Shown here: in pieces, positions 1 to 37,302 of the stretch
Layout of the letters: every line of letters starts with the position of its first letter
Numbering within the stretch: position 1 is the stretch's first letter
NCBI GenBank assembly: GCA_009703125.1
Contig: WLGS01000005.1
Coordinates: forward strand, 1-37,302
Length of the DNA: 37,302 nucleotides
Reading direction: 5' to 3'
Source of the DNA: Actinomycetota bacterium
GTDB taxonomy: Bacteria; Actinomycetota; Acidimicrobiia; Acidimicrobiales; Ilumatobacteraceae
Position numbers and translations under genes: made by a program
Notes under the pieces: generated by a model
The model's input: the letters and a program-made list of their open reading frames with translations, nothing else
Told to the model about the DNA's origin: nothing
Database searches by the model: none

Positions 1-2705
1 CGCCCACGTATTCAGGTTTTGTGAATAGCCAAACTGCAGCAGTGTTCACTACAGCACCTGCATGTTCGACTGACTATACGAACACCACTCCGGTGGCCGA
101 TAGTGGTATTGCGACGACGTGTTCGGGGGCTGTCGCTGCGAACTACTCCTTTACTTACACCGCCGGCGCAATCACGATTAACCGCAAGGGCCTCACTGTG
201 ACTGCATCCTCGCATCCTGTGACGTATGGTGATGCGACTCCGACAGTGTCTCCGTCGTACAGCGGTTTTGTGAATAGCCAAACTGCGTCGGCGTTCACTA
301 CAGCACCGACATGTACCACCGCTTATACAAACACCACGCCAGTTTTGAGTAGTGGTATTGCGACTACGTGTTCGGGGGCTGTCGCTGCGAACTATTCGTT
401 CAGCTATAGCCCGGGTGCGATCACGATTAGCCGAAAGGGTGTAGCTGTAACTGCATCCTCGCACCCAGTGACTTATGGCGATGCCACTCCTACTGTGTCT
501 CCGTCGTACTCAAACGATTTTGTTAATGGCGACACATCGCTAGTCGTTTCACAAACAAATTGCACCACATCGTATGGAACAACAACTCCGGTTTCGAGCA
601 GTGGTATTGCGACTACGTGTTCTGGTGCTGTAGCTGCGAACTATTCATTCACCTATAACCCAGGTGCAATCACGATTAACCGCAAGGATCTCACTGTGAC
701 CGCTTCGTCGTTCATAGTGACGTATGGTGATGCAACCCCGACAGTGACGCCGTTGTATACAGGTTTTGTGAATAGCCAAACCGCGTCGGTTCTCACTACA
801 GCACCTACGTGCACCACGACTTATACAAACACCTCGCCGGTTTCGAGCAGTGGTATCGCCACTGCTTGTTCTGGTGCTGTAGCAGCGAACTATTTGTTGA
901 GTTATGTAGATGGCGCAATCACGATTAACCGTAAAGTCCTTACTGTGACTGCGTCGTCGTTTCCTGTGACGTATGGTGATGCGACTCCTACGGTGTCTCC
1001 GTCGTACAGCGGTTTTGTGAATAGCCAAACCGCGTCGGTGCTCACTACAGCACCGACGTGTATCACCGCTTATACAAACACCACGCCAGTTTCTAGTAGT
1101 GGTATTGCGACTACGTGTTCGGGTGCTATAGCTGCGAACTATTCGTTCAGCTATAGCCCGGGTGCGATCACGATTAACCGCAAGGACCTTACTGTGACTG
1201 CATCATCACATATTGCTACGTATGGTGATGCAACTCCGACAGTGACGCCGTCATACAGCGGTTTTGTCAATAGCCAGACTGAGTCGGTTGTGACTACAGC
1301 ACCGACGTGTTCCACGGCTTACACAAACACCACGCCGGTTTCTAGTAGCGGTATCGCGACTACGTGTTCGGGTGCTGTCGCTGCGAACTACTCCTTTACT
1401 TACATCGCCGGTGCAATCACAATCAACAAGAAATCACTGACAGTTACCGCTTCATCGCCCGCTGTTCCCTATGGTGCAGCGGTTAACACAGTCACGGTGA
1501 CACCACAAGTATCTGGGTTCGTCAACAGTGAAACGCAATCAGTTATTGACACGATTCCCTCGTGCACTACGGCATACGCGGTGACTTCCTCGGTGGGCTC
1601 GGCGCCGTTTACGCGTTGCAGTGGAGGCTTGGACAACAACTACATGTTTGAATACTTTGACGGTGCAGTTGATGTTGTCCGAGCACAAGTGACAATTACT
1701 GCGGACTATCAGACTGCTGTATACGGTGTGGCACTGGGGCAGTCGGTCACGGTCAATGGTCTTGCAAATAGTGATGCTGTGCTGTCGGTGGTGTACACCT
1801 ACGAGGGCACAGGCCAAACAACATATGCCGCATCAACCACACGTCCGGTCAATGTGGGTACATACTCCATCACGCCGTCATCTGTCACGCTCTCGGCAGG
1901 ATCTGCGTCGAACTATTCGTTCCACTACGCCGCAGATACAGCTGTCATCACGAAAAAAGGCATCGTAGTGACGGCATCATCACCGATGGTGATTTACGGC
2001 GATCCCATCCCCACCGTGACTGCGTCATACTCAAGTGATTTTGAGTATGGGGACACATCGTTAGTGGTATCAGGCACCTCGTGCACCACCACTTATGCGT
2101 CGACATCAAACGTAGGCTCGTTGCCTGGTACATCGTGTTCGGGTGCCACTGCAGATAACTACTCGTTCACTTATGTAGCTGGTGCGGTGAATGTGACGAG
2201 AAAACCAATCACAGTGACTGCGTCGTCGGACACTGTGACTTATGGCGATGCAACCCCCACAGTGACACCGTCGTATAGCGGATTTGTGAATAGCCAAACT
2301 GCTTCGGTGTTAACCACAGCACCGACGTGTACCACGGCTTACACAAACTCCACGCCGGTGGCCTCTAGTGGTATTGCAACTACGTGTTCTGGTGCTGTCG
2401 CTGCGAACTACTCCTTTAATTACACCTCGGGTGCAATTCTCATTAACCGCAAAGGTGTAGCGGTGACTGCGTCGTCACACACTGTGACTTATGGTGATGC
2501 AACTCCTACAGTGACACCGTCGTATAGCGGATTTGTGAATAGCCAAACTGCAACAGTGTTAACGACAGCACCGACATGCTCAACGGCTTATACAAACTCC
2601 ACATCAGTTTCGAGTAGTGGTATTGCAACTTCGTGTTCCGGTGCTGTTGCCGCCAACTATTCATTTACTTACAACTCTGGTGCAATCACAATTGACCGTG
2701 CAGAG
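1..2705 (+). repeat. Tandem array of about 249-bp coding repeats (MBG-type units)
   Basis: Unit boundaries, taken at the conserved V-T-A-S-S stretch, fall near 192, 441, 690, 939, 1188, 1437, 1689, 1962, 2208 and 2457, with a partial unit before 192. Most units are 249 bp (83 codons); units starting at 1437, 1689 and 1962 are 252, 273 and 246 bp. Units 2-6, 10 and 11 are very similar at the DNA level, including runs such as tttgtgaatagccaaac. Units 7-9 are diverged. This is direct internal duplication within one gene. Confidence 0.9.
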
Positions 2706-5700
2706 CAGTCCACGGTGACGGTGAGCGCCACGGATACGACTATCACGTGGCAACCTGGACCTAATTTTGCCACTACCACATTGGTGGGCGATGGTGGCGA
2801 TGGTGATGGTGCTTTCACCTATGTGGTGACATCAACTTCAACGGTGTGTTCCATAGATGGATCGACCCTAACCGCTCTCACGGCTGGCGTGTGCAAGGTA
2901 ACTGCAACTAAGGCAGCAAGCGTGAACTTCAATCAGAAAACCTCAGCTGAGTTCAGCTACAACATTAATAAGGCATCACAGACCATCACCTTTAATGCAC
3001 TGTCTTCTAGGACGTACGGTGACGGATCGTTCGTTGTGACAGCAACTGCAACATCAGGTTTAACTGTGTCCTTTGCGGCAAATACAAGTGTGTGTGCCGT
3101 GGGAACTTCCACTTTGTCGGGAGGTGTCTCTAGTGCCACTGTGACGATTGTGGCAGCGGGATCTTGTGTGCTCACTGCATCACAAAACGGAACCATTAAC
3201 TATTTGGCCGCAACAGCACAATCTGGTTCGGCTCTCAGCCGAACTTTCACTATTGCGCCCAAGAATCTCACAATTACAGGAGCAACTGCTTCCAATAAGT
3301 TCTATGACGGCAGCGACACAGCAAGTGGAAGTCTCGCCGACGCTTCACTGGATGGAATTTCATTCTCTGATGATGTGTCAATTGCTCAAACTGGTTTCAC
3401 CGCAAGATTTAGTGACGCAAACGCGCAGGACAACAAACTTGTGACGTTTGCATCTGTGACCTTGCAGGGTTCAAAGGCTGCGAATTACACAGTGACCCAA
3501 CCCACAGCAGTTGCTTCAATCAATCAGGCGACGTCAGGCTTGGCTTGGTCAACACCCACGGCAGTGGAGTTTGGTACCACGTTGGGCGGGGCGCAGTTGA
3601 ATGCGACCCATGCAGTCGTTGGAACCGTGATGTACAGTCCCGCACCCGGAACACGCCTTAATGCCGGTAATCACACATTGTCGGTCACTTTCACACCGTC
3701 GTCGGCCAACTATGCCATTGAAACCCGCACCGTGACACTGCGGGTGAACAAAAAGCCCGTTGTTATTACTGCGACTGACCGCGATGTGGTGTACGGCAAC
3801 ACATTCACTCCAGCATTCACCAGCTCTGATTTGGTGGGCAACGATGCGACGGATCAAGTGGTGTACACCTATGCGGGAACAGGTTCGACGGCGTATCCCG
3901 CTTCCTCAACCTCTCCGGTGAACCGTGGCAGCTATTCGATAACACCCTCGGCACTCACGCTTTCGGTGGGGGATATCAACAACTATGAAGTGACCTACGT
4001 AGCTGGCGTGCTGACAATTACTCAGGCCCAACAAGGTGCTCTTGCTGTGGCAGCAGCTAGCAACGGACTTACGTATAGTCCTGCTCCGTCACGTGCGACT
4101 ACTACTTTGTCAATGCCGGTGGGTTCTACGGGAAGCGGTACCGGAGTGGTGACATATTCGGTCGTCACGGGTAACACAGTGTGTTCCATTTCAGAAAGCA
4201 CCGTGACGGCTCTCACTGCTGGTGAATGTACGGTTGCAGTTACTCGTGCTGCAGACCTGAACTTCTTCACTAAGACCAGCCAGACAATAACAATCACGAT
4301 TGCTCGAGCTACACAACAAGTGACCTTTGCACCTATCACCACCAAAACCTATGGTGATGATTCATTTGCAGTATCACCCACGGCAACATCTGGCTTAACA
4401 GTTTCTGTGGTGTCTTCGGACACCAGTGTGTGTGACGTGCCTACAGCGCTTACGATTCGTCTCGTGAGTGTGGGTACATGCACTCTGGTGGCAGCACAAG
4501 TGGGAGATATTAACTACCTATCTGCAACTGCGGCAACAGGTTCAAATTTGGTGCGTAGCTTTACGGTGTCGCAAAAGATGTTGACCTTGTCCGGAGTGAC
4601 TGCGGTAAGTCGTGAATATGACGGCTCACGCAATGCAACTCAGCAACTCCGATTCGGTGGAGCACAATTCGTTGGAGTGGTCGGAGCAGATGACGTGTCG
4701 CTCAACTCGTTGAATGCATCGGGTTCTTTTGCGGTCAAGACAGTTGGAGTCAACAAGCCAGTTACCGTTGGTGGGCTGACATTGTCGGGCAGCCATGCAC
4801 ACCGCTACACGCTGGCAGCACCTGTCGATGTTGTGGCAACAGTTACTCAGGCACCATTATCAACTGTGGGAGTTACGGTTGCGCCGCGACGTTACAACGG
4901 AAGTGATCTGGCAACAGTGGACACCACGGCGGCAGGTTTTTCTGGTGTAGTCGCTGGAGACATCGTGACATTCGTTGACACGAATAAGCATGGTCGATTC
5001 AATGATGCGCTTGTGGGGACGAACAAGACGGTGACCGTTACCGGAATTACAGCCCAAGGTGCCGATGGCGGGAACTATCGAGTGCCAGACTTTACAGTGA
5101 CGTCGTCAATTCTGGCTCAACCTCTCACGGTGACGGGGATTACTGCTAGTTCACGTGAATACAACGGATTCTTGAACGTGAACGCAACGTCTATCGTGAA
5201 CCTTGCACAGGCACAACTCAACGGCGTGGTGCAAGGAGATGGCGTCACTCTCAATGTCAACAACGCCACAGCGTCATTTACTACGGGTGCCGCGGAAGCC
5301 AACAAAATTATTGCAGTCTCTGGGGTCACGATCTCTGGCCCCGAGGCTTCGAACTATGAGCTCATGGCCATCACGGTGAATGGCTCGATTACACAAAGAG
5401 CGCTCACAGTCTCAGGTGTGGCGGGCACAAATCACGTCTATGACGGTTCAATCAATGCGACATCGATTATCGACATGACCCAGGCAACGCTGGTGGGAGT
5501 CGTTGCTCCTGACGCGGTGGAGATTTCCTCAAATTCGATGCAGGCAGAGTTCGCAACACCTGTTGTAGAAGCAAACAAGACGGTCACAGTGTCTGGCCTT
5601 GTACTCACTGGCACTCGGGCAGCCAACTACTCGCTTGTTCAACCAACGGTCACCGCTGACATTGTGCGTCGTGAAGTTTCGGTAACTGGGTTTACGGTTG

Positions 5701-6968
5701 CATCTAGGGAATACAACGGAACTGTTGGTGCGACAGCGCTGATGAATTTGGTTGGTTCAACGCTCACGAATACCGTGCAAGGTGATGATGTGGCCGTTGT
5801 AACTGGGGCTGCAACAGCAACGTTTACCACCAAGAGTGTTGGCACAAACAAGGCGGTGACTCTTGCGGGTTTTGCGCTTACAGGAACAGACTCGAGCAAC
5901 TACCGCATACGTCAACCATCTGCGAATGCATCAATTACCGCACGTGCACTTACCGTCTCGGGAATTACAGCTTCCGACAAGATCTTTGATGGCACAACAG
6001 GCGCCACAATTTCGGTAGCAAGTGCTGGAATAAGCGGCGTCCTGAATAACGACGTTGTTGTGATTGACACGACTAATGCAGTCGGCAACTTTGTAGACGC
6101 CCAAGTGGGATCGAACAAGATGGTTCGTATCAGTGGAGTAGCAGTGACGGGTGTTGACGGACCTAACTATGTGGTGACACAGCCCACAACAACTGCCACC
6201 ATCATTACGGCCGTTACCGTGTGGATGGATTATCGCGCAGAAGTACCAGTGTCTTCTGCGGAACAACCTGTGCTGCGTCTTGCTGCACCTCAAGTGCTGC
6301 CACCGGCACCTGCACGAGTCTCCACACAAAGTGTTGCGGGCGGAAGATCTACACGTGTGACAGCAGTTCGCGCAGTACAAGATGCAGCAATTCCTGTAAC
6401 ACACGCGATCATTACTGTGCACTCCAGCAGGAACAGAGTTCTTGCACGTATCAATGTGCGTGTAGATCCCACTAACCCCACAACATCGGTAACGGTTCCA
6501 TATGCGCGCCGTAATGTGCGCGTTTCGGTGCAGTTTGCAAACGACATTGGAATTTCAAAGGGTGGACCAAGTGGAGTCAATGTCACCCAAGGCAATACCT
6601 TTGAATGGGCCGCAGTAGATGGTCGCCCGCAAATTCGTGGCACTGAAGTCCCAGGTTCATTGATCTTTAATCGAGGTTCTAGCACCTTGACAAACTCAAT
6701 GAAGTCGGCACTGAGCAGCATGGCTCGTACCGTGAGTAGTCGAGGTGGACTGGTATACGTGACTGGATTTGCTCAAAATGGTGAAATCGCAAGTGCATGG
6801 CGTCTTGAATCGCTGGCGCAAAAACGCGCCGAAGTCGTGGCAAGATATTTGACGTCACTTGGCGTGCGGCAATGGGTTACTTTCCAAGGCCACGCAGGTG
6901 TCCGAAGCCCATGGAACACTGCTCGGGAGCGTCGTGTTGCGGTGAGTACAGAGCCATTTTTTGGCTGA
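1..6968 (+). CDS. Giant exported MBG/YDG repeat protein with C-terminal OmpA-like domain (5' partial)
   Basis: The reading frame is open from base 3 at the left edge, in the middle of a repeat, so the true start and any signal peptide lie outside the window. The 2321 visible codons hold, in order: about eleven MBG-type units (to about 2705), Ig-like segments with a G-x-C-x-V-T-type core (2706-3260), one YDG-type unit (about 3261-3510), more Ig/MBG-like sequence (3511-4570), six more YDG-type units recognised by Y-[DN]-G motifs (4575-6210), a Pro/Ala/Val-rich connector, and an OmpA-like domain (about 6650-6968). MBG and YDG domains are known from large bacterial adhesin and surface proteins. 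An extended stalk held at the cell wall by the OmpA-like end is an inference. The OmpA-like end keeps an Arg-Arg pair near the terminus, but the usual Asp after the GH/GF turn is replaced (GFAQ). Domain class is fairly sure; ligand unknown. Confidence 0.85.
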   Translation, partial: PTYSGFVNSQTAAVFTTAPACSTDYTNTTPVADSGIATTCSGAVAANYSFTYTAGAITINRKGLTVTASSHPVTYGDATPTVSPSYSGFVNSQTASAFTTAPTCTTAYTNTTPVLSSGIATTCSGAVAANYSFSYSPGAITISRKGVAVTASSHPVTYGDATPTVSPSYSNDFVNGDTSLVVSQTNCTTSYGTTTPVSSSGIATTCSGAVAANYSFTYNPGAITINRKDLTVTASSFIVTYGDATPTVTPLYTGFVNSQTASVLTTAPTCTTTYTNTSPVSSSGIATACSGAVAANYLLSYVDGAITINRKVLTVTASSFPVTYGDATPTVSPSYSGFVNSQTASVLTTAPTCITAYTNTTPVSSSGIATTCSGAIAANYSFSYSPGAITINRKDLTVTASSHIATYGDATPTVTPSYSGFVNSQTESVVTTAPTCSTAYTNTTPVSSSGIATTCSGAVAANYSFTYIAGAITINKKSLTVTASSPAVPYGAAVNTVTVTPQVSGFVNSETQSVIDTIPSCTTAYAVTSSVGSAPFTRCSGGLDNNYMFEYFDGAVDVVRAQVTITADYQTAVYGVALGQSVTVNGLANSDAVLSVVYTYEGTGQTTYAASTTRPVNVGTYSITPSSVTLSAGSASNYSFHYAADTAVITKKGIVVTASSPMVIYGDPIPTVTASYSSDFEYGDTSLVVSGTSCTTTYASTSNVGSLPGTSCSGATADNYSFTYVAGAVNVTRKPITVTASSDTVTYGDATPTVTPSYSGFVNSQTASVLTTAPTCTTAYTNSTPVASSGIATTCSGAVAANYSFNYTSGAILINRKGVAVTASSHTVTYGDATPTVTPSYSGFVNSQTATVLTTAPTCSTAYTNSTSVSSSGIATSCSGAVAANYSFTYNSGAITIDRAEQSTVTVSATDTTITWQPGPNFATTTLVGDGGDGDGAFTYVVTSTSTVCSIDGSTLTALTAGVCKVTATKAASVNFNQKTSAEFSYNINKASQTITFNALSSRTYGDGSFVVTATATSGLTVSFAANTSVCAVGTSTLSGGVSSATVTIVAAGSCVLTASQNGTINYLAATAQSGSALSRTFTIAPKNLTITGATASNKFYDGSDTASGSLADASLDGISFSDDVSIAQTGFTARFSDANAQDNKLVTFASVTLQGSKAANYTVTQPTAVASINQATSGLAWSTPTAVEFGTTLGGAQLNATHAVVGTVMYSPAPGTRLNAGNHTLSVTFTPSSANYAIETRTVTLRVNKKPVVITATDRDVVYGNTFTPAFTSSDLVGNDATDQVVYTYAGTGSTAYPASSTSPVNRGSYSITPSALTLSVGDINNYEVTYVAGVLTITQAQQGALAVAAASNGLTYSPAPSRATTTLSMPVGSTGSGTGVVTYSVVTGNTVCSISESTVTALTAGECTVAVTRAADLNFFTKTSQTITITIARATQQVTFAPITTKTYGDDSFAVSPTATSGLTVSVVSSDTSVCDVPTALTIRLVSVGTCTLVAAQVGDINYLSATAATGSNLVRSFTVSQKMLTLSGVTAVSREYDGSRNATQQLRFGGAQFVGVVGADDVSLNSLNASGSFAVKTVGVNKPVTVGGLTLSGSHAHRYTLAAPVDVVATVTQAPLSTVGVTVAPRRYNGSDLATVDTTAAGFSGVVAGDIVTFVDTNKHGRFNDALVGTNKTVTVTGITAQGADGGNYRVPDFTVTSSILAQPLTVTGITASSREYNGFLNVNATSIVNLAQAQLNGVVQGDGVTLNVNNATASFTTGAAEANKIIAVSGVTISGPEASNYELMAITVNGSITQRALTVSGVAGTNHVYDGSINATSIIDMTQATLVGVVAPDAVEISSNSMQAEFATPVVEANKTVTVSGLVLTGTRAANYSLVQPTVTADIVRREVSVTGFTVASREYNGTVGATALMNLVGSTLTNTVQGDDVAVVTGAATATFTTKSVGTNKAVTLAGFALTGTDSSNYRIRQPSANASITARALTVSGITASDKIFDGTTGATISVASAGISGVLNNDVVVIDTTNAVGNFVDAQVGSNKMVRISGVAVTGVDGPNYVVTQPTTTATIITAVTVWMDYRAEVPVSSAEQPVLRLAAPQVLPPAPARVSTQSVAGGRSTRVTAVRAVQDAAIPVTHAIITVHSSRNRVLARINVRVDPTNPTTSVTVPYARRNVRVSVQFANDIGISKGGPSGVNVTQGNTFEWAAVDGRPQIRGTEVPGSLIFNRGSSTLTNSMKSALSSMARTVSSRGGLVYVTGFAQNGEIASAWRLESLAQKRAEVVARYLTSLGVRQWVTFQGHAGVRSPWNTARERRVAVSTEPFFG
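4575..6210 (+). repeat. Array of six diverged YDG-type protein repeats
   Basis: Six units of about 270 bp start near 4575, 4849, 5119, 5397, 5670 and 5945. Each opens with a strand like LTVSGI followed about ten residues later by Y/F-D/N-G, and ends with a N-Y-x-[VIL] strand. A seventh related unit lies apart at about 3261-3510. The units are recognisable in protein but no longer similar as DNA, so this array is older than the 249-bp array in the same gene. Confidence 0.75.
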
Positions 6969-7015
6969 TGTGACAACAGATTTGACATGATGGACAGATT
7001 GCAGGACAAGAGAAA

Positions 7016-8530
7016 ATGAAAAATATGAGAATGAATACATGGAAGCGTGGCCTTGTGATGGCGATGGCGTGCGCGGTCTCTGGTGTGATCGTTCCATCGT
7101 GGACGCCGTCGGTGTCGGCCACAGAAGCTGGCCCAGGTGGAGCAAATATTGCCTTTAACTTTTCGTGGGACGAACCACGTAACCCAGCTGGACATTCGGC
7201 ATCGTTCTTGGAGTCCGACGGCCTTACAGCCAACAACTGCTCGGGTAGCTCAATGGCTCCAACGACCAAGACATGCAACTTCGTGTTTGACTACCGCATT
7301 AATGGTGCCGCACAAGCCGCAACTACACCTGCGGCGCGCTACATCAGGTGGGCAAACCCCACTGCGTATGCCGGCGGGAAGCCAGTGGGTTCAACTGGTT
7401 GTAGTTCCCCTGCAGCAACTAGTGGGGATTTTGGAAAATCGCCATTGACGTTGTTTGATTGCTTCAACGCCAGTGGATTTGGTCAAGTATTTCTTGCAGG
7501 AACAAATGGCGCACTTACACAGTTCCGTATGTCGATGGCGTGCCTAGCCCCAAGTGGAACACCACGATTTGAACTGTATGCACTTCTTTATGAGATGTCG
7601 AACGATGGAAATACAATCGTGAGCACCTCACCCTTGGGAACTTCAATGGTGAACTTGTCGAAGTGCCCCACATCAAGCACATGGAACAACAAGACCTTTA
7701 AGGCATCAGACTTTGCGATGACCACCATGACATTCGGCGATCCTCAACTTGTTGCGGGTCGTTTTTACGGCCTGTATTTCACTGGTTCTGGAGTTCCTGG
7801 TGTTGTGCCACCTGGTGGTGCTGCCGCTATGGCTACTGCCAAAGCATTGAGCACAACAACGACGACAACCACCACCACGACACCGTGGAGTGCGTTTAGA
7901 GGAAACAACAATGCCACTGCACCCGCAGAACCATCTGCCACCGGCCCGGTGTTTACTTCTTTGGGTTCTAGCCGTACAGAGATGTCTGCATTGCGCCTCA
8001 TGACATCGGCACAAAACCGTACGTATTACGTCAACTCCCTTACACCCACAATTTGTTTGGGATCTGACAGGAATCTTGTTTTCATCAAAAAGGGACGTTG
8101 CCGCGCCCAAATTGTGACCCGCAGTAATGGGCGCATTGTGCGCACAGTGACAACACGTGTGGTTGCTGGGGAAGTTGTTCCTTCTGATGAGGTAGTGGCT
8201 GTGGCAAAGCCGACGGTTATCTACTTCGAGAATGGTCGTAACCGTCCCACGGCAGCATCAATGCGTGATCTTGATGCATTGATGCCAGAGGCCCGCCGTG
8301 CAAGTTCCATTCTTGTGACGGGCCACTCTGGAAATCTCTCCGGGGAAAACACCAACTTGGTGACATTGTCGCAGCGTCGTGCAACATCAGTACGCAGTTT
8401 GTTGCGTGGCCGTGGCGCACGTCAAACGATTGCTATCTGGAGCTTTGGTGGGTCAAGCCCCATCACTACATCCAAAAAAGAATCTCGACAGGCGCTGAAT
8501 CGCCGCGCCGAGATCTTCTTGGTTCCTTAA
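7016..8530 (+). CDS. Exported protein with Thr tract and C-terminal OmpA-like domain
   Basis: A 504-residue protein with an N-terminal signal peptide (basic start, hydrophobic 12-27, likely cleavage after the Ala near 35). Residues 36-275 form a domain I do not recognise, with several Cys. A run of ten Thr follows at about 279-288, typical of wall-spanning linkers. A short module around 350-385 carries the G-R-C-R pattern. Residues about 401-504 are OmpA-like: I-Y-F-E-N-G start, a V-T-G-H turn, S-Q-R-R-A helix and a final L-N-R-R-A-E. The usual Asp after GH is Gly here. It lies 47 bp after the giant repeat protein, which ends in the same kind of domain, so the two may act together at the envelope. 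ATGs also occur at 7025 and 7031; a TTGACA hexamer lies at 6982 but without a good -10. Function unknown. Confidence 0.85.
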   Translation: MKNMRMNTWKRGLVMAMACAVSGVIVPSWTPSVSATEAGPGGANIAFNFSWDEPRNPAGHSASFLESDGLTANNCSGSSMAPTTKTCNFVFDYRINGAAQAATTPAARYIRWANPTAYAGGKPVGSTGCSSPAATSGDFGKSPLTLFDCFNASGFGQVFLAGTNGALTQFRMSMACLAPSGTPRFELYALLYEMSNDGNTIVSTSPLGTSMVNLSKCPTSSTWNNKTFKASDFAMTTMTFGDPQLVAGRFYGLYFTGSGVPGVVPPGGAAAMATAKALSTTTTTTTTTTPWSAFRGNNNATAPAEPSATGPVFTSLGSSRTEMSALRLMTSAQNRTYYVNSLTPTICLGSDRNLVFIKKGRCRAQIVTRSNGRIVRTVTTRVVAGEVVPSDEVVAVAKPTVIYFENGRNRPTAASMRDLDALMPEARRASSILVTGHSGNLSGENTNLVTLSQRRATSVRSLLRGRGARQTIAIWSFGGSSPITTSKKESRQALNRRAEIFLVP

Positions 8531-8534
8531 CCCC

Positions 8535-10550
8535 TTAGCGTCGTCGAGTGGTAATGGTGACATTGCCTACGACAGGGTTGATATCACAACGTGCGCTAAT
8601 TCGAACTTCAGTGCCGCTTCCATAGCGAGTTAATGGGTCAGGATTTGTCCAAGGTCTTCCGGCACCGCATTGGATTTCAAACAAGTAGTTATCTTCGTAG
8701 AGCAACCAGTCAAAAATAAATTGTTGTCCCTTAGGCACTTGGTAGGTACGTCCATCGCATAGAGCCGACTCTGCTGGGCCGCATCGCCCCGGTTCCGTTA
8801 CGGCTTGATCATTGTCTGGTGGAAACCAACGCGGATCTCCCCATGAATCTGGCCATGGGCCATTGAAATAAAAGCGAATACCGCCTTCACCGTCCTCTAT
8901 GACGAGACGAATCTGTGCATACGGCGACACCGTTGTGGGTGGAGAAGTGGAAGGCGCACCTGGAGTGGGGCTTGTGCTCGGCGAAGTATTGGGAGTGCCA
9001 GCAATAGACGGCGCTGCCGTAGTAGGGGTTGTTGTAGCACGAGGAAGTGTGGTGCGCGTGGTGGCCACGGTGGTGGTGGTTGAAGCGGCCGCAATCACTT
9101 CTTCTACATATTGCACATTGCCAAGATCGCGCTCTGTTGCAGGAGGCAAGCTTGCAGGCTGTACTTCTTGTTGAAGAGTCACAGGAATTACTGGTGCAAC
9201 GTTATTGGTGGCCTCGGTCGCATCTGTCACAACCACCTCATTGTTTTGGTTCACGGTCACCTCTTGGCGAGGGTTAGCAGGATTTACCGCGACGGTTTCT
9301 TGGCCGTTATTCACTGACACATTGATGTTGTTATTACCCAAAGAAATCTGGGCCTGTGGTGCAGTGACGACGACGGCAAGGTTGTCATTAGAGACCGTAG
9401 TAGTGGTATCTGAGTCATTAATGATGATGGTGTCTCGGTTGATTTGAATTGGCTCGCGCTTCTTCTTACCTGTTGTCTTGATTTCAATCACTGAACGACC
9501 GTTGGAGATATATGCAGTGGAGTCATCGGGGAGCGAAAGTGTGAGCTCAAGAGAATCTGCTGCAATCACAAACTCTGGAAGCTTTGTCTTGTCTTCACAT
9601 GTGGCGCTACGAATAGCGTTTGCGTTCACACCTTGTACGTCTGTGGCAGCACTTGGTGTATAGGTGCCTTGTGGTGTGGTCACTGACCAGTCACTCGAAG
9701 TAGATCGAATAAGAAGCATGGACTTAGTCACAGTGGTTTTGTCGCCACAGAAGGGACATACGGCAGAGGTACGAGCATCCAAGCTTGTGAGATCAATATC
9801 TCCAGGCCCGCCGCTCCAGACGCACTCATCTTGTTGTGGGTCGCGACCTGAGAAGGAGAAGAACCATTCATTCTTCTCAAAGTCAATGACTACATAGCGA
9901 TCCATGCCGGGCCAGTTGGAGTCGTACACCTTGATCACAGCGAGGGTATCGCTAGAGAATTCCACCGCATAGGGGAGCACCGCATGGCCGCCTTTATCGG
10001 TGTAGAGACCCATGGTGTAGTCGGTGACACCATCTTTCAAACTTGTAGTGAGTTCATTCACGATGTCAACGAGAGATCGATTACTCCACTCTTTAGCGGT
10101 GTCTTGTACTTCAGGAAGAAACTGCGTAGCAAAGGCGCGATACACGCCATGGAGTACTTCGTTATCTCGTGGTAATTGAGCAGTAGTGGGAAGAGCTTTT
10201 TGATTGAAACGTGCAGATGCCTGGACGACGAGGCCTTCACAGTGGCCGGACTGGCGCGCATCGTTGACCATGCGAGCCCAAGCTGCAGCCTGTGCCGTAG
10301 GTGCACAGGGGTCAACTTGGCCGTCAACACATGCTCCAGCACCGAACATAGTGACGAGGTCATTGACATCAAACTGTTCTTGGCTGGCTGCTGCACCAAA
10401 GTTTGCAAAGGCGAATCCGTTCTGCAGTGGTGCAAGTCCAGCATTCACATTGTCACGCAACAATGCATCAAGATTCGGGGCAGAGTTACCTGATCCACAT
10501 GCGGTGAGTATGAGTACGCCACCAGTGAGGAGTGCTGCAAGACGTTTCAT
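8535..10550 (-). CDS. Large lipoprotein with apparent papain-like Cys-His-Asn triad
   Basis: I place the start at the ATG at 10550, not at the in-frame ATG 25 codons upstream, because it follows an AGAAAGG ribosome site and gives a textbook lipoprotein signal (MKRLAALL... with lipobox L-T-A-C, Cys18). The product is 671 residues. Residues about 60-230 contain G-H-C-E-G-L (Cys104), G-G-H-A-V-x-P-Y (His189) and V-Y-D-S-N-W-P-G (Asn212). The order and spacing match papain-fold cysteine peptidases in which the His strand is followed by a V-Y-D-x-N strand. A C-P-F-C pair lies at 265-268. Residues about 375-445 are Asn/Val-rich beta repeats, about 490-543 a Thr/Pro/Ser linker, and 544-671 a terminal domain with several Cys. 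Its 3' end faces the preceding + strand gene with a 4-bp gap. The triad is inference from motifs; the substrate is unknown. Confidence 0.8.
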   Translation of the reverse strand: MKRLAALLTGGVLILTACGSGNSAPNLDALLRDNVNAGLAPLQNGFAFANFGAAASQEQFDVNDLVTMFGAGACVDGQVDPCAPTAQAAAWARMVNDARQSGHCEGLVVQASARFNQKALPTTAQLPRDNEVLHGVYRAFATQFLPEVQDTAKEWSNRSLVDIVNELTTSLKDGVTDYTMGLYTDKGGHAVLPYAVEFSSDTLAVIKVYDSNWPGMDRYVVIDFEKNEWFFSFSGRDPQQDECVWSGGPGDIDLTSLDARTSAVCPFCGDKTTVTKSMLLIRSTSSDWSVTTPQGTYTPSAATDVQGVNANAIRSATCEDKTKLPEFVIAADSLELTLSLPDDSTAYISNGRSVIEIKTTGKKKREPIQINRDTIIINDSDTTTTVSNDNLAVVVTAPQAQISLGNNNINVSVNNGQETVAVNPANPRQEVTVNQNNEVVVTDATEATNNVAPVIPVTLQQEVQPASLPPATERDLGNVQYVEEVIAAASTTTTVATTRTTLPRATTTPTTAAPSIAGTPNTSPSTSPTPGAPSTSPPTTVSPYAQIRLVIEDGEGGIRFYFNGPWPDSWGDPRWFPPDNDQAVTEPGRCGPAESALCDGRTYQVPKGQQFIFDWLLYEDNYLFEIQCGAGRPWTNPDPLTRYGSGTEVRISARCDINPVVGNVTITTRRR

Positions 10551-10603
10551 TTTTCGTGCCTTTCTGCTTCGAATCCACGACGAGCACGAACCAACACAGA
10601 AAG

Positions 10604-10633
10604 TTGGCACTGCAAGGCGCGTCAAGTTAGTCT
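10604..10633 (+). promoter_or_regulatory. Possible promoter for the excalibur-domain gene
   Basis: TTGGCA at 10604-10609 and TAGTCT at 10628-10633 are separated by 18 bp, in the 110-bp gap between divergent genes. The -35 matches the usual consensus at five of six positions, the -10 only weakly. This is pattern matching only. Confidence 0.3.
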
Positions 10634-10660
10634 AAATCAAAATTCAATCATCTAAATGCC

Positions 10661-11287
10661 TTGTGGGGCAAAGCGTTTATTTATGCTGGAGAAATCGAAA
10701 AAATACGATTAAAAATACGTTGCGCTGTTGTATCGGTCGCCTGTTTGGTGACTCTTGGGCTGTCAACACCAGCTAACGCAATGTCCAACGACTTGAATTG
10801 TTCTGACTTTGGCACCCGAGAACGGGCACAGCGAGAGTTTCTTCAGTCTGGCGTCGATATTCACCAACTTGATGCAGACGATGATGGCAAAGCTTGTGAG
10901 TGGAATGGCTCCACAGGCTGGTGGGTGTGGCCCATCGCAAGTGCCGCTTTGGTGGTTGGTCGCGCAATGGGGCGTCGACGTGTAGGTGATCATCGCATGG
11001 TGCCAGGAGCCCAGGGAGTGATGTTCAACTATGAATTCTCCGAAGACGGAAATGCGGACAAGGTATTTGACCGAATCACGCCGATGTTGTTGATTGCAGG
11101 ACTAGCAGCACTTCCAGTGACCATATTTCTACGTGATTTTGTTCTCCCGCGATCAGCAACGCCTATTGCTGTGTACATCGCAATTACGGCGATATCTGGT
11201 GCGATGGCGTATTTGGCGACATTGAGACTTTCCCGACGAGATTTATATGTCGCTGACTTAGCGACTGAAGACGAGGGAGAACTCTAG
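10661..11287 (+). CDS. Excalibur-domain membrane protein
   Basis: A 208-codon frame whose first possible start is TTG at 10661. No ATG or GTG precedes the signal-like segment (about 18-40, ending A-N-A), and no clear ribosome site is seen, so the start is uncertain. Residues about 43-81 are an excalibur-type domain: D-L-N-C-S-D-F, then D-A-D-D-D-G-K-A-C-E-W, a calcium-binding loop with a paired Cys known from bacterial surface proteins. Three hydrophobic segments follow (about 87-104, 140-160, 165-190), suggesting membrane anchoring with the excalibur domain outside. The 3' end overlaps the convergent yceI-like gene by 30 bp. Role unknown beyond likely calcium binding at the surface. Confidence 0.75.
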   Translation: MWGKAFIYAGEIEKIRLKIRCAVVSVACLVTLGLSTPANAMSNDLNCSDFGTRERAQREFLQSGVDIHQLDADDDGKACEWNGSTGWWVWPIASAALVVGRAMGRRRVGDHRMVPGAQGVMFNYEFSEDGNADKVFDRITPMLLIAGLAALPVTIFLRDFVLPRSATPIAVYIAITAISGAMAYLATLRLSRRDLYVADLATEDEGEL

Positions 11288-11959
11288 AAGTCCGTCGGGC
11301 TCAACAGTGATGCCCGGCAAACTGGGTTCGGGAATGCCCCATTCATCAAACACGATGGTGATGTTTCCCACCACAGTGAATGTTGCACCTTCAACTTTGG
11401 CTTGCAGTGGAAACTGGACAGGTCGAGTTGTTCCACGCAGTGTGAGGTCGCCTTGCGCGTTCACCGTGATGACCTCTCCTGAGAGAGCATTTTCGGGTAA
11501 TGCAATGGCCTGCGTAAGTACGAATGTGGAAGTGGGATGTGTGGATATATCCATGATGCGACCGTTGAATTGACGATCACGATTTGCTGCATCACTAGTG
11601 AGGGTTCCCATTTGCACTGTAAAAGCAACATCGGTGACTTGATTATCGGTGACAGTCAGCTTTCCTTCAAACTCGCGAGTGCGCCCCACACCTTCCGTGC
11701 TTTGTCCGAACAACACTTCTTTCACGCGATAACCGACAACCGATTCACCTGCTGAATTCACTACCCATTGTCCATTGAGATCGCTGATGGTGTCCTCTTC
11801 GATGGAACCAGAGGGGATTGTTGCCTCACTGTTGTCATCAATAGTGAGTGCAGAAGGAGCGTCATCTTTGATGAGGTTGATGTATGCCCACGGACCCACG
11901 ATGAGACCAAGTCCAATCACCACAAGTGCGACGATGGCATATCGCAGAGATTTCTTCAT
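11258..11959 (-). CDS. Membrane-anchored YceI-like protein
   Basis: A 233-residue protein with a short cytoplasmic start, one hydrophobic segment (about 7-29) and an extracytoplasmic YceI-like domain (about 62-233). Typical features are a W-V-V-N-S-A-G-E-S-x-V-G-Y-R start, an F-E-G-K-L-T-V strand, N-R-D-R-Q-F-N-G and the final L-x-F-S-L strand. YceI-like domains are lipocalin-like beta barrels that bind polyisoprenoid or other amphiphilic molecules. The ligand here cannot be told. The gene follows a TetR regulator on the same strand by 60 bp, and both have the same upstream element, so TetR control is likely. No Shine-Dalgarno site is visible. A TACGCT hexamer lies six bases before the ATG, which would fit leaderless transcription. 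Confidence 0.85.
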   Translation of the reverse strand: MKKSLRYAIVALVVIGLGLIVGPWAYINLIKDDAPSALTIDDNSEATIPSGSIEEDTISDLNGQWVVNSAGESVVGYRVKEVLFGQSTEGVGRTREFEGKLTVTDNQVTDVAFTVQMGTLTSDAANRDRQFNGRIMDISTHPTSTFVLTQAIALPENALSGEVITVNAQGDLTLRGTTRPVQFPLQAKVEGATFTVVGNITIVFDEWGIPEPSLPGITVEPDGLLEFSLVFSR

Positions 11960-11973
11960 GCACTTAGCGTAGG

Positions 11974-11990
11974 TCTACTTCGCAACTACA
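11974..11990 (-). promoter_or_regulatory. Candidate TetR operator before the yceI-like gene
   Basis: The + strand holds TACTT-CGC-AACTA at 11976-11988, an imperfect inverted repeat. The surrounding bases match the element before the TetR gene at 12673-12690. It lies 17-29 bp upstream of the yceI ATG, next to a TACGCT -10-like hexamer, where bound repressor would block transcription. Confidence 0.45.
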
Positions 11991-12019
11991 CAGAGGAGAA
12001 GAGATGTGGAATGGGTTAC

Positions 12020-12664
12020 TCACCTCGCACGAAATGCATCGGCAAGGCGCGCATAGATGGTGACCCATTCTGAGTCACTAATGCGGGGGACGCCCGCAAG
12101 GCTAAGCATTGCAAGCCCTGTGTGCAAAGAGAGGAGAAACGTGGCCAGGGAAGTCGCACTTATCTCGTTATCGACGACACCTTGCTCTTGACCCTCTTCG
12201 AAAATGGAGATGTACATCTGGCGTTGAGACTCAATACCGTCAAGTAGCTTTTCGCGCGCTTTTGGGTCGCGCCATGCTGCGTAGTAGCACTCAATGAGTA
12301 ATTGTTGTGCATTAGTCGGAGCATCGTCTTGGTGGTTTCGTGGAACCAATGCAGCAATTTGACGAAGAAATGAATTATCGATATCAGCATCTGCAAGAAC
12401 TTCTTGATTTTTCTGTAACTGGTTACTCAAGGCATGCTGAAGAGCGGCCTGGAACAGATCTTCCTTGTTCTCGAACCATGTATAAATCGATCCTGGTGTC
12501 ATGCCTGCACGTTTTGCAATGTCAGAAAGGCGAGCGCGTTCAAATCCCGAGGCGGCAATTTCCTCGATTGCTGAATTCAGCAGGTTCTCTTGTGAGGCCA
12601 ATGCCCATGGGCGACGACGGCGGCCGTCGACTTCGACCACTTTCTTAGACGATTCGACCGGCAT
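12020..12664 (-). CDS. TetR-family transcriptional regulator
   Basis: A 214-residue protein with a basic start and a TetR-type DNA-binding region at about 25-75. The helix-turn-helix core is R-L-S-D-I-A-K-R-A-G-M-T-P-G-S-I-Y-T-W-F-x-N-K-E-D-L-F, close to the family pattern. The C-terminal half is an all-helical ligand and dimer domain whose effector cannot be predicted. It lies 26 bp after radA and 60 bp before the yceI-like gene, all on the - strand. A TAGTT-TGC-AACTA inverted repeat sits 11-23 bp before its own ATG and a variant sits before yceI, which fits autoregulation plus control of yceI. No ribosome site is visible; TAAACT lies six bases before the ATG, so a leaderless transcript is possible. 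Confidence 0.9.
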   Translation of the reverse strand: MPVESSKKVVEVDGRRRRPWALASQENLLNSAIEEIAASGFERARLSDIAKRAGMTPGSIYTWFENKEDLFQAALQHALSNQLQKNQEVLADADIDNSFLRQIAALVPRNHQDDAPTNAQQLLIECYYAAWRDPKAREKLLDGIESQRQMYISIFEEGQEQGVVDNEISATSLATFLLSLHTGLAMLSLAGVPRISDSEWVTIYARLADAFRAR

Positions 12665-12672
12665 AACAACAG

Positions 12673-12690
12673 TTTAGTTTGCAACTACAA
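12673..12690 (-). promoter_or_regulatory. Candidate autoregulatory operator of the TetR gene
   Basis: TAGTT-TGC-AACTA at 12675-12687 is a perfect 5-bp-arm inverted repeat immediately upstream of the TetR ATG. It shares most of its bases, including GCAACTACA, with the element before yceI (11974-11990). The repeat occupies most of the 26-bp gap between radA and the TetR gene. Confidence 0.5.
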
Positions 12691-14085
12691 CTAGTCGTCT
12701 TGTCGTGGATGACCCACAAGTCCTGCAAGGGCAAGGGCTTCGTTCAGAGTGCTGGCGCGTTTCAACGTGATACCAGCAATTCCCTTTGCGATATCTTTTG
12801 GTGCGCTTGCCGGGACGATGGCTTGGGCAAAGCCCAGACGTGCAGCCTCCGTGAGTCGTCGGCCGAGATGGCCCACTTGGCGAACTTCACCAGCGAGTCC
12901 TACTTCACCCATCACTACTAAATCGGCGGGCAATGGGGTATTGGAGATCGCGGACACGAGCGCAAGACACAGCCCAAGATCTGCTGCGGGCTCGCCCAGC
13001 TTTACGCCACCGACCACTGATGCGTATACCTCTTGGCTGACAAGGCTGATGCGTGCACGGCGCTCGAGCACTGCAAGCAACATAGAGAGACGACCTTGAT
13101 CGATTCCTTGAGCACTACGTCGGGCAGGAACACCACTGTTCACTTGGTTTGTAAGTGTTTGCAGTTCTACAAGTACAGGGCGTTGGCCTTCAATGGTGGG
13201 AACAACGACAGAACCTGGAACTCCCGTGCGGCGATCAGTGAGAAATAGTTGGCTTGCATCAGGGATACCCATGAGGCCTTGTTCGGTCATCTCAAACAGA
13301 CCTAATTCATTGGTGGGTCCAAAGCGATGTTTCACCGCGCGCAGTAATCGCAATGCATGATGGCGCTCTCCTTCGAAGGACAACACAGTGTCGACTACAT
13401 GCTCGAGAACGCGTGGACCTGCAAGCCCGCCTTCTTTGGTGACATGGCCCACAATCACAATGCTGATATTGCGTCGCTTTGCTTCTTGTACCAAGCGATG
13501 TGCACATCCTCGCACTTGCACCACAGAGCCCGGAGCAGAACCAAGTTCTGGGTCGACAACTGTCTGTATGGAGTCGATCACCACGAGCGACGGTGCGATG
13601 GTGTCAATAGAAGAGATGATGTTCGGTAACGACATCTCTGGCAACAGCCACAGATCTGATCGCAGTGCGCCGAGGCGATCTGCACGCAACCGAACTTGTT
13701 GTGCACTTTCTTCTGCAGTGACGTACAACGTGGCGCCAGTGGTGTGCGCAAGGAGTTGCAACAACAAAGTGCTTTTACCAATGCCTGGTTCTCCACCCAA
13801 CAACGTGACAGATCCTGGAACAAGACCACCACCCAATACGCGATCTAATTCACCGAGCCCAGTAGAGACAGGATCACTCTCATGAGAGTTGACATCTGCA
13901 ATGGGGGTTGCTGTGCCTGGTGGAACAAGTGCAAGACCAGCCGCCAAAGTAACAAGTGATTCCTCGGGGCCTTCGACGTCTTCAACAAGTGAGTTCCACG
14001 CGCCACACGCAAGACACTTACCTGACCATTTAGGAAACGATGCGGCACATTCGGTACAGCGATGGACGAGTCGTAGTTTTGCCAC
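12691..14085 (-). CDS. radA: DNA repair protein RadA (Sms)
   Basis: A 464-residue RadA, the RecA-like helicase that promotes branch migration in recombinational repair. Visible parts are an N-terminal zinc finger (C-T-E-C ... C-L-A-C), a RecA-like ATPase with Walker A G-G-E-P-G-I-G-K-S-T, the RadA-specific K-x-R-F-G motif, and a C-terminal Lon-protease-like domain. The family motif is KNRFG; here it reads K-H-R-F-G, a substitution at the second position. The GTG start at 14085 is supported by an AAGGTGG ribosome site four bases upstream, which overlaps the stop of the preceding lppM-like gene, so the two are probably translated together. Confidence 0.96.
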   Translation of the reverse strand: MAKLRLVHRCTECAASFPKWSGKCLACGAWNSLVEDVEGPEESLVTLAAGLALVPPGTATPIADVNSHESDPVSTGLGELDRVLGGGLVPGSVTLLGGEPGIGKSTLLLQLLAHTTGATLYVTAEESAQQVRLRADRLGALRSDLWLLPEMSLPNIISSIDTIAPSLVVIDSIQTVVDPELGSAPGSVVQVRGCAHRLVQEAKRRNISIVIVGHVTKEGGLAGPRVLEHVVDTVLSFEGERHHALRLLRAVKHRFGPTNELGLFEMTEQGLMGIPDASQLFLTDRRTGVPGSVVVPTIEGQRPVLVELQTLTNQVNSGVPARRSAQGIDQGRLSMLLAVLERRARISLVSQEVYASVVGGVKLGEPAADLGLCLALVSAISNTPLPADLVVMGEVGLAGEVRQVGHLGRRLTEAARLGFAQAIVPASAPKDIAKGIAGITLKRASTLNEALALAGLVGHPRQDD

Positions 14086-14094
14086 AACGCCACC

Positions 14095-14895
14095 TTAGAT
14101 GCGGGGTGTGCGAGTGCGTCGCTGCTTGGCATTGAGTACCAGCAACAACAACACGGCCATGCCCGCAATCCACAGAACCAAAATGGCCAGTAGGAGAACA
14201 CGACCGACACCGGCAACGCTAGAGACCACATCCACATTGGTTGATGAGGTAGCGATGTCTACTCGCGAGCCATCCATAGGAACGAGCCATGAGACGGTGC
14301 CGTTGTTTTGTACACCAGTGGTGGATTCAATTTCGCCTGGCATAGACACTGTGAAATTGAGCCCTACGGCCGCGCCTAGGTCGAGGCCTGCCTCTTCGAT
14401 ATCTGCTGCATAGGGTGCAGAGCCCAACAACTCAAAGGCTGCGTCGTCAATAAAGGCCTGCAAGCCACCATTTACCTCAAGGCGGCCAGCAAGGGTCCAC
14501 AGGCTGTTGGTGTCTTTGCCACTTCGGGTAAGTACGGCCTCCTGGAGTGGCCCTCTGGGTCCGTTCACTTGGCCAAGGATCAAGGTGGCCTCTGTGGGGT
14601 CCTTGAAATCACGGGAGATTTCAATGCGCAGACCACCATCGTCGGTGGGGGTGGGGCCATCTACCTTCCATCCAGCAGTTACGAGATCATCGGTGCGAAT
14701 GTCAGCGGCGAGCTCAGGTGCTGCATCCAAAATTGCTTTGTTGGCAATTGCAGTGACAGTCACTGTGCCTGTTCCATTGCGGTTCACTTCAAGTGAAATT
14801 GTTTGGTCTACACGGCAGGACGACAAAAACAACACTGCACACAACACAGCAACAAGGGCTGCGCTCTGCTTCTTAAATGATGTCAACACAAACAA
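14095..14895 (-). CDS. LppM-like lipoprotein with C-terminal membrane segment
   Basis: A 266-residue lipoprotein. The signal sequence ends in lipobox L-S-S-C (Cys27 counted from the first possible start). The body has alternating beta strands typical of the actinobacterial LppM family, starting V-D-Q-T-I-S-L-E-V-N-x-N-G-T-G. A hydrophobic segment at about 231-256 and a basic tail R-R-T-R-T-P-R-I end the protein. In mycobacteria LppM is an envelope lipoprotein with a role in phagocytosis; nothing like that can be assumed here. The start is uncertain: TTG at 14895 and GTG at 14889 are both in frame and no ribosome site is visible. It begins 3 bp after the clpC stop and ends 9 bp before radA, so it probably depends on clpC transcription. 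Confidence 0.85.
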   Translation of the reverse strand: MFVLTSFKKQSAALVAVLCAVLFLSSCRVDQTISLEVNRNGTGTVTVTAIANKAILDAAPELAADIRTDDLVTAGWKVDGPTPTDDGGLRIEISRDFKDPTEATLILGQVNGPRGPLQEAVLTRSGKDTNSLWTLAGRLEVNGGLQAFIDDAAFELLGSAPYAADIEEAGLDLGAAVGLNFTVSMPGEIESTTGVQNNGTVSWLVPMDGSRVDIATSSTNVDVVSSVAGVGRVLLLAILVLWIAGMAVLLLLVLNAKQRRTRTPRI

Positions 14896-14898
14896 GTG

Positions 14899-17433
14899 TT
14901 AGTCGACAGCGTCGCCGTCACCCACCAATGGTGGTTCGCTTGGTGCAACAAATCCTTCGACGGCACGGAACACAATGTGCTTCTTGCCAGGATTCTCAGG
15001 ATCATCTTCGGCGTCGGCCACGATGATTTGTCCTGCCGCGAATTGCTTGTAGAGAATCTTCTCTGACAGTGCATCTTCGAGATGGCGTTGAATAGCGCGA
15101 CGCAAAGGACGTGCACCCAACTGCGGGTCGTATCCCACCTCGGCGAGGAATTCCTTCGCAGCTTGTGTGAGTTCAATTCCCAAGCCTTGAGACTCCAACT
15201 GTGTGGTGAGACGCTTGGTCATCATGTCCACCATCTGGAGAATCTCTGGCTTGCCATGTTCGTGGAACACGATGGTTTCATCAACACGGTTCAAGAACTC
15301 TGGGCGGAAGTGAGCCTTCAAAGCGTCATTCACTTTGTCGCGCATACGTGCGTATGACATTGCTTCGTCGCCAGTGTTGAAGCCCACATTTGCTTTGCGC
15401 AAATCTTGTGTACCCAAGTTTGAGGTCATGATCAATACGGTGTTGCGGAAGTCCACACTGCGACCTTGGCTGTCGGTGAGACGACCTTCTTCGAGGATTT
15501 GCAACAAAGTGTTGAACACATCGGGGTGAGCTTTTTCGATTTCGTCGAACAGCACTACGGAGAATGGTTTACGACGCACAGCTTCTGTGAGTTGGCCGCC
15601 TTCTTCGTATCCCACGTATCCGGGAGGGGAACCGACAAGACGGCTCACTGTGTGCTTCTCCATGTATTCACTCATGTCGAGTGTGATGAGAGCTTGCTCA
15701 TCGCCGAACAAGAACTCAGCCAATGTCTTGGCCAACTCTGTCTTACCGACACCAGTTGGTCCCAAGAAAATGAACGAACCACTTGGACGACGTGGGTCTT
15801 TCAGACCAGCACGTGTACGACGGATGCTTTGCGATACCGCCTTTACTGCGTCGTCTTGACCGATGTAGCGCTTGCGCAATTCGGTTTCCATGTTGAGAAG
15901 TTTTTGGGTTTCTTCCTCAGTCAATTTGTAGACCGGAATACCTGTCCAAATGCTCAACACTTCAGCGATTGCCTCTTCGTCAACTTCGTCGAACAAGTTG
16001 ATGCCTTGCGCTTTGATATCGGCTTCTTTTTGGGCCTTTTCTTCAAGCAATTGACGTTCTTGATCGCGCAGATTGCCGGCCTCTTCGAAGCGCTGGTCTT
16101 CGATGGCTTTCTTCTTTGCATCTTGCACTTCAGAGATCTTGCCGTCGAGTTCCTTCAAATCTGGAGGAGTTTGCATGCGCTTGATGCGCAAACGTGAACC
16201 CGCCTCGTCAATAAGGTCGATGGCTTTGTCGGGAAGGTGACGATCAGAGATGTAGCGGTCTGCCAAGTTGGCAGCAGCCACGATGGCTTGATCGGTGATG
16301 GTGACACGGTGATGCGATTCGTACTTGTCGCGTACACCCTTGAGAATTTCAATGGTGTGGGCCACGGTGGGCTCTTCCACTTTTACTGGCTGGAAGCGAC
16401 GCTCAAGTGCAGGATCTTTTTCCAAGTGCTTGCGGTATTCATCAGTTGTTGTTGCACCAATTGTCTGCAACTCGCCGCGAGCAAGCATGGGCTTCAAGAT
16501 GCTTGCGGCATCAATTGCACCTTCTGCAGCACCTGCACCCACGAGAGTGTGGATCTCGTCAATGAACAACACAATGTCGCCGCGTGTCTTGATTTCTTTG
16601 AGAACTTTCTTCAAACGCTCTTCGAAGTCACCGCGGTAACGAGAACCTGCAACAAGTGCACCCAAGTCGAGTGTGTAGAGCTGCTTGTCCTTCAAAGTTT
16701 CTGGGATGTCGTTGGAGACGATGCGCTGTGCAAGACCTTCAACGATTGCAGTTTTACCTACGCCGGGCTCACCGATAAGAACAGGGTTGTTCTTTGTGCG
16801 ACGCGAAAGGATTTGCATCACGCGCTCAAGCTCACGGCTACGCCCAATGACGGGGTCTAGTTTTTTCTCGCGTGCCAATTGTGTGAGGTTGCGACCGAAC
16901 TGATCGAGAATTTGGCTTCCGCCTTTTTCGCCAGCCTCTTCTTTGTTACCTGCGCCAGCGCCTGCAGAAGGTGCATCACCTTTTGCAGCGGGGCCTTGGT
17001 AGCCAGAAAGCAACTGGATGACCTGCTGGCGTACCTTGCCAAGGTCTGCACCCAACTTGACGAGCACTTGTGTGGCAACGCCTTCGCCTTCGCGCAACAG
17101 ACCCAACAAGATGTGCTCGGTGCCGATGTAGTTATGGCCAAGCTGCAATGCCTCGCGCAAGGACAGTTCGAGAACTTTCTTGGCACGTGGTGTGAAAGGG
17201 ATATGACCAGAAGGTGATGAGCCACCTTGACCGATGATTTCTTCTACTTGAGCGCGCACGGCCTCCAAGGAGATGGACAGTGACTCAAGTGACTTAGCGG
17301 CAACGCCTTCACCTTCATGAATCAGACCCAGCAAGATGTGCTCGGTGCCGATGTATGAATGGTTGAGGAGACGCGCCTCTTCTTGGGCAAGAACAACGAC
17401 CCTGCGGGCCCGGTCTGTAAAGCGTTCGAACAA
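14899..17433 (-). CDS. clpC: ATP-dependent Clp protease ATP-binding subunit ClpC
   Basis: A class I HSP100 unfoldase that feeds proteins to ClpP. The domains, in order, are two N-terminal Clp_N repeats (each with [14 protein letters not shown]), AAA-1 with Walker A G-E-P-G-V-G-K-T, a middle UVR-type segment with coiled-coil character (E-V-Q-D-A-K-K-K ... L-R-D-Q-E), AAA-2 with Walker A G-P-T-G-V-G-K-T, and a D2-small C-terminal domain. The frame stays open to 17574, but family members start [11 protein letters not shown]. That matches TTG at 17433, with a G-rich stretch upstream; GTG at 17442 is the alternative. This gives 844-847 residues, the usual length, and leaves a real intergenic region before the divergent prenyl synthase gene. 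It heads a - strand run with lppM and radA. Confidence 0.96.
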
Positions 17434-17478
17434 TGGGACCACCCCGTTTTCATTCGGTGGATATTGATGTGAAGTGTA

Positions 17479-17506
17479 TCGGCGCGGTGGGTAAGTACCC
17501 TGCCGA
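17479..17506. promoter_or_regulatory. Nested inverted repeat in the clpC / prenyl synthase divergent region
   Basis: Outer arms TCGGC (17479-17483) and GCCGA (17502-17506) enclose a tight inverted repeat GGGTA-AG-TACCC (17489-17500). It lies in the middle of the 82-91 bp gap between two divergent starts, so it could be an operator for either gene. The actinobacterial clpC activator ClgR has its own box, but I do not see a clear match, so no factor is assigned. Confidence 0.35.
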
Positions 17507-17524
17507 CCTCGTAGCCTCGGGGAT

Positions 17525-18502
17525 GTGACTGTTTCTCCGCTGCTCGGTTTGCCGACGATGGATTCTGACCGCAAAAGGGTGGAAGATGCTCTTTTGGGCT
17601 CTGTGACGACCCCAGACGCCTACTTGACTGAAATTGCGTCACACCTCATCTCTGCGGGCGGGAAACGCCTGCGTCCAGTTTTTGCAATCGTCGCATCGCA
17701 AGTGGGCAATGATGCCCCTGCAACGCATGAGGCCATCATGGGTGGCGTGTCGTGCGAATTGGTGCACTTGGGATCTTTGTACCACGACGATGTGATGGAT
17801 GAATCCAGCACACGCCGCGGAGTGGACACTGTCAATGCAAAGTGGGGAAATCTTCAGGCGATTTTGGCTGGGGATTTTTTGTTGGCAAAAGCGTCTGAAA
17901 TTGCCGCATCCTTGGGCACAGAAGTTGCTGGATTATTGGCACGCACAATTGGCCAACTGTGTGAAGGCCAAATTGAAGAGTTGCGCCATACCTACAACGT
18001 GGCACGACCTGTGGATTCATATCTCACCTCTATATATGGCAAGACGGCGTCGTTGTATTCCACTGCAGCCCGTATTGGCGGCCTCGTAGCCGGACATGAT
18101 CGCGCCATTGTGGACGCACTGACTGCATATGGCGCGGCCTACGGCATGGTGTTCCAGATTGTTGATGATGTCTTGGATCTCACTGCCACAGATGAGCAAT
18201 TAGGAAAGCCTGCCGGCCATGACATGGAAGAAGGCGTGTACACATTGCCCGTGCTACACACCTTGGCAGCCGGTGGTGCTGCAGCAAGTGAACTCGGATC
18301 TATTCTTGGCCGGCCACTGAACGAAGTGGAACGCGAGAAGGTGTTGCACATTGTGCGATCAAACGGTGGAGTTGCCACTGCAATAGATCGAGCACGCGCA
18401 TATGTTGACGAAGCTGAACGCGCATGCGATGCGTTGCCACAAAGTGCAACAACTGATGCAATGCGTAAGGCGACAGCTGCCTTGTTAGCAACCGTCGCGT
18501 AA
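17525..18502 (+). CDS. Polyprenyl diphosphate synthase (long-chain trans-prenyltransferase)
   Basis: A 325-residue trans-prenyltransferase that adds isopentenyl diphosphate units to an allylic primer. Diagnostic sites are G-G-K-R-L-R-P (45-51), the first Asp-rich motif D-D-V-M-D with R-R-G (88-99) and the second Asp-rich motif D-D-V-L-D (214-218). Sequence pattern and length fit the heptaprenyl/octaprenyl/nonaprenyl synthases that make the menaquinone side chain; the exact chain length cannot be read from sequence alone. The GTG at 17525 has a G-rich stretch just upstream; an ATG at 17558 is possible. It is divergent from clpC and its last 18 bp overlap the convergent renalase-like gene. Confidence 0.93.
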   Translation: MTVSPLLGLPTMDSDRKRVEDALLGSVTTPDAYLTEIASHLISAGGKRLRPVFAIVASQVGNDAPATHEAIMGGVSCELVHLGSLYHDDVMDESSTRRGVDTVNAKWGNLQAILAGDFLLAKASEIAASLGTEVAGLLARTIGQLCEGQIEELRHTYNVARPVDSYLTSIYGKTASLYSTAARIGGLVAGHDRAIVDALTAYGAAYGMVFQIVDDVLDLTATDEQLGKPAGHDMEEGVYTLPVLHTLAAGGAAASELGSILGRPLNEVEREKVLHIVRSNGGVATAIDRARAYVDEAERACDALPQSATTDAMRKATAALLATVA

Positions 18503-19441
18503 CGACGCGGCAAGTGCGCGTGCGGCAGCAAGTCCGCTGAGTGCAGCACCTTCCATCTTTGGGCCTGCAAATGCATCGCCTGCCAACACAAGACGACCAT
18601 CAGGAGTTGCCCAATAGGGATCAGCCCATGTCGACTTTGGTGTGGCGAAGCGCCACTTCTTGGGCTGGCTAGATACCACAGTGCTGTTTCCGAACCACGG
18701 CGCAGCCGCCGCTAGAAGAAATTCGTGGATCTCATCGAGGTCTTTATCGAAGTGCGCGAGGCTCCACTCAGGATTGGCGTGGAAAGTGAGCGAAGGCGAT
18801 GCGCTGATGCCTTTGGCGTGATTGTCACCAATAAACGAGAACACGTCATCGGGGAACTGCATGCCACCGGGGGTGGGCACATTGTGGTCACTTGAATTAA
18901 GAACTGCGAGCAAGCCAAGTGTGCGGTCGTAATCAATCGATCGCAGCTCCACGGGCATTTCCATATCAGCCGAGAACATGAGTGAAAACGATTGTGGAAT
19001 TGGTGCAGTGAGAATCAGGCCGTCACATTCGTGCACCACACCATCATCGAGTGTGGCCACATAGTGAGTGTCCGTGCGGGTGAGCGAAAACACCAAAGTA
19101 TTCAGCCGCACATCAAGTCCTTGCCCAAGGTGTTTGGCAATACTCGACATTCCCTTTGTGCCGACATAACGAGGGTGGCCGTCAATATCTGCAAAACCTT
19201 TGCACCATTCATGTACAACACCGGCATCTAGCCAAGTCTGCACGTGTGCGGCGAACTCGTCACTGCGTACCGTAAAGAACTGTGCTCCGTGATCAAGGGT
19301 TGCATCTTCAATGCGACGCGTCGCAAGTCGTCCACCGATTCCGCGACCTTTATCAAACACCACAACGTCATGTCCGTTACGCACAAGTTCATGTGCGGCC
19401 ATGAGGCCAGATAACCCTGCGCCTACAACAATGACGCGCAT
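18485..19441 (-). CDS. Renalase-like FAD-dependent oxidoreductase
   Basis: A 318-residue flavoprotein. The N-terminus has the dinucleotide-binding pattern V-G-A-G-L-S-G-L-M-A-A, then F-D-K-G-R-G-I-G-G-R-L-A-T-R-R and D-H-G-A-Q-F-F-T-V-R, a signature of the renalase-like branch of the NAD(P)-binding/amine oxidase superfamily. A C-terminal G-D-A-F-A-G-P-K-M-E-G-A-A-L-S-G motif completes the FAD site. The bacterial renalase activity known from other species is oxidation of dihydro-NAD(P) isomers, a metabolite-repair reaction; that role is possible here but unproven. The ATG overlaps the stop of the upstream alpha/beta hydrolase by one base (TAATG), implying translational coupling. It is the last gene of the long - strand directon. 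Confidence 0.87.
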   Translation of the reverse strand: MRVIVVGAGLSGLMAAHELVRNGHDVVVFDKGRGIGGRLATRRIEDATLDHGAQFFTVRSDEFAAHVQTWLDAGVVHEWCKGFADIDGHPRYVGTKGMSSIAKHLGQGLDVRLNTLVFSLTRTDTHYVATLDDGVVHECDGLILTAPIPQSFSLMFSADMEMPVELRSIDYDRTLGLLAVLNSSDHNVPTPGGMQFPDDVFSFIGDNHAKGISASPSLTFHANPEWSLAHFDKDLDEIHEFLLAAAAPWFGNSTVVSSQPKKWRFATPKSTWADPYWATPDGRLVLAGDAFAGPKMEGAALSGLAAARALAASLRDGC

Positions 19442-20289
19442 TAGAGAGCGACCTGCGCAGCTTCCATCGCAGGGACATAAGCACGTTCAGCACGCCCAAG
19501 AAACTCACGTAACACTCGATTAAACGTGGTGGCGTGTTCAATGTGGAGTCCATGTGCACCACCACTGATGATCACAAGTTCAGCAGTGGGAATGAGCGAG
19601 GCAATTTCTTCTGCATCGCCTCGTGGCGTGAGGATGTCTTGGTTACCCACCACAACCATGGTGGGACATGTGATGTTGGCCAACTCTGCATGGAGGTCTC
19701 GATCATCGGTGGCGAGAATTGCTTTTACCTGGGCGACAAAAGCGCCCGCGGGGTTAAACAATTGCAAAGGACCCATCCAGCCAAGTGCCGGTAACACACG
19801 GCGAAAAGAACGCGGTCCAATCATCCAGCGCGCCGCTTCTTTACCCAACGATGTCATGCCTTCTTCTTCGGCAACTTTTGCCCACGACGTCAACAAGTCT
19901 TCACGCCATTGATGGTTACGACATGCCGTGGCGACAAGTGTGAGGGAGCGCACGCGTTGGGGATATTTCAACGCAATGATTTGGCTGATAGCGCCACCCA
20001 TGGAAAGACCCACAATGTGGGCAGATGCAATCCCAGCATGATCAAGCACTGCGATTGCATCATCGGCCATTTGCTCCAAGGTGTAGCTGCCTGTGGGTTT
20101 GTCGCTGCGACCCGCACCACGATTATCTAAAGCAATTGTCTGATGACGAAGAGCAAGTGAGGCTCTTTGCAGGTTCCACGAATTTTTTTCGGCACCGAGG
20201 CCTTGCACCAACAGCACAGGTGCACGCTTGGTGAGACCTGTGACTTCGTAGTGCACGCGCACTCCATCTGCAGCAACTGCAAAGGGCAT
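19441..20289 (-). CDS. Alpha/beta hydrolase
   Basis: I place the start at the ATG at 20289 rather than 16 codons upstream. It is preceded by AGGTGG at six bases and lies two bases after the stop of the SDR-like gene. The 282-residue product has the alpha/beta hydrolase fold, with G-L-S-M-G-G (nucleophile Ser96), G-N-Q-D (Asp218) and G-G-A-H-G (His246), and D-N-R-G-A-G-R-S-D typical of the 3-oxoadipate enol-lactonase-like branch. The substrate is unknown. No other catechol-degradation gene is nearby, so a beta-ketoadipate role is not supported. It is tightly coupled to its neighbours on both sides. Confidence 0.9.
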   Translation of the reverse strand: MPFAVAADGVRVHYEVTGLTKRAPVLLVQGLGAEKNSWNLQRASLALRHQTIALDNRGAGRSDKPTGSYTLEQMADDAIAVLDHAGIASAHIVGLSMGGAISQIIALKYPQRVRSLTLVATACRNHQWREDLLTSWAKVAEEEGMTSLGKEAARWMIGPRSFRRVLPALGWMGPLQLFNPAGAFVAQVKAILATDDRDLHAELANITCPTMVVVGNQDILTPRGDAEEIASLIPTAELVIISGGAHGLHIEHATTFNRVLREFLGRAERAYVPAMEAAQVAL

Positions 20290-20291
20290 TG

Positions 20292-21263
20292 TTATGCCAC
20301 CTGTTGGCGAGCAGGAATGCGTTCCACGCTCGGCCATTCGTAGAGCCTTTGTACCACTTCGGTAGTGGAATGACGAGGCGCAAATCGCAACAGATGTGCA
20401 GCCTCATTGGATGCAATTAAACGACCGTGTTGAATGAGATCGGCAACGTGGTCGGGCATCGGTGCACCAGCCATGGTGGATGCATTGCGTGCAAGCCACC
20501 AACCTGGGCCAAATGACGGCAACGGTAAACGACGGCCCACCATTGTTGCGCGCAACATTGAAATGGCTCCGTTAGCAACGATGTTGACAACGCCATCTGC
20601 ATCACGTTCTGCTGCTTGCACGAATGCTGTTGCGGCATCGTGATCTTCTACAACGCTAAACACTGGGTTGCCGAGTCCGTAATAGGGAATTGCAGGCAAG
20701 CGCATGAGACGACCGAGAGGACTAGGAACATGTGGCCCCAGAACTGGTGCAAGACGCAATGTGCACACATTCACTCCACGTGCCGTGCGTAACTCCGTTG
20801 CTTGTTCTTCAATGTTCAGGCACATACGTCCGTATGTGGTGTTGGGTGCCACCGGAGTGGATTCCACAGCAATACCTGGCGAATAGGAGCCCGGACCATA
20901 AATCTCTACGCCACTTCGCACGACCACGGTTTCTAGTGACTCAACTTCGTGTGCGGCATCAAACACAGCCTTTGCAACAAGGCGTGTACATACTTCTGCT
21001 TCTTCGGTGGCAAGACGTGCATGTGGTTCCCACACACCTACATGCAACACAACATGTGGGTTGAAATCATGAATCAATGTTGCAATGCGATCATGCTCTG
21101 TTGCATCAACACGATGAAACTGTGCACGTGCAAGGTGACGTCGTGGTGGGTCAACATCGAAACCCATAATGTCGCCGGCCCATGATGTGCGTTCGGTCAT
21201 TGACGCAACAAGTGAACCTAGTTCTCCACCCATTCCGGTGACGAGAACGCGGCGACCTTTCAT
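20292..21263 (-). CDS. Extended SDR-like NAD-dependent epimerase/dehydratase family protein, degenerate active site
   Basis: A 323-residue Rossmann protein. The nucleotide-binding loop is T-G-M-G-G-E-L-G (9-16), followed by a F-D-V-D acidic strand end. Ser117 (V-R-S-G-V-E-I-Y-G) and Tyr144 (N-T-T-Y-G-R-M-C) correspond to catalytic positions of extended SDRs. The Lys expected four residues after Tyr is Cys148, so the Y-x-x-x-K motif is broken. The protein may bind a nucleotide without the usual epimerase/dehydratase chemistry, or use another residue. It lies 24 bp downstream of the phosphatase-like gene and 2 bp before the hydrolase gene, in the same transcription unit. The fold call is firm; the function is not. 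Confidence 0.85.
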   Translation of the reverse strand: MKGRRVLVTGMGGELGSLVASMTERTSWAGDIMGFDVDPPRRHLARAQFHRVDATEHDRIATLIHDFNPHVVLHVGVWEPHARLATEEAEVCTRLVAKAVFDAAHEVESLETVVVRSGVEIYGPGSYSPGIAVESTPVAPNTTYGRMCLNIEEQATELRTARGVNVCTLRLAPVLGPHVPSPLGRLMRLPAIPYYGLGNPVFSVVEDHDAATAFVQAAERDADGVVNIVANGAISMLRATMVGRRLPLPSFGPGWWLARNASTMAGAPMPDHVADLIQHGRLIASNEAAHLLRFAPRHSTTEVVQRLYEWPSVERIPARQQVA

Positions 21264-21287
21264 GTGAGAGAAAACGCGTGCGCTGAA

Positions 21288-21797
21288 TTAGCGCAGCTCG
21301 TGAACACCCAAGATGAGTTCGCGTGCCCAGGTGTCGAGCTGGCGTCCACCAATGCGCTCGGTGATGATGATGGCCTGTGAGGGGTCATCCACCATTCCGC
21401 TCCAACGGATGTAGCCACCCACGATTCCCAAGATGCGGTCGCCCACTTCTTCGGCGTGAATGACCAACTTCATGTCTTTGGCGAGCATGGTCTGTAATTC
21501 TTTGTAGAACGAACGTAAGAAAAGGCTTGCATCGTCAATGCCGCCAAAAGGACGGTGACGATAAGGCATGTTCAATTCTTCGTAGGCATGCAGGTTGTGA
21601 GGTGCTGCAATGGTGGAGATCACAAGGTCGAAACGGTTTTCGCGTAGCCAGATGATTTCTTCTTGGCGTCGTACGCGACGGTGATTCTCACCGTATCCAC
21701 CTGGGCGCTCACAAATGGCAAGCCGGTCCTTAATGACCCACGTGAAATTACGGGGGGTGATCCCCAATGCCCATTTTCCGCGAAGCTTCGGGGGCAT
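21288..21797 (-). CDS. Dual-specificity phosphatase-like protein lacking the catalytic Cys
   Basis: A 169-residue protein with the layout of small dual-specificity phosphatases: an N-terminal W-V-I-x-x-x-L-A-I-C-E-R-P segment, F-D-L-V-I-S-T strand (about 56-62), an Asp pair at 88-89 where the general-acid loop would be, and then the P-loop position. The P-loop should read H-C-x5-R; here it is H-A-E-E-V-G-D-R (114-121), so Ala115 replaces the nucleophilic Cys while His114 and Arg121 remain. A G-G-Y-I helix follows as in active enzymes. It is probably a pseudophosphatase that binds a phosphorylated partner. An AAGGAG ribosome site precedes the ATG. It sits between tilS and the SDR-like gene. 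The family call is by pattern and carries some doubt. Confidence 0.7.
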   Translation of the reverse strand: MPPKLRGKWALGITPRNFTWVIKDRLAICERPGGYGENHRRVRRQEEIIWLRENRFDLVISTIAAPHNLHAYEELNMPYRHRPFGGIDDASLFLRSFYKELQTMLAKDMKLVIHAEEVGDRILGIVGGYIRWSGMVDDPSQAIIITERIGGRQLDTWARELILGVHELR

Positions 21798-21824
21798 TCG
21801 GTTCTCCTTCTCGTCTCGTACACA

Positions 21825-21840
21825 GGGCGCCTTTGCGCCC
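21825..21840. other. Small GC-rich stem-loop between tilS and the phosphatase-like gene
   Basis: GGGCGC (21825-21830), loop CTTT, GCGCCC (21835-21840): a perfect 6-bp stem in the 51-bp gap between two - strand genes. No T run follows on either strand, so it is not a standard intrinsic terminator. It lies upstream of the AAGGAG of the downstream gene and might pause or stabilise RNA. Confidence 0.4.
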
Positions 21841-21848
21841 CCGCAAAG

Positions 21849-22736
21849 TTACCCCAGATGGTGGAGGGTGAGCCTCTGTTTACTGCGACGAATTTGTCGG
21901 TTTTCGCCAATATCGCAGGCCAAAACCTCGCCTTTTGCCACAGAAAGCACGCGGTTCAATGTGGCAAGGTCGGGTGGGTAGGGGTCAGAGAGCCAGCGAC
22001 GCAGAGCCCGATGGGCAAGTGGCAGGGGAGCTGCAGTCAGGGCCTTGGCATCTGTGGGGTCAATGGCCAGGGCCAATTCAGTGAGAAGGTCATCGTCGGC
22101 GCGCAGCACATCGGCAGTACGCACCAGCAGTGGCACCACATCGCGTTGGGAGATGTCGTTCATTGCCGGCAGTAACTCATGACGCACACGATTGCGAAGA
22201 AAGCGCACATCTGTGTTTGTTGTATCGTTCACCACCGCAATTCCCATCGATGCACATAAGTCGTGTGTTTCTTGCCGGCGTAAATGCAAGAGGGGATGCG
22301 TAGTGAGTGGACGCATTGCAGATAAACCAGTGGCGGCGGCTCCACGCAAAAGATTTATCAACACGGTCTCTGCTTGATCATCTGCAGTGTGGCCTGTCAT
22401 GGTGCCTTCGGGAAAAACTCCATATCGCGCAGCACGCGCCCGTGCTTCCAGGTTGGGACCATCTTCGATGGTGAGATGATGTGTCTCCACATTGATCTGT
22501 AGCGATTCGGCAACCGGGGTAATGAGATCAATATCACGGGATGAATCTGCACGTAATCCGTGATTTACGTGCACGGCTGTGACGTGCAAGCCATGAGCAT
22601 GAGCCAAGATCATCAAGGCCATGGAATCTGCCCCACCAGAGACTGCACAGAACACGTCTGTGCCGGGCTCAGGAAAACTGCAACGCGACAACAAGTCGCT
22701 GGGTGCAAGATGCGGGGTGTCCGACACTGGGCTCAC
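21849..22736 (-). CDS. tilS: tRNA(Ile)-lysidine synthase
   Basis: An essential N-type ATP pyrophosphatase that attaches lysine to C34 of the tRNA-Ile with a CAU anticodon, so that it reads AUA. The PP-loop is S-G-G-A-D-S (33-38), followed by H-V-N-H-G-L-R and G-H-T-A-D-D-Q-A-E-T, both typical of TilS. At 295 residues it is much shorter than the Escherichia coli enzyme (432) and seems to keep the catalytic domain and only a short C-terminal part. The start at 22736 is GTG with no strong ribosome site; a second GTG three codons later follows GGTGAG and may be used instead. It lies 12 bp after the small membrane-protein gene. Confidence 0.95.
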   Translation of the reverse strand: MSPVSDTPHLAPSDLLSRCSFPEPGTDVFCAVSGGADSMALMILAHAHGLHVTAVHVNHGLRADSSRDIDLITPVAESLQINVETHHLTIEDGPNLEARARAARYGVFPEGTMTGHTADDQAETVLINLLRGAAATGLSAMRPLTTHPLLHLRRQETHDLCASMGIAVVNDTTNTDVRFLRNRVRHELLPAMNDISQRDVVPLLVRTADVLRADDDLLTELALAIDPTDAKALTAAPLPLAHRALRRWLSDPYPPDLATLNRVLSVAKGEVLACDIGENRQIRRSKQRLTLHHLG

Positions 22737-22748
22737 CCGAGTGAGAAG

Positions 22749-22904
22749 TTATTTCTTCTTTTGCGCTTGGCGCTGGCGGCGATTGGGGTATTTCGTTGCG
22801 GTGACTTTGAAGTAGTAACCCACAACACCTTGAAGTACTGCACCGATGCCTGCAAGGAGAAGTACAAGTCCGAGCCAGTAGTGCCAAACGTATGCCGCGA
22901 TCAT
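22749..22904 (-). CDS. Small single-span membrane protein (51 residues)
   Basis: Found by translating the gap between tilS and the anti-sigma gene. ATG at 22904 to TAA at 22749 gives 51 residues. The first two thirds are one hydrophobic helix (about residues 9-31, rich in Leu, Val, Gly), and the tail is strongly basic (N-R-R-Q-R-Q-A-Q-K-K-K), which predicts a cytoplasmic C-terminus. AAGG lies just two bases before the ATG, closer than ideal. It fits the operon spacing (47 bp after the anti-sigma gene, 12 bp before tilS). I do not recognise the family. Confidence 0.65.
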   Translation of the reverse strand: MIAAYVWHYWLGLVLLLAGIGAVLQGVVGYYFKVTATKYPNRRQRQAQKKK

Positions 22905-22951
22905 GACCTTCAGCGTAGCGAGTGGAGAGGGTTACGGGAGGGTTGACAGCG

Positions 22952-23203
22952 CTAGGCGCTGGCGTCTTGGCCGAGGATTTCATCCCCGAAACAGCTTTTC
23001 AGCCGGTCCAAAAAGCCCTCAGGGAGCTCATCTGAGGTCGCCTTTGTACGGATGGCAATACGCAATTCGGCGTGGAATTCGAATGCACCTTGGCAGTCAC
23101 TGCACACCTTGAGGTGCGAGAGAATTTGCTCAGAGCGGCCAGGGGGCAGCTCAGAATCAAGGAAGCGCTCGAGTTCTTGAAGTGTTTCTTGGCAGTCAGC
23201 CAT
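22952..23203 (-). CDS. RsrA-like zinc-binding anti-sigma factor
   Basis: An 83-residue ZAS-type anti-sigma factor. Cys4, His30, Cys34 and Cys37 reproduce the spacing of the zinc ligands in Streptomyces RsrA (C-x25-H-x3-C-x2-C). In that protein oxidation of the Cys pair releases zinc and the sigma factor. A further Cys lies at 71. The gene begins two bases after the stop of the sigma factor gene, the usual arrangement for a cognate pair. The likely role is cytoplasmic redox sensing that holds the SigR-like factor inactive under reducing conditions. Pairing is inferred from context and ligand spacing. Confidence 0.9.
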   Translation of the reverse strand: MADCQETLQELERFLDSELPPGRSEQILSHLKVCSDCQGAFEFHAELRIAIRTKATSDELPEGFLDRLKSCFGDEILGQDASA

Positions 23204-23205
23204 GG

Positions 23206-23802
23206 CTACTCATCCTGCGGTCCTAGTAGGGACTCATTGACGAGTCCACGTTCCTTTGCGTATTCGTACAACATCTTTTGCATCGCTTTTCTTCCCCGAT
23301 GCAACCGAGACATCACCGTACCGATGGGTACGTCAAGGATTTCAGCGATTTCTTTGTAGGAAAACCCCTCTAGGTCCGACATCAGCAGTGGAATGCGGAA
23401 GGTCTCCGGGAGTTCCTCAATGGCATTTTTCACCTCATCATCGGTGAACATCTCCAGCATTTGGTCCTCGGCAGACTGGCTCAATTGTGATTGATCAAAT
23501 GCACCGAGGCGCTTAAACAAGTACAACTCTTCTACTTCATCCAGTTCAGTCTCAATGGGCTTACGCATCTGTGAGTTGTATTTGTTGATATAGGTGTTCG
23601 TGAGAATGCGAAACAACCATGCGCGAAGATTGGTTCCTTGTTGATAGGAATCAAATGCGCGCCATGCTTTTGTGAAAGTTTCCTGCATGAGATCTTCAGC
23701 ATCTGCACGGTTGCGTGTCATACGTAATGCAGTACTGAATAATTGCGGTGCATATTGCATCGCATCAACGGTGAACGTTTCTCTGCCAATAATCTGCGCC
23801 AT
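23206..23802 (-). CDS. SigR/SigH-like ECF RNA polymerase sigma factor
   Basis: A 198-residue group 4 sigma factor. Region 2 (about 15-85) has the [16 protein letters not shown] and [18 protein letters not shown] patterns of the SigR/SigH branch. Region 4 (about 130-185) has [41 protein letters not shown]. Known members direct thiol-oxidative and protein-damage stress regulons, often including clp and thioredoxin genes. Its ATG lies three bases after the MarR stop with no clear ribosome site of its own, so translation is probably coupled to MarR. I see no obvious SigR-type promoter (GGAAT, then GTT) before the operon. Confidence 0.93.
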
Positions 23803-23805
23803 GGA

Positions 23806-24312
23806 TTACTGCATTCGTGCGGGATTAGCTATGGAGATAACAGTGTCAGTGGCCACAACAAAGCGTTCAAGAAAATCTGCTAGTTGCGTGCGTTCGCTGT
23901 GTGGAAAGCGTTCCATAATTCCCAAGACGATGGCACGACGGCGCTCGGCCACAATTGCATGCACTTGTCTTCCACGTTCTGTTGCAGCGATCTCTACAAC
24001 GCGTCCGTCGCCTTCGTGATGCACCTTTGAGGCAAGGTTGTCTTTGATGAGTCGTTGTACTGCACGTGTGGCGGTGCTTGGATCGATGCGTAAGTAATCA
24101 GCAAGGTCACTCATGCGGCACGACTCCACGGTGACGAGTAAGTCGAGTGCATCCATTTGTCCTGGCTCAATTGCGACATCGTGAGTTGCGCATGGTCCAT
24201 AGATTGTCTCTCTGAGTGCACCTGCTGCAGCACCACGACGTATCTCTCGCCATGCACGGCCAATACGACCTGCCATTTCAAGATTTTCTTCGTTCGCGGG
24301 CAACTGATTCAT
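23806..24312 (-). CDS. MarR-family transcriptional regulator
   Basis: A 168-residue winged-helix regulator. The DNA-binding region (about 50-115) runs L-D-L-L-V-T-V-E-S-C-R-M-S-D-L-A-D-Y-L-R-I-D-P-S-T-A-T-R-A-V-Q-R-L, then a wing D-G-R-V-V-E-I-x-A-T-E-R-G-R, both typical of MarR proteins; helices on either side would form the dimer interface. It contains Cys41 and Cys65, so redox sensing is possible but not shown. It is the first gene of the sigma/anti-sigma directon and is divergent from the sulfatase gene across only 26 bp, which are largely filled by a 13-bp palindrome. The probable targets are its own operon and the sulfatase. Confidence 0.9.
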   Translation of the reverse strand: MNQLPANEENLEMAGRIGRAWREIRRGAAAGALRETIYGPCATHDVAIEPGQMDALDLLVTVESCRMSDLADYLRIDPSTATRAVQRLIKDNLASKVHHEGDGRVVEIAATERGRQVHAIVAERRRAIVLGIMERFPHSERTQLADFLERFVVATDTVISIANPARMQ

Positions 24313-24326
24313 GAGGGCTCTCTTAC

Positions 24327-24339
24327 TAGGGTAACCCTA
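24327..24339. promoter_or_regulatory. Palindromic candidate MarR operator, possible bidirectional -10
   Basis: TAGGGT (24327-24332), A, ACCCTA (24334-24339): a perfect 13-bp inverted repeat in a 26-bp divergent gap; its last base is the A of the sulfatase ATG. TAGGGT read on either strand also fits a weak TAnnnT -10. On the + strand it lies six bases before the ATG, as in leaderless promoters. Symmetry and position suggest an operator for the adjacent MarR regulator. Confidence 0.45.
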
Positions 24340-25895
24340 TGGCCATTGGGGAAAGTGCACAGTCGAATTCACAGGTGAACAATGTTGTGGTTCTGCTGTT
24401 GGACAGTCTGAATCGCCATGAAATTGGGGCGTATGGCGGAACTCAGTTCGATACACCCAATCTGAACCGTTTGTCTGAACGTGCAATAACTTTCACCAAT
24501 CACCACACGGGCTCACTTCCCTGTATTCCCGCACGTCATGACCTATTAGTAGGTGCATGGGATTTTCTATGGCGGCCGTGGGGATCTATTGAGTTGTGGG
24601 AAGAACCCATCACTGCGTCGTTGCGTCGACGTGGTGTCATCACCCAGTTAATTACTGATCATCCACACTTGTTCGAAGTGGGAGGTGAGAACTATCACAC
24701 AGATTTCACTGCGTGGGCATATGAACGTGGTCATGAAAGTGATCCATGGAAAACGCGACCTGATCCTTCTTGGTTGGGTACTCCATCATTTGGTCGTGGC
24801 CATACTCATTACGACAACTCACGTGGCTACTTCCGAGGCGAAGAAGATTTCCCCGGCCCGCGCACTATGCAAGCAACTGCGCGATGGTTGTTGGAAGATG
24901 CACCCGCGCATCGCGTAAAAGGTGAACCGTTCTTTTTGTTTGTTGATGAGTTCGACCCTCATGAACCGTTTGATACTCCCGAAGAGTGGGCGTCTCGATA
25001 CGACGACTCATGGGAAGGTGCGCATCTCACGTGGCCTCCGTATGCAGTTGATGCATTAAAGAATGGTGTCATCACCGAACGTGATGCGGTGCAGATTCGC
25101 GCACAGTACGGTGGCAAGCTTTCGATGATTGATCATTGGTTAGGCAAAGTATTGGATGCATTAGATGCCACCAATGCATGGGAGGACACAGTGGTGATTC
25201 TCACCACTGACCATGGCCATTACTTAGGTGATTTCGATGTGTATGGCAGAGATGTATGGGGCAAGCCTGGTGTACCTGTGTACAAACCACTAGGCCATAT
25301 TCCATTGATGGTTGCGTGGCCAGGTAAGCCTGCGTCTACGTCCAATGTGTTGACAACGTCTACAGATATTCATGCCACCATCGCAGATGTTTTTGATGCA
25401 CCTATTTCTCATGTTGCACATGGGTCATCACTAAAGCCGGTGATCACCGGTGAGGCCGCACGTGTGCGTGACTGGTTGTTAACAGGCGTATGGGGTCGAG
25501 AGGTGCAGTTGGTGACCGACAATTGGCGCTATACACGGGGTCCATCGGGGGACAACATGCCGCACTCAATGTGGTCGAATCGTTGGAGCACCATGCCCAT
25601 TGCCTCAATGCCGGACTATCGAATGCCAATGCCTGATGCACGCGCGACTCTTGATTTCATGCCTGGCAGCACAATTCCTGTCATTCGTCAGCCATTCCGT
25701 GAAGGGGACATGTTGCCCTTCTGGGCCTATGCAAAACAGTATGAGACATTGTTGTTTGATCGAAAAGAAGATCCAGGCGAAACAACAAACAGAGTTAACG
25801 ACGCAATGGCTCAAGATGCTGAAGAGCTACTTCGTACTGCGTTACTGGAAGTGAATGCACCAAGCGAACATTTTGAACGCTTGTCGTTGACGTAG
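24339..25895 (+). CDS. Sulfatase (formylglycine-dependent type I, cysteine type)
   Basis: A 518-residue enzyme of the alkaline phosphatase/sulfatase superfamily. The N-terminal metal-binding strand is V-V-L-L-L-D-S-L-N-R (Asp22), and the active-site motif is C-I-P-A-R (62-66), which fits C-x-P-x-R for conversion of Cys to formylglycine. Later metal ligands are seen in T-T-D-H-G-H-Y-L-G-D, and a Lys follows in Y-K-P-L-G-H-I-P-L. No signal peptide is visible, so it appears cytoplasmic. The substrate, probably a sulfate ester, is unknown, and no formylglycine-generating enzyme is in the window. It is divergent from the MarR gene, whose candidate operator overlaps this start. The 3' end lies 4 bp from the convergent DUF5522 gene. 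Confidence 0.92.
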   Translation: MAIGESAQSNSQVNNVVVLLLDSLNRHEIGAYGGTQFDTPNLNRLSERAITFTNHHTGSLPCIPARHDLLVGAWDFLWRPWGSIELWEEPITASLRRRGVITQLITDHPHLFEVGGENYHTDFTAWAYERGHESDPWKTRPDPSWLGTPSFGRGHTHYDNSRGYFRGEEDFPGPRTMQATARWLLEDAPAHRVKGEPFFLFVDEFDPHEPFDTPEEWASRYDDSWEGAHLTWPPYAVDALKNGVITERDAVQIRAQYGGKLSMIDHWLGKVLDALDATNAWEDTVVILTTDHGHYLGDFDVYGRDVWGKPGVPVYKPLGHIPLMVAWPGKPASTSNVLTTSTDIHATIADVFDAPISHVAHGSSLKPVITGEAARVRDWLLTGVWGREVQLVTDNWRYTRGPSGDNMPHSMWSNRWSTMPIASMPDYRMPMPDARATLDFMPGSTIPVIRQPFREGDMLPFWAYAKQYETLLFDRKEDPGETTNRVNDAMAQDAEELLRTALLEVNAPSEHFERLSLT

Positions 25896-25899
25896 AGGT

Positions 25900-26070
25900 T
25901 TATTCTTCGCCACGGTCATAGGGGCAGTGGCGACAGATATTGCCACAGCAGTACCCACGACGCGTGAGGTACAAAGAAGTCATCACCACTAACCCTGTTT
26001 CGGGATCTGTATAGAAATCTTGTCCTGCACGTACCGCAGCATCATGTTTTGCGCGTACTTCGGGGCTCAT
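25900..26070 (-). CDS. DUF5522-like small Cys-rich protein (56 residues)
   Basis: Found by translating the gap between the sulfatase and permease genes. ATG at 26070 to TAA at 25900. The product carries the DUF5522 signature: a T-S-L-Y-L-T-R-R-G strand followed by C-C-G-N-I-C-R-H-C-P-Y, with Cys41, Cys42, Cys46 and Cys49 plus His48, likely metal ligands. Family function is unknown to me. It lies 36 bp downstream of the permease gene on the same strand, so it may be read through from there. Confidence 0.8.
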   Translation of the reverse strand: MSPEVRAKHDAAVRAGQDFYTDPETGLVVMTSLYLTRRGYCCGNICRHCPYDRGEE

Positions 26071-26106
26071 GTACTTAGTGTGCCGTGTGGAATTCAGAAC
26101 AGTGAG

Positions 26107-27414
26107 TTACCAGACAACTTTTTTGCCGGCGTAGTGAAGGACAACTCCTGAGGCGAGTAGGGCCACGGCAATGAGCAGTGGCTGAAGATCTAATTGGGTC
26201 GCCATTGCGGCTGTGGCCACGATGCCCACCGCAGGCAATACCGGAAACCAACCGATATCTCCCTTAATACGGAATGGGCGCGAATCGTATGGGCGGCGAC
26301 GTCGCAGAATAATGAGAACAACATTGACGACAATGAACATCACATAAATCAGTGCATTCGATGCTTCTGCGAGTGTCTCTATTCCGCCAAGCACCGCCAA
26401 GAATATCGCTCCCGCCATCACGACCCCGAGGGCGAATCGTGGTGCGCGTCTTTTATGTACGACTGCGAAACGTGGATGTAAATGACCAGTGTTAGCCATG
26501 CTGTAGAGCATTCGAGATGCTGCAACTGATGCAAGCAATGTGGTGTTCGCTGTGGTGGCTAACGCAATACCGCCCACCACGTCTACCGCAACCCCGCCTA
26601 TGGCTATTTCCATGACTGCAGTCAGGGGTTGTTCAGCATTGATTAATCCGTCAACTCCCAGCACACTGACCGCAACAATTGCCACAGCGATGTAGATGAG
26701 TGTGGAAATTCCAAGTGCCAAAAACAGCGCACGTGGAATTGTGAAGGTGGGGTTATGGGTCTCTTCAGACAATGTGATGACTTCATCAAAGCCGATGTAT
26801 GCGAAAAAGATAATCGCAGCTCCATTGAGCACGCCGCTTGCACCATTTCCCTCGAATAGGTTGACATCGCCAATTGAGTCTGCACCCAGTGCAACAACAA
26901 GTAGAAGACCACTAACTTGAATTGCACTCAGTGCAATGATTAACCAGCGCGCATGTTGCATACCCGTGAGTGCAATGAGCCACACAGCAAGAAGCAGCAG
27001 AACTGCGCCAGTTCGTTCTGAGATGTCAACAAACTCTGAGAGATACCGCGCAAAGCCCAATGACACTGCACTTGCGGCAACAACTAGGGCAACAGCCATT
27101 GCCCACCCCGTAGTGAAAGCAATCCATTCGGGAAACACTTGCCGAGCAAATTCATGTTCTGATCCCGCACGAGGGAACATCGATGTAAGTTCCATGTAGC
27201 TCAATGCAGTGAAGGCACACACAACTGCAGACACAATCATGGACATCCACACCATGGCACCCGCGCGCTCGGTTGCCGGGCCAATCAAGATGTAAATGCC
27301 GGCCCCAATGATGACGCCGATACCGCTTGCTGTGACGTGATGAAGACCCAGAACACGTGTGAAGTGTTCTACATGAACAGCCTCAGGGGTTGAGGACCTT
27401 CCATGTTTCGTCAT
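26107..27414 (-). CDS. APC-superfamily amino-acid permease
   Basis: A 435-residue integral membrane protein with about 12 hydrophobic segments. The first helix carries the family signature G-I-G-V-I-I-G-A-G-I-Y-I-L-I-G, the unwound substrate-binding helix of APC transporters, and F-A-Y-I-G-F-D-E-V follows in helix 6. The pattern is closest to the cationic amino-acid transporter (CAT/YfnA-like) branch; the substrate cannot be fixed. The ATG lies inside the end of the upstream lipoprotein gene (32-bp overlap), so the two are probably co-expressed. The overlap is longer than usual, but I see no better start further in. Confidence 0.92.
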   Translation of the reverse strand: MTKHGRSSTPEAVHVEHFTRVLGLHHVTASGIGVIIGAGIYILIGPATERAGAMVWMSMIVSAVVCAFTALSYMELTSMFPRAGSEHEFARQVFPEWIAFTTGWAMAVALVVAASAVSLGFARYLSEFVDISERTGAVLLLLAVWLIALTGMQHARWLIIALSAIQVSGLLLVVALGADSIGDVNLFEGNGASGVLNGAAIIFFAYIGFDEVITLSEETHNPTFTIPRALFLALGISTLIYIAVAIVAVSVLGVDGLINAEQPLTAVMEIAIGGVAVDVVGGIALATTANTTLLASVAASRMLYSMANTGHLHPRFAVVHKRRAPRFALGVVMAGAIFLAVLGGIETLAEASNALIYVMFIVVNVVLIILRRRRPYDSRPFRIKGDIGWFPVLPAVGIVATAAMATQLDLQPLLIAVALLASGVVLHYAGKKVVW

Positions 27415-28144
27415 CGAGAATTCCTGTCCTTAAGAGATTGTTATCTGTTTGAAATTCAAACACTGCACGTGCCATTTCTGGCCCGAAATAGATGTCGACA
27501 TTACGTACATACTTCAATTCCTGAAGTTTGACGAGGGCTTGTTGAACAAGTGCTCCTTGATGACACTTCTCTAGAGGCAGGGTAGTTTTTTCAAAAAAGC
27601 CCTCACACTTTGTCTCGAAAGATTTCAATACTTCGCTTTCATCGAAGACACATTGGGTTTCTTTGACGTATTTGGGTTGCGAGTTTGCGGGCCAAAGAAT
27701 GCACGCCACATCTTGTGGGGGTATGAGATCAATAGTGGCCAATCCCACATTGGGCACAAAACAACTTGATGCATAACGGGTGAGTGGCAACTCACGCAGA
27801 CAAATGGCTGTATCGGACCATTTATTGTTCGCAAAGCGATACAGACGCGTCTGGCGACAACCTTCGTCTTCGCAATTCCACGAATCACGATCTGTGTCGC
27901 CTACAGCCCAGGTCTCTGTGCACTTTTCGACTTTGACTTTTTCTCCGTAACTCGCCGAGATTGCTTTGGCATCGCAAGGAACTTCTTTCTCACCAGAGGC
28001 TGGAACAAGTTGCATCGGCGTTGTTGTCGTGGTGGCTGTAGAAGAAGAATCAGGAGTTGTGGGCGTTGACGAAGTAGTTGTCACACAACCAGCACCAAGC
28101 ACAACGAAGGCCAGAAGCGCAAGAGAGGTGCGCCACGAGGTCAT
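27383..28144 (-). CDS. Lipoprotein with C-terminal peptidoglycan-binding domain
   Basis: The frame is open to 28237, but the ATG at 28144 gives a normal lipoprotein signal: M-T-S-W-R-T-S, a hydrophobic core and lipobox L-G-A-G-C (Cys20). ATGs at 28180 and 28237 are possible; none has a clear ribosome site. The mature 253-residue form has a Thr/Ser-rich linker (about 21-45), then a Cys-rich domain with D-T-D-R-D-S-W-N-C-E-D-E-G-C that I do not recognise, and a C-terminal PG_binding_1-like domain (last 60 residues: L-Q-E-L-K-Y ... F-Q-T-D-N-N-L-L-R-T-G-I-L-D-D-E-T-W). It is probably tethered to the membrane and touches the cell wall. It is divergent from the pst operon and overlaps the start of the permease gene. 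Confidence 0.8.
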   Translation of the reverse strand: MTSWRTSLALLAFVVLGAGCVTTTSSTPTTPDSSSTATTTTTPMQLVPASGEKEVPCDAKAISASYGEKVKVEKCTETWAVGDTDRDSWNCEDEGCRQTRLYRFANNKWSDTAICLRELPLTRYASSCFVPNVGLATIDLIPPQDVACILWPANSQPKYVKETQCVFDESEVLKSFETKCEGFFEKTTLPLEKCHQGALVQQALVKLQELKYVRNVDIYFGPEMARAVFEFQTDNNLLRTGILDDETWKVLNP

Positions 28145-28253
28145 GCGGTGAGTGAATACACGAGGTGTACGAGTAGCCATAGAAGTGAACTTGAGGTTAC
28201 AAGCAGTTGTACTGAAGTGGTCTAGGGCGTGATGCATGGCCCCAACTTTTAGA

Positions 28254-28275
28254 GTTCATCTTTTGTTCTCCATAG
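28254..28275 (+). promoter_or_regulatory. Candidate PHO-box-like direct repeat upstream of pstS
   Basis: Two adjacent 11-bp units, GTTCATCTTTT (28254-28264) and GTTCTCCATAG (28265-28275), resemble the 11-bp GTTCAYC-type direct repeats bound by PhoP in actinobacteria. They lie about 100 bp before the pstS start. The second unit departs from consensus, so this is a weak call strengthened by its location. Confidence 0.4.
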
Positions 28276-28373
28276 ATACAAGAAGAGGACATTCGCTGTT
28301 TCCTTACGCATCGTACTTTGCACTTGCACATTGCGCAGTCCGCGCTCTGACAAACGAAAGGAACCATCTCCTC

Positions 28374-29516
28374 ATGTTGGTACACAATCGTCGCAGAATG
28401 AAAAAGCGACTCTCCCAATTACTGGTTGCTGTATTGGCAGTTCCTGTAATTGCTACTTCAGTTCCCTCTGGTGTAAGTGCTGCAAAGCTCAATGACACCT
28501 GCAAGCGCAAGGACCTCTTCGAAGTCGAAAAAGTAGGCACAACCTTTATTCGTTGCATGGTGAAGCCAGGCTCGTCATTGCACGCAAAGAAGCCAAAGAA
28601 GGCTGAGTTCACTTGGCAAAAGATCACCAAGAAGCAGTATGACTACCGCACAACCAAGACCAACTCGGCGATCCGTATTGATGGTTCCAGCACGGTGTAT
28701 CCGTTGATGGCAGTTGCAGCGAAGTACTTCGAGGCCACCACTTCTGGCCAGACTGACATCTCTATTGGTATCTCTGGTACCGGTGGCGGAATGACAAAAT
28801 TCTGCAACGGTGAAATTGACATGGCAAACGCATCGCGTGCCATGAGCACCACTGAAAAGGCTGCATGTGCTGCTAAGGGAATCGCCTACACCGAGGTACT
28901 CGTAGCTAACGATGGTCTTGCAGTCGTGGTTAACCCCAAGAACCCACTCACCTGCATCACCATGGATCAGTTGAAGAATATGTGGAAGCCCGCATCTGGA
29001 ACTTCTGGTGCAGGGTCAGCTGCCACATGGGGCGACGTCATTCCAGGCAACACCTTGGGTGCATTGAAGCTCTTCGGTGCCGGTTCTGACTCAGGTACCT
29101 TCGACTCATTCAACACATTTGTGCATGGTCGTTCCACAACATCACGTACCGACTACCAGGCAACTGAGAACGACAACGTGACCGTGAAAGGTGTTGCGGG
29201 AAGCAATGCAGGAATTGGCTACTACGGCCTTTCCTACGCAGTGGAAAACGCAAAGACCAATAAGGCTCTTGAAATTGACAAGGGCGCAGGTTGTGTAAAG
29301 CCAACTGCTGCAAATGTGCAGAACGGCAGCTACGCAATGGCTCGTCCGTTGTACACCTACATCAAGAACTCATCGGCTGCTTCGATTCCTGCAATCAAGA
29401 AGTTCATGGAGTTCTACTTGGACAACTCGCGCATCATCGGTGCAGATGCTCTCTTCGTTCCGCTCACAAGAGCGCAGCGCGGAACAGCTGTGGCCGCCGT
29501 GCGTTCCATTAAGTAA
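28374..29516 (+). CDS. pstS: Phosphate ABC transporter substrate-binding protein PstS
   Basis: I choose the ATG at 28374 because AAAGGAA lies about ten bases upstream; the ATG at 28398 has no such site and the frame's 28236 start is too early. The 380-residue product has a signal peptide ending near V-S-A with no lipobox Cys, so it is not an evident lipoprotein, unlike typical Gram-positive PstS. A short two-Cys module with a final Trp (D-T-C-K-R-K ... F-I-R-C ... F-T-W) follows. Then comes the periplasmic-binding fold, with I-D-G-S-S-T-V-Y-P-L and I-S-G-T-G-G-G-M-T-K-F-C-N-G-E-I-D-M-A-N-A-S-R, the phosphate-binding signature. It heads pstSCAB and would be made in excess if the downstream stem-loop limits pstCAB. 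Confidence 0.95.
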   Translation: MLVHNRRRMKKRLSQLLVAVLAVPVIATSVPSGVSAAKLNDTCKRKDLFEVEKVGTTFIRCMVKPGSSLHAKKPKKAEFTWQKITKKQYDYRTTKTNSAIRIDGSSTVYPLMAVAAKYFEATTSGQTDISIGISGTGGGMTKFCNGEIDMANASRAMSTTEKAACAAKGIAYTEVLVANDGLAVVVNPKNPLTCITMDQLKNMWKPASGTSGAGSAATWGDVIPGNTLGALKLFGAGSDSGTFDSFNTFVHGRSTTSRTDYQATENDNVTVKGVAGSNAGIGYYGLSYAVENAKTNKALEIDKGAGCVKPTAANVQNGSYAMARPLYTYIKNSSAASIPAIKKFMEFYLDNSRIIGADALFVPLTRAQRGTAVAAVRSIK

Positions 29517-29532
29517 TTCAATTCCGCACGAT

Positions 29533-29566
29533 TGTGGTGTTGGGCTTCTAGGAGCCCAACACCACA
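29533..29566 (+). other. Strong intercistronic stem-loop between pstS and pstC
   Basis: A perfect 14-bp stem, TGTGGTGTTGGGCT (29533-29546) paired with AGCCCAACACCACA (29553-29566), with a 6-base loop. It begins 16 bp after the pstS stop and ends 27 bp before pstC. The following bases are mixed rather than a U run, so it is more likely a partial terminator or a 3' stabiliser of pstS mRNA than a full terminator. Confidence 0.75.
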
Positions 29567-29593
29567 TCTGCACTTTCATCACTCGAGCTCTTC

Positions 29594-30550
29594 ATGTCTT
29601 TTTCTCCATCTCAAGAAGCAATAGAACTTCTTGACAACCTGCTTCCCTCAGGAGCACAACAGCGACGTCGCATTTATGAGCGCGTTGTACAGACGGTATT
29701 GATGTGTACTTCGTTCATCACCGTCATTGTGTTGTTTGCTGTAGCTGGTTCTTTGGTTCCACCCACTATTGATTTCTTTCAAGAAGTTTCGTTCGGCGAA
29801 TTCTTTGGACGCACCGAGTGGTACCCATTGTTTGAACCACCGGCCTACGGCATCTGGGCGTTGATGTCGGCAACTTTTCTTGTCATGACAATCGCTATCA
29901 TTGTTGCCGTCCCAGGTGGTTTGGCCGCGGCCTTTTTCCTCAATCAGTACGCATCCGATCGGGTGCGTCGATATCTGAAGCCCACACTTGAGATTCTTGC
30001 GGGTATGCCCACAGTGGTCTTCGGTTTTTTTGCAGTGAACTTTGTGTCACCAAACATTGTCCAAAAGCTGTGGCCTTTTGGTGAAGTTGATTTCTATAAC
30101 GCTTTAAGTGCAGGGCTTGTGGTGGGCATCATGATTTTGCCCATGATGACCACATTGGCAGAAGATGCAATGAACAGCATTCCCAAAGCACTCATTGAGG
30201 GTGCATACGCATTAGGGCCCACTAAACGAGAAGTGTGTACTGGGGTCATTTTCCCCTCAGCATTGTCGGGAATTATCGCCAGCATTGTGATTTCGCTTTC
30301 ACGTGCAATTGGTGAGACCACAATTGTTTTGTTGGCAGCCGGAGCCTCTGCGAAATTTACTTTGAATCCTGCTGAATCTGTGCAAACGCTTGCGTCCTTT
30401 ATTGGGTTTGCAGGAATTGGTGATCAGGAAACTGATTCCACTGGCTACCGAACAATTTTTGCCGTAGGTACCTTTCTCTTCATCATCACTTTCATATTGA
30501 ATATCATCAGTATTCGAGTGGTGCGTCGTTTTCGTGAGGTATACGAATGA
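29594..30550 (+). CDS. pstC: Phosphate ABC transporter permease PstC
   Basis: A 318-residue permease with about six membrane helices and the binding-protein-dependent transport loop near residues 195-225 (E-D-A-M-N-S-I-P-K-A-L-I-E-G-A-Y-A-L-G-P-T-K-R-E), which contacts the ATPase. The I-G-E-T-T-I-V-L-L-A-A-G-A segment is typical of PstC. It partners PstA in the inner channel for phosphate. Its stop overlaps the pstA start (ATGA), so the two are translationally coupled. Confidence 0.96.
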   Translation: MSFSPSQEAIELLDNLLPSGAQQRRRIYERVVQTVLMCTSFITVIVLFAVAGSLVPPTIDFFQEVSFGEFFGRTEWYPLFEPPAYGIWALMSATFLVMTIAIIVAVPGGLAAAFFLNQYASDRVRRYLKPTLEILAGMPTVVFGFFAVNFVSPNIVQKLWPFGEVDFYNALSAGLVVGIMILPMMTTLAEDAMNSIPKALIEGAYALGPTKREVCTGVIFPSALSGIIASIVISLSRAIGETTIVLLAAGASAKFTLNPAESVQTLASFIGFAGIGDQETDSTGYRTIFAVGTFLFIITFILNIISIRVVRRFREVYE

Positions 30551-31440
30551 GTATCATCTTGGACCCAAGTGTTTCCCTAACTTCTACAGTTGATGGAAAA
30601 CGTCGCCGCAAGGACATGTTGTTCCTTGCATTGTTGTGGTTTGGAATTCTTCTTGCAGTAGTGACCTTGGTGGTGCTTCTTGTGGATACTTTCCTCACCG
30701 GTCGCAGCCGACTGAATTGGGAGTTCCTCTCTGGACACACATCTCCATTTGCCGAAGATGCTGGCGTGCAGTCCGCAATATTTGGTTCATTGTGGGTTGT
30801 GCTCCCTGCAGGAATTTCCTCATTGTTGATCGCCATAGGTACTGCTGCATATTTGGAAGAGTTCACAAAGCCCGAGTCAAAAGTGCAGGCCTTCATCAAC
30901 TTGACGATTCAAACACTCGCAGGTGTTCCCAGCATTGTGTACGGAATCCTGGGGCTTGCCTTTGTCGCGCGCGGTCCCTTGGATTGGGGCTTTACCGTAC
31001 GTACTGCATCGGTTGTTCTTGCCATGATGATACTCCCAGTGATGATTGTGGCCTCGCGTGAGGCCATCAGGGCTGTGCCCAGCAGCTATCGAGAAGGTGC
31101 GTTTGCACTCGGCTGCTCACGTTGGCAATGCGTGCGTCAACAAGTTCTTCCCGCCGCTGTACCAGGTATTGCTACGGGAAGCATTTTGGGAGTTTCGCGA
31201 GCATTGGGTGAATCCGCACCACTGATCATGTTGGGTGCATTGGCCTATGTAAGTAGCAACCCCACAGGTTTCGGTGATTATTACACCGTCTTGCCGCTGT
31301 CTATTTACAAATATGCAACCGAAGCAGACTCTGAGTTTCAGTATGCAGCAGCAGGAGCAATCATTGTGTTGCTGGCCATGCTGTTGGTTTTGAATTTCAC
31401 CGCAATCGTTATCCGAGATAGAAGCAGAAAGTCATTGTGA
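30547..31440 (+). CDS. pstA: Phosphate ABC transporter permease PstA
   Basis: A 297-residue permease with about six membrane helices. The coupling loop reads [25 protein letters not shown], followed by [14 protein letters not shown], both typical of Pst[15 protein letters not shown] in the middle is also characteristic. Its ATG overlaps the pstC stop by four bases and its TGA overlaps the GTG of pstB, so the three genes form a tightly coupled set that assembles one transporter. Confidence 0.96.
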
Positions 31441-32324
31441 TTATGAATGAAACAACTACACCCACCGCACAATCCCTGATTGCGTCGTCGCTATCAAAAG
31501 GTGACGGCAACATCCCTGGAGTGAACTCTGGTAGAGCTGCACAGATTGTGATGGAGGCGCGAGATCTTTCTGTGTACTACGGAGATTTCTTGGCTGTACG
31601 TCAAGCCACTTTCTCTATTGCACGCAATGAGATCACCGCATTTATCGGACCATCTGGTTGTGGGAAGTCCACAATCTTGCGAAGCCTCAACCGTATGAAC
31701 GACCTCATTCACTCAGCCCGAGTTGTGGGCACAGTGTTGTACCGAGGAATTGATTTGTATGGGCCTTTGGCAGATCCCGGCGAAGTGCGTCGTCGTATCG
31801 GAATGGTTTTCCAAAAACCCAATCCCTTTCCTAAATCCATTTATGACAATGTGGCCTTTGGTCCACGGGTAAATGAAAAGTTCACCAAGTCTGAATTAGA
31901 TGGCGTGGTGGAGGATTCGCTCCGTAAGGCAGCGCTGTGGGATGAGGTAAAGGATCGCCTCAAAGCATCTGCTTTTTCGCTGTCTGGTGGTCAGCAGCAG
32001 CGTTTGTGTATTGCACGTGCGTTGGCAGTGAACCCTGATGTCTTGTTGATGGATGAACCCTGTTCTGCATTAGACCCCATTGCCACGGGCAGAATTGAAG
32101 ACTTGATGCGAGAAATCAAATCGGAGTATCCGATTGTGATTGTGACTCACAACATGCAACAGGCTGCTCGCGTGAGCGATATGACGGCGTTCTTTAGCGT
32201 GGAATCCACAGGAGATACAAACCGTCCGACTGGCATGTTGGTGGAATATGACCGCACAGTCGACATGTTCTCGCACCCACATGACGAACGCACGTTGAGC
32301 TACGTCAGTGGTCGAATGGGCTAG
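31437..32324 (+). CDS. pstB: Phosphate ABC transporter ATP-binding protein PstB
   Basis: A 295-residue ABC ATPase with Walker [10 protein letters not shown] (71-79), Q-loop F-Q-K-P-N-P-F-P, signature L-S-G-G-Q-Q-Q-R-L, Walker B V-L-L-M-D-E-P and switch H-N-M-Q-Q-A-A-R, matching PstB specifically. The start is either GTG at 31437, overlapping the pstA stop, or ATG at 31443. Either way there are about 40 residues before the ABC domain, a longer N-terminus than usual. No phoU follows; the next gene is convergent after 24 bp. Confidence 0.96.
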
Positions 32325-32348
32325 GCCCTAAAAACTGCGCCGGATCAT

Positions 32349-33317
32349 TTAGAGAGATTGCAAAAACTCATCAATGTGATGCACGTGTTGCTGTAGTCCT
32401 TGGCGCCATGTCGAAAACCACTCGGCAGGAATTTCTGCAGCAATCGCGCCGAGATATTCAAGAACTGCTTCGGGTATACCTTCAACTTGAGGTGCGAGTT
32501 CGTTATACAACACAAAATCACTGCAGCCTTGATGTGGGGCATGTACAAGATCAATGCGACGTGATTGTTGTGCGGCGTTGTCTGTACGCGCTTGAAGAAT
32601 GCTCCACGCAGGGTCAGCATCTGTATGTGGCGGTGTGGTGAGATCGGCTTGTCCGACAAGCAACAACGTGGGTCGTGCAAGAGATGTAAAGAACTCAGTC
32701 GCCATTGTTCTGGAAAAAGCCTGGGCTACCACGGTGGCACGTACACGCTCATCTGGGGTGTACTCATGCAAATACGACGTAGTAGCAAGTGCAGAGAGCC
32801 CGCCGTAACTGTGGCCGCCCACAAAGACTCTGTGTGGGTCTACAGAGCCCGTGAGCCATTCCGTGAGCGCACTGTGGTGACCAAGTGCTGCATCGATACA
32901 GAGGCGCAGATCACCTTGGCGATTCCGCTCGTTAGTCACGTCGTCCACGTTGTTTCCGAGGAACCAATCAAAGAGTCCATCGCCGGGGTGGTCAGGTGAG
33001 ATCACGATGTAGCCACGGGAGGCGAGTGCTTCACACAAAAGGCTGTAGTTGTGGCGTGTGCCTGTACGGCCATGTGACCACACGATGAGTGGATGGGTCC
33101 CAGGGCTGACAGGGGAGTCTTCATGGGCGCTTGCCGAGGTGAAGCGCACACCGGGGATGAGTTCGTATTCGGTGACGGTGCCCGAATCTGTGGATGCGGG
33201 ATACCAAATGTCGATGCCCAACAATCGGTCATTACGTGCTGGGTCAACTGTCAACGTGGAGACATGGCCCACCCGATGTGTGAGTGTCTCAAGTGGTGGT
33301 GCAGAAGAGAGTGTCAT
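32349..33317 (-). CDS. Alpha/beta hydrolase, PAF-acetylhydrolase/dienelactone-hydrolase-like
   Basis: A 322-residue alpha/beta hydrolase without an obvious signal peptide. The fold is marked by P-L-I-V-W-S-H-G-R-T-G (oxyanion region), S-P-D-H-P-G-D, and the nucleophile elbow G-G-H-S-Y-G-G (Ser170). Asp225 (G-Q-A-D) and His262 (H-A-P-H-Q-G-C) are good candidates for the rest of the triad. The pattern resembles platelet-activating-factor acetylhydrolase-like esterases. The substrate is unknown. The gene lies 53 bp after the delta-60 gene on the same strand; an imperfect inverted repeat sits in that gap. Confidence 0.88.
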   Translation of the reverse strand: MTLSSAPPLETLTHRVGHVSTLTVDPARNDRLLGIDIWYPASTDSGTVTEYELIPGVRFTSASAHEDSPVSPGTHPLIVWSHGRTGTRHNYSLLCEALASRGYIVISPDHPGDGLFDWFLGNNVDDVTNERNRQGDLRLCIDAALGHHSALTEWLTGSVDPHRVFVGGHSYGGLSALATTSYLHEYTPDERVRATVVAQAFSRTMATEFFTSLARPTLLLVGQADLTTPPHTDADPAWSILQARTDNAAQQSRRIDLVHAPHQGCSDFVLYNELAPQVEGIPEAVLEYLGAIAAEIPAEWFSTWRQGLQQHVHHIDEFLQSL

Positions 33318-33330
33318 GGCAAGACCAACA

Positions 33331-33355
33331 GATACATCACGCGGTGAAATGTATC
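33331..33355 (-). promoter_or_regulatory. Imperfect inverted repeat before the alpha/beta hydrolase
   Basis: GATACATCAC (33331-33340), GCG, then GTG-AA-ATGTATC (33344-33355): ten paired positions with a two-base bulge. It starts 14 bp upstream of the hydrolase ATG and 15 bp before the end of the repeat protein's gap. Either an operator or an RNA hairpin; there is no U run. Confidence 0.4.
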
Positions 33356-33370
33356 AGGGTGAGTGAGAAG

Positions 33371-36300
33371 CTACGACACCTTTAGGGTGAGTGTTCTTGT
33401 GGTCTTTTTCTTTTGGACCGTGACTGTCACCGCAACTCTGCATGTACCAGTTGCCGTCGCAATGACTCGAGATCGTGCCACTTGGCAGACTCTGCCAGTT
33501 CGAGACGTCATCGAGACTCTGCCACCTCTGGGAACTGCCATGTTCAATCGCTGCAACACATCGGACTGGCGAACAGAAATTCTCAAGGCGATGTCATTGT
33601 TTGCACCGGTACTGAAAGTTGGAGTGGTTGTAGGAACAGAACTAGTAGGTGGTGAGGTTGTTGGTGTTGAAGGCGGGGCAGGGTCCGATTGTGTCAGTGC
33701 GATGCACGATGTCGATCGAACGCTGGGAGAATGAGTGCCTGTGGGGCAAGGAATTTGAATAGAAGATCCCTGCACTGGAACAAAATGATTGATGGCTGCA
33801 TCAAGACAGGTGACGGCTCTCGTATTGGGTTGATACGTGCCTGCAGGGCAATCAATTGAGGCGGTAGCACCGTACAAAGTTTGGAATGAACCCGACGCTG
33901 CAGTTGTGCACGGAATGAACCCAGATGTAGAGAATGTGCCCGGTGCACATTTAGATCTCAAGACGACACTGGTAGCGGTTGCATTTGCTTTTGGCCCACC
34001 GATTGCACTTCTATAACTAATGGACACCGTGTAAGTACCATCAGGCATTCGTGCTGTTGAGTTTGCCGCTCCTGCAATCTCGGTCGTAACTGCACTTGCC
34101 CATGCATTGTTCAAGATTCCTGCGTCAGGCTCTAAAGGATCGAAGGTCACATTGAGTGATTGGCGATCCGTGACAGAGATAGCACGTGATGCTCCACCAT
34201 TGTCAGTAGTTGTCAAAATGATGTGAATTGACCCAGCCAACACTGTGTCAGGAAATGAACCAGTAACTGTAAATGCAGTTGGAGTGAGTTCATATTGAGC
34301 TCCATTGGTCGGTGCTAACAATGTCGGAGCAGTAGTTGTTGGTGGCATCTGATGCGAGACCTTCATAACAACACCTGTTTTCAACCCATTCTCTTGGGTA
34401 AAGCCCGTGACAAGACTGGTTGAATTAGTCAACTTTTCGATGTTGTAAAAATTTGAATTATTGCTTGGAGCATTAAGCACTAGACCTCCTGAGCCAAAAG
34501 TTGTATCAAGTGCTGCGTTTGAGCCCAACTTCGCAACCATGGAGAACTGTTGTCTGCCTTCGTCATCTATCGAGCCTCCGCCAGCAACAAGAATGCTGTC
34601 CCCAGACACCACCATGGCGTTTACATAGCTATAACTGACGGTGCTCGGGTCGCGAAGCACAAAGAATGAGTATCCCGTTGAATTGAATGTGGTGTCAATG
34701 GATCCATCGGAATTCAATCTCACAATGACGCTTCGCTCAGGTAATGGATCATCTTCTGCCTCCCCTAAGAGCATCACTTTTCCATCGTCATTCACAACTA
34801 GATCAGTAATCCAGTCAATTGTGTTTTCGGCGGATCGATTCCAAGTGCGACGTCCAGTGGAATTGAAATTTGTATCTGGTGAACCATCTGAATGAAGGCG
34901 CATCACTACTGAGTGAATCTGTTGATTTATTCTGGTGCTGATTGTGAAATACACGGCACCATTCGGCGCAGGATAGATCGCTGCACTCCAGCCTTCCCCC
35001 TCATTATTCGTTGGCTGAATTGTTGTGTCTAATGTGCCATTTGATTGATACCTGTACAGCCAAGGCAACGTGTAATTTTCGCGACGATCGACTCCAAGCA
35101 AAATTTTCCCATCTGATTGAACAACAAGGTTGGATGAATATAGTTCTGCGGTCTGATCAGTTGTGACGGTACGACCGTTTGTTCCGAAATCGGTGTCTTC
35201 TGAACCATCAGAATTTAGTCTCCATAGAACAAGTTCTGATTGGTAGTTGTAGTTTTGTGCGGAACCGACAGCAAGAATTTTTCCATCTGGTTGAACTGTC
35301 ACGTCAGATAACCAAAACTGTCGCTCCTCATGAACAGGGCTTAAGTATGAATATCCACCGAGACCAAATTGTTGGTCCATAGTGCCCATCACAGTCAATT
35401 TAAAGATGACACCTCGTTGGATTCCTAACTCACTTTCCGCGTACCCAAGGACAATGATGGAACCGTCTGATTGTGGAATTGATTTGTAAGTCTCTACGGA
35501 CCATCGAGGAAAGTAAAAACGGACGTCTGGTGTTTGAAATGAATTAACCACCGTTCCTGTGGGTGTGAACATTGTTGCAAAGAATCTTCTATTTGTTGTG
35601 TTACCACCAACGATGAGTACATTCCCCAAGCTGTTCACAAGCAAGTTATGGTTTCTGACAGTGTCATTAGACGGAGTCCATAAACACGGTGTGCAGTTCG
35701 GAGAAGTTGGTTCGTCGCCTGACGACGTGAATGTGACGTAGCCGGTGGCGTTGTTGACATCGACAGGAAAGACAATGTTTCCATTTGGAAGTAGGTCAAC
35801 TACAGGAACAAATGACGTCGATTGGTCAGTCTGAAGTTGCGTGAGAGCGAAACCATCTGAGGAGAACGATTCATCTGGTGTTCCATCTGCATTGAATTTT
35901 GCCATCCCGTAATAGCTAGGCCCAGAATAAAAAGTTCCTGCGGTACCGGCAAGATAAAACGAGTCATCTCCCAGAGGAAGAATGGCGCTCATTAGAGCTT
36001 CATTCTCGGTTGCGAAATTCACTTTTACGAGACCATTGCCATTTCCTGATGGTCCATCAAAGAAGAAATCACGAAATCCTCCAGGTGTCAATTTAATGAG
36101 AGTGATTTGCCGGTCTTGGTTGGCATTAAAAGATGATCCCACTGCGATGAGTGAACCATCATTGAGCACTTGCATGTCCAAAAGAATTGACGATCCTGGA
36201 GCAGTGCCTGTCCACGGGGTCACCTCACGACTGCCGTTGCTAGCCCAGTTGGCTCTGATTTCTCCATCTTGAGTCATGGACATGAAGGTGAAGGTGTAGT

Positions 36301-36898
36301 AGGGGATGTAGGAGCCGTTCTCTTGGCTCGTAGTAGGAGAATGAAACCCCAAGTAGATGACTTCGTATTTTGCGTCGTACCGAAGTAACAACTTTGAGCT
36401 AGAACCAAGCATCTTGCCAGGAAAACTTCCAATTGTTTTAGATCCATTAGTGCCGAAGGTTGTGTCCACTAATCCTGATGTAGTGATTCGTGTGATGAAA
36501 ATCTGCGGGAGAACATTGCCCGGGACGTAACCGGCGACGAGGATTTTTCCATCTCCCTGCACTTGCATAGATGCTTGAGACAATTCAAATATTTCACTTC
36601 GACCAGAATCACCAAATGTTGTATCGATGCTGCCGTTAGCGAGTAGACGAACAACTGCAACTTGGGAAAAATCTATTTCAAGAAGGCCAAGGAGTCGTCC
36701 CGATTCGTCTTCAACGACCTCCGTTACAGAAGTGGTTGATTCCAGATTTGGGAGTGTCAATTCGGCAACGCCATTCGTACCGAACTCTTGATCGAACGGA
36801 GCTGGAACCGAAGCATGAACTGGTTGGACCTGTGTCAACATCAAGGAGGTCGAGGTAACTATCAATGCGACCAGAAGTCGAAAATAGCGATGTTTCAT
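33371..36898 (-). CDS. Exported delta-60 repeat protein with Cys-rich and C-terminal modules
   Basis: A 1175-residue protein. The signal peptide (basic start, hydrophobic 8-22) ends at about V-H-A (29). Residues about 34-851 contain roughly fourteen delta-60 repeats with the core D-G-S-x-D-T-x-F-[GN]-x-x-G. The best copies are near the N-terminus and at about 570-840; several in the middle are degenerate. Next come an Ig-like segment (852-983), a Cys-rich region with C-P-x-G-T motifs like GCC2/GCC3 ephrin-receptor-type repeats (984-1065), a Pro/Thr/Ser linker (1066-1098) and a C-terminal domain with the G-T-C-R-V pattern (1099-1175). Delta-60 repeats are thought to form beta-propeller-like folds; here they could form a surface binding platform. 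No cell-wall anchor motif is evident. Twin palindromes lie in its upstream region next to a TetR gene. Confidence 0.88.
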   Translation of the reverse strand: MKHRYFRLLVALIVTSTSLMLTQVQPVHASVPAPFDQEFGTNGVAELTLPNLESTTSVTEVVEDESGRLLGLLEIDFSQVAVVRLLANGSIDTTFGDSGRSEIFELSQASMQVQGDGKILVAGYVPGNVLPQIFITRITTSGLVDTTFGTNGSKTIGSFPGKMLGSSSKLLLRYDAKYEVIYLGFHSPTTSQENGSYIPYYTFTFMSMTQDGEIRANWASNGSREVTPWTGTAPGSSILLDMQVLNDGSLIAVGSSFNANQDRQITLIKLTPGGFRDFFFDGPSGNGNGLVKVNFATENEALMSAILPLGDDSFYLAGTAGTFYSGPSYYGMAKFNADGTPDESFSSDGFALTQLQTDQSTSFVPVVDLLPNGNIVFPVDVNNATGYVTFTSSGDEPTSPNCTPCLWTPSNDTVRNHNLLVNSLGNVLIVGGNTTNRRFFATMFTPTGTVVNSFQTPDVRFYFPRWSVETYKSIPQSDGSIIVLGYAESELGIQRGVIFKLTVMGTMDQQFGLGGYSYLSPVHEERQFWLSDVTVQPDGKILAVGSAQNYNYQSELVLWRLNSDGSEDTDFGTNGRTVTTDQTAELYSSNLVVQSDGKILLGVDRRENYTLPWLYRYQSNGTLDTTIQPTNNEGEGWSAAIYPAPNGAVYFTISTRINQQIHSVVMRLHSDGSPDTNFNSTGRRTWNRSAENTIDWITDLVVNDDGKVMLLGEAEDDPLPERSVIVRLNSDGSIDTTFNSTGYSFFVLRDPSTVSYSYVNAMVVSGDSILVAGGGSIDDEGRQQFSMVAKLGSNAALDTTFGSGGLVLNAPSNNSNFYNIEKLTNSTSLVTGFTQENGLKTGVVMKVSHQMPPTTTAPTLLAPTNGAQYELTPTAFTVTGSFPDTVLAGSIHIILTTTDNGGASRAISVTDRQSLNVTFDPLEPDAGILNNAWASAVTTEIAGAANSTARMPDGTYTVSISYRSAIGGPKANATATSVVLRSKCAPGTFSTSGFIPCTTAASGSFQTLYGATASIDCPAGTYQPNTRAVTCLDAAINHFVPVQGSSIQIPCPTGTHSPSVRSTSCIALTQSDPAPPSTPTTSPPTSSVPTTTPTFSTGANNDIALRISVRQSDVLQRLNMAVPRGGRVSMTSRTGRVCQVARSRVIATATGTCRVAVTVTVQKKKTTRTLTLKVS

Positions 36899-36906
36899 GA
36901 TGTCCC

Positions 36907-36930
36907 ATTTCTAGATGACTATCTAGAAAT
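36907..36930. promoter_or_regulatory. Proximal TetR-type operator (24-bp palindrome)
   Basis: ATTTCTAGAT (36907-36916), spacer GACT, ATCTAGAAAT (36921-36930): perfect 10-bp arms. The inner core CTAGAT-N4-ATCTAG is identical to that of the second palindrome at 36936-36963. It lies 9-32 bp upstream of the delta-60 gene ATG, where a repressor would block transcription or translation start. Confidence 0.7.
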
Positions 36931-36935
36931 GTACC

Positions 36936-36963
36936 GTAGAACTAGATAATTATCTAGTTCTAC
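36936..36963. promoter_or_regulatory. Distal TetR-type operator (perfect 28-bp palindrome)
   Basis: Bases 36936-36949 (GTAGAACTAGATAA) are the exact reverse complement of 36950-36963. The core CTAGAT-AATT-ATCTAG shares half-sites and spacing with the proximal site. The two centres are 31 bp apart, close to three helical turns, so two dimers would bind the same DNA face. The palindrome overlaps the stop codon of the upstream TetR gene. No U run follows, so a terminator role is less likely. Confidence 0.75.
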
Positions 36964-37302
36964 TTTTGGGGGTTCATCAAAGTTCTGAGAACAAGAACAA
37001 TTGCTTCATTAATGGAATCGGATAAATCCTCACGTTCGGTGATGTCCACAAGAACTCGGCCAATGAACATCGCTTGGGTGAGGTAGACAATCGTCTCAAT
37101 TTCGATCTTTGGTTTGATAAGGCCTTGTTGTTTGGCCATCTCGTAAGAGTCGACCAAGTACTGAGAACCCTTTATTTGGGAATCAGCCAACATTGCTCTC
37201 AAGTTGTCGTCCTCCATTGATGCAGCAATTGTGCGAATGCGACGACCTCTTTGATCGAGCATGGCATCTGATCCCAGAGTACGAATGAAAACACTCAACA
37301 AA
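36960..37302 (-). CDS. TetR-family regulator, C-terminal part (5' partial)
   Basis: The frame is open to the right edge of the window, so the N-terminal DNA-binding domain is outside. The visible 114 codons are helical and fit the C-terminal ligand/dimer domain of TetR proteins: R-R-I-R-T-I-A-A-S-M-E-D-D-N-L-R, then M-A-K-Q-Q-G-L-I-K-P and the final helix S-I-N-E-A-I-V-L-V-L-R-T-L. The call rests on this pattern and on the TetR-type operators that directly follow the gene, since the helix-turn-helix is not visible. It lies 61 bp upstream of the delta-60 gene on the same strand and is its likely regulator. Confidence 0.65.
   Translation of the reverse strand, partial: LLSVFIRTLGSDAMLDQRGRRIRTIAASMEDDNLRAMLADSQIKGSQYLVDSYEMAKQQGLIKPKIEIETIVYLTQAMFIGRVLVDITEREDLSDSINEAIVLVLRTLMNPQK

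Follow-up and report, generated by a model that had tools for sequence, protein, structure and literature searches.

Twin palindromes between a TetR-family regulator gene and a giant surface-protein gene are probable operators in a member of the Ilumatobacteraceae

How is a giant, presumably surface-exposed repeat protein controlled when its gene follows that of a TetR-family regulator after an intergenic gap of just 61 bp (36899-36959), and when two closely similar palindromes lie in that gap? The window analysed here, the whole stretch of 37,302 nucleotides, is the entire contig C96 of a draft genome of 1,928,738 bases in 150 contigs (94% complete), and the contig end cuts the regulator gene. 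The features on which the argument turns are as follows.

33371-36898, minus strand: presumed target, a protein of 1175 residues with delta-60 / DUF5122 repeats and an N-terminus that looks secretory (secretion judged by eye)
36902-36906, minus strand: GGGAC, which by sequence alone may be a weak ribosome-binding site for the giant gene
36906-36931 (36931-36906 in target-gene sense), no strand: site B, two 11-bp palindromic arms separated by a 4-bp spacer
36928-36933, minus strand: TACATT, putative -10 box between the sites, touching the outer arm of site B
36936-36963 (36963-36936 in target-gene sense), no strand: site A, perfect 28-bp palindrome of two 14-nt arms
36951-36956, minus strand: TAGATA, putative -35 box within site A, with four of the six letters of TTGACA
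36960-37302, minus strand: C-terminal part (113 residues) of the TetR-family regulator, whose gene runs off the contig and whose orthologs match TetR_N

Site A has the core CTAGAT-AATT-ATCTAG and runs into the stop codon of the regulator (36960-36962), while site B, with arms at 36906-36916 and 36921-36931 around the spacer GACT, has the core CTAGAT-GACT-ATCTAG; the shared 16-bp core recurs at 31 bp, whether measured from start to start or between centres. The initial annotation had described two palindromes with common CTAGAT-N4-ATCTAG half-sites and centres 31 bp apart, which the sequence bears out, and of its coordinates 36936-36963 stands, whereas the second palindrome, given as 36907-36930, extends one base further on each side. 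Of the interpretation built on them, the TetR identity, the conservation and the type of target are supported below, but the "phase-like" character of the surface protein is not, as no tandem array that could slip is present at 33000-37302, and each palindrome is its own mirror image, so that its inversion would alter little. Promoter boxes and further pairs of TetR and secreted-protein genes did not figure in that interpretation.

The genome search for CTAGAT-N4-ATCTAG that had been proposed returned two exact copies of the core CTAGATNNNNATCTAG, both in this gap, versus none for the reversed control pattern, and no third exact site across the 1.93-Mb draft genome. A dispersed repeat or mobile element is thus ruled out, as is a regulon of exact sites within this genome. 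None of 300 dinucleotide shuffles matched the gap's best inverted repeat; when up to two mismatches were allowed, 7 of 100 window shuffles also gave at least two matches, although the real pair has no mismatches. Chance origin is ruled out by conservation, the strongest point being that both sites are kept in all six orthologous gaps.

This conservation emerged when the regulator fragment was searched in 61 genomes, the window's own included. Close TetR matches, with 51-66% identity, were obtained in five other genomes (G024, G017, G008, G013 and G026), and in each of them the TetR gene is followed by a giant gene in the same direction, with both sites between, so that the proposed alignment of related gaps recovers the twin sites in every relative found to carry this TetR. 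The centre spacing over the six genomes is 31, 31, 31, 31, 32 and 32 bp, and the inner core letters TAGAT...TCTA are identical in all 12 sites. The exact core pattern finds four of the five relatives, a single core mismatch being present in each G008 site and in site A of G024, G017 and G026; among 100 genomes it has one further match, in G095, within a coding frame. In addition, the 16-mer core of site A in G026, CTAGATATATATCTAT, occurs again at L149 (contig C60, 2853-2868), 47 nt before the start of a secreted-looking protein of at least 1034 residues, where no adjoining TetR gene was seen; this protein is a possible second target in trans, in G026 only.

The downstream proteins are 27-72% identical to that of the window (in G013 over 133 residues only, where its contig ends). 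The description of the downstream gene as a 1175-residue delta-60 protein agrees with its DUF5122 match, a domain matched by all five of the downstream proteins scanned, those of G000 (the window's genome), G024, G017, G008 and G026. The giant protein (33371-36898) also has a sub-threshold match to Ephrin_rec_like, a domain that PMC6993872 mentions for an Ilumatobacter protein. By eye, many large secreted proteins of the genus (L031, L034, L038 and the window's) have similar ends with the pattern GTC-V-VTV and lysines, which may be a common C-terminal module. Another very large open frame, of at least 2321 residues, occupies positions 3-6968 of the window and is cut by the other contig end.

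Is the regulator, of which the window holds just the C-terminal part, a TetR protein? A Pfam scan of the visible 113 residues gave no match, and a TetR profile search located a fitting N-terminal half on another contig of this genome, at the end of C100, with model positions 6-94 on C100 and 100-211 on C96. By translation, the C100 stretch contains a normal TetR helix-turn-helix, SVNFNLENVLRESGVSRGSLYHHFGSRHGLI; since the ends of C96 and C100 do not overlap, their adjacency is deduced from homology. TetR_N is matched by all five full orthologs, with a score of 25.7 bits for the first member (cut-off 24). The structural model of the G008 ortholog has an all-helical TetR fold (pLDDT 87), and the 50 matches listed for it in the PDB are TetR-type or related putative regulators, with query-length TM-scores of 0.37-0.61. 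The upstream protein is accordingly TetR-like, as had been proposed, with its 5' end now checked through the helix-turn-helix on C100 and the orthologs. Within the regulator frame lies a 20-nt inverted repeat (36997-37016 / 37213-37232; 90% complementary, 196 nt apart), which may be due to chance. Contig C100, which carries the start of the regulator gene, holds no site with up to two mismatches, and autoregulation through these palindromes is unlikely because such sites are absent upstream of the regulator's own gene.

Pairs of this kind are not confined to the six orthologous loci. A profile of 16 TetR proteins, run on 32 genomes of the genus, gave 26 matches of at least 180 bits, the window's split gene lying outside these 26. 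In 14 of them the next gene downstream is co-directional and encodes a secreted-looking protein (its frame shortened by a contig end in two cases), one is cut before the downstream gene, and the remaining 11 are arranged differently, in some instances with a convergent gene for a surface-like protein; the labels "secreted" and "surface-like" were assigned by eye. Among ten downstream proteins scanned, four of which belong to the main orthologs, DUF5122, Kelch, Ig-like or glycine-rich regions were found, and one had no domain. In a survey of the family, for which 200 genomes were drawn, all 12 TetR matches outside the genus were inspected: five have a secreted-looking downstream gene, four do not, one is cut and one could not be parsed, and in L171 (read as L011) the first 54 residues of such a downstream gene are visible.

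Inverted repeats that no more than 5 of 300 shuffles attained are present in 6/6 main gaps (three of which, those of G017, G013 and G026, pair best between site A and site B), in four of nine paralogous cassettes (L012, L013, L132 and L138) and in one of 12 control gaps; for the other five paralogs the repeat was reached in 18, 27, 87, 97 and 217 of 300 shuffles. The motif TAGAT-N3..6-ATCTA occurs in 6/6 main gaps, in three of 14 other cassettes (L017, L143 and L172) and in none of 16 controls, and L173, from another genus, carries CTAGAT and ATCTAG arms that are wider apart. A clear operator is therefore not evident in every cassette. Switches of a similar type apparently accompany further giant surface proteins in the family. 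We also offer, tentatively and as a doubtful reading, a broader idea: copying and divergence, repeated several times, would have given the family a set of dedicated switches, each pairing one TetR regulator and a private operator with a giant surface protein built of repeats, and each signal would call up another giant coat.

The position of the sites relative to the promoter bears on how they might act. A strict sigma-70 scan of the region found no promoter. A TANNNT box lies between the sites in all six gaps, 29 nt (four genomes) or 31 nt (two genomes) before the start codon, and TAGATA, contained in the left half-site of A, precedes it by 17 bp (four genomes) or 18 bp (two genomes) in every case; the -35 box was chosen by a loose rule, and three of the six gaps contain further TANNNT words. 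Among the 14 further TetR cassettes, the distance from the end of TANNNT to the start codon is exactly 6 nt in 10 and 7 or 8 nt in two, and two have no such box nearby; a fifteenth cassette, L011, again has it at 6 nt (start codons were taken from open frames, those of L012, L013, L017 and L011 by our own choice). A 6-nt spacing has been reported for leaderless genes, which make up on average 19% of Actinobacteria genes (PMC3160421). By applying this 6-nt rule from the other cassettes to the window's giant gene, transcription is predicted to start near 36921, inside site B. Given these positions, one site would cover the -35 box and the other the predicted start.

Taken together, we consider it likely that the palindromes are operators through which the adjacent TetR-family regulator represses the giant gene. 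We favour this reading because the sites adjoin the TetR ortholog in 6/6 genomes while the downstream proteins have drifted, because spacing and inner core letters are fixed, because the orthologs have the TetR_N domain and the TetR fold, because the sites overlap TAGATA-N17/18-TANNNT in 6/6 gaps, and because exact sites within the draft genome are confined to this gap, with the looser motif found also in three of 14 other cassettes but in no control. One dimer or two bound at site A would cover the -35 box, and one or two more at site B the transcription start; with the sites about three helical turns apart and on the same face of the DNA, RNA polymerase would be kept off the promoter of the giant surface protein, until a ligand released the regulator and the gene came on. 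Binding by this regulator, repression, cooperativity and induction are what we infer from this arrangement. Against it, the -35 box has just 4/6 consensus letters and the strict scan was empty, the symmetry extends past the conserved core with changing letters, the paralogs L013 and L132 have nearly the same recognition helix but very different repeats, and 11 of the 14 other cassettes are without TAGAT-N3..6-ATCTA. The sites might also be operators at which the regulator activates the giant gene, or to which another regulator binds, as the direction of control is unreadable from sequence and site A covers the -35 region; we hold this to be improbable, since the location of site B on the predicted start and the edge of the -10 box would fit a repressor, and the regulator gene accompanies the sites in 6/6 genomes.

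The extended symmetry deserves separate consideration. The arms of the sites are symmetric to 12-13 bp, yet their outer letters vary from one genome to another and, within a genome, from site A to site B. Eleven positions from the centre, 12/12 sites pair (GC 4, TA 4, AT 2, CG 2) versus 3.3 expected, and the covariation score exceeds all 500 shuffles as well as slid controls, although two of the five measures of that count are ordinary (both-side changes as high in 130/500 shuffles, further pair types in 484/500). A single base-reading protein does not explain symmetric arms with changing letters, whereas RNA hairpins would account for them, as would template switching. The palindromes could thus work as RNA, namely as twin hairpins by which an mRNA shared by the regulator and the surface protein is terminated, protected or tuned, and this would agree with the covarying arms and with the predicted folding of the strand (z = -7.7 as a whole, -14.8 and -11.1 kcal/mol for the two hairpins); the core letters, however, are nearly invariant, hairpins require neither a common core nor a fixed 31-32 bp spacing, and the covariation, with its two ordinary measures, comes from six related genomes only. 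Moreover, a start inside site B would leave the target's own mRNA without a full hairpin, and no intrinsic terminator (G+C-rich stem and T run, the type covered by the scan) is found at 36800-37302, though shuffles average just 0.4. We therefore regard a role as RNA as improbable.

Template switching between the arms of a constrained core, by which functionless outer arms would have arisen, is not a rival to operator function but an addition to it, and to this we give slightly less than an even chance. Such switching has been described as making imperfect arms alike (PMC8604942), and for the most part the arm letters set G000/G024/G017/G008 apart from G013/G026, with several bases changed together; the rather sharp drop of pairing past 12-13 bp in the pooled sites speaks against it.

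If the operator reading is correct, a giant surface protein from an uncultured lineage can here be assigned a concrete putative operator and promoter, and the repeated pairing of TetR regulators with large secreted proteins hints at a regulated change of the cell surface. Here we speculate that such a change might be directed against grazers or phages. Among the papers listed in literature searches on delta-60 repeats and on TetR control of surface proteins in Ilumatobacter and freshwater Actinobacteria, no report of such control was found.

Comparison with well-studied regulators places the arrangement in a wider context. The Tet repressor acts on tandem tet operators and resembles the present locus in having two palindromic operators on one promoter region, but its promoters are divergent, its target is drug efflux and it regulates itself. 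TetR regulators of the QacR and CprB type bind long operators as pairs of dimers (PMC4150764), and share with our case the TetR fold, the extended operator DNA and, as proposed here, two dimers on one control region. The spacing of 31-32 bp is compatible with this pair-of-dimers subclass, although CprB places both its dimers on a single 22-bp site, whereas here two separate palindromes lie 31-32 bp apart. MAB_4384 of Mycobacterium abscessus, likewise an actinobacterial TetR regulator, has a 27-bp palindrome beside its gene and controls its neighbour (PMC5895659), which is also the presumed relation here; it differs in having one palindrome, divergent genes, an efflux-pump target and self-repression, in contrast to the co-directional genes and the surface protein of the present locus. 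We thus see in this locus a familiar type of switch in unusual surroundings, in which the twin sites are very probably the operators of the adjacent TetR regulator.
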